Shown here piece by piece: positions 1 through 64,000 of a stretch of 64,000 nucleotides of DNA. The stretch spans positions 1,117,501-1,181,500 of the forward strand of contig NZ_LBIA02000001.1 in assembly GCF_001006325.2 (NCBI RefSeq), given 5' to 3'. The notes below the pieces were generated by a model, which had not been told where the DNA came from, did not search any database, and saw nothing but the letters and a program-made list of their open reading frames with translations. The DNA is from Afipia massiliensis. Its GTDB lineage: Bacteria > Pseudomonadota > Alphaproteobacteria > Rhizobiales > Xanthobacteraceae. Made by a program: the position numbers and the translations under genes. Positions within the stretch are counted from its first letter, which is position 1. Every line of letters starts with the position of its first letter.

Positions 1-424
1 CAAATGTTCAGTCGACGGACAGGATGTTGCCCGCTGGCTTGTTCGCGAGGGATGGGCGCTGGCGTTTCGTCGGTACTCTACTGACTATGTGCAGGATGAG
101 ACCGCCGCGCGCGATGCTCACAGCGGTCTTTGGAAAGGCTCCTTCATCGCCCCTTGGGACTGGCGACAGCGCTCACCTACCAGCGAGGTTCTAGGGGCAA
201 AATCAGTTTCGATTGACGCTAGCCGCGCCCTAACGGGCGCCTCCGCAGCACCTCCAAGCCCCAGTTGCGTCATCAAGGGCAATTTGCGGGGTAAGACTTG
301 TATCTATCACATTCCGACCGGTCGATATTACGACCGGCTAGATATGGCGAATAAGGCAACCCGTCGTTGGTTTTGCAGCGAAGCCGACGCGCAAGCCGCC
401 GGCTGCCGTCGCTCAAAACTCTAA
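1..424 (+). CDS. Thermonuclease-family protein, C-terminal part (5' end outside window)
   Basis: The reading frame is open from the first bases and continues through the ATG at 89, so the gene starts upstream of the window. The residues from about 35 to 55 (GLWKGSF..PWDWR) match the end of a staphylococcal-nuclease fold. The last 50 residues, with CVIKGN, IYH, GRYYDR and RWFCSEADA, resemble the small C-terminal domain often attached to such nucleases in rhizobia. The catalytic Arg/Glu residues would lie in the missing part, so activity cannot be judged. Such genes are frequent on rhizobial islands. The next gene begins 20 bases downstream. Confidence 0.75.
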   Translation, partial: KCSVDGQDVARWLVREGWALAFRRYSTDYVQDETAARDAHSGLWKGSFIAPWDWRQRSPTSEVLGAKSVSIDASRALTGASAAPPSPSCVIKGNLRGKTCIYHIPTGRYYDRLDMANKATRRWFCSEADAQAAGCRRSKL

Positions 425-444
425 CCGCGTAGACGAGTATTATA

Positions 445-1908
445 ATGAACGAAAAGGCCTCTAGGCGGCATGCAGCCATCTCAAGACTGCGCGAATTATT
501 TGGTCAAGCTCCCCACCCTTATCGCCCCTCAACTCAAATCTTCCTCGATCTCGACGTCGAGCAGGCGTCGCGCAATCAGGATCTCGCCCAACGTGGAGCT
601 GAGCGGGGAAGCAGTGAGCGTCCGGACGCCAATGCCACAGTGCTAGATGATATCGAGCACCAGGTCGTTGAAAGTACAGAAAGCCACAAGCAGACTGCTC
701 ACGCGATCTATCTCGAGCAGTTGCATACCTACGATGCCAGGCTCACGGCTCTCAACTTCGAAGAAAGATTCGCCATCATCCGCCAAGCCGCACCAGAAGC
801 GGTCGGTGATTTTGCCGCCGAAGCTTCAATGGGGCGCGACGAGCTGTTTGAACTGCGCCGTCGCCTGAACGAATCCGAAGCCGAACGTGAAGACTTTCGC
901 AAACGGCATAAAATCGCGCGACCCGCTCGGCTTTCCACCATCGGCAAGGTGTTACTTAAGCTTGGTCTGCTCGCAGTGCTGTTTGTGATCGAAGTAGCTG
1001 TGAACGGCGGGTTCCTATCGAAATCCAACCAAGGTGGCATTCTCGGTGGCCTTTCCGTCGCTTTCGTCTTCGCCGCCTTCAACATCATAGTTAGCTTTCT
1101 TTGTGGGCTTACCCCAATTCGCTTGATGTATCGCCGCAACATTATTTACAAGGCGATGGGATTCTTCTCGCTCCTCGCCTATCTCGCGCTTGCGGTGGTG
1201 CTAAATTTAGCCCTCGCTCATATCCGCGAAATTCCGCCCGACGTGCTAATCGATGTTGACCGCGAGGCGTTGAAGAGGCTGCTTGAGACACCGTTTGCTC
1301 TGCACGAAATCCAGTCTTGGCTCCTCTTCGGCATCGGTCTTGTATTTTCTATCATTGCGATGGCCGATGGCCTTTTATTTTTCGATCCGTACATCGGGTA
1401 CGCCGGCCTAGAGCGGCGGTGGCAGTCAGCCAGCGCGCGTTATCGGACCGCAAAGGAAGAATTAATCCAACAGCTGCGCGATATTCGCAACGACGCCTCG
1501 GATGCAATGAACGGCGCTGAAAGGGATCTTGCCATCCGAAGGTCTGAATACGACGCGCTCATGGTCGCTCGCGGCCGCTTATCTCAAAGATTTATCGAAC
1601 ATCAATCTCAGATTGAGCGCGCGACGAATGCTCTCCTGCAGGTTTATCGCGAAGCCAACCGGAGGGCTCGCTCAACCCCAGCGCCGGCCTATTTCGATCG
1701 CCCTTACGTTCTTGAGCGTACGCCTATCGAACCTGCCAATCGCGATCCAGACGAGCGCGAACGTTTGCGCCGCTCGATCGAAGAGGTTCAAGATCTCCTC
1801 AAGACGCAGGCAGAGGCGGTCCACGGTTCGTTTGATGCGGCCGTGAAAACCTACCGCGAGATCGACGAACTCTTCCCAGAAAGCAGTTATGCCAAGAACC
1901 AGACGTAG
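445..1908 (+). CDS. Four-TM membrane protein with coiled coils, first gene of a stator-like cassette
   Basis: I do not recognise the family. The 487-residue protein has a charged helical N-terminal region (1-165), four hydrophobic segments (about 168-190, 199-222, 236-258 and 291-313) and a long helical, coiled-coil-like C-terminal region (about 325-480). No catalytic motif is visible. It overlaps the next gene by 20 bases and is followed by a von Willebrand-like protein, a MotA-like protein and a MotB/OmpA-like protein. It is therefore probably an inner-membrane component of the same complex; that role is inferred only from context. The start is the ATG that follows the nuclease gene. Confidence 0.7.
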   Translation: MNEKASRRHAAISRLRELFGQAPHPYRPSTQIFLDLDVEQASRNQDLAQRGAERGSSERPDANATVLDDIEHQVVESTESHKQTAHAIYLEQLHTYDARLTALNFEERFAIIRQAAPEAVGDFAAEASMGRDELFELRRRLNESEAEREDFRKRHKIARPARLSTIGKVLLKLGLLAVLFVIEVAVNGGFLSKSNQGGILGGLSVAFVFAAFNIIVSFLCGLTPIRLMYRRNIIYKAMGFFSLLAYLALAVVLNLALAHIREIPPDVLIDVDREALKRLLETPFALHEIQSWLLFGIGLVFSIIAMADGLLFFDPYIGYAGLERRWQSASARYRTAKEELIQQLRDIRNDASDAMNGAERDLAIRRSEYDALMVARGRLSQRFIEHQSQIERATNALLQVYREANRRARSTPAPAYFDRPYVLERTPIEPANRDPDERERLRRSIEEVQDLLKTQAEAVHGSFDAAVKTYREIDELFPESSYAKNQT

Positions 1909-2719
1909 ACGTGCTCGACAGGACAACAATTTTGGCATTGCCGCGGTTGGCGGCATCGCTTTGTTTTTGTTAGCGGCTGTCGCGCTTGGGGCCTTTGGTT
2001 GGTTCTATTTCACGGCGCCGGTCAGACCCGTGCTGAATGCTCAATCTAACTGTCCGACCTCTGGGCCCGATGGCATTTCCGTTGTCCTTGTCGACACATC
2101 CGATGATCTCCCTGCCACGACCAAAAGCGAAGTCCAGAAGATCCTTGACGACCTCGTCTCAAGCTTGCCGCAATACTACCTTCTCGAAATACGCGTGCTC
2201 GACGTCGCTCAGAGCCGCAGCACCCCTCTGTTCGCTCGCTGCAACCCGGGCGATGGAACAGGGTTGAATAAATGGACCGACAATGAACGGCTGGCGCGAT
2301 CTCGTTGGCTCGAGACCTTCCGAAAGCCCGCCGAAGAAGCTATCCGCAAGAGTGTCACACCGGCTAAGGCAACAAGTTCGCCAATCATGGCGGCAATCCA
2401 AGACATCGCGATAGAGCAGTTCTCACCCGAGCGAGCCCGGAACATTCCAAAGAAGTTGACTGTCATCTCGGATATGATTGAGCATACCCGGGACTACAGC
2501 CAATATTCTCGAGGGGGCGATCTAACCTATCAGAGGTTCAAACAATCGCCAGCCTACTTGAAATACCGGACAAATCTCTATGGCGCGAAAGTCACGATAA
2601 ACTACGTAACGCGCCCTTCTGTAATGGCGGATACAAATCGCCATGCAGAATTTTGGATGACCTGGGTGAAAGACAACAGTGGGACCCTTGATCTGATACA
2701 TCGCCTACAAGGAACATAG
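1889..2719 (+). CDS. Membrane-anchored von Willebrand factor A-like protein
   Basis: This 276-residue protein has an arginine-rich start, one hydrophobic segment (about 17-40) and then a soluble domain. By the positive-inside rule the soluble part should be periplasmic. VVLVDTSDD at about 65-73 resembles the metal-site motif DxSxx of a von Willebrand A fold, and a later strand with LTVISDM (about 189-195) fits the second metal-site loop. This assignment rests on motif shape, not on a search. It overlaps the upstream gene by 20 bases and ends 2 bases before the MotA-like gene, so translation is probably coupled. Its role in the cassette is unknown. Confidence 0.6.
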   Translation: MPRTRRRRARQDNNFGIAAVGGIALFLLAAVALGAFGWFYFTAPVRPVLNAQSNCPTSGPDGISVVLVDTSDDLPATTKSEVQKILDDLVSSLPQYYLLEIRVLDVAQSRSTPLFARCNPGDGTGLNKWTDNERLARSRWLETFRKPAEEAIRKSVTPAKATSSPIMAAIQDIAIEQFSPERARNIPKKLTVISDMIEHTRDYSQYSRGGDLTYQRFKQSPAYLKYRTNLYGAKVTINYVTRPSVMADTNRHAEFWMTWVKDNSGTLDLIHRLQGT

Positions 2720-2721
2720 CC

Positions 2722-3762
2722 GTGTCTGATACATCGCCAGCATCTCAAAGCCTGCCACCCGGCCTTCTCGGGGGTGGAATATTCTTTGGAACCGTGATTA
2801 TCGGCTGCTTGTATATCGTTCTCTCGAAGGCATGGAATTTGTCGGCCGTAATGGTGACATCCGTGCCCGTCCTGATCATGATTGCTTACGCGGGGCTCAT
2901 GGCAGCGGCGCGGCTGTTGCGACTTCGCGATGATCAGGCTGGCGATAATCTCTACTACATGGGTTTTCTGTTCACACTGACCAGCCTTGCGGTCTCGCTC
3001 TATCAATTCACAGGTGAGGGGTCGGCTGAGGCAATCGTTCAGAACTTCGGCATCGCAATCGCATCAACTATCGCCGGCATTGCTCTGCGCATTTTCTTTC
3101 ATCAAATGCGCCGAGACCCGGTCGAGGTCGAAGCGACCGCGCGCTTGGAGCTCGCAGACGCGTCGAGACGAGTTAAACGGGAGCTCGAAGGCACAGTATT
3201 GGAGTTTGCCTACTTTCGTCGAATGACTCTGCAAACGATGACTGACGGCGTCGACGAGATGAAAGAAATGCTCGGCGAAATGCGGCAAGCCATAGCCGGC
3301 GAAATCCAGAAGATGGCCGGGGACATCAGCAGGCCCCTGGAAGAGACATCTCGCAAATCGGGAGATACGGTCGAGGCACTTGCCGAACGTATTTCGGCGA
3401 TCCTGGACGAAGTCGCCGAGCGGCTGGTCCGAGCGACAGATCACCTCTCCCGCGGTGCCGGTGCCTCCGTTGACGCGATGCGGACGATGGCTACCCAACT
3501 CAAAGCAATGCAGACACCTGAACAAATCATCGAGATAAAACTGGCGCCAATGATTCAGGGACTTTCCCGAGCCGTCAATTCTTTCAAGACAAGCGCCGAG
3601 ATCCACGAGAAAACAGTCGACAAGAGCTTGAAGCGGACCCAAGAACTCGCAAACGCGATTGCACGCCTTGCCGAGGAATTGCGCGCCGTGGACGCGAACT
3701 CGCCGGATCGTTCGACCGAAGGCTCATGGGGGCCGTTGGCGGGAGGCAAGGCAGCCGAGTAG
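2722..3762 (+). CDS. MotA/ExbB/ZorA-like membrane protein with long helical tail
   Basis: The start is GTG at 2722 with AAGGAA just upstream, 2 bases after the preceding stop. The 346-residue protein has four hydrophobic segments (about 13-34, 41-65, 77-95 and 104-126). The last two contain small and hydroxyl residues (LTSLAVS, IASTIAG), as in the pore-lining helices of MotA/ExbB-type stators. Residues 130-346 are charged and helical, comparable to the long cytoplasmic tail known in ZorA. The following gene encodes a MotB-like partner, which strongly supports a proton-driven stator pair. The family assignment is by architecture and should be treated as probable. Confidence 0.65.
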   Translation: MSDTSPASQSLPPGLLGGGIFFGTVIIGCLYIVLSKAWNLSAVMVTSVPVLIMIAYAGLMAAARLLRLRDDQAGDNLYYMGFLFTLTSLAVSLYQFTGEGSAEAIVQNFGIAIASTIAGIALRIFFHQMRRDPVEVEATARLELADASRRVKRELEGTVLEFAYFRRMTLQTMTDGVDEMKEMLGEMRQAIAGEIQKMAGDISRPLEETSRKSGDTVEALAERISAILDEVAERLVRATDHLSRGAGASVDAMRTMATQLKAMQTPEQIIEIKLAPMIQGLSRAVNSFKTSAEIHEKTVDKSLKRTQELANAIARLAEELRAVDANSPDRSTEGSWGPLAGGKAAE

Positions 3763-3795
3763 TATGGGACGGGGACGCAGGAATCGACGTCGGGC

Positions 3796-5043
3796 ATGAG
3801 CGAGCAGATCAACCGCCAAGGATCCTCTTATAGGCAAGGCCTCGTCCTTGGTCTCACCATGGCTGAGATCATGTTGTTGCTGGTGTTCTGTCTTCTTATC
3901 GCGATGGCAACTTTTTTGCGACGCGAGCAAGGAAAGCTCGCGGCAGCAGAAAAACGTTTAGAGCAGCAGCAGGCCGCGCGCGAACGCGATTCAAGTTCAA
4001 TCGCGGCCCTCAAGGAGGAAGCGGCCCTCATTGAGAAATTGGCGGCTTCCGTTGGGTCAGATCCAGTCAAGATCGACGAATACTGGCGAGACCTTGTCGA
4101 GAGTAAGGCCGCCATGAATCAAATTATAAAAGAAGGGACTTCGCTCAAAGAGCTGCGCGATAAAGCGGCGAATATGACATCGCTGCAAAAGGCCGGCATT
4201 GACACGGAAAAAGCGCTTCGAGACGCCGATATCGTGGCCGCTATAAAGCGGGCTCTGCCGGATGCCGAGCGGGTCGCGTTAACACCGCAATCCGCCGCTG
4301 AACTCGCTGCCAAAGGCGCTCGGTCGGCCGCAGGCGGCGGGGGCAACCGCTGGCCTCCAATCATAAGTCTTAGTGAAGAACGAGGATACTTTTTCAGAAC
4401 AGGAAGTGCTGAGCTCGAGCACAGGTTTAAAGAAGCGCTCACAACAACCACGCTCGATAAAATCCTTGATATCGTCAAGCAGCACGACATCGATGTGATC
4501 GAAGTTGTGGGACATACGGACGAGCAAGCTTACGGTCCGAGACGCGCTTCTGCACCAACTTCAGTGCCGACGGATACGTCGACTCCTATCCCCCTAGTCC
4601 CCGCTCCGCTCGTTGCGCGCACCTCAAATCTCGATCGCAGCCTCACTAGCGTGCTGAAAAACGAAGGCGATATCGGAAAGCTAATCCCAGCGGACAACGC
4701 AGGCCTCGGCTTGGCGCGAGCCGTCTCCGTGGTGAGCATCCTCCGGCAATCCCCGAAACTCGCCGGGTACAAAATGATTCCACTCTCCGGCGGTCAACTC
4801 ATCGACACCAACGAATCGCTTGCGCTGAGCGGAATGTCAGGCGGTGATGTGGCACAGCGTCGGCGAATCGAAATTAGGCTCCGCAAATCAACCCCGCATG
4901 AGGCCGCGGCATCGATCTTACCCCCACAAGCGCCGCCGAAGCGAGCCCCACCGAAGCAAATAGCTCCCCGGCCGGCGGCGGCGCTTCCGCCGGTGCCGGT
5001 GCCGCCCCGCCCATCCTCGCCCGTCAGTTTGTTTGGCAATTAG
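3796..5043 (+). CDS. MotB/ZorB-like protein with OmpA-type peptidoglycan-binding domain
   Basis: This 415-residue protein has one transmembrane helix (about 17-39) with an acidic residue inside it (TMAEIMLLL, Glu24). That position corresponds to the proton-binding acid of MotB-type stators. A coiled-coil stretch follows (about 44-85). From about 190 to 365 there is an OmpA-like domain with GHTDE (239-243), NAGLGLARA (about 301-309) and RRRIEIRL (about 355-362). An unusually long Ser/Thr/Pro-rich insertion follows GHTDE. The C-terminal 45 residues are Pro/Ala-rich. It is the last gene of the cassette, and a stator function together with the gene upstream is inferred. Confidence 0.75.
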   Translation: MSEQINRQGSSYRQGLVLGLTMAEIMLLLVFCLLIAMATFLRREQGKLAAAEKRLEQQQAARERDSSSIAALKEEAALIEKLAASVGSDPVKIDEYWRDLVESKAAMNQIIKEGTSLKELRDKAANMTSLQKAGIDTEKALRDADIVAAIKRALPDAERVALTPQSAAELAAKGARSAAGGGGNRWPPIISLSEERGYFFRTGSAELEHRFKEALTTTTLDKILDIVKQHDIDVIEVVGHTDEQAYGPRRASAPTSVPTDTSTPIPLVPAPLVARTSNLDRSLTSVLKNEGDIGKLIPADNAGLGLARAVSVVSILRQSPKLAGYKMIPLSGGQLIDTNESLALSGMSGGDVAQRRRIEIRLRKSTPHEAAASILPPQAPPKRAPPKQIAPRPAAALPPVPVPPRPSSPVSLFGN

Positions 5044-5436
5044 CAGCTCTGGATGATCGCGGGACAGCCGCGCCGAAATCGAAGTCGAGAAAATTTCCTG
5101 ATCGCGTCGCGATGTGCATTGGCCGCGGAAGGCACTATGCGGTGCTTCTGTGACCAGCATGGAGCTCGCCGCCCGTCCCGCCGTGGAACTTTCTTCGACC
5201 GGAACGCTGTGACACAGACTTCTCAAAGAGCTGAAAACAGCTGCAGGATAGCTGTCGGATCACCGATATCTGCGTAATCGCCTCCGATAACGCCGAGTGA
5301 TCTCCCGGTAACACCGGATGAGATCTCTCTACCCTGGAAGAACTCTTCCTACAGTTTCTACGCCGAATAACCTTCCCAGGCGGGGCATTTCGGTGCAGCC
5401 GGGTTCAGTTGATAAAACTGGGTGGCAGCGCGGCAA
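5044..5436. other. Non-coding gap between the convergent stator cassette and Z1 gene
   Basis: About 390 bases separate the stop of the MotB-like gene (plus strand) from the stop of the Z1 gene (minus strand). Open frames here are short and overlap without a convincing start or domain. I see no clear terminator, RNA gene or repeat. Confidence 0.5.
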
Positions 5437-7764
5437 TCATGCCGCCACCTTAGTCGCGAAAACGCAGGGTTCAGCATCGGACGGCACCGCAAAGATCGGC
5501 CACCAGAAATGATGAGCCGTCCAGTTGAGATCTCGCCCTCCTTCCTGCTGCAACAAAACAAGCGCCGGCTTGGTCCGCTTCGTATCCAAAATCTTCGCGC
5601 GTAACGCTGTACCCAAAATCGAGCGGCCGGATTTGTCGCCCGATTTATTTCGGTCCAGCCTTCTGCCCGTTTCGGCAATTAACAAGATTTTCCCGTCGCC
5701 CCCGTTCTGAATGTCGGCGTAATACGCAATGAGCGCCCGCATGGCGTCCCATTCAAACTCCGCGTTGTCGAACTCCATGCTTTCTTCAATAGCATCGACA
5801 ATAGCCATCGCCGTCTTCGCTTCGACCTCGACGAACTCGCCGCTATCGCGCCAGTTATCAGGAATCAGTTTGTCGATTTTCTTCTGAATGGCGGCCATCG
5901 CCGCCCCACCACGCGTCTGAAAGTCGCTCGGCAAAAGCATGCTGCTTTCCGAAACAGTTACGACATCGCTGAGCAGGACCTTGTTGGGGGCACAGGGCCT
6001 AACGCGGTTATTAGCATCGGACTGAATGAAAACAACGCCCTGGTCGTGATCCTTGTCAAGAAACGCTTTGCGCAAGGTATTTTCAAACTCATTGATCATG
6101 TAAAGCCGATCATAAACCGCGCGAGAAGTATAAAAACGCGTCACAGCGAGATCGCGGCGGCTCCGGTTGCCATACATGCGGGAATGCTGAAGGACCGTGT
6201 CGGCCTGCATCGTCTTTGGATTGCGCCCATAATAGAAAGCGATGAGATTCGGAATCGTAATTCCGCGGTCGAGAATGTTGCCTCCTACGTAGACATTGTA
6301 CGGCGTGCGCAGTTTCAGCTCGGCCTTATGGTCCAGAAGCGCCATCACATCTGCGTCCGAATTCACTCGCTCAACGACAATTTCATCGCTGCGCAAGGCG
6401 TCAATGAAGGTATCGAAGGCCTCGTCTCTCGAAGGCATTTGACCGCCATCGGCAATGACAGAGGCATTGAGGTCGTTATAAGCCGCGTCGAACAGCGGGC
6501 GAAGAGTTTCGGGGGCATCCGCTGCAGCCTTGATCACTGCCTCGAAAATCCAATTCAATACTTGGTCTTGCCAAGCATGCGCCGCCTTCTGCGTGTCGTT
6601 ATGGATGATCATCGTGTACTTCTGAGGCCGCTCGCCGACCTCGATCTGCTGCCGACGTCGAATGCCCGCGGCCGCAATGAACGTGACGATCGCTCGACGA
6701 ATGCCAACCGTGTTCGGACTATCGAGCACGCGGTCGGCGCTGATGCGGCGAAGGTCAGGCTTCCGCAGCGCATCCTGCTCTTGAGGCGTGACTTCGACAA
6801 CGAGACGAGCGCGCGGGTCGGTCTCTTCGAAAGAGCCGAAGTAGTCGTCACCGCCGACGTATCCATCATGAATGGGCAGAAGTTCCGTAAACGCCGGGCG
6901 CTTTGGTTTGAATACAGCACGCGCCCCGGTAGCGTTTTCATAGCCCTCGGGCTGCAGATACAAGGAATACGGAGTGGCTGTGACTTGCAGGAACGCAATG
7001 TCTTTTGAAAGACCCCGCAATTCATCGATTTGATTAGCGATTGTACCTTGATCGATTACTCCTTCGTCTCGCTTCGGCACGAAGCGAATTCCCGCCAGAT
7101 CCGCCTCATCATCCACGATAAGGATTTTGCGGTTTTGCAGAGCCGCATGCTCCCGCATGAACTCAATCAACCGTTCAAGGTTGCGCGCTTGTTTCTTGGC
7201 GACAACGACGATTTTGCGGCCGAGCTCGCTACGCGTGAGTTTCCCTGGCAGTTTCATAATATCGAGAACGATGAGCGCATCGTCCTCGATAAATTCCGCG
7301 AAATCGGAGCTCAGGCGCGAGACCGTTTGCGCGGAGAGCGTCTTTGTTCCCTTCGTGAGGACCAGCGCAATATCGATGTCATGGTCGAACGCTTGTGCAA
7401 TAGCGCCCACGAACGCCCGCGTCTTGCCGGACTGAATTTTGCCCAAGAGCATACCGGGCTGATCGCCGGAGGTCGCGTTGCCTTTCAATTTCTGAATCAC
7501 ATTGGTGACGCAGTTCGCCAAGTCGTCAGTATCCTTCCGGAAACTGCGAAGACGGCCATAGAAATTGGGACCATTTTTAAGTTCGGCCAGCTTGCGATTG
7601 TTGCGTTTGAGCCAATCACGGACCTGCTCACGGCGGAAGATTGGCCCAGATGCCAGTTCGCTCATCGGAAGGGGGAAGTCAGGAGCGCGGGTTCTCCAGT
7701 TTGCCACTGCTTGGCTGGTTACTCCCGCCATCGACGCGATTTCATTGATACCAACCAAATCCAT
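5437..7764 (-). CDS. Z1-domain ATPase with N-terminal helix-turn-helix
   Basis: This large protein (about 775 residues) is a P-loop ATPase of the Z1 family, a superfamily-2-like group found beside DNA methyltransferases and MORC-type ATPases in restriction loci. Walker A is GKIQSGKT (about 108-115) and Walker B is ILIVDDEAD (about 214-222). The C-terminal half carries the conserved Z1 region (YVGGNILDRGITIPNL and following). Residues 1-55 look like a MerR/AlpA-type helix-turn-helix (GINEIASMAGVTSQAVANW). I chose the ATG at 7764, preceded by GGGGGCGG, over an upstream ATG at 7815. The gene diverges from the methyltransferase operon across a short region with inverted repeats. Confidence 0.8.
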   Translation of the reverse strand: MDLVGINEIASMAGVTSQAVANWRTRAPDFPLPMSELASGPIFRREQVRDWLKRNNRKLAELKNGPNFYGRLRSFRKDTDDLANCVTNVIQKLKGNATSGDQPGMLLGKIQSGKTRAFVGAIAQAFDHDIDIALVLTKGTKTLSAQTVSRLSSDFAEFIEDDALIVLDIMKLPGKLTRSELGRKIVVVAKKQARNLERLIEFMREHAALQNRKILIVDDEADLAGIRFVPKRDEGVIDQGTIANQIDELRGLSKDIAFLQVTATPYSLYLQPEGYENATGARAVFKPKRPAFTELLPIHDGYVGGDDYFGSFEETDPRARLVVEVTPQEQDALRKPDLRRISADRVLDSPNTVGIRRAIVTFIAAAGIRRRQQIEVGERPQKYTMIIHNDTQKAAHAWQDQVLNWIFEAVIKAAADAPETLRPLFDAAYNDLNASVIADGGQMPSRDEAFDTFIDALRSDEIVVERVNSDADVMALLDHKAELKLRTPYNVYVGGNILDRGITIPNLIAFYYGRNPKTMQADTVLQHSRMYGNRSRRDLAVTRFYTSRAVYDRLYMINEFENTLRKAFLDKDHDQGVVFIQSDANNRVRPCAPNKVLLSDVVTVSESSMLLPSDFQTRGGAAMAAIQKKIDKLIPDNWRDSGEFVEVEAKTAMAIVDAIEESMEFDNAEFEWDAMRALIAYYADIQNGGDGKILLIAETGRRLDRNKSGDKSGRSILGTALRAKILDTKRTKPALVLLQQEGGRDLNWTAHHFWWPIFAVPSDAEPCVFATKVAA

Positions 7765-7880
7765 AATTTCCGCCCCCGATCTGTGAGTAATGTACACAGA
7801 TAATACAGAACACATGTGTGTAACGTCAACATTAAAAATGGAACTTCTTCAAAAAAACTAATCTTTAGGAGGTTTGTTCT
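7765..7880. promoter_or_regulatory. Divergent promoter/operator region with inverted repeats
   Basis: This short region separates the Z1 gene from the RHH-methyltransferase operon. It contains ATCTGTG-N9-CACAGAT (7779-7801) and the palindrome ACACATGTGT (7810-7819). An excellent ribosome-binding site, TAGGAGG, precedes the ATG at 7881. The first encoded protein is a ribbon-helix-helix candidate, so self-regulation at these repeats is a reasonable inference. Confidence 0.45.
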
Positions 7881-8141
7881 ATGTTGGTTCTTGTTTTTGG
7901 CGCCAAATCGGCGCCTAATCGCGGAATGAGTCGCATCGCCATGCCCAAACGCCTCGATGACCGCGCCCGTCAAAGCTTGCGCTTAGCCCCACATCTGTGG
8001 GCGGCTATTGATCTTGTGCGGTCCATTCGCCCCGGCACCGCCTCGCGCAACACGTGGATAACCGAAGCCATTCTCGAAAAGATCACGCGTGAACAAGCAG
8101 AACGCGATATCTCCCGTCCTGGGGACAGTCATCGTGCATAA
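7881..8141 (+). CDS. Ribbon-helix-helix-like small protein, probable regulator
   Basis: This 86-residue protein is preceded by a strong TAGGAGG site 8 bases before its ATG. From about residue 30 to 72 it shows a short strand (RQSLRLAP), a helix, a turn and a second helix (SRNTWITEAILEKI). This is the pattern of ribbon-helix-helix DNA-binding proteins or antitoxins. Its stop overlaps the start region of the C5 methyltransferase, so it heads the restriction-modification operon. Control of the operon is likely but inferred. No toxin gene is adjacent. Confidence 0.65.
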   Translation: MLVLVFGAKSAPNRGMSRIAMPKRLDDRARQSLRLAPHLWAAIDLVRSIRPGTASRNTWITEAILEKITREQAERDISRPGDSHRA

Positions 8142-9276
8142 TTTCTTTGAGTTCTTCGCTGGTGGTGGAATGGCCCGCGCCGGGTTAGGACTCGGCTGGA
8201 ATTGCGTTTTTGCCAACGAATTCGATATCAAAAAGACCGCTATCTATAAAAGAAACTGGATAGCGTCCGACGCTCTCAGCGTCGGCGACGTCGGCAAGCT
8301 GACAACAAAAGATATTTCGGGCACAGCTGACCTGGTTTGGGCGTCGTTTCCTTGTCAAGATCTGTCATTGGCCGGAGCCGGCGCTGGTCTGAGGGGTGAC
8401 CGCTCAGGAACATACTGGCCGTTCTGGCGCCTGATGGAGGCGCTGATAAATGATGGCCGCGCTCCAAAACTTATCGTTCTTGAAAACGTATGCGGCACAT
8501 TGACCTCGCACGATGGCAAAGACTTCACGACCATCTGCTCCAACTATTCGAAGGCCGGCTACCGCTTTGGAGCTCTTATCGTTGACGCTGTGCATTTCGT
8601 TCCGCATTCGCGCGCTCGCTTATTCGTCGTAGGCATACGCGAAGATTTGCAGATCCCGGAGAGCCTAATTGCTGAAGGACCGGGACTTTGGCACCCGCGC
8701 AATCTGCAAGACGCTTGTGAGCGCCTGTCTGCTAAGGTCCAAGAGAAGTGGATTTGGTGGAACACCGCGCCTCCCGCAAAACGCAATGCCACGTTCGCGG
8801 ATCTGATCGAAGATGAGCCTGAGAATGTTGCTTGGCACACGCCGGCCGAAACAGCGAAGCTGCTGAACATGATGAGCGACATTAATCGGAAAAAATTGGA
8901 CGCAGCCAAGCTGGCTGGCCGGCGCATGGTAGGTGCGGTTTATAAGCGCACACGCCGGGACAGTGTTGGCCGAAAAGTCCAGCGCGCCGAAATCAGGTTC
9001 GATGATGTCGCCGGATGCCTTCGGACGCCAGCCGGCGGCTCTAGCCGTCAGGTTATCGTCATCGTCGATGGTAAAAAAGTTCGATCGCGATTGATTTCTC
9101 CTCGCGAAACTGCGCGTTTGATGGGTTTGCCGGACAGTTACCAGCTTCCTCAGAATTACAACGAGGCGTACCATCTGACCGGTGACGGCGTAGCCGTGCC
9201 CGTCGTCAGGTATCTTGCGCAATCCATATTCGAACCGTTGCTGAACTTTAAAGGGAAATCCCGTCGGGCCGCATGA
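8134..9276 (+). CDS. DNA (cytosine-5-)-methyltransferase
   Basis: The protein carries the ordered motifs of C5 cytosine methyltransferases: motif I (FFEFFAGGGMARAGLG, residues 4-19), the catalytic PCQ loop (Cys about 74), ENV (about 117-119), the R-x-R motif of HSRARLFVVG, and the C-terminal ETARLMGLPDSY. It should transfer a methyl group from S-adenosylmethionine to a specific cytosine and protect the host from a partner nuclease. I prefer the GTG at 8134, which has GGGGAC 7 bases upstream; an in-frame GTG at 8089 is possible. The stop overlaps the next start by 4 bases. The target sequence cannot be read from the protein. Confidence 0.92.
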   Translation: MHNFFEFFAGGGMARAGLGLGWNCVFANEFDIKKTAIYKRNWIASDALSVGDVGKLTTKDISGTADLVWASFPCQDLSLAGAGAGLRGDRSGTYWPFWRLMEALINDGRAPKLIVLENVCGTLTSHDGKDFTTICSNYSKAGYRFGALIVDAVHFVPHSRARLFVVGIREDLQIPESLIAEGPGLWHPRNLQDACERLSAKVQEKWIWWNTAPPAKRNATFADLIEDEPENVAWHTPAETAKLLNMMSDINRKKLDAAKLAGRRMVGAVYKRTRRDSVGRKVQRAEIRFDDVAGCLRTPAGGSSRQVIVIVDGKKVRSRLISPRETARLMGLPDSYQLPQNYNEAYHLTGDGVAVPVVRYLAQSIFEPLLNFKGKSRRAA

Positions 9277-10133
9277 GCGTTATCCCTTGCCAGATTAATG
9301 AAGCGCTCCAGACCAAGATTCGGGAATTCGCAGAGATTCTAAAAACTCAGGCCCACACGCTCGGCGCGCACGGCCTAGACGAAATAGAATTTTACAATAG
9401 CGGCTTGTTCCGAGGCGCGATTGAGCGGATCCGTGGACAGTTCTCAGCGACAATGCGCGACAAACGCGAGTTTGTTCAGCATATATTGAACCACATGCAG
9501 GACCGCGGCTTCATCTCCGAATGGAACGTGTCTGGCAGCGAGAACCGACACGATTACACAGTGCTGATGCCCAGTGGGCGTACAGCGGTGATTGAGCTTA
9601 AAGGATGCCTCGACGGCAACAATACCAACATTTTCGAACGACCGCCCCACGCTCATGAATTTATCGTTTGGAGCGTATGCTCCAATCCCGGTGCAGATCC
9701 TCGTCTCAACGCATGGTCAGGTATCCACACGAGGCTAAGCGCCGAAATCATTTCGCGTTCGCAACGCGTAGACGGCCTAATCATTTGGGACTGGGTCTGC
9801 GGAACGGTTGGCCGCCCTTGCCCAAAACTTTTCGGCGAAGCCGATCCTCGGGTAACAGAACTCGCTCATTATCGCTTACCGCCGCCATGCATCTACATGT
9901 TTCCGGCGACCATCCCTAGCCCCAGAAATAACCCAAGTCCTCCACCGCAAACGCTGGGCGATGTAGAAATCCTGAACGCATTTGCAAAATGCTTCAAAGC
10001 AAATGAGAACGATCTGAATTATGTGACCGTTGCCGTGGCGCATGCCGAAGCGGACACGGTGAGATCCACAACGATCGTACGAAATGGCGAAGTTACTCGG
10101 CAATCGAATATGACTGCTATCAGGCGGTCATGA
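9273..10133 (+). CDS. Putative PD-(D/E)XK restriction endonuclease
   Basis: This 286-residue protein has no family I can name, but HDYTV...VIELKG (Asp94, Glu108, Lys110) fits the D-x(n)-E-x-K active site of PD-(D/E)XK nucleases. It is translationally coupled to the C5 methyltransferase upstream (ATGA overlap) and to a GIY-YIG gene downstream. The likely role is the cleaving partner of the methyltransferase. The C-terminal third is basic and lacks a recognisable motif. The nuclease assignment rests on the motif and context only. Confidence 0.6.
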   Translation: MSVIPCQINEALQTKIREFAEILKTQAHTLGAHGLDEIEFYNSGLFRGAIERIRGQFSATMRDKREFVQHILNHMQDRGFISEWNVSGSENRHDYTVLMPSGRTAVIELKGCLDGNNTNIFERPPHAHEFIVWSVCSNPGADPRLNAWSGIHTRLSAEIISRSQRVDGLIIWDWVCGTVGRPCPKLFGEADPRVTELAHYRLPPPCIYMFPATIPSPRNNPSPPPQTLGDVEILNAFAKCFKANENDLNYVTVAVAHAEADTVRSTTIVRNGEVTRQSNMTAIRRS

Positions 10134-10744
10134 GCAAGAAGCCGCATAAACGCCTGACGAGTTTGCAATTCCGCAAAGCCGCGATGAGGAAACTCACTAC
10201 GGAAATTGGCGTCTACGTATTGTGCGATCTCGATGAAGTGCCAATCTATGTCGGACAAAGTATTAAAGGCATCCGAGGACGCGTGAGCAGACACCTCACG
10301 TCGGCGCGCTCTGACGTTATCGCCAATCGCCAGATCGACGTCTGGGAAATTGCCTATGTTAAAGCGTGGCCCGTCAAAAGGTTGGCGGACATTCCACATC
10401 TTGAAGCGAGGCTGTTCAAAACCTTCGACAAACGTAAGGCGTTGATGAACGGATCGATACCGAATCTGTCACGTAAAGTCCCTCAAAAAATCCCTTCGCC
10501 CGCTCAAACCATTCAAGTGATGTCTGATGAAGACATCAAAGTGCGGCGGGACCCGATGTTGCGTCTGCCGCGACAAATCGAGCACATCGGCAGACTCGTC
10601 GATCACATTCTGAGCGTTAAAGATTCTGCGCAATTGCGTCGGTCGCTTGCCGCCCATTTCGAAAGATTGGACGCTTATCGTGAAGCATTCCTACGTCAGA
10701 CCGGTTCAGTCAGACGTGCGCCCGGCGAAACGGACGAAGAATGA
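10130..10744 (+). CDS. GIY-YIG-type nuclease-like protein
   Basis: The N-terminal third holds GVYVL (27-31), IYVGQS (39-44) and GIRGRVSRH, the core of a GIY-YIG nuclease fold with its conserved Arg. The rest is helical and basic. The gene overlaps its neighbours by 4 bases on both sides, between the PD-(D/E)XK gene and vsr. It could be a second nuclease of the restriction system or an accessory factor. The conserved Glu of the family is a candidate at HLEARLF (about 91-97), although I cannot verify its placement. Confidence 0.7.
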   Translation: MSKKPHKRLTSLQFRKAAMRKLTTEIGVYVLCDLDEVPIYVGQSIKGIRGRVSRHLTSARSDVIANRQIDVWEIAYVKAWPVKRLADIPHLEARLFKTFDKRKALMNGSIPNLSRKVPQKIPSPAQTIQVMSDEDIKVRRDPMLRLPRQIEHIGRLVDHILSVKDSAQLRRSLAAHFERLDAYREAFLRQTGSVRRAPGETDEE

Positions 10745-11136
10745 CCGCCGACCGCAGCCGCATCATGCGCGCGGTCAAAAGCCGCGACACAGCTCCCGAA
10801 TTGTTAGTTCGGCGCATGATCCACAGGCTTGGGTATCGCTACCGACTACATCGCAAAGATCTTCCGGGTAAGCCGGATTTGGCATTCATTAAAGCGCGCA
10901 AAGTCGTCTTTGTTCATGGCTGCTTTTGGCACGGTCATACTTGTGACCGTGGCCGCCGCGTACCGAAGACCAACACTGCTTACTGGCTAAAGAAAATCTC
11001 TCGGAACCGAGTCCGCGACAGCAACTCCGTTAAGGCTCTCAGAAAGATGGGCTGGAAAACATTGATTCTATGGGAGTGCAAATTGAAAAAACCCGAGCAA
11101 TTGGCCGCGCAAATTGCCAAATTTCTGGATTCATGA
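10741..11136 (+). CDS. vsr: Very short patch repair endonuclease Vsr
   Basis: This 131-residue protein is the usual size for Vsr. Characteristic motifs include RSRIMRAVKSRDTAPE at the start, the active-site Asp in GKPDLAF (about 46) and the zinc/active-site segment VHGCFWHGHTC (about 58-68). Vsr nicks DNA at T:G mismatches produced when 5-methylcytosine deaminates, and it is typically encoded beside a C5 methyltransferase, as here. Its start overlaps the upstream stop by 4 bases. The start at 10741 gives the standard N-terminus. Confidence 0.95.
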   Translation: MTADRSRIMRAVKSRDTAPELLVRRMIHRLGYRYRLHRKDLPGKPDLAFIKARKVVFVHGCFWHGHTCDRGRRVPKTNTAYWLKKISRNRVRDSNSVKALRKMGWKTLILWECKLKKPEQLAAQIAKFLDS

Positions 11137-11155
11137 AAATTCAGGCTAGGTTTCT

Positions 11156-12067
11156 ATGAAGGCTGTATTCGACACAAAACCAACGTCAATTTACGACGAC
11201 GACATTTCGAGACATTACCAATTTCCTCGTCGATATCTCAGCATCGTCGAAAAATGCATCGATGATTGGATCGTTCTCCGGCGACCGAGAGCGGACGGCG
11301 GGAACCTGGCTTATTTTGCAACGGCAAAGGTTATTGCCGTTCAAGCCGATCCTAACACACCAGGAATGAGCTACGCCCGTCTGAGCGACTTTCTGGCATT
11401 TGACGAACTCGTCCGATGGAGAACATTTGATCGATACGCGGAAGAGCCGTTGCGAAACATACCCCAACAACAGGTCGGCGTGTATCTTCGAGGCCGTTCT
11501 GTTCGTCCATTGAGCGAGGCAGATTTCGCCAACCTAATTGCAGCGGGAATAAAAAGAACTCTTGATCCAGCGAATTCTGAGCGGTTAAGCGTTCCCTCGA
11601 CGATCGTTGAAGACGCAATTGACGCTGTCCAACCTCCTCCCGCGGGTGAACGAAATTGGCGGATCGAAAAGATGCTTACTAATCGCATCATTCGCGACGC
11701 TAGTTTTCGGGGAAAAGTTTACGACGCGTATGACAATAGATGCGCCGTAACGCGTCTGCGAATTTTAGATGCGAAAGGCAATTCTGAGGTGCATGCCGCG
11801 CACATTTGGGCTGTCGCCGACGGCGGCCCCGACGTGGTCCAAAACGGTCTCGCCTTATCCGCCACTGTTCACTGGCTGTTTGACCGGCATCTAATTTCCC
11901 TGACTGACAACTATGAGTTGCTAGTTGCAGATACGCTGGTGCCGATCGAATATCGCACTTTATTCGCGCAGTTCGGCGATCGAATTCAATTGCCAGTCGA
12001 TCCTAAGTCCTGGCCCCATCCAAGTTATCTATCAAAGCACAGAGAACTGTTCCTAGCGGCTAAATAA
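11156..12067 (+). CDS. HNH endonuclease with possible modified-base reader domain
   Basis: The C-terminal half holds an HNH nuclease: Cys196, the HAAHI histidines (213, 216), Asn230 in QNGLALS, and H-W-L-F-D-R (239-244). The N-terminal 100 residues (ISRHYQFPRRYL, WIVLRRPR, YFATAKVIAV) look like a small beta-rich domain of the EVE/PUA or SRA-like type that reads modified bases in McrA-like enzymes. That reading is tentative. It follows vsr by 20 bases and is probably the last gene of the operon. It may cut modified foreign DNA or serve as another effector of the restriction cluster. Confidence 0.75.
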   Translation: MKAVFDTKPTSIYDDDISRHYQFPRRYLSIVEKCIDDWIVLRRPRADGGNLAYFATAKVIAVQADPNTPGMSYARLSDFLAFDELVRWRTFDRYAEEPLRNIPQQQVGVYLRGRSVRPLSEADFANLIAAGIKRTLDPANSERLSVPSTIVEDAIDAVQPPPAGERNWRIEKMLTNRIIRDASFRGKVYDAYDNRCAVTRLRILDAKGNSEVHAAHIWAVADGGPDVVQNGLALSATVHWLFDRHLISLTDNYELLVADTLVPIEYRTLFAQFGDRIQLPVDPKSWPHPSYLSKHRELFLAAK

Positions 12068-12126
12068 CATCCCTGCTGCCGCCACTTGCCGGCGCATTCC
12101 AGTTTGGGAGGCCACGAAGTTCAAAG

Positions 12127-12729
12127 CTACTCATGGAGCCCCCAGCCTCGATCTGAATCATTGCGCCGATTGTTGGCCTCTGACGGGACCGTTTCGGAAT
12201 GCCGTTTCTGACCGTCAGAGCCGGTCCAGTCAAACCTGACGAACCAACCCGTGCTTTTCCCGCTATTGCTTCGATAGCCAATTACTTGCTTGTGCACTTT
12301 GATGCCGGCCAGCACCATTGAGCCCGATCCGGTCCCTATATTTGCGATAAAAACTCTGTCGATGAGACGATGATTGGTAAGGTCGCTTTCCGCGATCAAC
12401 GATGGATCTTTGACTGCGCGCTCGCGTCGTCGTCGTTCATCAATTTGATCTCTGAACTCGTCGGCGCGCGCAAGATAAGCCTCTGCCTCTGGGGCCCCTG
12501 CCGGTTTCCACCCCTTCTTCATCGGCAGGTGTCCATCCTTGTATGCGATCAGGATCGCCGCCGCTGCATCCGGCCCAACCTCTAGGACAACATCGAGCAA
12601 TGACCTGTCCCGCGAGTGAATGTCGCTGCGCTCGGCGGCGGATAGGAGACCACCTTGGAGAACGAGACGCCGTGTCTTGATCGGCATGATGCCGGGAAGG
12701 CCGGCCAGAAAATCAGTAAGTGAGCGCAT
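12127..12729 (-). CDS. Hypothetical protein, third gene of the McrBC operon
   Basis: I do not recognise this 200-residue protein. It is helical and charged in the middle (about 85-115, with a run of Arg and Glu) and has a beta-rich C-terminal part (VIGYRSNSGKSTGWFVRFDW). There is no signal peptide or membrane segment. It starts about 60 bases after the McrC stop on the same strand, so it is probably co-transcribed with mcrBC. It could be an accessory or regulatory protein of that system. No function can be assigned. Confidence 0.55.
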   Translation of the reverse strand: MRSLTDFLAGLPGIMPIKTRRLVLQGGLLSAAERSDIHSRDRSLLDVVLEVGPDAAAAILIAYKDGHLPMKKGWKPAGAPEAEAYLARADEFRDQIDERRRRERAVKDPSLIAESDLTNHRLIDRVFIANIGTGSGSMVLAGIKVHKQVIGYRSNSGKSTGWFVRFDWTGSDGQKRHSETVPSEANNRRNDSDRGWGLHE

Positions 12730-12790
12730 AAGTTCTACATCTTCTATGCGATGGCGGAATTGCGAAAGAGAGCACGGCGATTATGCGCAA

Positions 12791-14134
12791 TCAAACTGTG
12801 GCAGCGAGCTCAACATCTGCAATATCTGCAGCAGACGACATTTGAAAATCAACATCGCACAGCGCCCGAACCCGAGTGAGCATATCTTGGCTCGTCGATA
12901 CGTCAATTGTCGCCATTACTATCCGACCATCGCTGCCACTTACCAGATGACTTCCTGTCACTCCCTCCGATCGATGAAGTTCAGCATGATGGGGATAGAG
13001 AAGCACCAAGCGAGGGCACCGATAGATTTGGCCATAAGCCATCATTTGATAAATGTCAGACTGGTTTACACCTTGCTTGGAGTCGTCGATCTGCGCGCTA
13101 AGCCGCTTCCACTTGGTATCAATTACAAATTCGACCGTGGATCCTCGCTTTATGAGGATGTCGGGCTTCGTCATGAACCGCCGCTCGCCGCTCTCGACAT
13201 CCTCTAAGCAATACAACCGGCCACCTTGCGACGTTACGGACAAGCCGGTTCCAGCTAATGCCCTTTTCAGCATTATAGAAACGTACTCTTCAAAAAGAGT
13301 ATTCATCTCGAAAAGCAGCGAAAAGCCTTTTCCCTTTCCATCTGAGGTCGTCTGGAACCGACCGCCAAGAAGCAATCGCGCAAGGTTGACGATCTCTCTC
13401 CATCGCTCATTAGTTCGATCTAAGATTAGATCGTGCCATCTAAGCGCCGGGATCGGAACGTCTGCAATTTCTGCATATGCGAAAGCAAGTTCAGATAGCC
13501 TCCGCTGATTCTCATTGGATCGCGATATGCGAGCGAGCCGCGAGATGGCTGCTTTCATGACCTGGTTAAGCGCAATATCCGGCGACAAGGCATCAAAACG
13601 ACAGGCCAACTTCTGCGGATGAGCAACCAATGCTGTAAACTGGCGGGTAATGTTGAGCTGGCCTCGTAGAGCCGACAAATCCTCTTCGCAGTCCACATAG
13701 CGACGCGGCATACCTTGACGAAGCAAGTCGGCAAGTTTGCGCGCGAACAGGCCGATAAGAATCTCAAGTAGATTCTCCTTTTGCCATCCGAGGTCTGTAA
13801 CCGCCCCGCTGGCAATTTTCATGTCAAGTACTGCAGCCAGCATGTGGATGAGCTGCTTACGGATGCGCCCGGAAGTTTTCTGGGCGTCGGGCTCGCCAGG
13901 GAAGTCAATTTTTGGAAGAATCTCTAAAGAGCAACCTTCCGCTGCGATCACCCCCACGACTTGAGCAACACGAAGGTCTCGTCTGCCGTGGGTCAGGATT
14001 CGCGCGCCGCCTTCTCCGCCCAGAGGAGAACTTCTAGCGACAGCAGCGATGCGATCTGCAGCCCATTCGGGTATGCAATCTTCGCTCCCTCCGTAGCGAA
14101 GACTCCGCCATTCAAGAACGGTCCGACGGATCAT
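12791..14134 (-). CDS. mcrC: McrC-like restriction endonuclease subunit
   Basis: This 447-residue protein has the McrC layout: an N-terminal region that should contact the AAA+ partner, the conserved segment ALRGQLN (about 155-161), and a C-terminal PD-(D/E)XK nuclease (MTKPDILI with Asp325, then VIDTKWK with Asp339 and Lys341), followed by SDIYQMMAYG. It supplies the DNA-cutting activity and binds the GTPase McrB. Its start overlaps the mcrB stop by 4 bases, so the two are translationally coupled. The family usually acts on methylated DNA; the target here is not known. Confidence 0.9.
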   Translation of the reverse strand: MIRRTVLEWRSLRYGGSEDCIPEWAADRIAAVARSSPLGGEGGARILTHGRRDLRVAQVVGVIAAEGCSLEILPKIDFPGEPDAQKTSGRIRKQLIHMLAAVLDMKIASGAVTDLGWQKENLLEILIGLFARKLADLLRQGMPRRYVDCEEDLSALRGQLNITRQFTALVAHPQKLACRFDALSPDIALNQVMKAAISRLARISRSNENQRRLSELAFAYAEIADVPIPALRWHDLILDRTNERWREIVNLARLLLGGRFQTTSDGKGKGFSLLFEMNTLFEEYVSIMLKRALAGTGLSVTSQGGRLYCLEDVESGERRFMTKPDILIKRGSTVEFVIDTKWKRLSAQIDDSKQGVNQSDIYQMMAYGQIYRCPRLVLLYPHHAELHRSEGVTGSHLVSGSDGRIVMATIDVSTSQDMLTRVRALCDVDFQMSSAADIADVELAATV

Positions 14135-17025
14135 CTGAATTGATCGTAACAGGAATCGCTGAATGGCGTCTTGACGCTCCAGCGATAGCGTTGTTCGCCG
14201 CCTTCATCAGCATTGATTCCGATAGGCGCGATGAGCGCAGCGCGCTCCAGAAACTGGCCCTCATTTTCCGTGTCGCCAAGCGCGACTGCGACCTTGCTCC
14301 AGTCCTCGTAAAAGTATTCCGCCAGCAAAGGGATAACTTTGTTTCGCATGACAGCGTCCACTTCAGAGCGAGATTTACAGCTCATAAAATAGGCATGTCC
14401 AATTTGATGCTCGCGATCAAACAGATACTCGATCCGTTCATTCAAGGTCTTCAGTAACTTCACCAAATTCACTTGCGTCCGCTGACTAGCGTCTACAAGC
14501 ACCGTCGGATCTGGCATCAGTTCGCGAAACTCGAAACGCCGCCGCAACGCTGTATCGAGCAATGCAATTGAGCGATCGGCAGTATTCATTGTGCCAACAA
14601 TATGAAGGTTTGCGGGAACGCCAAACATTTCGCGGGAGTACGGAAGACGAATCGTCAACTGGTTTTCCGCGCCAAGGCGCTTGTCCGCCTCAAGCAGCGT
14701 GATCAGTTCGCCGAAAACCTTGGAAATATTGGCCCGATTAATCTCGTCAATAATTAGCACAAATGACTCGGGCACCCCGCTCGCATCGAGCTGCTGGCTA
14801 GCTATGTAACGTTCGAGAGCCGGCACGTTCAGATCTTCGCGCGTCAATAAATAAATGGACCTCATCGAGAATCCACGTGCATAAATTTCCTCAACCGGGA
14901 CCCCCGCCCTATCGCTCCATAGCCATCGAACGCCGCGCCGGTGAGAGTAGTTGCCGCTCTCGCGTGGAACGTATTGATACTGGTCGGTCACAACACCGAT
15001 CGCGCGAAACAGACTGTTGCCTTTCGAAACAACGATGAGGTCGCCCTCTTTCATCCAGTTGCGAAAAATGTATGGGCACTGCACACGCCCACTCATTGCG
15101 TTGGGTTCAGGCTCATCTGGATAAGCTTGCTTCCACGCTTCAATGAATGCTTCCCGTTTCTCAAAGCGGCCGTCCGTCCAGTCCATATTGCCGAAACCGA
15201 GCAGCGCGTAGCTTCCCTCAAGTGCTTCCTCGAACAGATATGAATCGTCGGGATTGGAGGCTTCGCCGATCGACATCTTGAAAACCTGGCGGTCGCCGAT
15301 CTTGAATTGTGAATTGCCGGGACCGGTGCTGGTCTGCGCGCGCCGTGTGATGCGCCGAAAAATGCCCGGTTCGGGGACGAGCCTGAAGCCCGCGGACGGC
15401 CCCCCTCTAGCTCCCGACGCGCCCTCGTCTAAGTCGACCGAGTCTTCGTTGCCTTGATGGGGACGCAGACCTTCTACAAACTCCTCGTAACTGAATGACT
15501 GGTGAAAAGTGACAAACTCGATACGCCCAGACGCAACAAGGCGGTCGTACTCCTCCCGCAGCTCCCTTGGATGCTCCGGGGCCCTGCCGTTACACAAGGC
15601 GACGGCCTCTCGCGCCGTGGCATAGGTTTTTCCTGTTCCAGGTGGGCCGTATAATATTCGATTTGTTGGCACGGCTGCTGCACGCGACTCGATGCTCAAA
15701 GTTTCCCCCTGAATAGTTTTCTCGAGTTCGTTCTCAGATCCGTTGTAGGTCGCCCAGATGAAGCCTTGAACATCCCAGAGATCTCGAGGGCGCCACCTCC
15801 AGTCCTCTCTCATCACTTTCAATATTTCTTCACTCAATGAAAGGATCTCGTCGTACTCCTCTGCCGAGAACGGAGCATTCTTGAGAAGCGAACGGTGAAG
15901 AAGGCGCATTCCGACTGCATGGATAGGTTGGTATCGCACGACGATCGCGCGCGCCGGCAACGCAAGCGCGAGAAGCGTGGTCGGAATTGTGCGCATATCC
16001 CGATAAGGCATATTTCCGTCTTGCCCATCTGAATAAATGGGCCATACCTTCCGAACGAACTCTTGGACCGCAAGAGAGGCATGAAGCGTGGTCCGAACTA
16101 GTACGCCTGCAGCTTCATCAATCAGTGATGAATCTACGGCCCGCACGTCGCGTAACCGATTCGTCATCCTCCAACCCAATAGATTCGATTCCTTTGAGTT
16201 CAGGAGATCGAAAAACTCACGCCCAAGCTCGATGTCTGTTTTTCCGTCTGCCCGACTAAGTATCTCACTCGCACGCGAAATGAGGGCTTGCTTGTATCGA
16301 CGCTCTTCTTCCCAATAACCGCCATGATTGGCGTCAAAGCCGACCGCTTCAAAATCTGGGAATCGAGACGTAAAAGCTTGCTTCAGCCCTTCCAGCGCAA
16401 CCCGATCCAGCCGATGACTTTGATCGTACCAATTGAGCACGCTTCTAAAGCGCCCTTCGTCGCCTATACGTACGCTCAAAACATCCTTTGGAAAGCCGTG
16501 TTGCCGTAGAAACTCTGAAGGATTATGGCTCAGTCGTCCGGGGAGGTTTGAATGTCTGCCGCGCGAGGCAGCATACAGTTCGAATTCCCACTCCTTGGGC
16601 GCTGCACGGCCGTCAGTCTCTAACCACAGCTGAACTGTTTTGATATCGCGTTGGAGCGCTATCGTTCGTCCGTCCGCCAGGAGAAACGAGATTATTTTAT
16701 CGTTTTCCACCTCCGGATTACCGTATCGACCTCGCAATTCCACTTCCGCGGCAGCAACATCGATTGGCGCCGTCTCTCCTAAGGCAAAGGTAAAGACAAC
16801 TGTCGAACTGTTCGCAGGTCCGTCTCGGTTGATCTCACGCACTCGGGCGTCAGCTAAAAACTTATTGCTCCCAATTGCACTGCAAACAGCTGGGAGAGCG
16901 TTTACGAGCTTCATCTCGCGATGCACATCGCCCGCTCTAACCGCTAATTGCTTGTTTCCACGAGATCTTGCTGGCTCTATGTAATTGGCAATCACAAACT
17001 GGCGAATATCATCGGCCTGGCTCAT
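14131..17025 (-). CDS. mcrB: McrB-like AAA+ GTPase with an EVE-like insertion
   Basis: This 964-residue protein has Walker A GPPGTGKT (about 460-467), Walker B LIIDEINRANISKVFGELI (about 757-775) and the McrB signature MNTADRSIALLDTALRRRF (about 813-831). The N-terminal 440 residues resemble DNA-binding regions of McrB-type proteins. Between Walker A and Walker B (about 573-725) is an extra domain (VFKMSIGE, YALLGFG, GDLIVVSKGN, AIGVV) like an EVE/PUA modified-base reader. The motor would translocate DNA for McrC cleavage. The gene is divergent from the small unknown gene at 17115. Confidence 0.9.
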   Translation of the reverse strand: MSQADDIRQFVIANYIEPARSRGNKQLAVRAGDVHREMKLVNALPAVCSAIGSNKFLADARVREINRDGPANSSTVVFTFALGETAPIDVAAAEVELRGRYGNPEVENDKIISFLLADGRTIALQRDIKTVQLWLETDGRAAPKEWEFELYAASRGRHSNLPGRLSHNPSEFLRQHGFPKDVLSVRIGDEGRFRSVLNWYDQSHRLDRVALEGLKQAFTSRFPDFEAVGFDANHGGYWEEERRYKQALISRASEILSRADGKTDIELGREFFDLLNSKESNLLGWRMTNRLRDVRAVDSSLIDEAAGVLVRTTLHASLAVQEFVRKVWPIYSDGQDGNMPYRDMRTIPTTLLALALPARAIVVRYQPIHAVGMRLLHRSLLKNAPFSAEEYDEILSLSEEILKVMREDWRWRPRDLWDVQGFIWATYNGSENELEKTIQGETLSIESRAAAVPTNRILYGPPGTGKTYATAREAVALCNGRAPEHPRELREEYDRLVASGRIEFVTFHQSFSYEEFVEGLRPHQGNEDSVDLDEGASGARGGPSAGFRLVPEPGIFRRITRRAQTSTGPGNSQFKIGDRQVFKMSIGEASNPDDSYLFEEALEGSYALLGFGNMDWTDGRFEKREAFIEAWKQAYPDEPEPNAMSGRVQCPYIFRNWMKEGDLIVVSKGNSLFRAIGVVTDQYQYVPRESGNYSHRRGVRWLWSDRAGVPVEEIYARGFSMRSIYLLTREDLNVPALERYIASQQLDASGVPESFVLIIDEINRANISKVFGELITLLEADKRLGAENQLTIRLPYSREMFGVPANLHIVGTMNTADRSIALLDTALRRRFEFRELMPDPTVLVDASQRTQVNLVKLLKTLNERIEYLFDREHQIGHAYFMSCKSRSEVDAVMRNKVIPLLAEYFYEDWSKVAVALGDTENEGQFLERAALIAPIGINADEGGEQRYRWSVKTPFSDSCYDQFR

Positions 17026-17114
17026 AAACCTAGCGTCCTATATTGTTAAAGCGCTTGTGGGGTCCGCAGGATCATAAGAAGACTTGGATCCACACGATTG
17101 AAACGAATAAGAGA

Positions 17115-17462
17115 ATGATAAGCTGGACCGAAGTGCCCCTAGATTACGAGCCACTTACTGGCTCAAATGATGTTTTTGTTGTTGCGACTAGCGTATTTCA
17201 AGCAAGTTCGCTCGGCAAGAACACACCTGCAAGAAATCGAGAGCGGCAGGCTCACTTCGAACGCCAGCTGAAGAACATAGCTTGGCATCTTGGTTCAAGA
17301 AACGTCCCGGTCTTTTTATCTTTTAACGGTGAACGGCGGCGAATGGACAAAGGCTGCATCGGCCTCGCGGTGACGGCGGGAATACTGGAGCATCCAGTGG
17401 ACGGACCGGAAGACTTTGTAACCCACGTCACTCTAACGGCGGAGCCGCCGACGCCATTCTGA
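17115..17462 (+). CDS. Hypothetical protein next to mcrBC
   Basis: I do not recognise this protein of about 115 residues. It is soluble with mixed strands and helices and has no nuclease motif. I prefer the ATG at 17115 (upstream AAGAGA); the open frame extends to a TTG at 17043. It diverges from mcrB and is followed 24 bases later by another unknown gene on the same strand. The two probably form a small operon inside the island. Confidence 0.5.
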   Translation: MISWTEVPLDYEPLTGSNDVFVVATSVFQASSLGKNTPARNRERQAHFERQLKNIAWHLGSRNVPVFLSFNGERRRMDKGCIGLAVTAGILEHPVDGPEDFVTHVTLTAEPPTPF

Positions 17463-17486
17463 TGGTGGTGTTTTCTGGGAGAGTAT

Positions 17487-17954
17487 ATGAACGTTCATTA
17501 CGCTTTGAAAGTTGAGAGCATCCGAGAAGATTCCGATGATGAACTAGAAGAGGCGCTTCTCTACGTAACATGCAACGAAGAAGCGCTTCCCGTTCCGGGG
17601 ATTATCATCACTGGCGTTGGCGGAAATCTCAATACCCCAGAAGAGCTCTTCCCACTTATCATTACTAACGAAGGAAAAGGAGACTATGGATCATCCTTCA
17701 ATTGGGTGAAGCGGCCGAAATTTGACCGTTATTTCTACACCGACATAAGACACGTGCGCATTGAAGTAGGAGCCGAGTTTTCGGTCAGATTTACGGAATC
17801 GATATCTCAAGACTTGCCTGTAACATCCGATGACACCAACACTCTCGACATAACTAGATTTAAGATTATCGAGCGGATTGTATTGGCAGGCGTAGACAAG
17901 AGTAAGCTCGCGCAAGATGTGCTTCTAGGGCGCGTACTCATAGACCGAGCTTGA
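17487..17954 (+). CDS. Hypothetical acidic protein
   Basis: I do not recognise this 155-residue acidic, beta-rich protein. The ATG has GGGAGAG just upstream. It contains VRIEVGAEFSVRFTE and ends in a hydrophobic helix-like stretch. No signal peptide or membrane helix is visible. It follows the preceding unknown gene closely and may be its partner. Nothing in the sequence indicates a function. Confidence 0.55.
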   Translation: MNVHYALKVESIREDSDDELEEALLYVTCNEEALPVPGIIITGVGGNLNTPEELFPLIITNEGKGDYGSSFNWVKRPKFDRYFYTDIRHVRIEVGAEFSVRFTESISQDLPVTSDDTNTLDITRFKIIERIVLAGVDKSKLAQDVLLGRVLIDRA

Positions 17955-17988
17955 TTGGCACGGGCTTGACCAAATGCATTTGCCGTCT

Positions 17989-18492
17989 TTAGCGTCGAGC
18001 AATTTTATTTCGATGTTCTTCGATCATTTTCGCCGAGACATCTCTAGCGGAGCACAAAGGCTGAGCGCCGCCCGGCCTACTGTATGCGCTTCGACTTCCG
18101 CACGCTCTTCCATTCCGCATCCGATCATCCGGACACGCGCACGGCCTGCCCGTTGAATAGTAGGCCTGTCTACTCGCGGCCACGATCAGCGCTGCAATAG
18201 CGGCGGCAGTTAGCGCCGTTTCAATTTTCTGTTTGGATGATCGCGTTGTCGTCTTCGGTTGATCGGCGGGCTGATGCGGCACGAGAGATAACGGACGTCT
18301 CGATTCCGGAAGCGAAGCCAATTTCGGTTTCGCCGGAGCCTGTGTCTGCACTGGCGCGACTGGAATGGCTTGCGGTGGCGTTTGAACGAGCGCTTGTGAC
18401 GCGACAGGTTTCGCAACGTCCCGCGCTATGCCGTGCCAATAGGCGCCGACACCCAGCGCACCGATTAGCAGGATTTTTCCCCAACGAACCAT
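17989..18492 (-). CDS. Membrane-anchored hypothetical protein with Cys-rich C-terminal motif
   Basis: The N-terminus has an uncleaved or cleaved signal segment (residues 7-20), followed by a Pro/Ala/Gln-rich linker, a second hydrophobic stretch (about 92-107) and a C-terminal module with GRPCACPDD, GRACGSRSAYSRPGG and PLC. I recall this CPCP...SAYSRPGG pattern from many small rhizobial proteins of unknown function, often near nuclease fragments like that at position 1. The conserved cysteines suggest metal binding or disulfides in the periplasm. Function is unknown. Confidence 0.6.
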   Translation of the reverse strand: MVRWGKILLIGALGVGAYWHGIARDVAKPVASQALVQTPPQAIPVAPVQTQAPAKPKLASLPESRRPLSLVPHQPADQPKTTTRSSKQKIETALTAAAIAALIVAASRQAYYSTGRPCACPDDRMRNGRACGSRSAYSRPGGAQPLCSARDVSAKMIEEHRNKIARR

Positions 18493-18776
18493 CCAAGCGG
18501 CCCCGAACTCAATCCCCGGGTGATCCTACTCCATGGAATTCGGGCGAGTCTCGCCCGAAACTTTCGTCGCAACGCATTGGCTGAATCGCCTCCCGGCCCG
18601 GCTGGCAGCGCTGGGGCAGAAAAAAGTAAACCGCTACTCGGCGAAAGGCGCACATCGCAGCTTCTTAAGCTAAGTCCGCGAGCGATTGTTGAGTGAAGTC
18701 AAGGCCAGGTGCTAGCGGCTCGAAGAGATCCGAACTTCCGACCCCCAGGTTCGTATTCAGCCGCTTCAGGACACCG
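18493..18776. other. Intergenic region with hairpin and degenerate tRNA-like fragment
   Basis: There is no convincing gene. A perfect 9-bp stem (18539-18547 with 18551-18559) forms a short hairpin without a clear T run. At 18711-18755 the minus strand resembles the 3' half of a tRNA-Arg (see the separate entry). The region lies between the Cys-motif protein and the 3' end of the integrase gene. Confidence 0.5.
18711..18755 (-). pseudogene. Possible remnant of the 3' half of tRNA-Arg
   Basis: Read on the minus strand, the segment runs TACGAA, CTGGGGGTC, a T-arm-like GGAAGTTCGGATCTCTTCG and then a decayed acceptor. This closely follows my memory of the 3' half of alphaproteobacterial tRNA-Arg(ACG). 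The stem pairs are broken and no 5' half is visible, so it cannot be functional. It may be a tRNA-derived attachment-site relic. The similarity is by eye and unverified. Confidence 0.35.
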
Positions 18777-20310
18777 CTAAAGGGCGATAGTAGGAATTTT
18801 TGATAATTCGCGAAGCAACGCCTCGACTGGAAATTCTCCATAGCTGTCGGCAACAGTTCTTCGCCCGTGGCCGGTGATTGCCTCGAGGATGTCCTTCGCA
18901 AGGCTGTGTCGACGGCCCTGCGTCTTGATGCGATGTCGCCAGGAGTGGCTCGGCGACAATCGCGTATCGATAATGCCGAGGGAGCGCACGAAACGACCAA
19001 TGACTTTGGTGCCGTTGCCGCCCCGCTTGCCAAACTTATCAGGCGCCAAGTGCGGAAAGAGCGGTCCCGTCTTGATGCCCTTCACAAATGTCAAGAAGCC
19101 GCTGTCAATTAGCGCTGGGTGAAGTGGAATGGTTCGTTCGGAGCTGTTGTTCTTGAGAGGGCCCGCTTCAGGATCAAATTTCATACACCAGATACCATCG
19201 ACTTCTATCACGTCATTAACGCGCAACTGGCAGAGTTCTGAAACGCGCGCACCGGAGTAAGCGCCTAGCCACGGCACCCACCTCTTCACAGTATCTTTCT
19301 CAAGCAACGACGCCGCAAGAATTACCTTGGCTTCTTCATCTGTGAAGCTTCGCTTTCTTTCCGTCGCGATCGACTTCACTTCTATTGTTACGCGGTGGGC
19401 CGAGTTTTTGCCCAACTTACGATTGTCGACACCCCACTGCAGAACTGCACGCACCGGCGCCAATTTTGCGTTCTGAATAGTTCTGGATTTCAATCCCGCA
19501 TCGACCATCGAGCTTTTCCAGCGGATCAAATCTTCACTGGAGATTTTGCCGGCGTCACCATGGCCAAGGAAGGCTTCCAACGTTTGAAGAACTCGCTTCC
19601 ACTCATAGAGTGTTTTCGCTGCTGGCTTCCGTTCAGTGGACCAACCCTCGAAAAGTTCGGTTAGCGAAATCGACTTCGCCAACTCGGATGATGTGACAAC
19701 GTCGGTATGCCAGGACGTCGAGCTCTGTGGGCCGATGCCGAATTCGCCCTTAGCATAGCGAGCAAGTGTCAGACTTGCGCGCTGGATCGCAAAGCTCAAA
19801 GCCCTTGCGAGGATCAGTTCGCTGTCGGCATTAACGGTCAGACCGCTAGACTTGAGGCACTCTCTCGCTCCCGCCCGGCACCAATTTTCCATATCACGCA
19901 GCTTCGATTCATCAGCGTCGACTTCCAATAGGAAGTTCACTGATAAGGTCCCTGCTTTCGAAGGCGCTGCGACGCCCCACAGGCGTTCCGCCAAATCGAC
20001 ACGCCATGTCGTCTGAGCGCTTGGATTGTCTTTGTAGGTTGCGAGCCATCGGTCATGCCAAGGGGCGGCAATTTCATGCGCCTGCCGCTCGCTCAGAGTT
20101 TGGGGACCTGCTCTCAGATTTGCCCAGCGGGTTTCAACTTCTGTAAGCGCTTCTGCATGTCGCTTCTTTGCGATCGCAGGGTCTTTCGTTTGAAGGCTGC
20201 GCTTCTCTTCGCTTACCGACGAGCGCCCGCAAATCCGCAGGCACACCTCTGCGAAACCAATAAACACCGCTATCAGGATGCTTCCAGGGACGTGACATAG
20301 CCAAGGGCAT
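18777..20310 (-). pseudogene. Tyrosine recombinase/integrase, frameshifted near the N-terminus
   Basis: The C-terminal catalytic domain is complete: Arg in GARVSELCQL, HSWRH, GHGRR and the Tyr in DSYGEF. The uninterrupted frame runs back into the tRNA and gives a meaningless N-terminus. A second frame from the ATG at 20310 encodes the expected start (MPLAMSRPWK..GVYWFRRGVPADLRALVGKR). The two frames meet at about 20205-20220, where the proper continuation EEKRSLQTKDP begins. A one-base insertion or two-base deletion explains this. Either the gene is broken, or there is a sequencing error or frameshifting. Its place beside tRNA-Phe makes it the integrase of this island. Confidence 0.8.
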
Positions 20311-20395
20311 TTGTACCAGCCTTTTGTACCAAGCCGGTAGCCATAAGCCTCTGATTTTGCATTAGTTCTGTGGAAACAATCGCTTAGAAAGGCGA

Positions 20396-20471
20396 TGGTG
20401 CCCAGGGGCGGGATCGAACCACCGACACTGCGATTTTCAGTCGCATGCTCTACCAACTGAGCTACCTGGGC
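20396..20471 (-). tRNA. tRNA-Phe (GAA)
   Basis: On the minus strand the sequence folds as a standard cloverleaf. The acceptor GCCCAGG pairs with CCTGGGC, the anticodon loop is CTGAAAA (anticodon GAA) with stems TGCGA/TCGCA, the T-loop GTTCGATCC is canonical, and the 3' CCA is encoded (20396-20398). Its 3' end borders the integrase and is the likely integration site of the island. It follows maf and yacG in the same direction. Confidence 0.97.
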
Positions 20472-20635
20472 GCCGCCCCGAACGCTGCCCGGGGAGAGCG
20501 CCGGTTTATAGTGAGACAGGGCCGCGCTGTCCAGCCATTGGCGGAATTTCCCGGTGGGCTGTGAACGGCGGAAGTGCCTCGCAAAATTCCATCGGATTCA
20601 AGGGCTTCCGGAGCGGCCGGAAAGCGCCGAACAGC

Positions 20636-20830
20636 CTATTTCGGCTCGTCCGGCTCGTCCTCGTTGTCGCTCTCCCGCGCCGGAATGGCATAGGAGCCCG
20701 ACAGCCAGCGATTCAGGTCGACATCGCGGCAGCGCTCCGAACAGAACGGCTTCGAGGCCTCGACCGGCGGCTTGCCGCAGATCGGGCAGGGCTTCGCCGC
20801 GGACGCGGATTTCGTGCCGTCAGCTGGCAT
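20636..20830 (-). CDS. yacG: DNA gyrase inhibitor YacG
   Basis: This 64-residue protein has the YacG zinc site CPICGKP...[15 protein letters not shown]. In known cases YacG binds zinc and GyrB and inhibits gyrase. The short acidic tail (DNEDEPDEP) is typical. It overlaps the end of maf by 11 bases and precedes tRNA-Phe, a conserved arrangement in this bacterial group. Confidence 0.93.
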
Positions 20831-21443
20831 TCAACCAGCCGAACCGGATCGGAAAGCCCTCGCCGCCAAGCAGCGCCGTGGTCTCGTACAAGGGCAATCC
20901 AACGACGTTAGAGTAGGAGCCGACCAGCTTGACCACGAACGAGCCGGCGATGCCCTGCACGGCATAGCCGCCTGCCTTGCTGCGCCATTCGCCGGAGCCG
21001 ATATAGGCTTGAATGTCGTCCTCGCTCAGCCGCTTGAAGCGCACCCGGGTTTCCACCAGCCGCTGGCGGAAGCTTTCCTTCGGAGTGACCAGGCAAATCG
21101 CGGTGTAAACGCGATGGTTGCGGCCCGACAGCAACCGCAGGCACTGCGACGCTTCATCCACCAGTTCCGCCTTCGGCAGGATCCGGCGACCGACCGCGAC
21201 CACGGTATCGGCGGCAAGAATGTAGGAGCCGCGCAGTTCGTCATCGAGCTGCACCGACTTGAGCGCGGCATCGGCCTTGGCGCGCGCGAGGCGATTGGCG
21301 CAGGCGCGGGGCAGCTCACCGCGCTTCGGGGTCTCGTCGACATCGGCCGGGCGCAGCGCGTCGGGCTCGATACCGGCCTGATTGAGCAGGCTGAGACGCC
21401 GCGGCGAGCCGGAGGCGAGAACGAATTTGGGGCTGCCTAGCAT
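20820..21443 (-). CDS. maf: Maf-like nucleoside triphosphate pyrophosphatase
   Basis: This 207-residue protein begins with the diagnostic [12 protein letters not shown], followed by DVDETP and ILAADTVV, and later shows [14 protein letters not shown] residues ([13 protein letters not shown]) of the Maf family. Such enzymes hydrolyse non-canonical nucleotides (dTTP, UTP and methylated forms) to monophosphates and help housecleaning and cell-division control. Start and length match the family. It is upstream of yacG with an overlap of 11 bases. Confidence 0.93.
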
Positions 21444-21553
21444 GCGGGGTTTATCGATTTCGCTCGGGGGTCAATGGGCGCGGAAACTATCCGAAGGGCG
21501 CGGCGGCGACAACAGCATGACGGCGCGCCAGAGGTCGATTCTGGAGGATTTGG

Positions 21554-22006
21554 CTACTCGTTCTTGATGGCGGCCGGCGCGAATCGCTCACGGATCCGCT
21601 GGCGCAAACTGTCCCGGACATGCCGGTAGGCATCGAGCTGCAGTTCGCGGCGGCCCTCGACGCCGACCGGGTCGGGCGTCGGCCAGTATTCGACCTCGGT
21701 CGCCGAGGTCGTGGTCAACTGCAGCGCCTTGTGATGCGCCTCCGGCGACAGCGTCACGATCAGATCGAAGTTCAGGCCTTCCCAGTCTTCCAGATCGGCG
21801 ACCGTCCACGGCTTGTGATTTGAAATATCGAGGCCGATCTCCTTCATCACGGCGACGGCGAAGGGATCGAGATCGGCCTTGCTGACACCGGCCGACTGCA
21901 CATAGAGCCCACGCGGAACCAGATGGCGCAGCAGGCACGCCGCCGTCGGCGAGCGGACGCTGTTCTGTCCGCACATGAACAGGACAGCTTGCGGAGACCG
22001 CGCCAT
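21554..22006 (-). CDS. Low-molecular-weight protein-tyrosine-phosphatase/ArsC-like protein
   Basis: This 150-residue protein contains the P-loop CGQNSVRS (CX5R followed by Ser), where Cys is the nucleophile and Arg binds phosphate, and a WPTPDP segment with the general-acid Asp. The same fold serves tyrosine phosphatases and thioredoxin-coupled arsenate reductases. The lack of extra conserved Cys residues favours a phosphatase. It sits between UPF0262 and maf in the conserved hisD-UPF0262-phosphatase-maf order. The infA gene that I recall at this spot in some relatives does not fit in the 110-base gap to maf. Confidence 0.85.
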   Translation of the reverse strand: MARSPQAVLFMCGQNSVRSPTAACLLRHLVPRGLYVQSAGVSKADLDPFAVAVMKEIGLDISNHKPWTVADLEDWEGLNFDLIVTLSPEAHHKALQLTTTSATEVEYWPTPDPVGVEGRRELQLDAYRHVRDSLRQRIRERFAPAAIKNE

Positions 22007-22068
22007 CTCTCAGGCTCGCCCGTCAATGATGCGTATGAGACGTTTCGCGATCATGCATTCCCGCTTGC

Positions 22069-22113
22069 GCATGATCTGATCCGAAAATCGGTTTCCACTT
22101 TTCGGGATCATGC
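22069..22113. repeat. Palindromic intergenic repeat, family 1, copy 1
   Basis: The pattern is GCATGATC, a short spacer, CCGAAAA, CGGTTTCCAC, TTTTCGG, GATCATGC, with the arms as inverted repeats. Two more copies are at 24600-24644 and 38924-38968. Here the repeat overlaps the stop codon of the UPF0262 gene. I recall this sequence as abundant in Bradyrhizobium-group genomes. Confidence 0.8.
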
Positions 22114-22617
22114 GCTGCCACCGTCACCCTTCCAGTGCAGCACCGAGATCAGGGTGAACAGCCGGCGCGAGGTCTCGAAGTCGATCCGCACCTTGCCCTC
22201 AAGACGCTCCATCAGCGTGCGCGAGCCTTCGTCGTGCACGCCGCGGCGGCCCATATCGATGGCTTCGATCTTGTCCGGCGTCGCGGTGCGGATTGCCTGA
22301 TAGTAGCTGTCGCAGATCATGAAGTAGTCCTTCACGATCCGGCGGAACGGCGTCAGCGACAACAGGTGCACCACGCAGGGCGTGCCGTCCTCGCGCTTGA
22401 TGTCGAACATCAGGCGGTTACCGGTGATGCCGATATGCAGGGTGAACGGCCCGCTATGGCCCCCCTCCGGCACGAACAGGTTTTTCTCGACCAGATCGTA
22501 GATCGCAATCGCGCGTTCGTGCTCGATATCCGGCCCCGATCGCCCGATCGATTCCTCATCGAGCGTCACCGTGACGACGCGGTTGTTGGCATCCTCATCT
22601 GGCGGCGGCTTGCTCAT
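22108..22617 (-). CDS. UPF0262 family protein
   Basis: This 169-residue protein is recognised by its segments [30 protein letters not shown] and [11 protein letters not shown] and by its place directly after hisD, with a 4-base overlap of its start with the hisD stop. The function of the family is not established. The stop codon lies inside a palindromic repeat that may also end transcription. Confidence 0.85.
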
Positions 22618-23912
22618 GACAGATTAAGCCGCAACCCGACCGAGCGCGCGTGGGCATCGAGCCCTTCGGCCTTGCCGAGCGTCATCGCCGCCGGTCCCAA
22701 AGCGCGGAGCTGCTCGGGCCCGCATTTCAGGATCGAGGTCCGCTTCATGAAATCGAGTACGCCGAGGCCCGACGAGAACCGCGCCGAGCGCGCCGTCGGC
22801 AGCACGTGATTCGAACCGCCGACATAGTCGCCGATCGCTTCCGGCGTATGCGCGCCGAGGAAGATCGCGCCGGCATTACGGATGCGCGCGCTCAGGCCTT
22901 CGGGATCGGCGGTGATGATTTCCAGATGCTCGGCAGCAATGGCGTCGGCGAGCGCGATCGATTCATCGAGCGACTTGACGACAATGATCGCGCCGAACTC
23001 GTTCCACGAGGCGCGTGCAATGGCCGCGCGCGGCAGCGTCGTCAGTTGCGCTTCGACAGCGCGCTCGACGTCGTTCGCGAGCGACTCGTCATCGGTGATG
23101 AGGATCGACTGCGAGTCCGCGCCATGTTCGGCCTGCGCCAGCAGGTCGGCGGCGATCCAGTCCGGATTCGCGGTGCGATCCGCGATCACCAGCACTTCGG
23201 ACGGACCCGCGATCATGTCGATGCCGACCTTGCCGAACACCAGCCGCTTGGCCGCGGCGACATAGGCGTTGCCCGGGCCGACGATCTTCGCCACCGGCGC
23301 GATGGCCGCGGTGCCATAGGCGAGTGCGGCCACGGCCTGCGCGCCGCCGACGCGATAGATTTCCGAGACGCCGCCGAGATGCGCTGCCGCCAGCACCAGC
23401 GGATTGAGGATTTTCCCGTCCGGGGTCGGTACGGCCATCACCACGCGCGGAACGCCGGCAACCACGGCCGGCACCACGTTCATGAGCACCGACGACGGAT
23501 AGGCCGCGGTCCCGCCCGGCACGTAAAGGCCGACAGCCTCGACCGCGCTCCAGCGCCAGCCGAGTTCGACGCCCTGTGCATCCGTGAAACGTTCGTCCTT
23601 CGGCATCTGCCGCTGGTGAAACGCCTCGATCCGGTCGCGCGCGAACCTCAGCGCATCGAGCGTTGCAGCATCGCATGCCTTCACGGCGTCTTCGATCTCG
23701 GCCGGCGTGAAGCGCAGGCCGCTGGCCTCGACGGAGAAGCGGTCGAACTTTCGGGTCGCCTCGATGACAGCGGCATCGCCGCGCATGCGCACGTCGTCGA
23801 TGATGGCGCGAACCACGTTCTCGACGTCGGCCGACGCCTCGCGTTTGGTCGCGAGAAAGGCGTTGAAGCGCTCGCTGAAGTCGGCGCTGTGGCTATTGAG
23901 GCGGATCGGCAT
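22614..23912 (-). CDS. hisD: Histidinol dehydrogenase
   Basis: This enzyme oxidises L-histidinol to L-histidine in two NAD-dependent steps, the last reaction of histidine synthesis. The sequence shows the family motifs [54 protein letters not shown] and AEHLEI (zinc and catalytic residues). I chose the ATG at 23912 (MPIRLNS), the usual N-terminus, rather than the longer frame from 23963. The length is 432 residues, as expected. It is co-directional with murA and DUF2948. Confidence 0.96.
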
Positions 23913-24085
23913 TTCAGGGTCCGGCAGGCTCGCGCATGGCTGTAAAATCATGCGCTCATTCAATCATTTAACGATGTGACCCCGAGCAGTGACGCCAGAT
24001 CACCGCCAACCCATAACATTCTCAGGATAAAACCGCGAGCGGGACCGCCCGGATTGGTTGCTAAATGTCTGTGCCCGCAGGCAGA

Positions 24086-24568
24086 TTAGGTGGCAGCGGC
24101 GCCGTCCACCAGATCAGCGTCCAGACTGTCCGGGCCGAGATCGGCCAGCTCGCATTCGAGGCATTCGACCTCGAGCCGCAACACCCCGCCGCTGGCGAAC
24201 AGCAGCATCACCTGACCGCCCGGTGTCTTGCCCGGATGGAATTCCAGCCCGAGCAGGGTCAACGGAAGTTCCGGGGCATCCATGTCGATCTCGCGCGATT
24301 GGCACGACAGCACGCGGTCGAACCGCAGCGCCGAGATCAGCCGCCGCGGGACGCAATCACCCGCAATGATGTCCTCGCAGTCCAGCCGCCGCATCGCGAC
24401 CACGAGACGCTTCTCGGCTTGCCGCCACAGAATGTCGCCCGCGACGACCGCCGCGTCCTGAATGTGCGCGGAGATCACCGCCAGATCATCGCCATCCAGC
24501 GCGGCGAGTTTGCGTTGAGAAAATTTCTGCTGAGCCGTTGTGTTCTGAGACGCTTTGTTCTGGGACAT
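24086..24568 (-). CDS. DUF2948 family protein
   Basis: This protein of about 160 residues starts at the ATG at 24568 (MSQNKASQN). It has the conserved run LAALDGDDLAVISAHIQDA near the start and LECELADLG near the end. The family lies between murA and hisD in many alphaproteobacteria, as here, and has no established function. The longer open frame to 24769 runs into murA and lacks support. Confidence 0.85.
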   Translation of the reverse strand: MSQNKASQNTTAQQKFSQRKLAALDGDDLAVISAHIQDAAVVAGDILWRQAEKRLVVAMRRLDCEDIIAGDCVPRRLISALRFDRVLSCQSREIDMDAPELPLTLLGLEFHPGKTPGGQVMLLFASGGVLRLEVECLECELADLGPDSLDADLVDGAAAT

Positions 24569-24599
24569 GGCCCCGCCTGAAAAGACTTTAGTTATCTGG

Positions 24600-24644
24600 G
24601 CATGATCTTTCCCGAAAACCGGTTCCCACTTTTCGGGATCATGC
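24600..24644. repeat. Palindromic intergenic repeat, family 1, copy 2
   Basis: GCATGATC...CCCGAAAACCGGTTCCCACTT...GGGATCATGC fills almost the whole gap between murA and the DUF2948 gene. Its end touches the murA stop at 24645. It matches the copies at 22069 and 38924 with a few substitutions that keep the stem pairing. Confidence 0.85.
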
Positions 24645-25934
24645 CTAACCGCTAATACGCTCAATGGTCGCACCGCAGGCCGACAGCTTTTCCTCAAGCC
24701 GTTCGAAGCCGCGGTCGAGATGATACACGCGATTGACGGTGGTCTCGCCTTCGGCCGCCAGCGCGGCAATCACCAGTGACACGGATGCGCGCAGGTCGGT
24801 CGCCATCACCGGCGCACCGCGCAGCTTGGCAATGCCGTCGATGATCGCGGTTTCGCCGTCCAGCGAAATTCGCGCGCCGAAGCGCGCCAGCTCCTGCACG
24901 TGCATGAAGCGGTTCTCGAAAATCGTTTCGGTGATGTGCGACGAGCCCTTCGCGCAGGCCATCAGCGCCATGAGTTGCGCCTGCAGGTCGGTCGGGAAGC
25001 CGGGGAACGGCGCGGTCGTGACCTTGACCGGGCTGATGCCCGCACCGTTGCGCGTGACGCGGATGCCTTCGTTGTTCGGCGTGATGGTGGCGCCGGCTTC
25101 CGTCAGCACGTCGAGCGCCGACTGCAGCAGTTCGGGGCGCGCGCCGGCAAGCTGAACGTCACCGCCCGTCATCGCAACGGCCATGGCATAGGTGCCGGCC
25201 TCGATCCGGTCCGGCAACACGGTGTGCCGCGCGCCATGCAGCTTCTTGACACCCTCGATCACGATGCGGGGCGTCCCCGCGCCGGAAATCTTCGCGCCCA
25301 TCTTGTTGAGACAGTCGGCGACATCGACGATCTCGGGCTCGCAGGCCGCGTTGTTGATGACGGTCGTGCCCTTGGCCAGCGTCGCGGCCATCAGCGCCAC
25401 ATGGGTGCCGCTGACAGTGACCTTGGGGAAATCGATCTCAGCCCCGGTCAGGCCGCCGGGCGCTCTGGCGATCACGTAGCCGCCGTCGATCTGCAATTCC
25501 GCGCCGAGTTTCTCCAGCGCCATGATGAGGAGGTCCACGGGACGGGTGCCGATGGCGCAGCCGCCGGGCAGCGAGACCTTGGCCACATGCATCCGCGCCA
25601 GCAGCGGCGCGATCACCCAGAAGCTGGCGCGCATCTTCGAAACCAGCTCATAGGGCGCCGTGGTGTCGATGATGTTGGCCGCGGAGATGTGCAGCGTCTG
25701 GCCCTGATACTCATGATCGCCGGGACGCTTGCCCTTCGACATGATGTCGAGGCCATGATTGCCGAGAATCCGCTGCAGCTGCGCGACGTCGGCCAGACGC
25801 GGCACGTTGTCGAGAATCAGGGTCTCATCGGTCAGCAAGCTGGCGATCATCAGCGGCAAAGCCGCGTTCTTCGCGCCGGAAATCGGAATAATGCCATTGA
25901 GCTTGTTGCCGCCGACAATGCGAATGCGATCCAT
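24645..25934 (-). CDS. murA: UDP-N-acetylglucosamine 1-carboxyvinyltransferase
   Basis: MurA adds enolpyruvate from PEP to UDP-GlcNAc, the first committed step of peptidoglycan synthesis. The 429-residue protein has the substrate Lys-Asn pair (SGAKNAAL, Lys22) and the catalytic Cys in [11 protein letters not shown] (about Cys126), the residue targeted by fosfomycin. It ends with the typical [14 protein letters not shown] region. The start MDRIRIVGG matches the family. Confidence 0.97.
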
Positions 25935-26104
25935 GCCAAACCTGCCCTGTTGCGGATAACCGGCTTTTAGCGTGTTTCATCGGAGGTGGAAACCGCGCGC
26001 CGGGACGCCCAAAACCCGGCATTTCAGGTTAATACCTGAAAAATCGCTCGAATTGTGTCGGCCGGGCGAGGGATGGCGCTGACGGCCTCCGGGCCCTGAT
26101 GCGA

Positions 26105-26770
26105 TCAGGCCCCGGCCTTGTTGATATCGTCCATCTCCAGGATCGGCTTCGGATAGCCGCGCTTGGCCACCGCGAGCATGGCGCGGCCGACCTTTTCGCT
26201 GGTGGTGACATATTTCGGCGCGACCCGATGCAGGAATGTCAGCAGCGGCGCGGTCGCGACATAGATCGCCTGAACCCACGCCGTTTTCGACCGCACGCCG
26301 TACAGCGGCTGGATCGCGCCGGGACGGAACATGTAGGCGGCCTTGAACGGCAGCTTGAGCAGATCGTTCTCGGTCTTGCCCTTGACGCGGGCCCACATCA
26401 CGCGGCCCTGCTCGGTGCGGTCGGCGCCCGCGCCGGTGACATAGACGAAAGTCATGCCCGGATTGAGCCGCGCCAGCGGACGCGCCGCCGCGAGCGTGAT
26501 GTCGTAGGTCAGATGGCGGTAGCGCTCCTCGTCCAGACCCAATGATGTCACGCCGAGACAAAAGAAGCAGGCGTCATAACCCGTCATGTCATTTTCGATG
26601 GCCGAGAAGTCGAGAAAGTCCTTGTGCACGAGTTCGCGTAGCTTCGGGTGCGGCTGACCGGTGGCACTGCGGCCAACCGTCAGCACCTGCGTCACATCTG
26701 GATCGCGCAAACATTCGCGCAGCACGCCCTGCCCAACCATGCCGGTCGCGCCGAAGACAATGACTTTCAT
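26105..26770 (-). CDS. NAD(P)-binding Rossmann-fold protein
   Basis: This 221-residue protein begins with MKVIVFGATGMVGQGV, the GxxGxxG nucleotide-binding turn of short NAD-dependent epimerase/reductase-like proteins. No YxxxK catalytic pair is evident at the usual place, so it belongs to the atypical NmrA/oxidoreductase HTATIP2-like group. The substrate is unknown. It is monocistronic and followed by no close partner. Confidence 0.8.
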   Translation of the reverse strand: MKVIVFGATGMVGQGVLRECLRDPDVTQVLTVGRSATGQPHPKLRELVHKDFLDFSAIENDMTGYDACFFCLGVTSLGLDEERYRHLTYDITLAAARPLARLNPGMTFVYVTGAGADRTEQGRVMWARVKGKTENDLLKLPFKAAYMFRPGAIQPLYGVRSKTAWVQAIYVATAPLLTFLHRVAPKYVTTSEKVGRAMLAVAKRGYPKPILEMDDINKAGA

Positions 26771-26873
26771 CGACGCTCCAATGGTCTAGTGGAGTGTTGA
26801 CATTCGCGGCCCGATCGACCGCGAGCTCACAAAGCGAAGGTCAAATCCAAACTCTACTAGAAACCTATATTTC

Positions 26874-26949
26874 CTAGTGGTCCCTTGATTCTAACATTCG
26901 CAAGAATGTCTGCTGAAACGAAATGCGAATGTTAGAATCGGACCACTAG
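26874..26949. repeat. Long imperfect palindrome with CTAGTGG ends (family 2, copy 1)
   Basis: The outer arms CTAGTGGTCC and GGACCACTAG enclose inner arms GATTCTAACATTCGCA and TGCGAATGTTAGAATC. The whole 76-base element can form a long hairpin. A related element with different inner arms is at 57754-57828. It lies between two minus-strand genes and may also act as a transcription terminator. Confidence 0.8.
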
Positions 26950-26955
26950 CGCGTA

Positions 26956-27441
26956 TCACGCCGTCTTGAATCGCCTGATGCCGACGACGATCATGCCGAT
27001 GAAAAAGACCAGCACGATCCCCTGGGTGATCGCAAACGGCGGCTCGGCCCCGGTCGGCGCATAGACGTTCAGCAGCGCTACCTTCTGGAAGCCCTGCGCG
27101 ATCAGGACAAAGACATTGAACCAGAGCGCGAGCATCGCGGTGACGACATACACCGCACGCCATACGCCGGAGAGACCCTTGCCGTACAACGCGTAAACCG
27201 CAACCGCCAGCAGCACCAGCGAGATGATGGCGACGACATGCGAGGGCAGTATCTTGGTGAAGGGAAACAGAAAGCCGGTCGCGCTGGTGAGGATCGTCAG
27301 GACGAGAAACCAGAGCGTCCAGCCGGGCATCCTGTTCGATGCGAGCAGTCCGCCCGCCACCACGAAGCCCAAACCGATGGCTATCATGCTGATGATAAGG
27401 TGAAGGACCGTAAACGACGCCAAAGACATGCCTAAAATCAT
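26956..27441 (-). CDS. Small integral membrane protein
   Basis: With the ATG at 27441 (MILGMSLA; preceded by a GGGG-rich site) the protein has about 161 residues and four hydrophobic segments, roughly 5-30, 42-64, 72-90 and 100-125, plus a fifth near the C-terminus. I cannot name the family beyond a conserved bacterial membrane protein. The open frame extends further to 27510, but that start has less support. Confidence 0.7.
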   Translation of the reverse strand: MILGMSLASFTVLHLIISMIAIGLGFVVAGGLLASNRMPGWTLWFLVLTILTSATGFLFPFTKILPSHVVAIISLVLLAVAVYALYGKGLSGVWRAVYVVTAMLALWFNVFVLIAQGFQKVALLNVYAPTGAEPPFAITQGIVLVFFIGMIVVGIRRFKTA

Positions 27442-27555
27442 GATGCGCCCCCCGCCTTTAGAACGATCCAAGGCTACATCATACGCACGGCCGCGCAACA
27501 GAAGTTCCATTTCGCACGCTGCACTCCTGCAAATTTTTCAGGCAATGCTGCGTGA

Positions 27556-28485
27556 TCAGCGATTGAGGAAATCCACCAGCTTCGGGATCACCTGACCCGG
27601 CGCTTCCTCGATCAGCCAGTGTCCCGAGCCCTTGATGATGACACCTTCGACGTTGGTGGCGACCAGTTTGCCCTGTTCGATCAGAAAATTGCCGCCCGCC
27701 TTTTCGCCGGAGAGAATGAGCATCGGTATCGGCAGCTTGGTTTTTGCGAAACCTGCGAAATCATCGGCGTCCTTTTCGAAGGCGCGAAACACCTCGAACC
27801 CTGCCTTCATGCGGCCCGGTTGCGCATAAGCCTTGGCGTAGAACTTCCGGTCCTTCTGAGAGATGGACTTTGCCGGGTTGGCGGCGAAATCATTCCAGAA
27901 GTGTTCGAGATAAATCCGCTCGCGGCCAGTGACCAAAGCCAGCGGCGTCTTGCCGTAGAAATGGAAGTGCCACAGGTCGCGCAGCAGCCAGACATTTTTC
28001 CAGTCGCCGACGCCGGGCAGAAAGGCATCCATCAGCACGATGCGATCGACTTCGGCCGGGTATTGCGCCGCGTAGGCATAGGCGACCATCAGACCGATGT
28101 CGTGGCCGACGATCTTGACCTTCTTGTATCCGAGACTTCTCACCAGCGCGTGGATGTCCTGCGCCATTTCCTTCTTGGTGTAGCCGCCCTCGGGCGCATC
28201 GGACTTGCCGAAGCCGCGCAGGTCCGGCGCGATCACGGTGTGGTTGTTCGCAAGTCCGGGAAACAGCGGCCGCCACATGTGGCTGGTCTCCGCATAACCG
28301 TGCAGCAGCACGACAGGATCGCCTTCGCCGGCGATCAGATAATTCAGTTTCACGCCGTTGACGACTGCGGACCGGCTTTGCGGCATCGATTGCGCCACCG
28401 CAACGCCGGATGACACGATCAGGACGGATGCCACCATCATACCGGCACAGATCGCGCCGCGAATGACCTGTCGAAAATACCGCAT
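27556..28485 (-). CDS. Exported alpha/beta hydrolase (epoxide hydrolase/haloalkane dehalogenase type)
   Basis: The ATG at 28485 has AAGGAA upstream and gives a Sec signal peptide of about 32 residues (cut near AVAQS). The mature part shows the oxyanion HGYAE, the nucleophile motif GHDIG (Asp nucleophile, as in epoxide hydrolases and dehalogenases) and the catalytic His in GSGHWLIEE. It probably acts in the periplasm. The substrate cannot be told from the sequence. Confidence 0.85.
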   Translation of the reverse strand: MRYFRQVIRGAICAGMMVASVLIVSSGVAVAQSMPQSRSAVVNGVKLNYLIAGEGDPVVLLHGYAETSHMWRPLFPGLANNHTVIAPDLRGFGKSDAPEGGYTKKEMAQDIHALVRSLGYKKVKIVGHDIGLMVAYAYAAQYPAEVDRIVLMDAFLPGVGDWKNVWLLRDLWHFHFYGKTPLALVTGRERIYLEHFWNDFAANPAKSISQKDRKFYAKAYAQPGRMKAGFEVFRAFEKDADDFAGFAKTKLPIPMLILSGEKAGGNFLIEQGKLVATNVEGVIIKGSGHWLIEEAPGQVIPKLVDFLNR

Positions 28486-28541
28486 GCTGAAATTCCTTTT
28501 GAGATCGATACGATCCCGAAAATGAAAGGGGCTTGGCAAGC

Positions 28542-28865
28542 TCAGACAATCGGCAGGCGCAGTTCAATAATAACGCGGGATCGGACCGTTATGCGGGTCT
28601 TGCGTTTCGACAGGTCGAACATGACCTGGTCGATAAAACACCAGCCCCAGCCTTCCGGCGGATCATATCCTTCGATAACGGGATGCTGTGTAGCGTGGAA
28701 ATGTTTGGTGGCGTGTTTGTTGGGCGAATCGTCGCAGCAGCCGACATGGCCGCAGGTCCGGCAGATCCGCAGATGCAGCCAGACGCTGCCGGTCTTCAGG
28801 CACTCCTCGCAGCCGAGCGCGCTTGGGGTGACGTCCTTGATTTCCGCGATGTGCTTGCAAGGCAT
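28542..28865 (-). CDS. UBP-type zinc-finger protein
   Basis: This 107-residue protein is a stand-alone ZnF-UBP domain: C-x-H at the start (Cys3, His5), GCEEC, CRTCGHVGCC and the histidines of KHATKHFHATQHP. In eukaryotes this fold binds free ubiquitin C-termini. The bacterial function is unknown, though the genes commonly sit beside an FAD oxidoreductase like the one 53 bases upstream. The two are probably one operon. Confidence 0.88.
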   Translation of the reverse strand: MPCKHIAEIKDVTPSALGCEECLKTGSVWLHLRICRTCGHVGCCDDSPNKHATKHFHATQHPVIEGYDPPEGWGWCFIDQVMFDLSKRKTRITVRSRVIIELRLPIV

Positions 28866-28918
28866 TGGTCAGGATCTCTCGATGAGAGCGTCGTCCGGCA
28901 CTTCGCAAGCTAGAGAGG

Positions 28919-30619
28919 CTATGCCGGTTTGTCGCCAAGAAAACCGTGCAGCGCAGCCACGACCTGCGCGCCTTCGCCGATTGCGCCGCCAACGCGCTTG
29001 ACCGAACCTGCGCGCACATCGCCGACGGCGAACACACCGGGCACCGAGGTCTCCAGCGCCGACACCGGCCGCCCGCATTGCGCCCCGGTCAGGACAAAGC
29101 CGGTGCGATCGAGGGTCACGCCGCAGTCCGCGAGCCATGCGGTGGCGGGGTCGGCCCCGACAAACAGAAACACGTTGCGGATATCGCCGGCAGCCTCGAG
29201 CCCTGACTTCCGGTTGCGCCAGCGCACGCGCTCGAGTCCGCCATCGTCAGGGCCTTCCAGCCCGACGATCTCGGTGTGGATCATCAGTTCGATGTTCGGC
29301 GTCGCCATGATCCGGTCGATCAGATAGCGCGACATGCTATCGGCGAGACCACCGCTGCGGATCATCATCCGCACCTTGCTGGCGTGGCCCGACAGAAACA
29401 CCGCGGCCTGACCGGCGGAATTGCCGCCACCAACCAGAATGACTTCCTGCTGGGCACAGAGCCGCCCCTCGATCGGCGACGCCCAGTACCAGACGCCGCG
29501 CCCCTCGAACCTGTCGAGGTTCTCGATCGTTGGACGCCGGTAGCGTGCACCGCTGGCAACGACGATGGATTTCGCTTTCAGGAAATGACCGCATTCGGTG
29601 GTAAGCCCGAATGCGCCGTCGCTCTTCGAGCAGTCGAGCGATCTGGCTTCGACCGGAATCATCAGATCCGCACCGAACTTCTGCGCCTGATTGTAGGCGC
29701 GCCCGGCCAACGCCTGTCCCGAGATGCCGGTCGGAAATCCGAGATAGTTCTCGATCCGCGCACTGGCGCCGGCTTGGCCACCGAAATGCCGTGCATCGAG
29801 CACCGCCACCGACAATCCTTCGGACGCTGCATACACAGCGGTCGCAAGTCCGGCGGGACCACCGCCGACAACAGCGACGTCGTAGAGCTTGTCCCGTATC
29901 GGACCGCCGATCATTCCCATCGCGTAGGCAAGATCGACTTCGCTGGGATTGCGCAGCACCGTGCCATCCGGGGCCACCACAAGAGGAAGATCGGAAGGCG
30001 ACGGCGAATAGCGCGCCACCAGATCCGTTGCGTCCGTGTCGGTGGCGGGATCGAGCACATGGTGGGGAACGCCGTTGCGCGCCAGAAAGCCTTGCAGCCG
30101 CACGACGCCGCCCAGCGACGGCGAACCAATCAGCACCGGACCGCCGACACCGGCCTGGATCAGCGCAACACGCCGCAAAATCAGCGCGCGCATGATGCGC
30201 TCGCCAAGATCAGCTTCGGCGACAAGCAGCGCGCGCAAACTGGCTGGCGGGATCAGGAGCGTCTCGACGTCACCCTCGGCTGTGCCATCGACCAGTGCGT
30301 TGCGGCCCGACAGTTGCCCGATCTCAGCAAGAAACTGTCCCGGCCCCTGCTCGATCACCGGCGTGATGTGGCCCATGCCGTCGCGCTGGGTGATGGCGAC
30401 GTGCCCGGAGAGAATGACGAACATGCCGGGGCCGACCTTGCCGCTTTCGAACAGCAGCTCGCGGTCTTTATGATGATGCACATCGCCGAACCGGCGCATC
30501 CGGTCGATCTCGGTATCCGTCAACGTCGGGAATGTTTGCTCGAACCGGGGAAATGCCGCTCGTGAAGCGTCCGATTGCGGGGCGCCCGCCCCAATCGCTG
30601 CGGCCTGGTCCGTCGCCAT
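28919..30619 (-). CDS. cNMP-binding domain / thioredoxin reductase-like FAD oxidoreductase
   Basis: This 566-residue protein has an N-terminal cyclic-nucleotide-binding-like domain (about 30-150; GMFVILSGHVAI, GQFLAEIGQLSGRNA). Next comes a small middle domain and a C-terminal FAD/NAD(P) module with GGGPAGLATAVYAASEG, ILVGGGNSAGQAAVFLS and VFAVGDVRAGSVKRV. The region where thioredoxin reductases carry CxxC has no such pair, so it is not a true thioredoxin reductase. AAGGAA precedes the ATG. It is followed by the UBP zinc-finger gene. Its electron acceptor is unknown. Confidence 0.88.
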   Translation of the reverse strand: MATDQAAAIGAGAPQSDASRAAFPRFEQTFPTLTDTEIDRMRRFGDVHHHKDRELLFESGKVGPGMFVILSGHVAITQRDGMGHITPVIEQGPGQFLAEIGQLSGRNALVDGTAEGDVETLLIPPASLRALLVAEADLGERIMRALILRRVALIQAGVGGPVLIGSPSLGGVVRLQGFLARNGVPHHVLDPATDTDATDLVARYSPSPSDLPLVVAPDGTVLRNPSEVDLAYAMGMIGGPIRDKLYDVAVVGGGPAGLATAVYAASEGLSVAVLDARHFGGQAGASARIENYLGFPTGISGQALAGRAYNQAQKFGADLMIPVEARSLDCSKSDGAFGLTTECGHFLKAKSIVVASGARYRRPTIENLDRFEGRGVWYWASPIEGRLCAQQEVILVGGGNSAGQAAVFLSGHASKVRMMIRSGGLADSMSRYLIDRIMATPNIELMIHTEIVGLEGPDDGGLERVRWRNRKSGLEAAGDIRNVFLFVGADPATAWLADCGVTLDRTGFVLTGAQCGRPVSALETSVPGVFAVGDVRAGSVKRVGGAIGEGAQVVAALHGFLGDKPA

Positions 30620-30738
30620 CAGATACTTTCCTTACATTCGCACAGAAGACTCGCGAACTCCCTCGTTGGAGATCGCATTCGTAAAGCTAGATCGTGTCTG
30701 CACGCCAAACAATCAAGCGATGGACCAAGGCTGCAAGG

Positions 30739-30939
30739 TCAACGGTCGTCGTCACGCCGATGCGCGTCCATGCTTGATGCATCGTCCCGCGCCCGCGCAT
30801 CGTCATCCGGCGTGACAATTGCCATTCCTGCGCGGCCGCGTGCCTGCGACTTGCGCCGTTTCAGATTGTCGCGCAATGCGGATTTCAGCCGCGCCTCGCG
30901 CGCGGATTTGGCATCGTTCCTGTCGGGGTCGTTCGCCAT
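30739..30939 (-). CDS. Small basic protein, conserved in Bradyrhizobium group
   Basis: This 66-residue, highly charged protein has the core REARLKSALRDNLKRRKSQAR, which I recall from small conserved proteins of this bacterial group, and an acidic, less conserved tail. No function is known. It is divergent from the NTF2-like gene. Confidence 0.65.
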   Translation of the reverse strand: MANDPDRNDAKSAREARLKSALRDNLKRRKSQARGRAGMAIVTPDDDARARDDASSMDAHRRDDDR

Positions 30940-31034
30940 TCAGCTCTGCTCGCATCTTGCCTTGACCGCCATCGCCGATGACGGTCAGTTGCAATAATAT
31001 CGGATACGCCGCGCCGTATGACAGAGGAAATGCC

Positions 31035-31478
31035 ATGACAGAGCACACAGAAGCGCTCGCACCGGCGGTGCAGAATACGCTCCGTGACTGGCACCGCTTC
31101 GTCGAAACCAAGAGCGAAGACGTGCTGCGGCCATTGTTCGCGGAAACCACCGTGTTCCGCTCGCCGTTTGTCCACCTGCCAATCCCCGGCCGTCCCGCCA
31201 GCGTGCTGATCCTCGGCGCGGTCGTGCAGATTTTCGAGAATTTCCGCTACCACCGGACATTCGTCTCCGGAACCCACGATGTGGCGCTGGAATTCAGCGC
31301 CAATATCGATGAGCTGAAACTGAAGGGAATTGATCTGGTGAAGTTCGATTCCGCGGGCAAGATCATCGAATTCGAGGTGATGATCCGGCCTTTCAAGGCC
31401 CTTGAGGCCCTGAGCACCCGAATGAACGCCCGGATCGGTCCCGAGCTTGCGAAATACAAGACGGCCGCGCCGGCCTGA
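31035..31478 (+). CDS. NTF2/SnoaL-like protein
   Basis: With the ATG at 31035 (AGAGGA upstream) the protein has about 147 residues. It fits the SnoaL/NTF2 cone fold: an N-terminal helix (TLRDWHRFVETKSEDVL), LFAETTVFRSP, and late strands IDELKLKGIDLVKFDSAGKI, which resemble polyketide-cyclase-like or isomerase family members. The ligand or reaction is unknown. It precedes tRNA-Thr. Confidence 0.75.
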   Translation: MTEHTEALAPAVQNTLRDWHRFVETKSEDVLRPLFAETTVFRSPFVHLPIPGRPASVLILGAVVQIFENFRYHRTFVSGTHDVALEFSANIDELKLKGIDLVKFDSAGKIIEFEVMIRPFKALEALSTRMNARIGPELAKYKTAAPA

Positions 31479-31619
31479 GTTCCGGTCCAGGAGCCGAAGA
31501 ATGAGCTGTTCGGCGCTTGCACCATCGGTGGCCTTATGGCAAAGGAACGCGCGCCTTTAGAGGCTTTTCAGCTGATTCACGTACACGGTACGGTTCTGGC
31601 TTTTTCTCGTCTGGCGTTC

Positions 31620-31694
31620 GCTGCCGTAGCTCAGTGGTAGAGCACTCCATTGGTAATGGAGAGGTCGACAGTTCAATCCTGTCTGGCAGCACCA
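31620..31694 (+). tRNA. tRNA-Thr (GGT)
   Basis: The acceptor GCTGCCG pairs with TGGCAGC (last pair G-U), the anticodon arm CTCCA-TTGGTAA-TGGAG gives anticodon GGT, and the T-arm is ACAGTTCAATCCTGT. An encoded CCA (31692-31694) follows. Confidence 0.97.
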
Positions 31695-31891
31695 GCCTAC
31701 CTCCCTTCAAGATTCCGGACAGGCCGCGGCGTCCCTGCTGTTTCGCAAGGCGCGAAAATCTCTTTGATTTCAATGACAAAAGCCCGTGCCAGAATTTCGC
31801 CAAAATCGCTGATTTTTCGCGAAAATTTTAACCAGCCATCCGGATACTGCGCCCGCACGTAAAATTACGGAATCCGGGGGGATTTGGAATT

Positions 31892-34039
31892 ATGGCTTTG
31901 CGGTTCAAGGTCGGAAAAAATCTGTTTCGCTTCAAATTGCCGAGCCTGAAGCTCGGCGTTCGGGGAAGTCTCTTCCTGGCATTCGCAGTCATCGCCGGCA
32001 TGGCGATCGCGATCAGCGCAGGAGCGAGCCTGCTGCTTGGCCAGCTCGGCGGCATGATGACCGAACTCAGCAACCGCGACATTCCCCGCCTGACGGCAAG
32101 CTTGCAGCTATCCGCTCTGAGCCAGAGCCTCGCCTCGCGCGGACCAGCGGTGCTCGCATCGGACGATGAAAGCGTCCTTCAAACGCGCGTCAAGGACCTG
32201 AAGGACGCCCAGACCGCCGCCATCGACAAGCTGAAAGAGATCAAGAATCTCAACGCCGACCCATCCGTCGTGACGGCGCTGGAAGAAAACGTCAGAATGA
32301 TCGACGACACCATCACCAGCCTGCAGTCGGCGGCCAAGGAACGGCTCGATCTCGCCGGGCAGCATACCAAGCAGTTCGAGGCCGCCCGCAAGGCCCACGC
32401 CGCCGTCGTCAATATGATCAATTCCAGCACCGATCAGGCGAAAATCGTGGTCAACACCGCGCTGACAGGCCTGAGCGGCGATGGCCGCGACGCCCTGAAA
32501 GCCATGCAGGGCGTCGATATGCTGGCCAGCCTGCTGGCAGACGTCAACTTTGCCGCAAGCAACATCAGCGCCGCTGCCAGCGCCGGCAACGCCGAGACGC
32601 TCAGCGATCAGGAATATGCGTTCTCGGTGACGTCCGACAGCATCGACACTTCTCTCGCTTCGCTGGGCCGCCGCGGCGATGGCGACAAGATGAAGGAAGC
32701 CGTCGCGCAGTTGATGGCGTTCGGCAACAAGAAGACCGGTGTCTTCAAGCTCCGCCAGAAGGAACTGGATTCTGCCGATTACGGCCGGCTTATTCTGGAA
32801 GAGACCGGCAAGCTCAACCGCGGTCTCGAGATGAGCATCAAGCGGCTGGTCGACGACGTGCAGACGGCGACGGACACCGCAGCGACCAAGGCGCGCAGCA
32901 CGATTACGCTGGGAACGACAACCATGCTCGTACTCGGCGCGCTCACGCTGATCGGATCCGCGCTGTTCGTCTGGCTCTATGTCGGCCGCAACATCCTGGG
33001 CCGCATCAGCAACCTGCAGAACGTGATGCGGCGGCTGTCCGAGGGCGACCTTGACGCCGAGGTGAAACGCAGCCGCCAGCAGGACGAAATCGCCGTCATG
33101 GCCGGCTCGCTCGAGGTGTTCCGCGAGAGCATGATCCGCTCGCGTGCACTGAGCAGCGAACAGGACCAGGACCGCGTCGCCAAGGCCGAGCGCGCGTCGC
33201 GCATCGAAACCCAGATCGTGCATTTCGAGGACAAGGTGCGGGCCGCGCTTGACGGCCTGATGACCTCGGCCAATGTCATGCAATCGACGGCGGAGAGCAT
33301 GTCCACATCCGCAGAGCATTCGAGCGCTCTGGTGAGCACCGTCGCGTCCGCCGCCGAGGAAACCTCGGTCAACGTGCAGACGGTTTCGGCCGGCACCGAG
33401 GAACTGACCTCGTCGATTCAGGAAATCAGCCGCCAGGTCACGAACTCGACGCAGATCGCCGCCAACGCAGTCAGCGAAGCCGGCAAGACCGACGCCACCA
33501 TGCAGGGCCTCGCCGACAACGCCAACCGCATCAGCAGCGTGGTCGATCTGATTCAGGAAATCGCATCGCAGACCAACCTGCTGGCGCTCAACGCCACCAT
33601 CGAAGCCGCGCGTGCCGGCGAAGCCGGCCGTGGCTTCGCCGTCGTCGCATCGGAAGTCAAAAGCCTCGCCGAGCAGACGGCAAAGGCGACCGATGAAATC
33701 CGCTCGCAGATTGCCAGTATGCAGACCGTCACCACGTCGGCGGTCGGCGCAATCCGCAACATCGGCGCCACCATCGGCGAGATCAGTGAAGTGACCACCG
33801 CCATCGCCGCCGCGGTCGAAGAGCAGGGCGCTGCGACGCGCGAGATTGCCCGCAACATCCAGCACGCCGCCAGCGGCACCTCGGAAGTCTCGAGCAACAT
33901 CGTCGGCGTGAGCCGCGCCTCGAGCGAGGCCGGAATTGCAGCGGGCGACGTACTGAACGCATCGAACGAACTTCGCCGCGAAGCCGACACGCTTCGCGCA
34001 GAAGTCGACGCCTTCCTGCTGAACATCCGCGCGGCATAA
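31892..34039 (+). CDS. Methyl-accepting chemotaxis protein
   Basis: This 715-residue chemoreceptor has a first membrane helix (about 28-50), a helical periplasmic sensor region to about 345, and a second membrane helix (about 350-372). A HAMP domain and a cytoplasmic signalling domain follow, with hairpin tip NLLALNATIEAARAGEAGRGF and VASEVKSLAEQTAKATDEI. It would report ligand binding to CheA/CheW. There is no C-terminal CheR-binding pentapeptide. The ATG follows GGGGGGATTTGGAATT. The gene stands alone, and its ligand is unknown. Confidence 0.93.
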   Translation: MALRFKVGKNLFRFKLPSLKLGVRGSLFLAFAVIAGMAIAISAGASLLLGQLGGMMTELSNRDIPRLTASLQLSALSQSLASRGPAVLASDDESVLQTRVKDLKDAQTAAIDKLKEIKNLNADPSVVTALEENVRMIDDTITSLQSAAKERLDLAGQHTKQFEAARKAHAAVVNMINSSTDQAKIVVNTALTGLSGDGRDALKAMQGVDMLASLLADVNFAASNISAAASAGNAETLSDQEYAFSVTSDSIDTSLASLGRRGDGDKMKEAVAQLMAFGNKKTGVFKLRQKELDSADYGRLILEETGKLNRGLEMSIKRLVDDVQTATDTAATKARSTITLGTTTMLVLGALTLIGSALFVWLYVGRNILGRISNLQNVMRRLSEGDLDAEVKRSRQQDEIAVMAGSLEVFRESMIRSRALSSEQDQDRVAKAERASRIETQIVHFEDKVRAALDGLMTSANVMQSTAESMSTSAEHSSALVSTVASAAEETSVNVQTVSAGTEELTSSIQEISRQVTNSTQIAANAVSEAGKTDATMQGLADNANRISSVVDLIQEIASQTNLLALNATIEAARAGEAGRGFAVVASEVKSLAEQTAKATDEIRSQIASMQTVTTSAVGAIRNIGATIGEISEVTTAIAAAVEEQGAATREIARNIQHAASGTSEVSSNIVGVSRASSEAGIAAGDVLNASNELRREADTLRAEVDAFLLNIRAA

Positions 34040-34366
34040 TTGTGTTTAGTTGCTATGCCGCCTGGCATGGCTGCGTTCTGTTTTGGGGTTCGGCGCCTTG
34101 TGCTCCGAACCCCAATTCGTTAATTGCGCGCGCCATATCGAAAATGCAGGCTCTGCGTTCCGTGGAACAGCATGATTCTCCGTTGCTTTTGGCTCCTGTG
34201 TCCGCGCACCGAACCACGCCCCAGATTGACTCTTCTGGACCTCCATGGTCCTTGCTAGTCTCGATCCGGGGAAATCGCGCGTGCCGTCAAGACATCGCCT
34301 TCTGCCCGAATAACTGAGATAGCGGCGTCTGCAGGGCGACGTCTTTTACATGCAAGGGGACAGCGC
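34040..34366. other. Intergenic region with a strong hairpin between the chemoreceptor gene and bioB
   Basis: No gene is supported here. A 9-bp stem (GGGGTTCGG 34085-34093 with CCGAACCCC 34105-34113) could end transcription of the chemoreceptor gene, although it lacks a plus-strand T run. The remaining bases should hold the bioB promoter; I see no recognisable operator. Confidence 0.5.
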
Positions 34367-35458
34367 ATGAGCATAGTGCCGGGTTCGGATGTGAATGGCG
34401 GAGTATCGGTCGGCCGGGATGCGCTGATCGAGCCGCGCAACGACTGGACCCGTGCGGAAGCGCAGGCGCTTTACGATCTTCCCTTCGCGGATCTGATCTT
34501 TCAGGCGCAAAGCATTCATCGCCGCAACTTCGATCCCAACCACGTCGAGACTGCGAGCCTGCTCAGCATCAAGACCGGCGGCTGCCCCGAGGATTGCGGC
34601 TATTGCTCGCAGAGCGCCAAGTACGACACCGGCCTCAAGGCCTCCAAGCTGATGGATCACGACGACGTCGTCGCCACCGCAAAGCGCGCCAAGGAAGCCG
34701 GCGCGGAACGTTTCTGCATGGCCGCCGCCTGGCGCAATCCGAAGGACAAGGATCTCGACAAGGTTTGCGAGATGGTCAGCGCAGTGAAAGGTCTCGGCAT
34801 GGAGACCTGCGTCACGCTCGGTATGCTGACCGACAAGCAGGCGCAGCGGCTGCACGATGCCGGCCTCGACTTCTACAATCATAACGTCGACACCTCGCCG
34901 GAATTCTACGACAAGATCATCACCACGCGCACCATGCAGGATCGCATCGACACGCTGGCGCATGCGCGCGAAGCCGGATTGAAGGTCTGTTGCGGCGGCA
35001 TCATCGGCATGGGCGAGCAGGTCGATGACCGTCTCGGCATGCTGGCGCTGCTGGCGAACCTCCCCGAGCATCCCGAGAGCGTTCCGATCAACATGTGGAA
35101 CGAGGTCAAGGGCGTGCCGGTCAACGACACCGCCGAGCGGCCCGATCCGATCGCGCTGGTGCGGATGATCGCGGTCGCGCGCATCATGATGCCGCGAAGC
35201 GTGGTTCGCCTTTCCGCCGGCCGCCAGTACATGACCGATGAGTTGCAGGCGCTGTGCTTCGTCGCCGGCGCCAACTCGATCTTCATCGGCGACGTGCTGC
35301 TGACCACCAAAAATCCGCAGACCGAACGCGACGCCAACCTGCTGGACCGCCTCGGCATCAAGTCAAAGCTCGACGACGGCAAGCACGCTTGCCATACGCA
35401 TGGTGATGCGCAGCCGGCCGCCGCCACAGTGCCGATCAGCGGCGCAGCGGCGTCCTGA
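34367..35458 (+). CDS. bioB: Biotin synthase
   Basis: BioB is a radical SAM enzyme that inserts sulfur into dethiobiotin, the last step of biotin synthesis. The 363-residue protein has the 4Fe-4S motif [12 protein letters not shown] (Cys73, 77, 80) and the later segments [21 protein letters not shown] and the conserved Arg of RLSAGR. AGGGGAC lies upstream of the ATG. No other bio genes are next to it. Confidence 0.97.
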
Positions 35459-35477
35459 GGTTGTTTCAAACGGCCGA

Positions 35478-35509
35478 TCAGCATGGCTGCCGCATGGCAA
35501 CCATGCTGA
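35478..35509 (+). terminator. Hairpin after bioB, possible terminator
   Basis: TCAGCATGG and CCATGCTGA form a 9-bp stem, with a nested TGCC/GGCA pairing in the loop, 20 bases after the bioB stop. A T run is missing, so termination is uncertain. Confidence 0.45.
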
Positions 35510-35604
35510 CGCAGCCCGTAAAACGCGGCTTTTCGGCCGGCCGGACACTAGCGCCGCGAGGTTTGCCGCGTTAAGCCGGGCCTGAAAACTGCGATTGCGA
35601 GACG

Positions 35605-36666
35605 ATGCACACCAAGACCGCCCCATTGCCCGCAGCCTCCGACGGCCTGCGCTATCCAATCGAGACGCCGCCCAAACCGGACGAAGCGATCGAGGTCGCG
35701 CCCGGCCTGATATGGGTGCGCATGACTCTGCCGTTCCGTCTCAACCATGTGAACATTTACCTGATCGCTGACGGCGACGGCTGGGCCATGGTCGATACCG
35801 GCATCGGCAACGACGCCACCATTGCGGCATGGACGACATTGTTCGAAGGCCCGCTCAAGGGCTTTCACATCACCCGGCTGATCGTGACGCATTCGCACCC
35901 GGACCACGTCGGGCTTGCGGGCTGGATCGTCGAACGCTTCGGCTGCCCGCTTCTGATGTCGCAGGTCGAATATCTGCAGGCCGCGTATCACCAGCATCGC
36001 GGCTCGCCGGAACGCAAGCTGGCGCAGCGGCTGTTCTTCCGCCGTCACGGCATGGACGAAGAGATCACCGAAGCGCTGCTTGGCAAGGGCCAGGATTACC
36101 TCACGCGCGTCTCGATTCTCCCCGCCTCCTATTATCGCCTGTCCAAGGGCGACGAGATCACGATCGGCACGCGGACGTTCAAGGTCCTCACCGGCGGCGG
36201 TCACGCACTCGATCAGGTCATGCTCTACTGCGAGGCCGACAACATCTTCCTGTCGGCGGATCAGGTGCTGAGCAAGATTTCGCCGAATGTCAGCGTGTGG
36301 GCGGTGGAACCCGATGCCAATTCGCTGGGCGAATACCTGACCTCACTCAAGGAGCTCGCAGGCCTGCTGCCGGACGACGTTCTGGTGCTGCCCGGTCACG
36401 GCGTGCCGTTCTACGGCGTGAAGACGCGCATCACGCAACTCGCGGATCACCACGAAGAACGGTGCCAGCTGATCGCAGCTGCATGCCGCACGTCGCCGAA
36501 GACCTCCGCGGAGCTGGTGCCGGTGGTGTTCCACAAGCACGTCCTCGACGCCCACCAGACCGGCTTCGCCGCCGGCGAGCTGATCGCGCACGTCAATCAC
36601 ATGCTGGCCGGAGGCCGGCTGACGTCTGGTCTTGGCGCCGATGGCGTGCTGCGCTTCACCGCCTGA
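35605..36666 (+). CDS. Metallo-beta-lactamase-fold hydrolase
   Basis: This 353-residue protein contains the metal motif THSHPDHVGLAG (HxHxDH), a further metal ligand region GGGHALDQ, and VLPGHGVP near residue 260. An extended C-terminal helical part (about 270-353) resembles the DNA-binding-like tail of LACTB2-type members. The substrate is unknown. Possible classes are thioesterase, lactonase or nuclease. It precedes hemA on the same strand. Confidence 0.88.
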   Translation: MHTKTAPLPAASDGLRYPIETPPKPDEAIEVAPGLIWVRMTLPFRLNHVNIYLIADGDGWAMVDTGIGNDATIAAWTTLFEGPLKGFHITRLIVTHSHPDHVGLAGWIVERFGCPLLMSQVEYLQAAYHQHRGSPERKLAQRLFFRRHGMDEEITEALLGKGQDYLTRVSILPASYYRLSKGDEITIGTRTFKVLTGGGHALDQVMLYCEADNIFLSADQVLSKISPNVSVWAVEPDANSLGEYLTSLKELAGLLPDDVLVLPGHGVPFYGVKTRITQLADHHEERCQLIAAACRTSPKTSAELVPVVFHKHVLDAHQTGFAAGELIAHVNHMLAGGRLTSGLGADGVLRFTA

Positions 36667-36706
36667 CTGAACCCGAATACGCTAATTGAGCGGAATTGAT
36701 CCCGAG

Positions 36707-36720
36707 ATGATCTGGATCAA
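36707..36720 (+). promoter_or_regulatory. Probable FixK/FNR-type box upstream of hemA
   Basis: ATGATCTGGATCAA matches the FixK/FNR consensus TTGAT-N4-ATCAA with one mismatch and lies about 135 bases before the hemA start. Oxygen-dependent control of hemA through an FNR-like site is known in Bradyrhizobium japonicum. Confidence 0.6.
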
Positions 36721-36853
36721 GTTTTTGCCGCATATGAGCCCGGCGAAAACGGCCTCGACATCAAAGCTGGAAAAGCTCTAAAAAGACCTCGTGCACGGCG
36801 GAAGGCCATTGGCCCGGCTGCCGTAATTCAGGTTCCCATCCAGGGTTTTTGTG

Positions 36854-38080
36854 ATGGATTACAACAAGTTCTTCGGCGATGCCCTCGGGCGGCTTCATGA
36901 CGAGCGGCGCTACCGCGTTTTCGCGGATCTGGAGCGGATCGCCGGGCGGTTTCCGCACGCGATCTGGCACTCCCCGAAGGGCCAGCGCAACATCGTGATG
37001 TGGTGCTCCAACGACTATCTCGGCATGGGGCAGCATCCAAAAGTCGTGGGCGCGATGGTCGAAACCGCGACCCGCACCGGCACTGGCGCCGGCGGCACCC
37101 GCAACATCGCCGGAAACAACCACTCCCTGATCCAGCTTGAGCGCGAACTCGCCGATCTGCACGGCAAGGAAGCGGCGCTGGTTTTCACGTCGGGCTATGT
37201 GTCCAACCAGACCGGCATCGCGACGCTGGCGAAGCTGATTCCAAACTGCCTGATCCTGTCGGACGCGCTGAACCACAACTCGATGATCGAGGGCATTCGC
37301 CAGTCCGGCACTCAATACCTCGTGTTCCGCCACAACGACGTCGCGCATCTTGAAGAATTGCTGCGCGCCAATCCGGGCCGTCCGACGCTGATCGTTTGCG
37401 AAAGCCTGTACTCGATGGACGGCGACGTCGCACCGCTGGCGAAGATCTGCGATCTCGCCGAGCGTTATGGCGCGATGACCTATGTCGATGAAGTTCATGC
37501 GGTCGGCATGTACGGCCCGCGCGGCGGCGGCATTGCCGAGCGTGACGGCGTGATGCACCGGATCGACATTCTCGAAGGCACGCTGGCCAAGGCGTTTGGC
37601 TGCCTCGGCGGCTATATCGCCGGCAGCGCCAAGATGGTCGATGCGGTGCGCTCCTATGCGCCGGGCTTCATCTTCACCACGGCCCTTCCGCCCGCGATCT
37701 GCTCGGCCGCGACCGCCGCGATCAAGCATCTGAAATCATCGTCATGGGAGCGCGAGCGTCATCAGGACCGCGCCGCGCGGCTCAAGGCCATTCTCATCGC
37801 CGCCGGCCTGCCGGTGATGTCGAGCGATACGCACATCGTTCCGCTGTTCGTGGGCGACCCCGAGCGCTGCAAGAAGGCATGCGACCTGCTGCTCGAACAG
37901 CACGGCATCTACATCCAGCCGATCAATTATCCGACGGTGCCCAAGGGTACGGAGCGCCTGCGCATTACCCCGTCGCCGTATCACGAGGACGCGCTGATCG
38001 ACGGCCTCGCCGAGGCGCTGGTCCAGGTCTGGGAACAGCTCGGCCTGCCGCTGCACGCCAAATCCATGGCCGCTGAATAA
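36854..38080 (+). CDS. hemA: 5-aminolevulinate synthase
   Basis: This enzyme condenses glycine and succinyl-CoA to 5-aminolevulinate, the first step of haem and tetrapyrrole synthesis in alphaproteobacteria. The 408-residue protein has the glycine/CoA-binding region [22 protein letters not shown] with the PLP-binding Asp and His, and the PLP Lys in [13 protein letters not shown] (Lys246). The ATG at 36854 is preferred over the adjacent GTG at 36851. A FixK-like box upstream suggests induction at low oxygen. Confidence 0.97.
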
Positions 38081-38097
38081 ATGGCTGCTGAATAAAG

Positions 38098-38763
38098 CTA
38101 CGGCCTTCCGACACTAACGGCTTTGGCGTGCCGTGCCGGCGTGTGTGACAGCACGATCCGCATCAGGTCGGCGGCGTTGCGCGCACCCAGCTTGTCCATG
38201 ATACGCGCGCGATGAACCTCGATGGTGCGGGGGCTGATACCGAGCCGCCGTCCCGCTTCCTTGTTCGACGCGCCGTGCGTGACCTGCGCCAGCACATCCC
38301 GTTCGCGCCGTGTCAAAAGCGCAAGGCCCGGGAAGTCGGCGAGACCATCTATCCTCCCGACCATCGATCCGCGATAGATCAGGACGGCCTCCCGCACCCG
38401 GTCGATCATGGCTCCCGCCGAAAACGGCTTCTCAAGAAAATCCACAGCGCCGAGCTTCATGGCTGCGACGGCCATCGCGATATCCGACTGACCGGAGATG
38501 ACGAACACTGGCGGCGCAAACCGCGTATCGGCCAGTTGCTTCAGCACCGCCAGCCCGGAACGGCCCGGGAGCTGAAGATCGAGGATCACGCAAGACGGCG
38601 TGGAGGACTGCAGCGATTCAAAGAACGACTCGCCATCCGCGAACGCCCGCGCCTCAAACCCGTCAATTCTCAGCAGCAGCAGCAGGGCATCGCGAACGGA
38701 AGGGTCGTCATCCACAACGACGACCGGGGCATCCTGCATAACGAAAGGCAGCATCTGACCCAT
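38098..38763 (-). CDS. FixJ-type response regulator
   Basis: This protein of about 221 residues has an N-terminal receiver (VVVVDDDPSVRDALLLLL; phospho-acceptor Asp in CVILDLQLPG; Lys in LEKPFS) and a C-terminal LuxR/FixJ helix-turn-helix (LTRRERDVLAQV, NKEAGRRLGISPRTIEVHRARIMDKL). AAGGAG lies 8 bases before the ATG at 38763, so that start is preferred over the longer frame. It is divergent from the symporter-domain kinase gene, so it may be its partner regulator. That pairing is inferred. Confidence 0.9.
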   Translation of the reverse strand: MGQMLPFVMQDAPVVVVDDDPSVRDALLLLLRIDGFEARAFADGESFFESLQSSTPSCVILDLQLPGRSGLAVLKQLADTRFAPPVFVISGQSDIAMAVAAMKLGAVDFLEKPFSAGAMIDRVREAVLIYRGSMVGRIDGLADFPGLALLTRRERDVLAQVTHGASNKEAGRRLGISPRTIEVHRARIMDKLGARNAADLMRIVLSHTPARHAKAVSVGRP

Positions 38764-38923
38764 CGGCCGGCTCCTTGGTGCGTTACGTCTGTATTGCAAC
38801 TTTTACGTGTATATGCTGATTCGGCTAATCCGCCAACATCTTCGTCGCCAGGCAAACCCGGCCTAAGTCCGGATGCGCCTGACGGCGGACCGGGCTAAGG
38901 TCGCAGCCGGGCGTTGACCGAAG

Positions 38924-38968
38924 GCATGATCCCGAAAGGTGGAAACCGGTTTTTCGGGAGGATCATGC
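38924..38968. repeat. Palindromic intergenic repeat, family 1, copy 3
   Basis: GCATGATCCCGAAAGGTGGAA...CCGGTTTTTCGGGAGGATCATGC lies 32 bases before the start of the hybrid kinase gene, in the divergent promoter region. It matches the copies at 22069 and 24600. Confidence 0.85.
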
Positions 38969-38999
38969 CCAAACGACATAGGCGACGGGGACCCTTTCG

Positions 39000-41900
39000 A
39001 TGCTGCATGACTGGGGCGTGATCGCAGCCGCGTTCGGCTACATCGGCCTTCTGTTCGTCGTCGCGAGCTACGGCGAGCGGCTGACGCAGGTTCAGCGCGG
39101 CCGCCTCGGCACCATCATCTATCCGCTGTCGCTCGCGATCTACTGCACGTCATGGACGTTCTTCGGCTCGGTCGGGCTTGCGACGCGGACCAGCGTCGAA
39201 TTTCTCGCGATCTATGTCGGCCCGATCCTGATGATCGCGTTCTGCACGCCGCTGTTGATGCGCGTGATTCAACTGGCGAAATCGCAGAACATCACCTCGA
39301 TCGCCGACTTCATCGCCGCGCGTTACGGCAAGAGCCAGGCGGTCGCCGCCACCGCCGCCGCCATCGCCATCATCGGCTCGGTGCCCTACATCGCGCTTCA
39401 ATTGAAGGCCGTCGCGTCATCGCTGGAAACCATCCTCAATCAGGACCAGGACGTCTCCAGCATTCCCTACATCGGCGACATCGCCTTCATCGTCACCATC
39501 ACCCTCGCCGCCTTCGCGGTGCTGTTCGGCACGCGTCAGACCGACGCTACCGAGCACCAGCACGGCCTGATGTTGGCGGTCGCGACCGAATCGCTGGTCA
39601 AGCTGGTGGCGTTCATTGCTGCGGGCGTGTTCGTCACGTTTTTCATGTTCGGGCCGACCGAACTGATCGAACGCGCCATGAAAACGCCGGAGGCGGTGCG
39701 CGCCATCGAGGCCACGCCGTCGATCGGCAATTTCCTCGCCATGACGCTGCTGTCGTTTCTGGCGATCATGCTGCTGCCGCGACAGTTCCACGTCAGCGTC
39801 GTCGAGAATTCGACCGAAGCCGAGGTGCGCCGCGCGCGCTGGCTGTTTCCGCTCTATCTGATTGCGATCAACCTGTTCGTGATCCCGATCGCCATCGCCG
39901 GCCTTGTCACCTTTCCGTTCGGCACATCGGACAGCGACATGTACGTGCTGGCACTGCCGATCCAGGCCAAGGCAACGTCGCTCAGCGTGATCGTGTTTAT
40001 CGGCGGCCTGTCCGCCGCCACCGCCATGGTGATCGTGGAATGCGTGGCGCTCGCCATCATGGTGTCGAACGACATCATTATGCCGCTGGCGCTGAAACGG
40101 AAGCGGTCGTCGCAGGACGGCAAGGCGAACTTCGGCGGCTTCCTGCTCAAGGTCCGGCGCGTCGCCATCTTCGTCATCATGGCGATGGCTTATTTGTATT
40201 ATCATGCGCTGGGAAATGCGCAGCTCGCCGCCATCGGCCTGCTGTCATTCGCCGCCGTCGCCCAGCTCGCGCCGGCATTTTTCGGCGGACTGTTCTGGCG
40301 GCGCGCGACCGCGCGCGGCGCGATGGGCGGCATGCTGATCGGCTTTGCGGTGTGGGCCTACACGCTGTTTCTGCCAAGCTTCGCCGAGGTCGATCCGCGC
40401 GGCGCGGTCTGGCTGAAGGAAGGGCTGTTCGGCATCGCCGCGCTGCGGCCCCGCGCGCTGCTCGGCACCGAAATGGCGCCGCTGATTCACGGCGTGTTCT
40501 GGAGCCTTTCACTCAATCTCTTGACCTACATCGTGCTGTCGCTGCTGCGCCAGCCGACTTCGATCGAACGGGTGCAGGCCGACCTGTTCGTACCAAACGA
40601 ACTGGCGCCAATCGCGCCGAATTTCCGGCGCTGGCGCACGACGGTGACGGTGCAGGATCTGCTCAGCACCGTCGCACAATATCTCGGCCCCGAGCGCGCG
40701 CAGGTGTCGTTCGAAACCTTCGCCGCGACCCATCACATCAATATCGATCGCGCGGCTCCCGCCGATTTCCGCCTGCTGCGCCACGCCGAACACCTGATCG
40801 CCTCATCGATCGGCGCGGCTTCCTCCCGCCTCGTGCTGTCGCTGCTGCTGCGCAAGCGCGCGGTGTCCGCCAAGGCCGCGCTGAAACTGCTCGACGATGC
40901 GCACACCGCGCTGCATTTCAACCGCGAGATGCTGCAGACCGCGCTCAATCACGTTCGCCAGGGCATCGCGGTGTTCAATCCGGAGCTTCAGCTCATTACC
41001 TCGAACCAGCAGTTCGGCGAGATTCTCGACCTGCCGGCGCAATACTCGCAGATCGGCATTCCGCTGGTCGAGATCCTCGAATTCATCGGCAGCAACGGAC
41101 AGCTGGATACGGCCCCCGATCCTGCCGCCCTGCAGCGGCGGCTTGCCGCCTACACCACCGAGGGCGAGCCCTATCTGGAGCGGTTGGCCGATCGCAACAT
41201 GGTTGTCGAGGTTCGCGCCAACCGCATGCCGGGCGGCGCGCTGGTCATCACCTTTTCCGACATCACGCCGAGCTTCGAGGCGGCGGAAGCGCTGGAGCGC
41301 GCCAACGCCACGCTGGAGAAGCGCGTCCGTGAGCGCACCGAACAGCTGACCCGGCTCAACAGCGAGCTTGCACTGGCGAAGAGCACCGCCGAAGAAGCCA
41401 ACATTTCCAAGACCCGCTTCCTCGCGGCGGCGAGCCACGACATTCTGCAGCCACTCAACGCGGCACGTCTCTATGTCACCAGCCTGGTGGAACGGCAGAA
41501 CGGCGGCGAAGATGCCCGCCTGGTCGGCAACATCGACGACTCGCTGGAAGCCATCGAGGAAATTCTCGGCGCGCTGCTCGATATCTCGCGGCTGGATTCC
41601 GGCGCGATGACGCCGTCGATCTCCAGCTTCCGCATGAGCGACCTGATGCGCTCGCTGGAAGTGGAGTTCGCCCCGATCGCGAAAGCGCGAAAACTAAAGC
41701 TCACCTTCGTGCCGTGCTCGCTGCCGGTATCCTCGGATCGTGTGCTGTTGCGGCGTCTGCTGCAAAACCTGATTTCGAACGCCATCAAGTACACGCCGAA
41801 AGGCCGCGTCCTGGTCGGCTGCCGCCGCAAGGGAAAATCCCTCGAGATCGGAATCTACGATACCGGGGTCGGAATTCCGGTCTTGAAACGCACGGAAATC

Positions 41901-42512
41901 TTCAAGGAGTTTCACCGGCTCGATCAGGGCGCGCGGATCGCGCGCGGGCTTGGGCTCGGACTGTCGATCGTGGAGCGGCTCGCGCGCGTGCTGAACCACG
42001 GCATCGTGGTTGGGTCGAACCTTGGTGGCGGTTCACATTTCACTGTGACGATGCCGATCGCCAAGACCGTGACGCATACGGGCGCGCTGACCGGCGCGAA
42101 CATCTCTTCGAAGGCGCCGATGAGCGGCACTCTCATCGTCTGCATCGAGAACGACCGCGCCATTCTCGACGGCATGAAAACGTTGCTGACCGGCTGGGAC
42201 GCCAAGGTCATCGCCGCCGTCGATCCGGTCGCCGCTGCCGAAGCGATCGCGGCGACCGACGAGCGCGTGACCGGCCTTCTGGTCGACTATCACCTCGATC
42301 GCGGCAACGGCATCGCGGCGATCCGCGACATCCGGCAGCGATTTGGCGAGGGAATTCCCGCGATCCTGATCACCGCCGATCGCAGTCCGCACGTCCGTGA
42401 CGCCGCGCGCGAGGACGGAATCGTGGTGCTCAACAAGCCGCTCAAGCCGGCGGCGCTGCGCGCACTGCTCGGGCAGTGGCGGGCGCAGCAGATAGTGGCG
42501 GCGGCGGAGTAG
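39000..42512 (+). CDS. Sodium:solute symporter-domain hybrid histidine kinase
   Basis: This 1170-residue protein fuses a symporter-like membrane domain (about 13 helices, residues 5-510) to a PAS-like region (about 650-760), a coiled coil, a HisKA domain (SHDILQPLNAARLY, His about 812) and an ATPase (NLISNAIKYTP, DTGVGIP, GLGLGLSIVERL). A receiver domain at the end has its Asp in LLVDYHLDRG (about 1096). CrbS and CbrA have this kind of architecture and sense carbon sources; CrbS controls acetate use. The nearby response regulators and sodium symporter fit such a role. GGGGA lies before the ATG. Confidence 0.93.
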   Translation: MLHDWGVIAAAFGYIGLLFVVASYGERLTQVQRGRLGTIIYPLSLAIYCTSWTFFGSVGLATRTSVEFLAIYVGPILMIAFCTPLLMRVIQLAKSQNITSIADFIAARYGKSQAVAATAAAIAIIGSVPYIALQLKAVASSLETILNQDQDVSSIPYIGDIAFIVTITLAAFAVLFGTRQTDATEHQHGLMLAVATESLVKLVAFIAAGVFVTFFMFGPTELIERAMKTPEAVRAIEATPSIGNFLAMTLLSFLAIMLLPRQFHVSVVENSTEAEVRRARWLFPLYLIAINLFVIPIAIAGLVTFPFGTSDSDMYVLALPIQAKATSLSVIVFIGGLSAATAMVIVECVALAIMVSNDIIMPLALKRKRSSQDGKANFGGFLLKVRRVAIFVIMAMAYLYYHALGNAQLAAIGLLSFAAVAQLAPAFFGGLFWRRATARGAMGGMLIGFAVWAYTLFLPSFAEVDPRGAVWLKEGLFGIAALRPRALLGTEMAPLIHGVFWSLSLNLLTYIVLSLLRQPTSIERVQADLFVPNELAPIAPNFRRWRTTVTVQDLLSTVAQYLGPERAQVSFETFAATHHINIDRAAPADFRLLRHAEHLIASSIGAASSRLVLSLLLRKRAVSAKAALKLLDDAHTALHFNREMLQTALNHVRQGIAVFNPELQLITSNQQFGEILDLPAQYSQIGIPLVEILEFIGSNGQLDTAPDPAALQRRLAAYTTEGEPYLERLADRNMVVEVRANRMPGGALVITFSDITPSFEAAEALERANATLEKRVRERTEQLTRLNSELALAKSTAEEANISKTRFLAAASHDILQPLNAARLYVTSLVERQNGGEDARLVGNIDDSLEAIEEILGALLDISRLDSGAMTPSISSFRMSDLMRSLEVEFAPIAKARKLKLTFVPCSLPVSSDRVLLRRLLQNLISNAIKYTPKGRVLVGCRRKGKSLEIGIYDTGVGIPVLKRTEIFKEFHRLDQGARIARGLGLGLSIVERLARVLNHGIVVGSNLGGGSHFTVTMPIAKTVTHTGALTGANISSKAPMSGTLIVCIENDRAILDGMKTLLTGWDAKVIAAVDPVAAAEAIAATDERVTGLLVDYHLDRGNGIAAIRDIRQRFGEGIPAILITADRSPHVRDAAREDGIVVLNKPLKPAALRALLGQWRAQQIVAAAE

Positions 42513-42541
42513 TTTCCGTTGGGAGCGCGTTCCGGCGGCGC

Positions 42542-43189
42542 TCAGGCGTGCGCGTGGCCGCTCAGCGTCAGGCCGGTGGCGGCTTCGAGCTCTCCGATGG
42601 CCTGAGGTCCGTCGATCACCTTGATGGTGGTCATGCCCATCTCGCGCGCGGGCTTCAGGTTGACGCCGAGATCGTCGAGATAGACGCAGTTCTTCGGATC
42701 GACGCCGAGCGCGTCAACCATCATCCGATAGATGCGTGGATCGGGCTTGCGCAGACCGATTTTCGCCGACTCGATGACATGATCGAACAGCGCCATCGTT
42801 TCCGCGACGTAAAGCGCACGGCCACCCGAACTGCCGATGGCGTTGGCGGGAAGATTGTTGGTGATGCAGCCGGTCTTGAAACGCTGCTTCACGCGCCGGA
42901 GCGCCTCGACCATCTCCGGGCGTGGATCGCCCGACAGCAGCGGCACGACATCGCGTCCCCGCACCTCGGCGCCGAGCGCCAGCGATTCGGCCGCGAACAG
43001 CACGTCAAAGGTTTCGAGATCCACTTCGGCGCGTTCGAACTTCGCCCATGCATTCTCGAAGTGGTTCGCGGCGTTGGTGCGCCGGATGATATCGACCGGA
43101 AGGCCGCGCTCCTTCTCAAACCGCGCGAAGGCCTCGAACGGCGAGGTCGTGAGCACCCCGCCAAAATCCCAAATCACCGCCTCAACCAT
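42542..43189 (-). CDS. HAD-family hydrolase
   Basis: This 215-residue protein starts AVIWDFGGVLTTSP, a HAD motif I in which the second Asp is replaced by Gly (DFGG), as in several HAD-IA hydrolases related to the epoxide-hydrolase N-domain. The remaining motifs appear as TNNLPAN, KPDPRIY and YLDDLGVNL. A phosphatase role is plausible but the substrate is unknown. It converges with the kinase gene. Confidence 0.85.
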   Translation of the reverse strand: MVEAVIWDFGGVLTTSPFEAFARFEKERGLPVDIIRRTNAANHFENAWAKFERAEVDLETFDVLFAAESLALGAEVRGRDVVPLLSGDPRPEMVEALRRVKQRFKTGCITNNLPANAIGSSGGRALYVAETMALFDHVIESAKIGLRKPDPRIYRMMVDALGVDPKNCVYLDDLGVNLKPAREMGMTTIKVIDGPQAIGELEAATGLTLSGHAHA

Positions 43190-43252
43190 GATCGATTGCC
43201 TTCAACTGAAATGTTTTGCATGTCGCCGGTACAGGAGCGGCTAGCCGCGCCG

Positions 43253-43927
43253 CTACTTCGCCGGATCGGATTGTTTCCACTCTCCGCCTGCGATCTTGGC
43301 GGCGGCGATCACTGCCTGCGTCCGGCTTTCGACGCCGAGCTTTTGCAGAATGGCGGAGACATGCGCCTTGATGGTGGCTTCGGAGACCCCGAGTTCGTAG
43401 GCGATCTGTTTGTTGAGCAGACCTTCGGACAGCATCATCAGCACCCGGACCTGCTGCGGTGTCAGGGTAACCAGGCGATCGCGCAGTCTGGTCATGTCGG
43501 GATCGCCCGCCACGGAGAGATCGACGTCGGCCGGCACCCAGACATCGCCGTTCATGACCTTGCCGATAGCCTCGCGCAGGGTCTCGACGCCGAACCGTTT
43601 CGGGATGAAACCCGATGCTCCGAAATCCATCGAGCGGCGGATGGTCCCGGCGTCGTCGCTGGCGGACACGATGACCACCGGAATCGCCGGAAACTGTGCG
43701 CGCAGGTAGATCAGCCCGGAAAAGCCGCTGATGCCCGGCATCGACAGGTCGAGCAGGATCAGGTCGACGTCGGATTCGCGATCGAGCAGCGCCGTCAGTT
43801 CCTCGAACGATCCGGCTTCATCGATCCGGGCCGTCGCGACGACGCTCGCGACCGCTTGTCGCAGAGCATCGCGGAAGAGTGGATGATCGTCGGCGACGAC
43901 GAGACGTGTGCTGGAGACTGAGGTCAT
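43253..43927 (-). CDS. LuxR/NarL-type response regulator (CrbR-like candidate)
   Basis: This 224-residue protein has a receiver domain (VVADDHPLFRDAL; phospho-acceptor Asp in LILLDLSMPG; Lys in IPKRF) and a GerE-type helix-turn-helix (LTPQQVRVLMMLSEGLLNKQIAYELGVSEATIKAHVSAIL). By sequence style and by neighbourhood with a symporter-domain kinase and a sodium symporter it resembles CrbR, which activates acetate genes. The assignment is inference. Confidence 0.88.
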   Translation of the reverse strand: MTSVSSTRLVVADDHPLFRDALRQAVASVVATARIDEAGSFEELTALLDRESDVDLILLDLSMPGISGFSGLIYLRAQFPAIPVVIVSASDDAGTIRRSMDFGASGFIPKRFGVETLREAIGKVMNGDVWVPADVDLSVAGDPDMTRLRDRLVTLTPQQVRVLMMLSEGLLNKQIAYELGVSEATIKAHVSAILQKLGVESRTQAVIAAAKIAGGEWKQSDPAK

Positions 43928-44181
43928 TTATCCGATACGAACGTCGCTGATGGGTCTGAGTGAACTGACGGCGGCGGCAGATCAAGTGTTCACTGGCCCG
44001 GAGAGTCTTGCAAGGCAGCTTATTGGCATGCCTCGGATGGTACGTCACCGGCATCGTGCATTGCAATATCCAGATTCACGGCCTTTATCCGGTAATCCCT
44101 TTGTCCAGAAAGAGAAACCGCGTCCTTCTCAACTGAATCGCAATACGCGGATCGGTCTCCGGATGGAACGCCCACGTCACA

Positions 44182-46329
44182 TCAGCCGTTGAACAGCAGA
44201 TCCCGGGTCAGGACATCTATAGCTGTGACTGCTTCGAGCCCCGCGAGCAGCCGGTGATATTCGCGGGCCGTCAGTTGCTTGACCGCGACGGCGTTGGACG
44301 GGGGCATTCCGTGGTGCACATCCTCGATCTGCTGAGCAAGGATCAAGTCGAAAAAGACGCCATGAGCTTCTTCAAGTGCATCGATGTCGGATTCGCTGGC
44401 GTTGGTGCACGCCTTGATGCCCGCCAGCCGCGCTGGCGTTGATCGAGCCTCGATACCGTATCGGATGGCCAAGGCGCGCGCAGCGGCCACAAGACCAAAC
44501 AGCCCGGCCCTCTTGAGGTCGATGCGGCCAGCCTCGGTGCGGATTCCGCCCAGGAATTTCAGACTCGCGGGAGTGTCAATGCCTTCGACCAGAAGCTTGG
44601 CGAAAGTGACCTGCCCCACGGCGGCATCGAATGCCGCCCGCCGTACGGCAAGAGCAAGACCGCCATCGCCGTGTACCGCGCGCAAATCGAAAAAAATATC
44701 GACGGACAAGAGATCGCTGGGATTTGAACGACTGATCCAGTGATCGATGCGATTCCGCCATGTCGCAATTGAGCCGCGCCAAGCTTCATTTCTTGCCATC
44801 ACGCCACCCTTGCAATAGGGCACGCCGGCCTCATGCAGGAGATCCGCGACATGCGCCCCGAACGCTGCGAACCAGCGATCTTCGCTGCCCCCCGGCTCGC
44901 CTCGCTCGAAAATCACGGCATTGTCCTGGTCCATCGCCAGCAGGCTTTCGCCTCGCCCGGCCGATCCAAGCACGACCAGGGCGTAGGGCGATGGCGGGCC
45001 ACCCTGGCCGCCTTCCCGCATAAGACCCTCGGCGATCACCGCGGCCTGACGGGATAGCGCACAGAGTTCGCTGGAGATCACCTCGGCAACGTCGCGGCCG
45101 GACAGCCCCTCCCCCAACAGCGATTCCGCCAAGGGCGGGAGCTTTCCCCATGCGGCAGACAGGGCGCGCGCGTCCGACGCGGCATCGATTTCATCGCCGA
45201 GCAAGATCCCCTCCGCGGCCTGCGGGCGCAGCAGATCCCGCGCAGACAAGGCTCCGATCACGCGGCCTGTTTCATCGACAACACCAAGATGGCGGGTATT
45301 GAGGCGACTCATTCGCCCAATGGCGCGGTAGACGAATGCGTCGGCCGCGACTGACACAAGCGGCCTGCTCATGATCCGGCTTACCGGCAATTCGAGTGCG
45401 CCCGCTCCGAGACCGTCAATCGCGCGCAACACATCACGTTCGGTGATGACTCCGGCCTCGGCCGCCTTGACGCCGTCCATGCCTGTTTCCGGATTGCTGA
45501 CATAGAGAGACGATACGTTCTCTCGCATCATCCGGGCCAGGGCGTCGCTGACCCTTGCATTTGTCGTAACGAACAGGGGCGGCGTTCGCATGATGTCGCG
45601 ATTGCGGTGGCGGTAAGGATAACTATCGACACGCTTCACCATCTGCTCCGCGTCGATGCGGGCCGGAGCTTCGACGGCCTCGATCCAGCCAATCCGCGCC
45701 TCATGATCGAGTTGCCGGGAGAGCGCGCCGCAGGCCCGCTCGGCTTCAGCGACCGTGCGGATGCCACACTCACGCAGCTTTGGGACCAGCGCCAGGAATA
45801 TGCGCGCCGTGGCGACGGCGTCGCCCAATGCGGAATGCCGGTCCACCGCATCGACATCGAGCCACGCCGCGAGTTTCTCCAGCGAGTATCCGGCCAGTTC
45901 GGGAGCAACAATCTCCGCCAGCAACCTGGTGTCGAGCGTCCGTGGACGGGACCATTGCAATCCCGCCAGATCGCATTCACGCTTCAAGACCGCGAGATCA
46001 AAGCCGATCGTGTGCCCAATGACCACTTTCTGATCGAGCAATGCTTTGAACCGTGACCAGACATCCACGAACGGAGGCGATTCAGCGACCGCTGCATCGT
46101 CGATACCGTGAATTCGCGTCGCCGTTGCGGGAATTAACTCACTGCCTGGCCGCAACAGTTGCCGGAACGAGCCCTCGATCAGAAGCTTGCCGCCGGAAAT
46201 GCGCGCCGCGGCAAGTTCGATCACCCGCGCCTTGCGGGGATCCAGCCCGGTGGTTTCGGTGTCGATGACAACAGCATCGAGCGACAACAGCGGAACGCCA
46301 CCCTTCGTTCTGTCCATCGCTCGCCCCAT
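44182..46329 (-). CDS. DEDDh exonuclease - CBS - nucleotidyltransferase-like fusion (DUF294)
   Basis: This 715-residue protein begins with a DnaQ-like 3'-5' exonuclease (VVIDTETTGLDP with the first acidic pair, IGHTIGFDL, DRHSALGDAVATA). Two CBS domains follow (about 250-370). Then comes a DUF294 nucleotidyltransferase-like domain (VVLGSAGRGESLLAMDQDNAV, the GlnB-uridylyltransferase-like pattern) and its C-terminal helical partner. CBS domains usually sense adenosine nucleotides. Proteins with the CBS-nucleotidyltransferase part often lie beside sodium symporters such as the one at 47583. The precise role is unknown. Confidence 0.9.
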   Translation of the reverse strand: MGRAMDRTKGGVPLLSLDAVVIDTETTGLDPRKARVIELAAARISGGKLLIEGSFRQLLRPGSELIPATATRIHGIDDAAVAESPPFVDVWSRFKALLDQKVVIGHTIGFDLAVLKRECDLAGLQWSRPRTLDTRLLAEIVAPELAGYSLEKLAAWLDVDAVDRHSALGDAVATARIFLALVPKLRECGIRTVAEAERACGALSRQLDHEARIGWIEAVEAPARIDAEQMVKRVDSYPYRHRNRDIMRTPPLFVTTNARVSDALARMMRENVSSLYVSNPETGMDGVKAAEAGVITERDVLRAIDGLGAGALELPVSRIMSRPLVSVAADAFVYRAIGRMSRLNTRHLGVVDETGRVIGALSARDLLRPQAAEGILLGDEIDAASDARALSAAWGKLPPLAESLLGEGLSGRDVAEVISSELCALSRQAAVIAEGLMREGGQGGPPSPYALVVLGSAGRGESLLAMDQDNAVIFERGEPGGSEDRWFAAFGAHVADLLHEAGVPYCKGGVMARNEAWRGSIATWRNRIDHWISRSNPSDLLSVDIFFDLRAVHGDGGLALAVRRAAFDAAVGQVTFAKLLVEGIDTPASLKFLGGIRTEAGRIDLKRAGLFGLVAAARALAIRYGIEARSTPARLAGIKACTNASESDIDALEEAHGVFFDLILAQQIEDVHHGMPPSNAVAVKQLTAREYHRLLAGLEAVTAIDVLTRDLLFNG

Positions 46330-46362
46330 TTCTTACGCCGGACGCGCACAACCTGTCGGACG

Positions 46363-46983
46363 TTACTCTGCGGCCCTCGCGACAAATGCCCGTTCCAGCG
46401 CCGGCCGGTCGATGCGCGAAATCAATTCATCATGGATGTTGCACAGGCTGACCCGCAGATAATTGCGCGTTGTCGCGAAGTCACGTCCACGCAGCTTCTC
46501 GTGGATCGGCATCAATGCGAAATAGGTTTCCGCCAAAGGTTCAGGAATGTCCATCACGCGCTTGGGCGCATGACCAGCAGTGAGCTCGATCCGTCTTGCC
46601 AGTTCGTCTCGCGCAACAAGCCACGCGTCTTCTCCGATCGAGGGAGGGACCGGATAACGATCAAGGACCGAGAGCACCATCGCAGTCAGTTCATCAAGCA
46701 TGGCGCGGCGGCGATCACCGGCATGCGGCCGCAGCACGCCCTCAACCATTTCGCCGACCATCGCGAGACCGAGCGGGTACGCCTGCCATCGGGAATGTTC
46801 GACGGATTTTGCGAAACCCTCTTCGGCAAAAAGCACTTTCGCGTAGTGGCCCGCGCGGGCGCGCGAGTATTCGTAGATACCCTTCTGCACAAGGAAGGCC
46901 GACTGCGCGTCGATAAAATCTGCAAGCGCCGCCCTGTCGCTGATCGGCGGCTGGCGTCGGAAAAACCTGTCGAACAGATTCAT
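46363..46983 (-). CDS. Conserved hypothetical protein of the symporter locus
   Basis: With the ATG at 46983 (MNLFDRFFRR) this is a helical protein of about 206 residues with no membrane segment. Conserved-looking runs are IYEYSRARAGHYAKVLFAEEGF and DELISRIDRP. I recall this kind of protein between DUF294 genes and sodium symporters in proteobacteria. It lies 34 bases upstream of the exonuclease-CBS gene, on the same strand, and may act with it. No function is known. Confidence 0.7.
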   Translation of the reverse strand: MNLFDRFFRRQPPISDRAALADFIDAQSAFLVQKGIYEYSRARAGHYAKVLFAEEGFAKSVEHSRWQAYPLGLAMVGEMVEGVLRPHAGDRRRAMLDELTAMVLSVLDRYPVPPSIGEDAWLVARDELARRIELTAGHAPKRVMDIPEPLAETYFALMPIHEKLRGRDFATTRNYLRVSLCNIHDELISRIDRPALERAFVARAAE

Positions 46984-47291
46984 GAGGTGGAATCCTGACG
47001 GTGAATATCCTGCCATATCACGGTGTCGCGCGAATGATTCATTCGATTCATCTCGCACTTGCGAAGCAGGTCCGCGTCAAAGAACCGCAGGTAAATAGGG
47101 GTCAAAACAGGGCTCTAAGACGAAAGTCTATAAGGCCTCTTCCTGTCCCGTTGTTAGTTTTTTACCGGCTCCCAGACCGGCATCAAGATCGGTTGGGCCG
47201 CGGCAGCGGGGGGCGCCGCTTTTGATGGGATTGCATTCCCCTCGACAAAACCCGGCGCTCGCAGAGCCCGGTTTGGGGAGGATTGCAGCCC
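46984..47291. other. Divergent promoter region of the symporter operon
   Basis: About 300 bases separate the hypothetical gene (minus strand) from the DUF4212 gene (plus strand). I see no repeat, RNA gene or clear sigma-54 element. Activator sites for the neighbouring regulators would be expected here, but I cannot pick them out by eye. GGGGAGGA at 47276-47283 is the ribosome-binding site of the next gene. Confidence 0.5.
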
Positions 47292-47570
47292 ATGCCTCAC
47301 TCCGCAGATCTCAAGGAAAGAGAAGTCGCCCACTGGAGAAAGACCTCCCGCCTGATGTTCACGCATCTCGCGGTCTGGTTCTTCTTCGGATTTATCATCC
47401 ACATGTTCGTGATCCCGCTCAACAAGATCACGGTCCCAATCCTCAACTTCCCGCTCGGCTTCTACATGGCCGCGCAGGGCTCGCTGATCGTGTTCGTGGT
47501 CATGCTTTTCCTGTTCGCAAAGCAGCAGGACAAGATCGATCGCGAATTCGGCTTTGCCGAAGACGATTGA
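47292..47570 (+). CDS. DUF4212 small subunit of a sodium:solute symporter
   Basis: This protein of about 92 residues has two membrane helices and the family pattern HWRKTSRLM, FPLGFYMAAQGSLIVFVVMLF and a C-terminal KIDREFGF. DUF4212 proteins are encoded directly before large VC_2705-type sodium symporters and probably form a small subunit. The ATG at 47292 has GGGGAGGA 8 bases upstream and is preferred to the in-frame TTG at 47283. The large subunit starts 12 bases downstream. Confidence 0.9.
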   Translation: MPHSADLKEREVAHWRKTSRLMFTHLAVWFFFGFIIHMFVIPLNKITVPILNFPLGFYMAAQGSLIVFVVMLFLFAKQQDKIDREFGFAEDD

Positions 47571-47582
47571 GGGGAAACGAAC

Positions 47583-49565
47583 ATGTCCACGCAAACCGCT
47601 TCCAGCAGCAACTCGGATTTCATCAGGAATCTGGGGAAGATGTATGGCACCTACACCGGTGGCTTTATCGCGTTCATTATCCTTCTCGCGCTTCTCGAGC
47701 AGGCCGGCGTTCCGAACAAAATTCTTGGCTACCTGTTCGTGTTCTTCACACTTGCGGTTTACGCCATCATCGGCGTAATGACGCGAACGGCGGAAGTCTC
47801 CGAATACTACGTTGCAGGGCGGCGTGTGCCCGCCTTCTACAACGGCATGGCGACCGGCGCCGACTGGATGTCGGCGGCGTCCTTCGTCGGCATGGCCGGC
47901 ACTCTCTTCCTGCTTGGCTATGACGGCCTTGCCTGGGTGCTCGGCTGGACCGGCGGCTTCGTGCTGGTGTCAATCCTGATCGGACCTTACCTGCGCAAGT
48001 TCGGCGCCTATACCGTGCCTGACTTCCTGTCGTTCCGGTTCGGCGGCAACTTCGCGCGTTTCCTCGGGGTGGTCGTGCTCGTTTGCTGCTCCTTCACCTA
48101 TGTGACGGCACAGATCTACGGCACCGGACTGATCGCATCGCGATTCCTCGGCATGCAGTTTGAGGTTGCGGTGTTCGCCGGCCTCGTCGGCATCCTGCTT
48201 TGCGCGATGCTCGGCGGAATGCGCGCGGTCACCTGGACGCAAATCGCACAATACGTCGTGCTGATCATCGCGTATCTGACGCCGATCATAATCCTGTCCA
48301 CCCAGAAGTACGGGATTCCGATCCCGGAACTCACCTACGGTCAGGCGATCGCAGAAATCACGGCGCGCGAAAACCAGATGCTGCAAACGGGTCTTGCGAC
48401 GGCCGCAAGCCTCAAGCCGCACATTCAGCCGTTCATCAACTATAGCCCGCTGAACTTCTTTGCGATCATCTTCTGCATGATGGTCGGCACGGCCTCGCTT
48501 CCGCACATCCTGATGCGTTATTTCACCACCCCGTCGGTGCGTGAGGCGCGTCAGTCGGTCGCTTGGTCGCTGCTCTTCATCTTCCTGCTCTACTTCTCGG
48601 CGCCGGCTTATGCGGCGTTCTCGAAGCTGGAAGTTTATACCAACATCATCGGGCGGGATCTGACCGCGATCCGGCCTTGGCTCTTCCAGTGGGGAGAACT
48701 CGGGCTGATCCAGATCTGCGGCAAGAACGCCGCCAACATCGATGCCATCGTGGCCGCGTGCAAGGCCATTGCCGGTCATCCCGGGGTGGTCAGGTTGCAG
48801 GACTTCGTGATCAATACGGACGTGATCGTGCTCTCCACACCGGAGATCGCGGGACTTCCTTATGTGATCTCGGGCCTTGTGGCCGCCGGTGGCCTCGCCG
48901 CAGCGCTCTCCACCGCTGACGGACTCCTGCTCGCCATCGCCAACGCACTCAGCCACGACGTCTACTACAAGATGCTCGACCCCAACGCGCCGACGATCCG
49001 CCGGCTCACGGTGGCCCGAGTGCTCTTGTTCTTCGTCGCCGTGGCTTCTGCGGCGCTGGCTGCGACCAAACCGGGAGACATCCTGGCGATGGTGGGCTGG
49101 GCATTCTCGCTCGCGATGGCCGGTAATTTCCCGGCGCTTGTGATGGGGGTGTGGTGGAAACGCGCGACAGCGACAGGTGCGGTCTGCGGCATTATCGCCG
49201 GGTTCGGACTCTGCCTGTTCTACCTTGTGACCACCAGGTACTTCCCCGGTGCCGGCGTGGCATATTTCGGTATGTCCTCGCTGCTGAACCCCGTAACAGG
49301 TGCGCCAATAGTCGATATCGCAAAGGCCATGGCGCTACCGAATGCCATGGAAAGCTGGCCAACGCTGGCTCATCCCCTGGCCAACAAGGTCGGCTGGTTC
49401 AATCTCAACAACATCGCCTGCGGGTTGTTGGGAATGCCGCTCGGCTTCCTGGTCATCTACGTCGTTAGCCTGATGGGCAAGGAACCGTCGAAGGAGATGC
49501 AGGCCTTCGTCGATGAAATCCGCAGACCACGCGGTGAGACGGTCCTCAAGGAAAAAACCACCTGA
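47583..49565 (+). CDS. Sodium:solute symporter, VC_2705/ActP-like large subunit
   Basis: This 660-residue protein has about 13 membrane helices of the SSS family. It includes SEYYVAGRRVPAFYNGMATGADWMSAASFVGMAG near the start and ISGLVAAGGLAAALSTADGLLL with the sodium-site serines. An extended loop (about 350-430) interrupts the membrane core. Related proteins carry acetate or other short-chain carboxylates. The substrate here is inferred from family and from the adjacent CrbS/R-like regulators. GAGGGGAAA precedes the ATG. Confidence 0.92.
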   Translation: MSTQTASSSNSDFIRNLGKMYGTYTGGFIAFIILLALLEQAGVPNKILGYLFVFFTLAVYAIIGVMTRTAEVSEYYVAGRRVPAFYNGMATGADWMSAASFVGMAGTLFLLGYDGLAWVLGWTGGFVLVSILIGPYLRKFGAYTVPDFLSFRFGGNFARFLGVVVLVCCSFTYVTAQIYGTGLIASRFLGMQFEVAVFAGLVGILLCAMLGGMRAVTWTQIAQYVVLIIAYLTPIIILSTQKYGIPIPELTYGQAIAEITARENQMLQTGLATAASLKPHIQPFINYSPLNFFAIIFCMMVGTASLPHILMRYFTTPSVREARQSVAWSLLFIFLLYFSAPAYAAFSKLEVYTNIIGRDLTAIRPWLFQWGELGLIQICGKNAANIDAIVAACKAIAGHPGVVRLQDFVINTDVIVLSTPEIAGLPYVISGLVAAGGLAAALSTADGLLLAIANALSHDVYYKMLDPNAPTIRRLTVARVLLFFVAVASAALAATKPGDILAMVGWAFSLAMAGNFPALVMGVWWKRATATGAVCGIIAGFGLCLFYLVTTRYFPGAGVAYFGMSSLLNPVTGAPIVDIAKAMALPNAMESWPTLAHPLANKVGWFNLNNIACGLLGMPLGFLVIYVVSLMGKEPSKEMQAFVDEIRRPRGETVLKEKTT

Positions 49566-49587
49566 CGCACCACTCCTGATCTCTGGA

Positions 49588-49615
49588 AACGGGGCCCTTT
49601 CGGGCCCCGTTTTGT
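49588..49615 (+). terminator. Rho-independent terminator of the symporter operon
   Basis: CGGGGCCC-TTTC-GGGCCCCG forms a perfect 8-bp GC-rich stem followed by TTTT, 25 bases after the symporter stop. Confidence 0.85.
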
Positions 49616-49773
49616 CGAGACGATAGCTTCGGACTTGCCGTCGATCCCGGCGCTTGTCATCCTGTGACAATGCCGCTCCTGAAACCGAAACGACGCAGGC
49701 AAAAGTTTCTCTTGTCGACGATTGGGTGCGCAATCTCCGCACGTTGAGACATGTACTCCGGGGGCCCATATCC

Positions 49774-50094
49774 GTGGACATAGCGACATCCTTTGCCAGC
49801 TACTGGTATTTTCACATCCCGAATTTCATTCTGGCGGCATTGATGTACACGATGCTCGGCCGGGTTTTACTCAGCCTGATGGTTGACCCCGACTCGCCGA
49901 ACTATATTTGGCGGTTTTTCTGCAGAATCACCGATCCGGTGATTGCGGCGGTTGCGATCGTGACCCCCAAGGTCACGGCGCCGGTGGTCCGCTGGCTGTT
50001 TGGATTCGTCTGGCTGTTCTGGATTCGCGTCGGTTTCCACTACACATTGCTGGTGCTCAATCTCGCCCCCCGAGCCGCGGGAGCAGCGTCATGA
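49774..50094 (+). CDS. YggT-like small membrane protein
   Basis: From the GTG at 49774 (GGGGG upstream) the protein has about 106 residues and two or three hydrophobic segments: FILAALMYTMLGRVLLSLM, VIAAVAIVTPKVTAPVV and WLFGFVWLFWIRVGF. An in-frame TTG at 49654 would add 40 hydrophilic residues. It resembles YggT-type membrane proteins, whose role is poorly known. The last base pairs overlap the next start. Confidence 0.65.
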   Translation: MDIATSFASYWYFHIPNFILAALMYTMLGRVLLSLMVDPDSPNYIWRFFCRITDPVIAAVAIVTPKVTAPVVRWLFGFVWLFWIRVGFHYTLLVLNLAPRAAGAAS

Positions 50095-50414
50095 GCCGCA
50101 ACTTCTATTTTATCGGCATCGCCTTTTTCGGCATGATCAACGGCATCTTTAATCAGCTCTGGCTGATCTTCGCGCTGCTTTACGTGCAGCCCTTCGTGGG
50201 ACCGCTATTGTTCGGAAGCCTGCCGCTGACGCTGATGTTCGCATCCCTGATGGTTTCGACCGCCACCGTCATTCTTGGCGGCATTCCGGCGGCGGTTTAC
50301 GAACGCGTCACCGGTGCCGCGGAGTCGAACGATGCGTCGCTCTGGATATGGCTCGCCGGAACCGCGCTGCTGACGCTGCCGGCCGTCGGCAACTTCGTCA
50401 AGATCGGCTTGTAG
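50091..50414 (+). CDS. Small integral membrane protein
   Basis: This 107-residue protein has three hydrophobic segments (about 5-35, 38-62 and 84-103). Its ATG overlaps the stop of the upstream membrane-protein gene by 4 bases, so the two form a coupled pair. No family that I can name. Confidence 0.7.
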   Translation: MSRNFYFIGIAFFGMINGIFNQLWLIFALLYVQPFVGPLLFGSLPLTLMFASLMVSTATVILGGIPAAVYERVTGAAESNDASLWIWLAGTALLTLPAVGNFVKIGL

Positions 50415-50524
50415 ACAGCATCGCGCAGAGTAAGGTGGGCGCGATCTGACTTGACGATACGCTTGAACGCGCGATGCAGGTGCCCAGTTGACTGACGTTG
50501 CCGGTCGTTCATGGAGTAACGACA

Positions 50525-50893
50525 ATGGAGGAAATGCGCCGCATCGCCTTTGAAACGGTGCTGCGCGCCTGCGGTTTCGCATCCCTCGCCATTTTCTGCG
50601 TCATGATCGGCCTGTCTTTCCTGCCGCGATCCGCATTTCAGGCCGGCGGATTTCTCAGCATGGTGATGACCCTCGTCCTTGTCCTGAAGGCGCACGAAGC
50701 CCAGACCAAGGACCATCGCCGGACCGAGATGTGGCTCTATTTATCTGAGGAAAACCGTCCGCCGGCGGCCCACGCGCAGCGGACGATCGCAGCCTTGATG
50801 CGCGAGACCTATTTGCTGTTTGCGCGCTGGACTGCACTCGTCAGCATTGCGATGTGGACGATCGCACTGCTCTTTTCGATCTTCGGCCTCTAG
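50525..50893 (+). CDS. Small membrane protein
   Basis: From the ATG at 50525 the protein has 122 residues, with hydrophobic segments at about 14-31, 38-55 and 100-120 separated by a charged loop with RRTEMWLYLSEE. I recall similar small inner-membrane proteins in rhizobia without known function. It is separate from the pair upstream. Confidence 0.7.
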   Translation: MEEMRRIAFETVLRACGFASLAIFCVMIGLSFLPRSAFQAGGFLSMVMTLVLVLKAHEAQTKDHRRTEMWLYLSEENRPPAAHAQRTIAALMRETYLLFARWTALVSIAMWTIALLFSIFGL

Positions 50894-51094
50894 CTCCGAG
50901 CCCACCCGCCCCGCAGGAATGACATTTGTGCGACGCGAAAAGCCCTTCACCCGCCTTTGGTCGTGAGCCGAAAGTCCAATAGGGCGAGGTTTCACGCCGA
51001 TGTTACCTTGGTGCGAACTTCTCGCGCTTATGAGCCGGCCAAAGAACGGCGCGCAGAGGCGATTTTATCAGCAACGTTTTTGGGGAGCATCGAA

Positions 51095-52759
51095 ATGGCC
51101 ACCATCACTACAACCTCGCCGCGGACGGGCGGCATGACGAAGGACGAACGTTTCGTCATCTTCGCGTCATCGCTCGGCACCGTCTTTGAATGGTACGACT
51201 TCTACCTTTACGGCTCGCTGGCCGCGATCATCGGCGCGCAGTTCTTCAGCGCCTATCCGCCAGCCACCCGCGACATCTTCGCGCTGCTCGCATTCGCCGC
51301 AGGGTTCCTGGTTCGCCCGTTCGGCGCCATCGTGTTCGGGCGCATCGGCGACATCGTCGGCCGCAAGTACACCTTCCTCGTCACCATCCTCATCATGGGC
51401 CTGTCGACCTTCATCGTCGGCCTGCTCCCGAACGCAGCCACCATCGGCATCGCAGCTCCGATCATTCTGATCATCCTGCGCCTGCTGCAGGGCCTCGCGC
51501 TCGGCGGCGAGTACGGCGGTGCGGCCACCTACGTCGCGGAGCACTCGCCTCCCGGCAAGCGCGGCTACTACACCTCGTTCATTCAGACCACCGCCACACT
51601 CGGCCTGTTCCTGTCGCTGCTGGTCATCCTCTTCACTCGCACGATTTTGGGCGAAGCCGCGTTCGCGGATTGGGGCTGGCGCATTCCGTTCCTGCTCTCC
51701 GTCGCGCTGCTCGGCGTCTCGGTCGTGATCCGGCTGAAGCTGAATGAATCGCCTGTGTTCCAGAAGATGAAGGACGAGGGCAAGGGCTCGAAGGCCCCGC
51801 TGACTGAATCCTTCGCGCGCTGGAGCAACGCCAAGATCGTGCTGATCGCACTGTTCGGCGGCGTGATGGGCCAGGGCGTGGTCTGGTACACCGGCCAGTT
51901 CTACGCGCTGTTCTTCCTGCAATCGATTCTGCAGGTCGACGGTTACACGGCGAACCTGCTGATTGCATGGTCGCTGCTGCTGGGCACCGGCTTCTTCATC
52001 GTGTTCGGCGCGCTGTCGGACAAGATCGGCCGCAAACCTATCATCCTCGCGGGCTGCCTGATCGCGGCTCTCACCTTCTTCCCGATTTTCCGCATGATCT
52101 CGACCAACGCCAACCCGCAGTTGGAAAAGGCCATCGAGACGGTGAAGGTGTCGGTTGTTGCCGATCCGAAGGGCTGCGGTGACTTGTTCAATCCGGTCGG
52201 AACCCGCGTGTTCACTGCACCTTGCGACCTTGCCCGCGACTTCCTCGCGAAGTCCTCGGTCAAGTATGACACCGTTGCTGGTCCCGCCGGTTCGCCGGTG
52301 AAGATCTCGATCAATGGCACTGAGGTGCCTTACACCAAGCCGGCAGACTCGAATGCCGGCGCGACCGCTGCCCTCCAGGCGGCCGGTTATCCAAAGCGCG
52401 GCGCCAACCCGACGCTTGTGAAGATGTCGCATCCATTCGATATCTTCCGGCCGCAGGTTGCCGCCATCATCGGCCTGCTGTTCGTCCTCGTGCTCTTCGT
52501 CACGATGGTGTACGGCCCGATCGCCGCGATGCTGGTCGAATTGTTCCCGACCAAGATCCGGTACACGTCGATGTCGCTGCCCTATCATATCGGCAACGGC
52601 TGGTTCGGCGGTCTGTTGCCCGCGACATCGTTCGCGATCGTGGCATCGACCGGCGATATCTACTCGGGTCTCTGGTATCCGGTGATCTTCGCATTGATCA
52701 CCGTGGTGGTCGGCTTCTTCTTCCTGCCGGAAACCAAGGACGTCGACATCACCAAGTAA
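51095..52759 (+). CDS. MFS transporter, metabolite:H+ symporter (MHS) family
   Basis: From the ATG at 51095 (GGGAG upstream) the protein has 554 residues. The MHS signature is clear: FEWYDFYLYG near the start, GRIGDIVGRK in the second loop, and GLALGGEYGGAATYVAEH. It has 12 predicted helices. A hydrophilic insertion of about 100 residues (about 345-445) lies between two C-terminal-half helices and contains two Cys residues. Substrates of related proteins include organic acids and osmolytes. Confidence 0.9.
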   Translation: MATITTTSPRTGGMTKDERFVIFASSLGTVFEWYDFYLYGSLAAIIGAQFFSAYPPATRDIFALLAFAAGFLVRPFGAIVFGRIGDIVGRKYTFLVTILIMGLSTFIVGLLPNAATIGIAAPIILIILRLLQGLALGGEYGGAATYVAEHSPPGKRGYYTSFIQTTATLGLFLSLLVILFTRTILGEAAFADWGWRIPFLLSVALLGVSVVIRLKLNESPVFQKMKDEGKGSKAPLTESFARWSNAKIVLIALFGGVMGQGVVWYTGQFYALFFLQSILQVDGYTANLLIAWSLLLGTGFFIVFGALSDKIGRKPIILAGCLIAALTFFPIFRMISTNANPQLEKAIETVKVSVVADPKGCGDLFNPVGTRVFTAPCDLARDFLAKSSVKYDTVAGPAGSPVKISINGTEVPYTKPADSNAGATAALQAAGYPKRGANPTLVKMSHPFDIFRPQVAAIIGLLFVLVLFVTMVYGPIAAMLVELFPTKIRYTSMSLPYHIGNGWFGGLLPATSFAIVASTGDIYSGLWYPVIFALITVVVGFFFLPETKDVDITK

Positions 52760-52806
52760 AGATCGAAGGTCAGGCGGCACGCTCCGCCTGATCCTCCATC
52801 CAAACA

Positions 52807-52841
52807 CATCGGCCGCGGATCGCTCCGCGGCCGATTTTTTG
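52807..52841 (+). terminator. Rho-independent terminator after the MFS gene
   Basis: ATCGGCCGCGGA-TCGC-TCCGCGGCCGAT forms a 12-bp perfect stem followed by TTTTTT. It follows the MFS stop by about 50 bases. Confidence 0.9.
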
Positions 52842-52859
52842 TTTTGAGTTGCAGTTCGC

Positions 52860-53402
52860 TCAGATCTCGGACAACCGCTTCTGCAGACGGACCGCCATCT
52901 CGATCAGGCGATCCCAGACGCGATCGATCAGCGCCAGCAGCTTTTCGTGCTCGGGCGGCAGTTGCAGCTCGACCTTCCTGTCGGGCGACGCCTTGCTGTC
53001 TGGCGACGCCTGCGCGCTCTTCCTGGAATCTTCCTTGGCAAGCGGCGTATCGGTCTTGCCGGTCACGGTGTCGCGCTGGGCCAGTTGCTCACGCAGGTTC
53101 TTGTTGTCGGTCTGAAGCCGGCCGATCTCGGTGTCGAGCGCGGCCCGCTCATCCGGCACCAGCCGGCAGATCCAGCCGTTCTTGTTGGTGCAGATCGACA
53201 CCACACCGTTGCGGGTATCGAGCCGCAGGAATCCGTCCGTGACCGGCGACAGCGTGTATCGGCCATTCTCAGTGTCGGGGGCAGACTGGGCGCGCGCGCC
53301 GTGACCCAGCGTCAGCGACGCCGCCAACGCCATCGCGGCAAAACCGGTTCGGCGGATCGCCGCCCTTACGAAAGCCTCACCGGTTATCTTATCTGAACAC
53401 AT
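52860..53402 (-). CDS. Exported coiled-coil protein
   Basis: From the ATG at 53402 the protein has about 180 residues. A signal peptide (about 15-40, cut near GARAQS) leads to a small domain with GFLRLDTRNG, SICTNKNGWICRLV and two cysteines, then a coiled coil (about 87-108), a charged linker and a C-terminal helix. I cannot name the family beyond a conserved rhizobial envelope protein. It converges with the MFS gene. Confidence 0.7.
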   Translation of the reverse strand: MCSDKITGEAFVRAAIRRTGFAAMALAASLTLGHGARAQSAPDTENGRYTLSPVTDGFLRLDTRNGVVSICTNKNGWICRLVPDERAALDTEIGRLQTDNKNLREQLAQRDTVTGKTDTPLAKEDSRKSAQASPDSKASPDRKVELQLPPEHEKLLALIDRVWDRLIEMAVRLQKRLSEI

Positions 53403-53440
53403 GGGCTCGGCCCTCCCGCGCAATCGCCCCTGTCTTCGTC

Positions 53441-54064
53441 TCAGACGTTAGAGGTGTAGGCCTTGCGACCGGATTTCAACGCGTCCGCAAGCAATTCGAT
53501 CCGGTCCTGCCCCCAGAAAACCTCGCCATCGAGAACCCAGGCCGGCGAACCGAACACACCGGCCTCAATCGCATCCTGACGGTTCTGGTCGTAAACCGCG
53601 CCGACTTCGTTCGACGCCGCGTGCGCCACGATGCTGGCGCCCGGCAGCCCCGCCTCGTCGGCCAGCCGCGCGACAGTGGCCGCGTCGGCAAGATCGAGCT
53701 GCTGCTCCCAGACGCCGATGAAGGCGCGGCGCAGAAACGGTTCGGGGTTCAATCCCGCCGCCATCGCAGCGATCACGGCGCCATCCGCAAGCCGCACATT
53801 GAACGGCCAGTGCTTCGGCTGGATGTGGAAATTCAGCCCACGCTTCTCGCGCCAGCGCTGCATTTCCATGAAGCGGTAGCGCTGCCGCGCCGGATGCCGC
53901 TTCGCCAGCGGCAAGCCGCCGGTCTCGGAGAACAGATCGACGAGGACGACCGGCTTGTAGTTGACCTTCAACTGATGCGCGGCCGCGAGGTCCTGAAACA
54001 AGGCATGGCCGATGTAAGCCCATGGCGACTGGATGGAAAAATAATAGTCAATCTGGCGCGCCAT
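53441..54064 (-). CDS. 2-hydroxychromene-2-carboxylate isomerase/DsbA-fold protein
   Basis: This 207-residue protein has a thioredoxin-like (DsbA/GST kappa-type) fold. The active-site region is YYFSIQSPWAYIGHALFQDL (Ser instead of Cys-x-x-Cys), followed by YKPVVLVDLFSETGGLPL and the C-terminal GVFGSPAWVLDGEVFWGQDR. The family isomerises 2-hydroxychromene-2-carboxylate in naphthalene breakdown and includes glutathione-dependent relatives. No aromatic-degradation genes are nearby, so the substrate is open. Confidence 0.88.
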   Translation of the reverse strand: MARQIDYYFSIQSPWAYIGHALFQDLAAAHQLKVNYKPVVLVDLFSETGGLPLAKRHPARQRYRFMEMQRWREKRGLNFHIQPKHWPFNVRLADGAVIAAMAAGLNPEPFLRRAFIGVWEQQLDLADAATVARLADEAGLPGASIVAHAASNEVGAVYDQNRQDAIEAGVFGSPAWVLDGEVFWGQDRIELLADALKSGRKAYTSNV

Positions 54065-54342
54065 CGGTCCTCCGGCTGCACGATTTCAGGATGTTCCGGT
54101 GATATCACAACCCTGCCAAACCGCAGCAGGAGGCGCCACATTGTGTGTCACGATTATCGCAGTGCGGCGAGTGCGCGCAGCGGTTGGATTTTTTCTTCGA
54201 TTTCATAAATTATTTCAATGTGATACCTGTCAATCAGGCAATCTTGACTTGCTCGTATGCCGTCAGTATGGTCCGCGCGGTTTCCGTGGGTGGCGGGGCG
54301 TTTTTCTCTGAAATCGCGCGACGGGGGTGGGTGTCGACAGCA
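54065..54342. other. Promoter region of the ATP synthase Fo operon
   Basis: Nearly 280 bases separate the isomerase start from atpI. I see no repeat or RNA gene. The region should hold the divergent promoters, but no conserved box stands out. Confidence 0.45.
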
Positions 54343-54726
54343 ATGGCGAACGGCACGCACAACAACGGTCGCGGCGAGGGGGAACGAGACAAACCGCCTG
54401 CCGACGAAGCTGCGCTCTCCGCAAGGCTCGACCGTCTGAATCATCGGCTTTCCGACATCCGGAAAGATCGCAAGAACCAGACAGATCAGTCAGGAAGCGG
54501 GGCAGCCTCCGCCAACGCATCAGCGATGGCCCGGGGGTTTCGCCTCTCCTCCGAATTGATTGCAGGTGTCGTTGTCGGAGCGGTCATTGGCTGGGGCATC
54601 GACCGTCTCTTGTCGACTTCCCCCTGGGGTCTGATCGTGTTTTTTCTGCTTGGCTTCACCGCCGGCGTGATCAACGTGATGCGGGCAGCCGGCGTCGCAA
54701 ACCGCGATGCGTCCGATCGCTCCTGA
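54343..54726 (+). CDS. atpI: ATP synthase protein I
   Basis: From the ATG at 54343 the protein has 127 residues. It has a charged N-terminal region (1-65), then two membrane helices (about 68-88 and 95-115; GVVVGAVIGWGIDRLL, PWGLIVFFLLGFTAGVINVMR). AtpI assists assembly of the c-ring and is the first gene of the Fo operon in alphaproteobacteria. An in-frame GTG at 54331 is also possible. It lies 102 bases before atpB. Confidence 0.88.
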   Translation: MANGTHNNGRGEGERDKPPADEAALSARLDRLNHRLSDIRKDRKNQTDQSGSGAASANASAMARGFRLSSELIAGVVVGAVIGWGIDRLLSTSPWGLIVFFLLGFTAGVINVMRAAGVANRDASDRS

Positions 54727-54828
54727 CAGGCTCCCGCGACCGGTCCTGGGAAACGCTTGGAATTTCAAGCCAGCTCGCTGGCGGGTGTTACTGTCCGGCA
54801 CGCCGGCAAAGATGAAAGACGAACGTGG

Positions 54829-55578
54829 ATGGCCGATCCGATCCATCAATTTGAGATCCACAAGATCTTCTCGCTGGGCCACATCGGCGGACAGGAGATC
54901 GCGTTCACCAACTCATCGGCCTACATGTTCGGCGCGGTTGCCGTCGTCTCATTGCTGATGATCGGCGGCAGCGCCGGACGCCACCTGGTCCCCACCCGTT
55001 TCCAGTCGGTCGCGGAACTGTCCTATGAATTCGTCGGGAACACGCTGAGAGAAAGCGTCGGCGACGAAGGCATGAAGTTCTTCCCCTTCGTGTTCTCGCT
55101 GTTCATGTTCATCCTGACCGCGAACATGATCGGCATCATTCCCTACACCTTCACCGTGACCAGCCACCTCATCGTGACGCTGGCGCTGGCGCTGATGGTG
55201 TTCCTGACCGTGCTGCTCTACGGCCTCTACAAGAACGGCTTCAAATTCTTCAAGCTGTTCGTGCCCAGTGGCATTCCGCTTTATATCCTGCCGCTCATCA
55301 TGGTGATCGAGGTGATCTCGTTCCTGTCGCGGCCGGTGTCCCACTCCGTGCGTCTGTTCGCGAACATGCTGGCAGGTCACATCACCCTCAAGGTGTTTGC
55401 GGGATTCGTAACGTCGCTGAGCGCGCTCGGCGCTGTGGGCATCTTCGGTTCGATATTGCCGCTGGCGATGACGACCGCGCTCACCGGCCTCGAAATTCTC
55501 GTGGCTTTCCTGCAGGCCTACGTCTTCACCATCCTGACCTGCATCTACCTCAACGACGCACTTCATCCCGGACACTGA
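54829..55578 (+). CDS. atpB: ATP synthase Fo subunit a
   Basis: Subunit a forms the proton half-channels facing the c-ring. The 249-residue protein has six membrane segments and the essential Arg in [11 protein letters not shown]. The ATG at 54829 ([11 protein letters not shown]) is the typical start; the longer open frame from 54757 lacks support. It is followed by the c subunit after 63 bases. Confidence 0.95.
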
Positions 55579-55641
55579 CTTCAGACACTGGCCGGATTTC
55601 ACTCATCCACTGACACCAACATCCCAAGAAGGAGTTTCACC

Positions 55642-55869
55642 ATGGATCCAGTTGCAGCAAAGTACATCGGCGCCGGCATCGCTTGTCTCGGCATGGGCGG
55701 CGCAGGTATCGGCGTCGGCATGATCTTCAGCCAGTTCCTCAACGGCGCGCTTCGCAACCCGTCGGCCTCGCAGGGCCAGTTCGCTAACCTGATTTTCGGC
55801 TTCGCCGTGACGGAAGCGCTCGGCATCTTCTCGCTGCTCGTCGCGCTGCTGCTGCTGTTCGCCGTCTGA
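55642..55869 (+). CDS. atpE: ATP synthase Fo subunit c
   Basis: This 75-residue hairpin of two membrane helices carries the ring motif [11 protein letters not shown] in helix one, the loop LRNPSA and the proton-binding Glu in AVTEALGIF in helix two. AAGGAG lies before the ATG. A single c gene is usual here. Confidence 0.97.
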
Positions 55870-55934
55870 TTTCAGATGATGCGTACGCCGCGGGGCCGTT
55901 AACGCACCGCGGCTGACGCCAACAGGAGACGCTC

Positions 55935-56492
55935 ATGGCGACGGGTCAGGGCACTGCAAAGGGCACGACCGCCCACACCGCGGCAGACGGACATGGCAAG
56001 GCGGGGTTTCCGCCTTTCCAGAAGGAGACGTTTGCCTCGCAGCTGGTGTCGTTCGCGATCGCCTTTGCGTTGCTTTACTTCATTGTGTCGAAGTTCGCGC
56101 TTCCGCGCGTCGGCGGCATTATCACGAACCGCGAAGGCGTGATCGAAAACGATCTCGCCGAGGCGCAGAAGCTGAAAGACGAGTCCGATCAGGCTCTGAA
56201 GGCTTATGAAACCGAGCTTGCCGATGCGCGGGCGCGGGCTCAGGCCATCGGATCCGAGACACGCGACAAGCTGAACGCGCAGGCCGAAAGCGACCGCAAG
56301 GCGCTGGAGACCAGCCTCGCAGCCAAGCTGGCCGATGCCGAAAAGACCATTGCCTCAACGCGCGCAACCGCGATGGGCAATGTCCGTTCGATCGCATCGG
56401 ACGCGGCAACGGCTATCGTTCAGCGTCTCACCGGCATTGCGCCCGACAGCAAAGCTGTCGATAGCGCCGTCGATGCGTCCTTGAAGGGATAA
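55935..56492 (+). CDS. atpG: ATP synthase Fo subunit b'
   Basis: This 185-residue protein is the first of two b-type stator subunits, as in photosynthetic and related alphaproteobacteria. A membrane helix (about 40-58; [16 protein letters not shown]) is followed by a long dimerising coiled coil. It pairs with the b subunit encoded 5 bases downstream. Confidence 0.92.
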
Positions 56493-56497
56493 CGACG

Positions 56498-56980
56498 ATG
56501 TTCCAAGCAGAATTCTGGGTCGCCGTCGCCTTCGTCCTCCTGATGGGTGTGTTCGGCTATTTTGGCGTTCACCGCACCATCCTGCAGGCGCTCGATACTC
56601 GCCGCGATCGCATCAAGAAAGAACTCGACGACGCCCGTCGCCTCAAGGAAGAGGCTGTGAAACTGGTCGCCGAGTATCGTGCCCGTCGCGCCAGCGCCGA
56701 ACGTGAAGCGCAGGAGATCATCACCAGCGCCAAGGCCGAGGCCGAGCGCATCGCGGCCGAAGCCAAGACGAAGATGGAAGAGTTCGTCGCCCGCCGCACC
56801 AAGACCGCGGAAAGCAAGATCGCCCAGGCCGAAAGCCAGGCGATTGCCGACGTCCGCGCGGCCGCTGCCGAAGCCGCCGTGACCGCCGCGTCCTCGATCA
56901 TGACGCAGTCGGTCAAGGGCTCGGTCGCCGACGGCCTGATCGCCAAGGGCATCCAGGACGTTCGCAGCAAGCTGAACTGA
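56498..56980 (+). CDS. atpF: ATP synthase Fo subunit b
   Basis: This 160-residue second b-type subunit has one membrane helix (about 5-25) and a long coiled-coil stalk rich in Ala, Glu and Arg that holds F1 to the stator. It is the last gene of the Fo operon and is followed by a strong terminator. The F1 genes are not in this window, consistent with a separate operon. Confidence 0.95.
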
Positions 56981-56997
56981 CATCTCACACACGATCT

Positions 56998-57034
56998 AAA
57001 AAGCCGGCCCCGTTGATTCGAGGCCGGCTTTTTG
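56998..57034 (+). terminator. Rho-independent terminator of the Fo operon
   Basis: AAAAAGCCGGCC and GGCCGGCTTTTT form a long stem with flanking A and T runs, 18 bases after the atpF stop. Because of the A run it could also work for the converging lipoprotein gene. Confidence 0.9.
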
Positions 57035-57054
57035 CTGTCAGATCATGTGGCTCG

Positions 57055-57720
57055 TTATTTCTTCCGCTTGCGCGCAGGCTCCGGCTTCAGCGCCGCCGGA
57101 TCGAACCCGACATAGAAGATGTACTTGTCGTTCGCGGCTTCGGTCGGCGCCGGATAGACGATATCTTCGGCTACGATGCTGAACTCGGTGTTTTCGCCTT
57201 CCATCGCCACCGTCGTCCGGAACGCCTTGGTGACGATGACCTTCTCCGGTGCACCTTCCTGTACGACGGCGACGCGCATCGGCACATCGACCGTCGGCGG
57301 CGCGCCCGCGGGCCCGGTGATGATCCGGCCCAGAATGCCGATTCGCACCGTCACCTGACCGTTCTGCAAATTGCAGTCGCGCGCGGTGCGGGTGATCGAT
57401 CCCTGATAGCGCAGATCGTTGCCGGAGGCAGGCTTGCCGGGCACACCGACCGCGAGCGTGGACGCGCCGAAGCGGATCGCGACGCTGGGGCAGGTGAGAT
57501 CGCTGTTCTGCGTCGCCTGCGTTGACGGACTGGAGGATGTGCTGGCTTCCTGCGAATTCGAGCCGAACAGCTGGCTGAACTTGCTGCCGATCGACGAACT
57601 GGTCGATGGACTGCCGGACGATCCGCCGGACATGCTGCCGCAGCCCGACAGCGCCGTACTCGCTGCCACGGCCAGCGCAGCCATCGCTGCGCGCTTCAAA
57701 CGCCTGCCATCCGCCATCAT
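57055..57720 (-). CDS. Lipoprotein of unknown function
   Basis: This 221-residue protein starts with a lipoprotein signal ending in the lipobox LSGC (Cys about 27), followed by a Ser/Gly/Thr-rich linker. The beta-rich C-terminal domain includes LRYQGSITRTARDC and RIGILGRIITGPAG. The tail is KRKK. I do not know the function; related proteins are common in this bacterial group. It converges with the Fo operon. Confidence 0.8.
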   Translation of the reverse strand: MMADGRRLKRAAMAALAVAASTALSGCGSMSGGSSGSPSTSSSIGSKFSQLFGSNSQEASTSSSPSTQATQNSDLTCPSVAIRFGASTLAVGVPGKPASGNDLRYQGSITRTARDCNLQNGQVTVRIGILGRIITGPAGAPPTVDVPMRVAVVQEGAPEKVIVTKAFRTTVAMEGENTEFSIVAEDIVYPAPTEAANDKYIFYVGFDPAALKPEPARKRKK

Positions 57721-57753
57721 TGCTTCCAGTTGGCCAAAAGATCGGAAAGGAAC

Positions 57754-57828
57754 CTAGTGTCCTGAATCCGAAGTTCGCCTCATTTTTCAGCACCTTCGTA
57801 GCGAACTTCGGATTCAAAAGGACACTAG
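57754..57828. repeat. Long palindrome with CTAGTGTCC ends (family 2, copy 2)
   Basis: Outer ends CTAGTGTCC and GGACACTAG enclose inner arms GAATCCGAAGTTCGC and GCGAACTTCGGATTC. The layout equals that of the element at 26874-26949, with different inner arms. It lies upstream of the lipoprotein gene. Confidence 0.85.
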
Positions 57829-57838
57829 AAATTATGAT

Positions 57839-57917
57839 TCTCGTGTGGTTTTGGTTCGCAAGTCCGCAAACGAACGCGCTGTAGAAATGATGCGGACTTG
57901 CGAACCACCACACGAGA
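57839..57917. repeat. Long palindrome with TCTCGTGTGG ends
   Basis: TCTCGTGTGG and CCACACGAGA enclose inner arms GGTTCGCAAGTCCGCA and TGCGGACTTGCGAACC. It starts 10 bases after the preceding palindrome, and the two may be one composite element. No gene is supported between 57721 and 57978. Confidence 0.85.
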
Positions 57918-57978
57918 CGGCCTTATAGCAGGGCAATGACGGCGAACCAAAGGCGCAAGGCGGGCTTAGGTGCGCTGG

Positions 57979-58566
57979 TTAACCGCGGAAATCCTCATCC
58001 AGCAGGCCATACAGGCAGTGGTCCTGCCAGACCCCGTTGATGCAGAGGTAACGCCGTGCCAGCCCTTCGCGGGCAAAGCCGCATTTCTCGAGAACCCGGA
58101 TCGAGGACTGATTGGTCGGGATGCAGGCGGCCTCGACGCGATGCAGGTTGAGCTCGCCGAACAGCGTCGGCAGCAGCACCCGGAGCGCCGCGGTCATATA
58201 GCCCTTGCCCGCATGAGGCTGGCCGATCCAGTATCCAAGGGTCCCCGCCTGCACGATCCCGCGCCGCACATTGGCAAGCGTGACCCCGCCCACCAGCGCT
58301 CCGTCGTCCTCGCGAATCACCAAGAAGGGATAGGCCCTATCCTCGGCGATATCCTCGGCGTAGCGCCGCAACCGGCGGCGGAATCCCGAGCGGGTCAGGT
58401 CATCGGATGGCCAGATCGGCTCCCATGGCGTGAGAAACGTCCGGCTGATCTCGCGCAGTTCGCTCCACTGCGGATAGTCGGGCATTTGCGGTGCGCGCAA
58501 CAGAAGTCCGTGTCCGCGCGGGGCGAGCGCCGGAGCCGTCGTCGTGGGCAAGCGAAACAGGGCCAT
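57979..58566 (-). CDS. GNAT family N-acetyltransferase (RimJ/RimL type)
   Basis: This 195-residue protein shows the acetyl-CoA region LGYWIGQPHAGKGYMTAALRVLL (Q/R-x-x-G-x-A-like with G-K-G-Y) and the late GVWQDHCLYGLL typical of RimJ/RimL acetyltransferases. These acetylate protein N-termini or small amines. The target is unknown. It is monocistronic. Confidence 0.9.
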   Translation of the reverse strand: MALFRLPTTTAPALAPRGHGLLLRAPQMPDYPQWSELREISRTFLTPWEPIWPSDDLTRSGFRRRLRRYAEDIAEDRAYPFLVIREDDGALVGGVTLANVRRGIVQAGTLGYWIGQPHAGKGYMTAALRVLLPTLFGELNLHRVEAACIPTNQSSIRVLEKCGFAREGLARRYLCINGVWQDHCLYGLLDEDFRG

Positions 58567-58669
58567 GCCGAAACCCTTCTTCCCTATCCGGATGCAGGCG
58601 ATGCACCCACATACCTATTCTAGCATAATCTGCCGGCCAATCCGATCCGGCAAGCGGTGCGATTGAACA

Positions 58670-59068
58670 CTACGACGGTCTCGAAAATACATAAGCGAGG
58701 CCCGTCAGCATCAGCGCAGCGACGGCAAGCGTGAGCGGCAGGCCGGGATCGCTAGCAAGCCGGAACAGGGTGAAGCCGATAATCATGCCAACCAGCGCGG
58801 CCAGCTTCGCGTTGCGCGGAATGGCGCCGCGCGAACGCCACGCGCGCAGGGTCGGTCCAAAACGCTCATGCTCCAAAAGCCAGGCCTCGAACCGCGGAGA
58901 AGACCGGGCGAAGCATGCCGCCGCCAGGATCAGGAAAGGCGTTGTCGGCAGCACCGGCAGGAACGCGCCGACAAAGCCGAGCGCAACGAAGACAAATCCC
59001 AGGACGAGGAAGAGGATGCGCAGAAGACGCGAGGAGCGAGAATCATTGTCGGCGGGATCGCTGCTCAC
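58670..59068 (-). CDS. DUF454 (YbaN-like) membrane protein
   Basis: From a GTG at 59068 the protein has about 132 residues and shows the DUF454 pattern LGFVGAFLPVLPTTPFLILAAACFARSSPRFEAWLL, with further hydrophobic segments at the end. The open frame extends upstream into the M16 gene, so the start is uncertain. It begins about 23 bases after the M16 stop and is probably in that operon. Function is unknown. Confidence 0.8.
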   Translation of the reverse strand: MSSDPADNDSRSSRLLRILFLVLGFVFVALGFVGAFLPVLPTTPFLILAAACFARSSPRFEAWLLEHERFGPTLRAWRSRGAIPRNAKLAALVGMIIGFTLFRLASDPGLPLTLAVAALMLTGLAYVFSRPS

Positions 59069-59091
59069 GTCGTCACATGCGGCGTTCTGCG

Positions 59092-60381
59092 TCAGTGCAG
59101 CAGCGCCCTGGCCTTCGGGCGCGCCAGACCTTCCGCTAGGCTTACGGCGGTATCGAGCCCACGCCCCTCGCCCAGCGCCACCACCGCCGGACGGCTGCGG
59201 CTCAGCAAGGCGCGCGCGGCATTGCGGGTCGATTCCACGCTGACCGCATCGATCCGCGCCACCAGTTCGTCCACCGTCAGCGGACGTCCGTAGGCCAGGA
59301 TATGCCGCGCCATCTGCTCGGCGCGAGCGCTGCAGCTTTCCATCCCCATCAGGAGGCCAGCCTTCATCTGCGCCTTGGAGCGGGCGATCTCCTTTTCGGT
59401 CAGCGTCTCGACGGCATTGTTCATTTCGTCGACGATGACTTCCACCATCTCCGGCGCATCGGCAGGATCCGTCCCGGTGTAAAGTCCGAAAAATCCGGTG
59501 TCGGAATAGGCGGCGTGGAATGTGTAGATCGAATAGCAAAGCCCGCGCTTCTCACGAACCTCCTGGAACAGCCGCGATGACATGCCGCCGCCCAGAATGT
59601 TGGAGAAGACCTGCACGCTGAACAGCGACAGATCCGATTGCGGCACACCTTCGAGCGCCAGCGTCAGATGCGCCTGTTCGAGATCGCGGCGAATGACGCG
59701 CGAGCCGCCCTTGCCGAACATCGCTGGCACCGGCTTCGGCCCCGGCGTGCCGGCGAAGCTTGCAAAGCGCTGCTCCACCTCGGCGACAACGTGCTTGTGA
59801 TCGACTGCGCCAGCGGCGGCGACGACCATTTCGGGGCCGCGATAATGCGTGGTCAGATAGTTGTGCAGATTATCGCGATTGAAACTGGCAAGCGTCTGCG
59901 GCGTTCCGAGCAGCGAACGGCCCAGCGGCTGGTCCGGATAACACAGCTCGCTGAGATGCTCGAAGATCACGTCATCCGGCGTATCCTGCGCCGCGCCGAT
60001 TTCCTGCTCGATGACGCCTTTCTCGCGCTCCAGTTCCTCGGCATCAAAGGACGGATTGGCGAGAATGTCCGACAGCACGTCGAGCGCCAGCGGCACATCG
60101 GCCTTCAGCACGCGCGCATAGTAAGCAGTGGATTCGTTGCTGGTCGCGGCATTGAGATCGCCGCCGACCGCCTCGATTTCCTCGGCGATCTGCTGCGAGG
60201 TCCGCCGTGTGGTGCCCTTGAAGGCCATGTGCTCGAGCAGATGCGACATGCCGTGCTCGTCCGCCTTCTCGTCGCGGCCGCCGACGCCGGTCCATACGCC
60301 GAGCGCCGCGGTTTCCAGATGCGCCATCGTATCGGTGACCACCGTCAGTCCGGAAGCCAGCTTGGTGATTTCAACGCTCAT
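59092..60381 (-). CDS. M16 family zinc peptidase (mitochondrial processing peptidase-like)
   Basis: This 429-residue protein has the inverted zinc motif HLLEH (HMSHLLEHMAFKG-like segment, about 58-62), the downstream acidic ligand region and the C-terminal M16 domain. Relatives include the beta subunit of mitochondrial processing peptidase. I chose the ATG at 60381, which overlaps the thrC stop by 4 bases; the longer frame runs into thrC. A single M16 protein downstream of thrC is the common arrangement in this group. Confidence 0.93.
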   Translation of the reverse strand: MSVEITKLASGLTVVTDTMAHLETAALGVWTGVGGRDEKADEHGMSHLLEHMAFKGTTRRTSQQIAEEIEAVGGDLNAATSNESTAYYARVLKADVPLALDVLSDILANPSFDAEELEREKGVIEQEIGAAQDTPDDVIFEHLSELCYPDQPLGRSLLGTPQTLASFNRDNLHNYLTTHYRGPEMVVAAAGAVDHKHVVAEVEQRFASFAGTPGPKPVPAMFGKGGSRVIRRDLEQAHLTLALEGVPQSDLSLFSVQVFSNILGGGMSSRLFQEVREKRGLCYSIYTFHAAYSDTGFFGLYTGTDPADAPEMVEVIVDEMNNAVETLTEKEIARSKAQMKAGLLMGMESCSARAEQMARHILAYGRPLTVDELVARIDAVSVESTRNAARALLSRSRPAVVALGEGRGLDTAVSLAEGLARPKARALLH

Positions 60382-61796
60382 CCGGCGACTCCCTGCTTCG
60401 CGGCCCTGCTCACCGAGAGAATGAACCGCTCGACCTCGGTCTGGTCGTTCTTCATGACCTGGATGTGTTCGGACTTTGTCATCAGCCCGTCGAGCCAGGC
60501 CGGCAGCGGCGGACGAACTCCACACGCCGCCTCGACGGCATCGGGGAACTTCGCAGCATGGGCTGTCGAGAGCACGATGTTGGGAACGGTCGAGACCGGC
60601 TTGTCCTGGTCGGCGACGGCAAGCGCCACCGCGGTGTGCGGATCGACCAGTTCGCCCGCCTCGCGCCATGCGGCGCGGATCGCAGCGCTGGTTTCGGTTT
60701 CGTCGGCGCGGCCCGCGTCGAAATCTTCGCGGACCTGTTTCAGCACCGCATCGCTCAGCACGAAACGGCCCGACTGCGCCAATGACCCCATCAGCGCGCG
60801 GATCACGGCGCCGTCACGGCCGGTGGCCTCGAACAGCAGCCGCTCGAAGTTCGACGAGATCTGGATGTCCATCGACGGCGATGTCGTCGCATGAACCTGC
60901 TTCACCTCGTAGATGCCGGTCTTGAGCGTGCGCGCCAGAATGTCGTTGACGTTGGCGGCGATGCGCAACCGCCGGACCGGAAGGCCCATGCGCTTAGCGA
61001 CATAGCCTGCGAAGATATCGCCGAAGTTTCCGGTCGGCACGGTGAAGTCGACTTCGCGTGCGGGCGCGCCCAAGGCAACCGCAGACGTGAAGTAATAAAC
61101 CACCTGCGCAACGATGCGCGCCCAGTTGATCGAGTTCACCCCGGACAGCGATACGGAATCGCGGAACTTGTGGTGATTGAACAGGCCCTTCACGATTCCC
61201 TGGCAGTCGTCGAAATTGCCTTCGATCGCCAGCGCGTGAACATTGGCCGCGCCGCTGGTGGTCATCATGCGCCGCTGCACGTCGGAAATGCGCCCGTTCG
61301 GAAACAGCACGATGAGATCGGCATTGTCGCGGCCGGCAAACGCATCGACCGCGGCGCCGCCGGTGTCGCCGGACGTCGCAACCACAATGGTGGTGCGCTG
61401 GCCGCGCTTTGCCAGCACGTGATCCATCAGCCGCGACAGCAGCTGCATCGCCACGTCCTTGAACGCGAGCGTCGGGCCATGAAACAGCTCGAGCACGAAC
61501 TGGTGCGGCCCGATCTGGCTGAGCGGCACCACTGCCGGATGACGGAACGTGGCATAGGCTTCCACCGCCATGCGGCCGAGATCTGCCTCCGAAATCTCGT
61601 CCGCGACGAAGGGGCGGATCACCTCGACGGCGACTTCCCAATACGGCCGGCCGAAAAACCCGGCGATGGTCTCAGCGCTGAACTGTGGCCAGACCTCCGG
61701 CACATACAGGCCGCCGTCGCGGGCAAGCCCGGTCAGCATCACGTCGCAGAACCCAAGGCGGGGCGCTTCGCCCCGTGTCGAAATATAGCTCGTCAA
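60378..61796 (-). CDS. thrC: Threonine synthase
   Basis: ThrC converts O-phosphohomoserine to threonine with PLP. The start is a TTG at 61796 (encoding TSYISTRGEAP), with GGAGG 5 bases upstream, giving 472 residues, the family length. The PLP Lys lies in FHGPTLAFKDVAMQLL, with TSGDTGGAAVDAF and VPTGNFGDIFAGYVA as phosphate-binding segments. No ATG in the same frame gives a sensible N-terminus. The stop overlaps the M16 start. Confidence 0.95.
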   Translation of the reverse strand: MTSYISTRGEAPRLGFCDVMLTGLARDGGLYVPEVWPQFSAETIAGFFGRPYWEVAVEVIRPFVADEISEADLGRMAVEAYATFRHPAVVPLSQIGPHQFVLELFHGPTLAFKDVAMQLLSRLMDHVLAKRGQRTTIVVATSGDTGGAAVDAFAGRDNADLIVLFPNGRISDVQRRMMTTSGAANVHALAIEGNFDDCQGIVKGLFNHHKFRDSVSLSGVNSINWARIVAQVVYYFTSAVALGAPAREVDFTVPTGNFGDIFAGYVAKRMGLPVRRLRIAANVNDILARTLKTGIYEVKQVHATTSPSMDIQISSNFERLLFEATGRDGAVIRALMGSLAQSGRFVLSDAVLKQVREDFDAGRADETETSAAIRAAWREAGELVDPHTAVALAVADQDKPVSTVPNIVLSTAHAAKFPDAVEAACGVRPPLPAWLDGLMTKSEHIQVMKNDQTEVERFILSVSRAAKQGVAG

Positions 61797-61927
61797 GCGA
61801 TCCTCCAAAGGCTCAAGCCCGACGCAAGCCTTTGATAATGTTGGATTATAAACTTCACCCGAGGTGAAATCGAAACGCACCATATCGGCTGCGAACCGGC
61901 TTCACAAGAATCCAAAACCGGGCTGGA

Positions 61928-62695
61928 TCAAGCCCGGCGCTGGCCTGCGACCCAGAAACCGAAGGCCGCCGCCACCACGAGCGCCAGACCGAACCAGGTG
62001 ACGGCGTATTGCAAGTGGTTGTCCTTGAGCTGCACGTGCAGCGGGCCCGGCTTCGGGGTCCCCGACGACGGCATCGGCGATTCGAGATCGACATAGAACG
62101 GCGCGACCTCACCCCAGCCGAGCACCTGTGCCATCGATTGATGATCGCGCACGAACCACAGCCGCTTGCCGGCATCTTCCGTCGGCGTGAATGTGCCGGG
62201 CTCTTCCGAGAACCGCAGATAGCCGGTGAGTTCAACCGGCGCGCCGGTGACGAGCCGCGCCACCGCGCGGTCCTGCTGCGCACGATCCTGCATCGTGTTC
62301 TGCACGAAGCCTGCATTGATGACGACGCTGCGTCCATCCGCCAGCCGGGCCGGCATGAAGGCCCATGTCCCCGGCCCGGTAATATCGTCGCGCACCGCGG
62401 AGCCGGAGCTGTAGACCATGGCATCGGGCTTTGCCTCGAATGTCGCGCTGAATTTGACTCGCGAAAATTCGTCGTGGGCAGGCGTCAGCGTTGGCCAGGC
62501 GGCCGCCGACGGCAACGCGCCCGGCGCCTTCGCAAGCCGTTCGGTCAGCGCCGCGATCAGCGCGTGCTTCTCGTCCTTACGGCGAAGCTGCCAGACGCCA
62601 AGGCTGGCGAGCACCGACACCATCACCAGCGCGATCACCGCGAGTCCGAAAATCCCTCGCTGGCGCGTGGGGTGGGTTGTGGCGGATTGGTTCAT
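61928..62695 (-). CDS. SURF1 family cytochrome oxidase assembly protein
   Basis: From the ATG at 62695 the protein has 255 residues, with an N-terminal membrane helix ending in GVWQLRRKDEK (the SURF1 G-x-W-Q-x-x-R-x-x-x-K pattern) and a C-terminal helix AVTWFGLALVVAAAFGFWVA. SURF1 helps insert haem a into cytochrome c oxidase. It overlaps the DUF983 gene by 4 bases and follows cox3. Confidence 0.94.
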   Translation of the reverse strand: MNQSATTHPTRQRGIFGLAVIALVMVSVLASLGVWQLRRKDEKHALIAALTERLAKAPGALPSAAAWPTLTPAHDEFSRVKFSATFEAKPDAMVYSSGSAVRDDITGPGTWAFMPARLADGRSVVINAGFVQNTMQDRAQQDRAVARLVTGAPVELTGYLRFSEEPGTFTPTEDAGKRLWFVRDHQSMAQVLGWGEVAPFYVDLESPMPSSGTPKPGPLHVQLKDNHLQYAVTWFGLALVVAAAFGFWVAGQRRA

Positions 62696-63084
62696 TTCGG
62701 TTTGCGCTCGATCAACTGACCCTCGGCCGCTTTGTGGTGATACTGCAAGGCGATCAGCAGCGCCTTCATCGACCGCAGCGGCAGCAAGGTGGTCGCCAGA
62801 ATCAGCGGTCCCCACAGCGCCGCATGCACCCAGAACGGCGGCTGATACTTGATTTCAACAATCAGCGCCGAGCCGACCACGATAAAGCCTGCGATCATGA
62901 TGATGAACACGGCCGGCCCATCGCCCGCATCGATGAAGGCGTAGTCGAGGCCGCAGCGATCGCAGCGCGGGCGCAGTGTGAGGAAACCCGCATAGAGTTT
63001 GCCTTCGCCGCAGCGCGGGCACTTGCAGCCGAGGCCGCGCAGCGCCGCCTGTGACACGCTCGTGGACACGGGAGTATCGGTCAT
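62692..63084 (-). CDS. DUF983 family membrane protein
   Basis: This 130-residue protein has two CxxC pairs (CPRCGEG and CDRCGLD) that probably bind zinc, followed by two membrane helices. The family lies between cox3 and SURF1 in many alphaproteobacteria, as here. A role in oxidase assembly is suspected but not proven. Confidence 0.92.
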   Translation of the reverse strand: MTDTPVSTSVSQAALRGLGCKCPRCGEGKLYAGFLTLRPRCDRCGLDYAFIDAGDGPAVFIIMIAGFIVVGSALIVEIKYQPPFWVHAALWGPLILATTLLPLRSMKALLIALQYHHKAAEGQLIERKPK

Positions 63085-63149
63085 GGCGTTGTTCTCATCG
63101 GCCTTCGCTACGCCCGCTGCCCCGCTCCCGCAAGGACAAACGCTTCACG

Positions 63150-63175
63150 AAAAAGGGCGGCCCGAAGGCCGCCCT
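63150..63175 (-). terminator. Hairpin with T run after cox3
   Basis: GGGCGGCC and GGCCGCCC form an 8-bp stem. On the minus strand it is followed by TTTTTCG, so it probably ends or attenuates the cox3 transcript before DUF983 (63084). Confidence 0.8.
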
Positions 63176-63197
63176 GATCGTTGAAGCCGGCGCGAGA

Positions 63198-64000
63198 TCA
63201 GTGCGCTCCCGCCATGGTCGATGCACCATGTCCCCAGACATAGATGGCGATGAACAGGAACAGCCAGACCACGTCGACGAAGTGCCAGTACCAGGCGGCA
63301 AACTCGAAGCCGAGATGCTGTTGCGGCGTGAAGTGCCCTGCATAGGCGCGCAGCAGGCACACCAGCAGGAAAATGGTGCCGACCAGCACGTGGAAGCCAT
63401 GGAAGCCCGTGGCCATGAAGAAGGTCGCGCCGTAGACGTTGCCCGCGAAGCTGAACGCCGCATGCCCGTACTCATAGGCCTGCACGCAGGTGAACAGCGC
63501 GCCGAGAACGACGGTGAGGATCAGTCCCCACTTCAGGCCCTTGCGGTCGCCCTCGAGCAGCGCGTGATGCGCCCAGGTCACCGTGGTGCCGGAGGTCAGC
63601 AGGATCAGCGTGTTGAGCAGCGGCAGATGCCACGGGTCGAAGGTCTCGATGCCCTTCGGCGGCCACACGCCGCCGAACAGTGCTTCACGGGTGGCGTGAA
63701 CCGGATCGGCCGGGAACAGCGCGGCGTTGAAATAGGCCCAGAACCACGCGACGAAGAACATCACTTCGGAGGCGATGAACAGGATCATCCCGTAGCGGTG
63801 ATGCAGCTGCACGACGCGGGTGTGATCGCCCTTGTACTGTGCCTCGCGGATCACGTCGGCCCACCAGCTTGCCATGGTGTAGAGCACGCCGATGGTGCCG
63901 ACGCCGAACACGATCGGCGCGCCGGCGAACATCTTGTGCATCCATGCGACAGCACCCACCGCCATGATGAAGGCCGAGATGGAGCCGACGACCGGCCACG
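63198..64000 (-). CDS. ctaE: Cytochrome c oxidase subunit III, partial (N-terminus outside window)
   Basis: The frame is open to the window end, and 11 codons before the first internal ATG (63965) still fit the family ([12 protein letters not shown]). Conserved segments include [19 protein letters not shown] and the helix with [16 protein letters not shown] near the end. Subunit III stabilises the aa3 oxidase core. The missing part should be about 30 residues. Confidence 0.95.

Follow-up and report, generated by a model that had tools for sequence, protein, structure and literature searches.

Zorya, a stator-based defence system, acts via cytoplasmic nucleases, and the locus described here works like it by analogy in that it combines a stator-like pair, a long tail on the A subunit, an OmpA-like domain on the B subunit and a nuclease effector. 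It differs in that its nuclease, linked or fused to the B-like subunit P4, is periplasmic by predicted topology, in the presence of an additional protein, P1, and a vWA protein, P2, and in the glutamate of its B-subunit helix. With MotAB/PomAB, TolQR and ExbBD it shares a single-pass B subunit, an acidic membrane residue and, through a match to PomB, an OmpA-like domain; unlike in these motors, its candidate A subunit, P3, is unmatched by TolQ/ExbB profiles, and vWA, P1 and nuclease partners are added. The nucleases themselves resemble secreted thermonucleases (PF00565) and GmrSD_C/DUF1524 HNH proteins, with domains above the Pfam cut-off in the linked or fused proteins, and are set apart by their linkage or fusion to a stator-like subunit. 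Furthermore, vWA proteins encoded beside TolQ-like motors have been proposed to be force transducers, which carry either an SHLS motif or, where TolR is absent, an Asp-bearing pore helix (PMC12204202). P2, too, is a vWA protein tethered to the inner membrane, and its gene accompanies a motor-like one, but it differs from those transducers in showing neither feature by eye, in being accompanied by a separate B-like subunit and in its association with a linked nuclease.

The window, a stretch of 64,000 nucleotides from Afipia massiliensis, contains the following features at its start:

1..424, + strand: 3' part of an SNase (thermonuclease) gene, PF00565; its start lies upstream of the window
445..1908, + strand: P1, a membrane protein of 487 aa with homologues in 106 loci
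940..1380, + strand: membrane part of P1, residues 166-312, from structure model and hydropathy
1889..2719, + strand: P2, 276 aa, one membrane helix and a vWA domain
2060..2716, + strand: vWA domain of P2, residues 58-276, the extent of the structural matches
2722..3762, + strand: P3, 346 aa, stator-A-like, membrane helices followed by a helical tail
2764..3108, + strand: membrane part of P3, residues 15-129, with T85 and T116 invariant
3796..5043, + strand: P4, 415 aa, MotB/OmpA-like, with a membrane helix, a helical linker, an OmpA-like domain and a proline-rich end
3865..3867, + strand: codon of P4 Glu24 in the membrane helix, Glu invariant in 20/20
4354..4890, + strand: OmpA-like domain of P4, about residues 187-365, from the PomB profile match

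The sequence-only reading had picked out P1 to P4 as a four-gene cassette, and a survey of gene order bears it out as a conserved unit: the four co-directional genes keep the order P1-P2-P3-P4 in 103 of 106 loci, despite two distant loci away from contig ends (L237 and L238) in which P1 and P2 are present and P3 and P4 undetectable, the third exception (L236) being located at a contig end. Left out before this count were L014 (contig edge), L023 (P4 remnant) and L248 (P1 and P2 not found). Because the 106 loci contain duplicate records, clusters (n=41) are the fairer counting unit. The same reading had called P2 a von Willebrand-like anchored protein and P4 a MotB/OmpA-like protein with an acidic membrane residue, both of which stand; its view that the partners are unlike ZorC, ZorD and ZorE also agrees with our scans, in that no model matched them and PADLOC returned no ZorC/D/E/F/G among the scanned proteins of the window and the region upstream. 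No promoter or terminator was found in a scan of positions 4900-5500, and among the papers listed in our search of the open PMC literature there was none that we recognised as describing the P1-P4 cassette.

P4 displays what would be expected of a MotB-type B subunit, namely a single membrane helix, a conserved acidic residue and an OmpA-like domain predicted to bind peptidoglycan. The acidic residue is Glu instead of Asp, and is found by pattern at the membrane-helix site in 101 of 103 loci. Against PDB chains the P4 profile matched PomB (best E 9.5e-6); the Pfam OmpA model scores 16.6 bits in the P4 of the window, below its cut-off of 27.2, and exceeds the cut-off in the relatives L143 and P0242. 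Across 398 genomes of the phylum the P4 profile gave 24 matches, those outside the class covering the OmpA-like part only. For P3, sequence comparisons point to a weak homology to MotA/ZorA: hhalign aligned it with a ZorA profile, built from 11 loci of which 5 lie below the family cut-off, at E 0.0016 and a probability of only 15.9%, with TM3-TM4 in register and the invariant T85 and T116 within the matching helices. PF01618 (MotA_ExbB) touches 4 of 21 P3 members below cut-off (best E 0.01), and single P3 sequences score at best 8.7 bits against the ZorA profile, a small excess over shuffled (5.2) and reversed (5.1) controls. Sequence matches of P3 in the PDB are to its coiled-coil tail, ZorA 8qyd being one among many unrelated chains. 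Kinship with TolQ/ExbB was rejected, as hhalign gave no match to those profiles; nor did single P3 sequences exceed shuffled or reversed controls against the TolQ profile. Membership in Zorya was also rejected, since the ZorA and ZorB models all fell far below cut-off: NF033914 (ZorA) scored 19.5 bits against P3, with a cut-off of 190, and matched the tail alone, the hit in its own genome (E 6.5e-4) likewise covered only the tail, and the ZorB models reached E values of only 0.0005-0.01 against P4.

The AlphaFold model of P2 (pLDDT 87.7) adopts the fold of a vWA/I domain according to Foldseek and VIA-align structural matches. D69, D72, S164, S194 and D195, a MIDAS-like set of acidic and hydroxyl residues, are invariant across 51 sequences, as are Cys55 and Cys118. 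The domain is probably located in the periplasm, tethered by the membrane helix FGIAAVGGIALFLLAAVAL, in which the SHLS motif and an acidic pore helix are absent by eye and no acidic or His residue is invariant among the 51 sequences. The vWA identity came from fold searches only; a sequence-profile search of the PDB gave no convincing match. P1 combines long helical stretches with four hydrophobic helices (166-191, 198-222, 233-262 and 289-312 in the model), as judged from the structure model and hydropathy. By sequence its best PDB match has an E of only 0.97, and Foldseek returned none at E <= 0.001, the top one being a coiled-coil-rich chain at 4.7e-3.

A likely effector, overlooked in the sequence-only reading, is encoded by the gene that ends 20 bp upstream of the cassette. 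Its PF00565 domain scores 57 bits against a cut-off of 21 (G000:C1:1117328-1117636), and from a candidate ATG at L145:12212 it would encode 237 aa with an N-terminus that resembles a signal peptide by eye. Taking a cluster as positive when any member locus is positive, 22 of 41 clusters (47 of 106 loci) have a nuclease either within 3 kb of the cassette or as a fusion to P4; the 3 kb limit was set after the data had been seen, and L028 falls just outside it at 3,085 bp. On a background of 145 SNase genes in 61 genomes, or about 0.36% per 6 kb assuming a mean genome of 4 Mb, about 0.15 of 41 clusters would be expected by chance, and 20 control regions of 12 kb contained 1 SNase. L233 counts as positive through an SNase fragment of only 31 residues, and L143 through an HNH domain, not an SNase. 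This HNH domain is a GmrSD_C domain fused to the C-terminus of P4, where L144, L230 and L235 carry SNase domains, all above the Pfam cut-off; this end of P4 is predicted from topology to be periplasmic. Among the 120 distant P4 homologues listed, of 164 found, HNH occurs in 47, SNase in 11 and neither in 62. An HNH query matched only L124 and L143 among the cassette loci that it covered. According to the deposited annotation, thermonuclease genes also adjoin the cassette on three plasmids, one of them pRL11 of Rhizobium johnstonii 3841 (RL_RS31080-31100).

The linked SNase domains conserve D10, D12, T13, R22, E30 and R74 in 46/46, which we take to be residues of catalytic type, and 33 of 36 distinct unfused proteins have a hydrophobic N-terminus (>=1.5) by a rough hydropathy measure. 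In the SNase tree, which has long end branches and omits L233 and identical sequences, the linkage label changes at least 9 times (bootstrap 8-11), 4 of these changes being forced by well-supported branches; its "free" SNases are genome-scan members taken without one-by-one inspection for a nearby cassette. One of them, L202, belongs to a genome that has a cassette at another site.

The hosts are soil and plant-associated bacteria, the presence of the cassette is patchy (14 of 297 genomes of the order) and some copies are plasmid-borne. The sequence-only reading had placed the cassette in a nuclease-rich island; in the window restriction-modification genes do lie near it, and in L234 it sits among type III CRISPR genes, but an enrichment in defence islands is not general. 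In the 102 proteins flanking 18 loci we found 122 Pfam families, the 25 shown being mostly housekeeping. PADLOC at E <= 1e-15 gave 25 families in these proteins vs 7 in 102 controls sampled from 196 proteins in 20 regions, tallies that count families, not proteins, many of the 25 coming from L234 alone. We do not claim a general enrichment in defence islands. The largest cluster (Rhizobium, 33 loci) occupies one chromosomal setting between ordinary genes and has a linked nuclease in only 2 loci.

The recurrence of the cassette with a secreted nuclease suggests an undescribed machine whose target is DNA lying immediately outside the inner membrane. With confidence that stops just short of even, we propose a stator-like complex in the envelope, holding a periplasmic nuclease or triggering it against DNA that enters the cell, a "Zorya inside out". 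The computed observations behind it are the gene order, the vWA fold, the invariant P4 glutamate, the OmpA-like domain, the SNase linkage and the P4 nuclease fusions. The unit would have five parts: P3 as pore and tail subunit and P4 as peptidoglycan-anchored, acidic-helix subunit would form the inner-membrane stator-like complex, with P1 as polytopic partner, P2 as membrane-tethered vWA protein, and the periplasmic nuclease, adjoining or fused to P4, as the fifth. P3 and P4 may conduct ions between them by way of the glutamate; an envelope disturbance such as DNA injection, perhaps sensed by P2 or P1, might release or turn the complex, such that the nuclease, sited outside the inner membrane as in a Zorya turned inside out, would meet DNA crossing the periplasm. 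The fuller version, an ion-powered, peptidoglycan-anchored alphaproteobacterial machine with a Glu-type B subunit and exchangeable SNase or HNH domains destroying entering phage or plasmid DNA in the periplasm, is less probable still. A role in defence, as in the defence or envelope interpretation first offered and here partly supported, is plausible but unproven, because most of what was seen in the flanks is housekeeping and no nuclease is linked to the cassette in 19 of 41 clusters. If true, the proposal would give stator machines a new direction, with the nuclease carried by or adjoining the periplasmic subunit, and would explain sets of genes labelled "hypothetical", "OmpA family" and "thermonuclease" in rhizobia and relatives.

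The single setting of the nearly SNase-free Rhizobium cluster, the housekeeping flanks elsewhere and the vWA force transducers proposed next to TolQ-like motors (PMC12204202) would suit a Tol-Pal-like motor for envelope maintenance or force transduction, with the nuclease as an optional passenger or clearing periplasmic DNA. We consider this unlikely, as two unrelated nuclease domains are repeatedly linked and fused to the cassette and its patchy presence would be odd for maintenance. Somewhat less likely still is the uptake or scavenging of environmental DNA, in which periplasmic DNA would be processed by the nuclease and moved or released by the complex: a periplasmic nuclease together with a possibly ion-driven complex, the soil and plant hosts and the reclamation of DNA that secreted nucleases reportedly perform would fit, whereas the partial lists of flanks read contained no recognisable genes for competence or phosphate and the spread is patchy.

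We give a similarly low probability to P3 being no MotA homologue and nothing being ion-driven, the complex then holding the nuclease as a static sensor or scaffold anchored to peptidoglycan. The lack of TolQ/ExbB profile matches and the P3 scores, barely above controls for ZorA and not above them for TolQ, favour it; the hhalign alignment to ZorA with its helices in register, the sub-threshold PF01618 hits, the invariant T85 and T116 and the conserved glutamate in the P4 helix argue against it. A divergent Zorya type with partners acting in the cytoplasm, to which the resemblance of the P3 tail to ZorA tails and the weak ZorB matches of P4 might point, is very improbable given that every match is below cut-off, that the scanned window proteins include no ZorC/D/E/F/G and that topology places the linked nuclease in the periplasm.

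Among the cassettes without an SNase, two Paracoccus plasmid copies have no nuclease within 8 kb. No substitute periplasmic nuclease is evident by eye among the nearest genes of 15 such loci, nor in the 13 of 16 listed loci with genes of a second set; two loci are common to both lists, and L045 there does have an SNase. The cassette of L238 is adjoined by an exonuclease-III-like gene.

Scanning genome contigs with P4, the MotB/OmpA-like protein of the cassette, recovered 114 relatives, of which 80 were kept, and the locus set was built from the P4 relatives and those from genome searches after removal of the incomplete loci L014, L023 and L248. P1, the polytopic membrane protein, and P2, the membrane-tethered vWA protein, are both present in 106 loci, and in 103 of these the genes follow one another on a single strand in the order P1-P2-P3-P4, with P3 being the stator-A-like protein. 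Locus L236 stops after P3 at a contig end, and L237 and L238 hold P1 and P2 only, with P3 and P4 undetected. By eye, the P1-P2 pair adjoins genes resembling those for a caspase-like protease and for a protein of the sulfatase-modifying type in L237, and an exonuclease-III-like gene in L238.

The distribution of the cassette across genomes is patchy. Counting the genome of the window in each case, P3 was found in 4 of 149 genomes at the family level (one of them marginal), P4 in 14 of 297 at the order level, and P1 in 13 of 385 at the class level (some weak) and in 11 of 398 at the phylum level, each of the last being labelled own, family, order or class. Among plasmid records, 24 of 72,556 contain P1, and a scan of 50,697 phage records found it in none. 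Two decayed copies were seen, namely a lone P4 remnant in one Bradyrhizobium (L023:9926-11071) and a single Mesorhizobium copy (L076:9914-11130) in which the reading frames of P2 and of P4 are split.

In a distant alphaproteobacterial locus a gene for a staphylococcal-nuclease-like protein (SNase, or thermonuclease) lies directly after P4, and this arrangement led us to undertake a test of linkage. Either within 3 kb of the cassette or as a fusion to P4, a nuclease is encoded in 47 of the 106 loci and in 22 of the 41 clusters into which these loci fall. As background, 61 genomes from the order together contain 145 SNase matches, 2.4 each on average, which at an assumed genome size of 4 Mb places an SNase in about 0.36% of 6-kb stretches and gives an expectation of 0.15 of 41 clusters; control regions yielded one SNase in 20 regions of 12 kb. 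The linked SNase is most often upstream on the same strand (21 loci) or downstream on the opposite strand (16), and less often downstream on the same strand, upstream on the opposite strand or fused (3 loci each). On a tree of 78 SNases, comprising 48 linked and 30 free (taken as not linked), the linkage label changes at least nine times (bootstrap 8-11), with four changes forced by well-supported branches, and we accordingly read the linkage as having been gained or lost several times. Residues D10, D12, T13, R22, E30 and R74 are kept in 46 of 46 linked SNases, and most of the unfused ones carry a hydrophobic stretch ahead of the domain. The deposited annotation agrees with this linkage, in that thermonuclease genes are found next to the cassette on three plasmids, namely pRL11 of Rhizobium johnstonii, one from Microvirga and one from Sinorhizobium; the same source gives no thermonuclease gene within 8 kb of two Paracoccus plasmid cassettes.

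Gene fusions place nucleases in P4 itself. The SNase domain forms the C-terminal part of P4 in L144, L230 and L235, and in L143 the same place is taken by an HNH nuclease (GmrSD_C), all four domains exceeding the Pfam cut-offs. When the P4 portions of L143 and L144 served as queries for more distant homologues, 164 proteins were found; among the 120 listed, 47 carry HNH, 11 carry SNase and 62 carry neither, many of these 62 being shorter and perhaps incomplete. A third C-terminal type, alike by eye in L142, L233 and L234, matched nothing over the cut-off in Pfam.

Based on the fusions and the repeated linkage, we propose that the best-supported candidate for the effector is a nuclease that acts at the end of P4 lying in the periplasm. 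The most likely job of the cassette would then be the cutting of DNA that enters via the envelope, carried out by a complex that would use energy and be triggered, with P2 or P1 perhaps acting as its sensor. A rival explanation is an envelope motor to which the nuclease is optional, and here the large Rhizobium cluster is relevant: only 2 of its 33 loci have an SNase, and its cassette occurs mostly in one chromosomal setting. Another rival is the handling of environmental DNA. The families shown for the cassette flanks are mostly housekeeping ones. In L234 (G918), by comparison, the cassette sits inside a type III CRISPR locus, directly between its Cas6 gene and its CARF/Csx1-Cas10 genes, in L231 it adjoins an AbiEii-like gene, in L142 an STK_OB-like gene lies about 3 kb away, and restriction-modification genes adjoin the cassette of the window.

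Two further rivals are a scaffold that does not rotate and a Zorya of divergent type. P3 is the weak point of the stator reading. Its layout, with membrane helices first and a long tail after them, and the invariance of T85 and T116 across 21 sequences fit a MotA/ZorA-type subunit. In hhalign the ZorA profile aligned with TM3-TM4 of P3 at an E-value of 0.0016 and a probability of just 15.9%, profile comparison gave no match to TolQ/ExbB, PF01618 was touched by 4 of 21 members (best E-value 0.01), and plain profile scores stood only barely above shuffled and reversed controls. As the ZorA probability is low, TolQ/ExbB go unmatched and the scores lie near those of the controls, we term P3 stator-like, short of a proven stator. 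A second, distinct pair of MotA-like and OmpA/MotB-like genes is present in the genome of the window (L004, G000:C1:2058391), and weak PF01618 matches of this type were seen in many members of the genus.

The closest published idea that we found is the proposal of vWA force transducers beside TolQ-like motors (PMC12204202, section 8). Unlike the cassette, these are presented in the text of that section without a linked nuclease, and none of the transducers described there pairs P1 with a separate MotB-like subunit.

The cassette of L277, on plasmid IV of Paracoccus aminovorans, lacks an SNase and has a VgrG gene of type VI secretion immediately upstream. Within the window, positions 14131-17025 on the reverse strand encode a protein of 964 aa that weakly matches type II restriction enzymes and PDC-S02.
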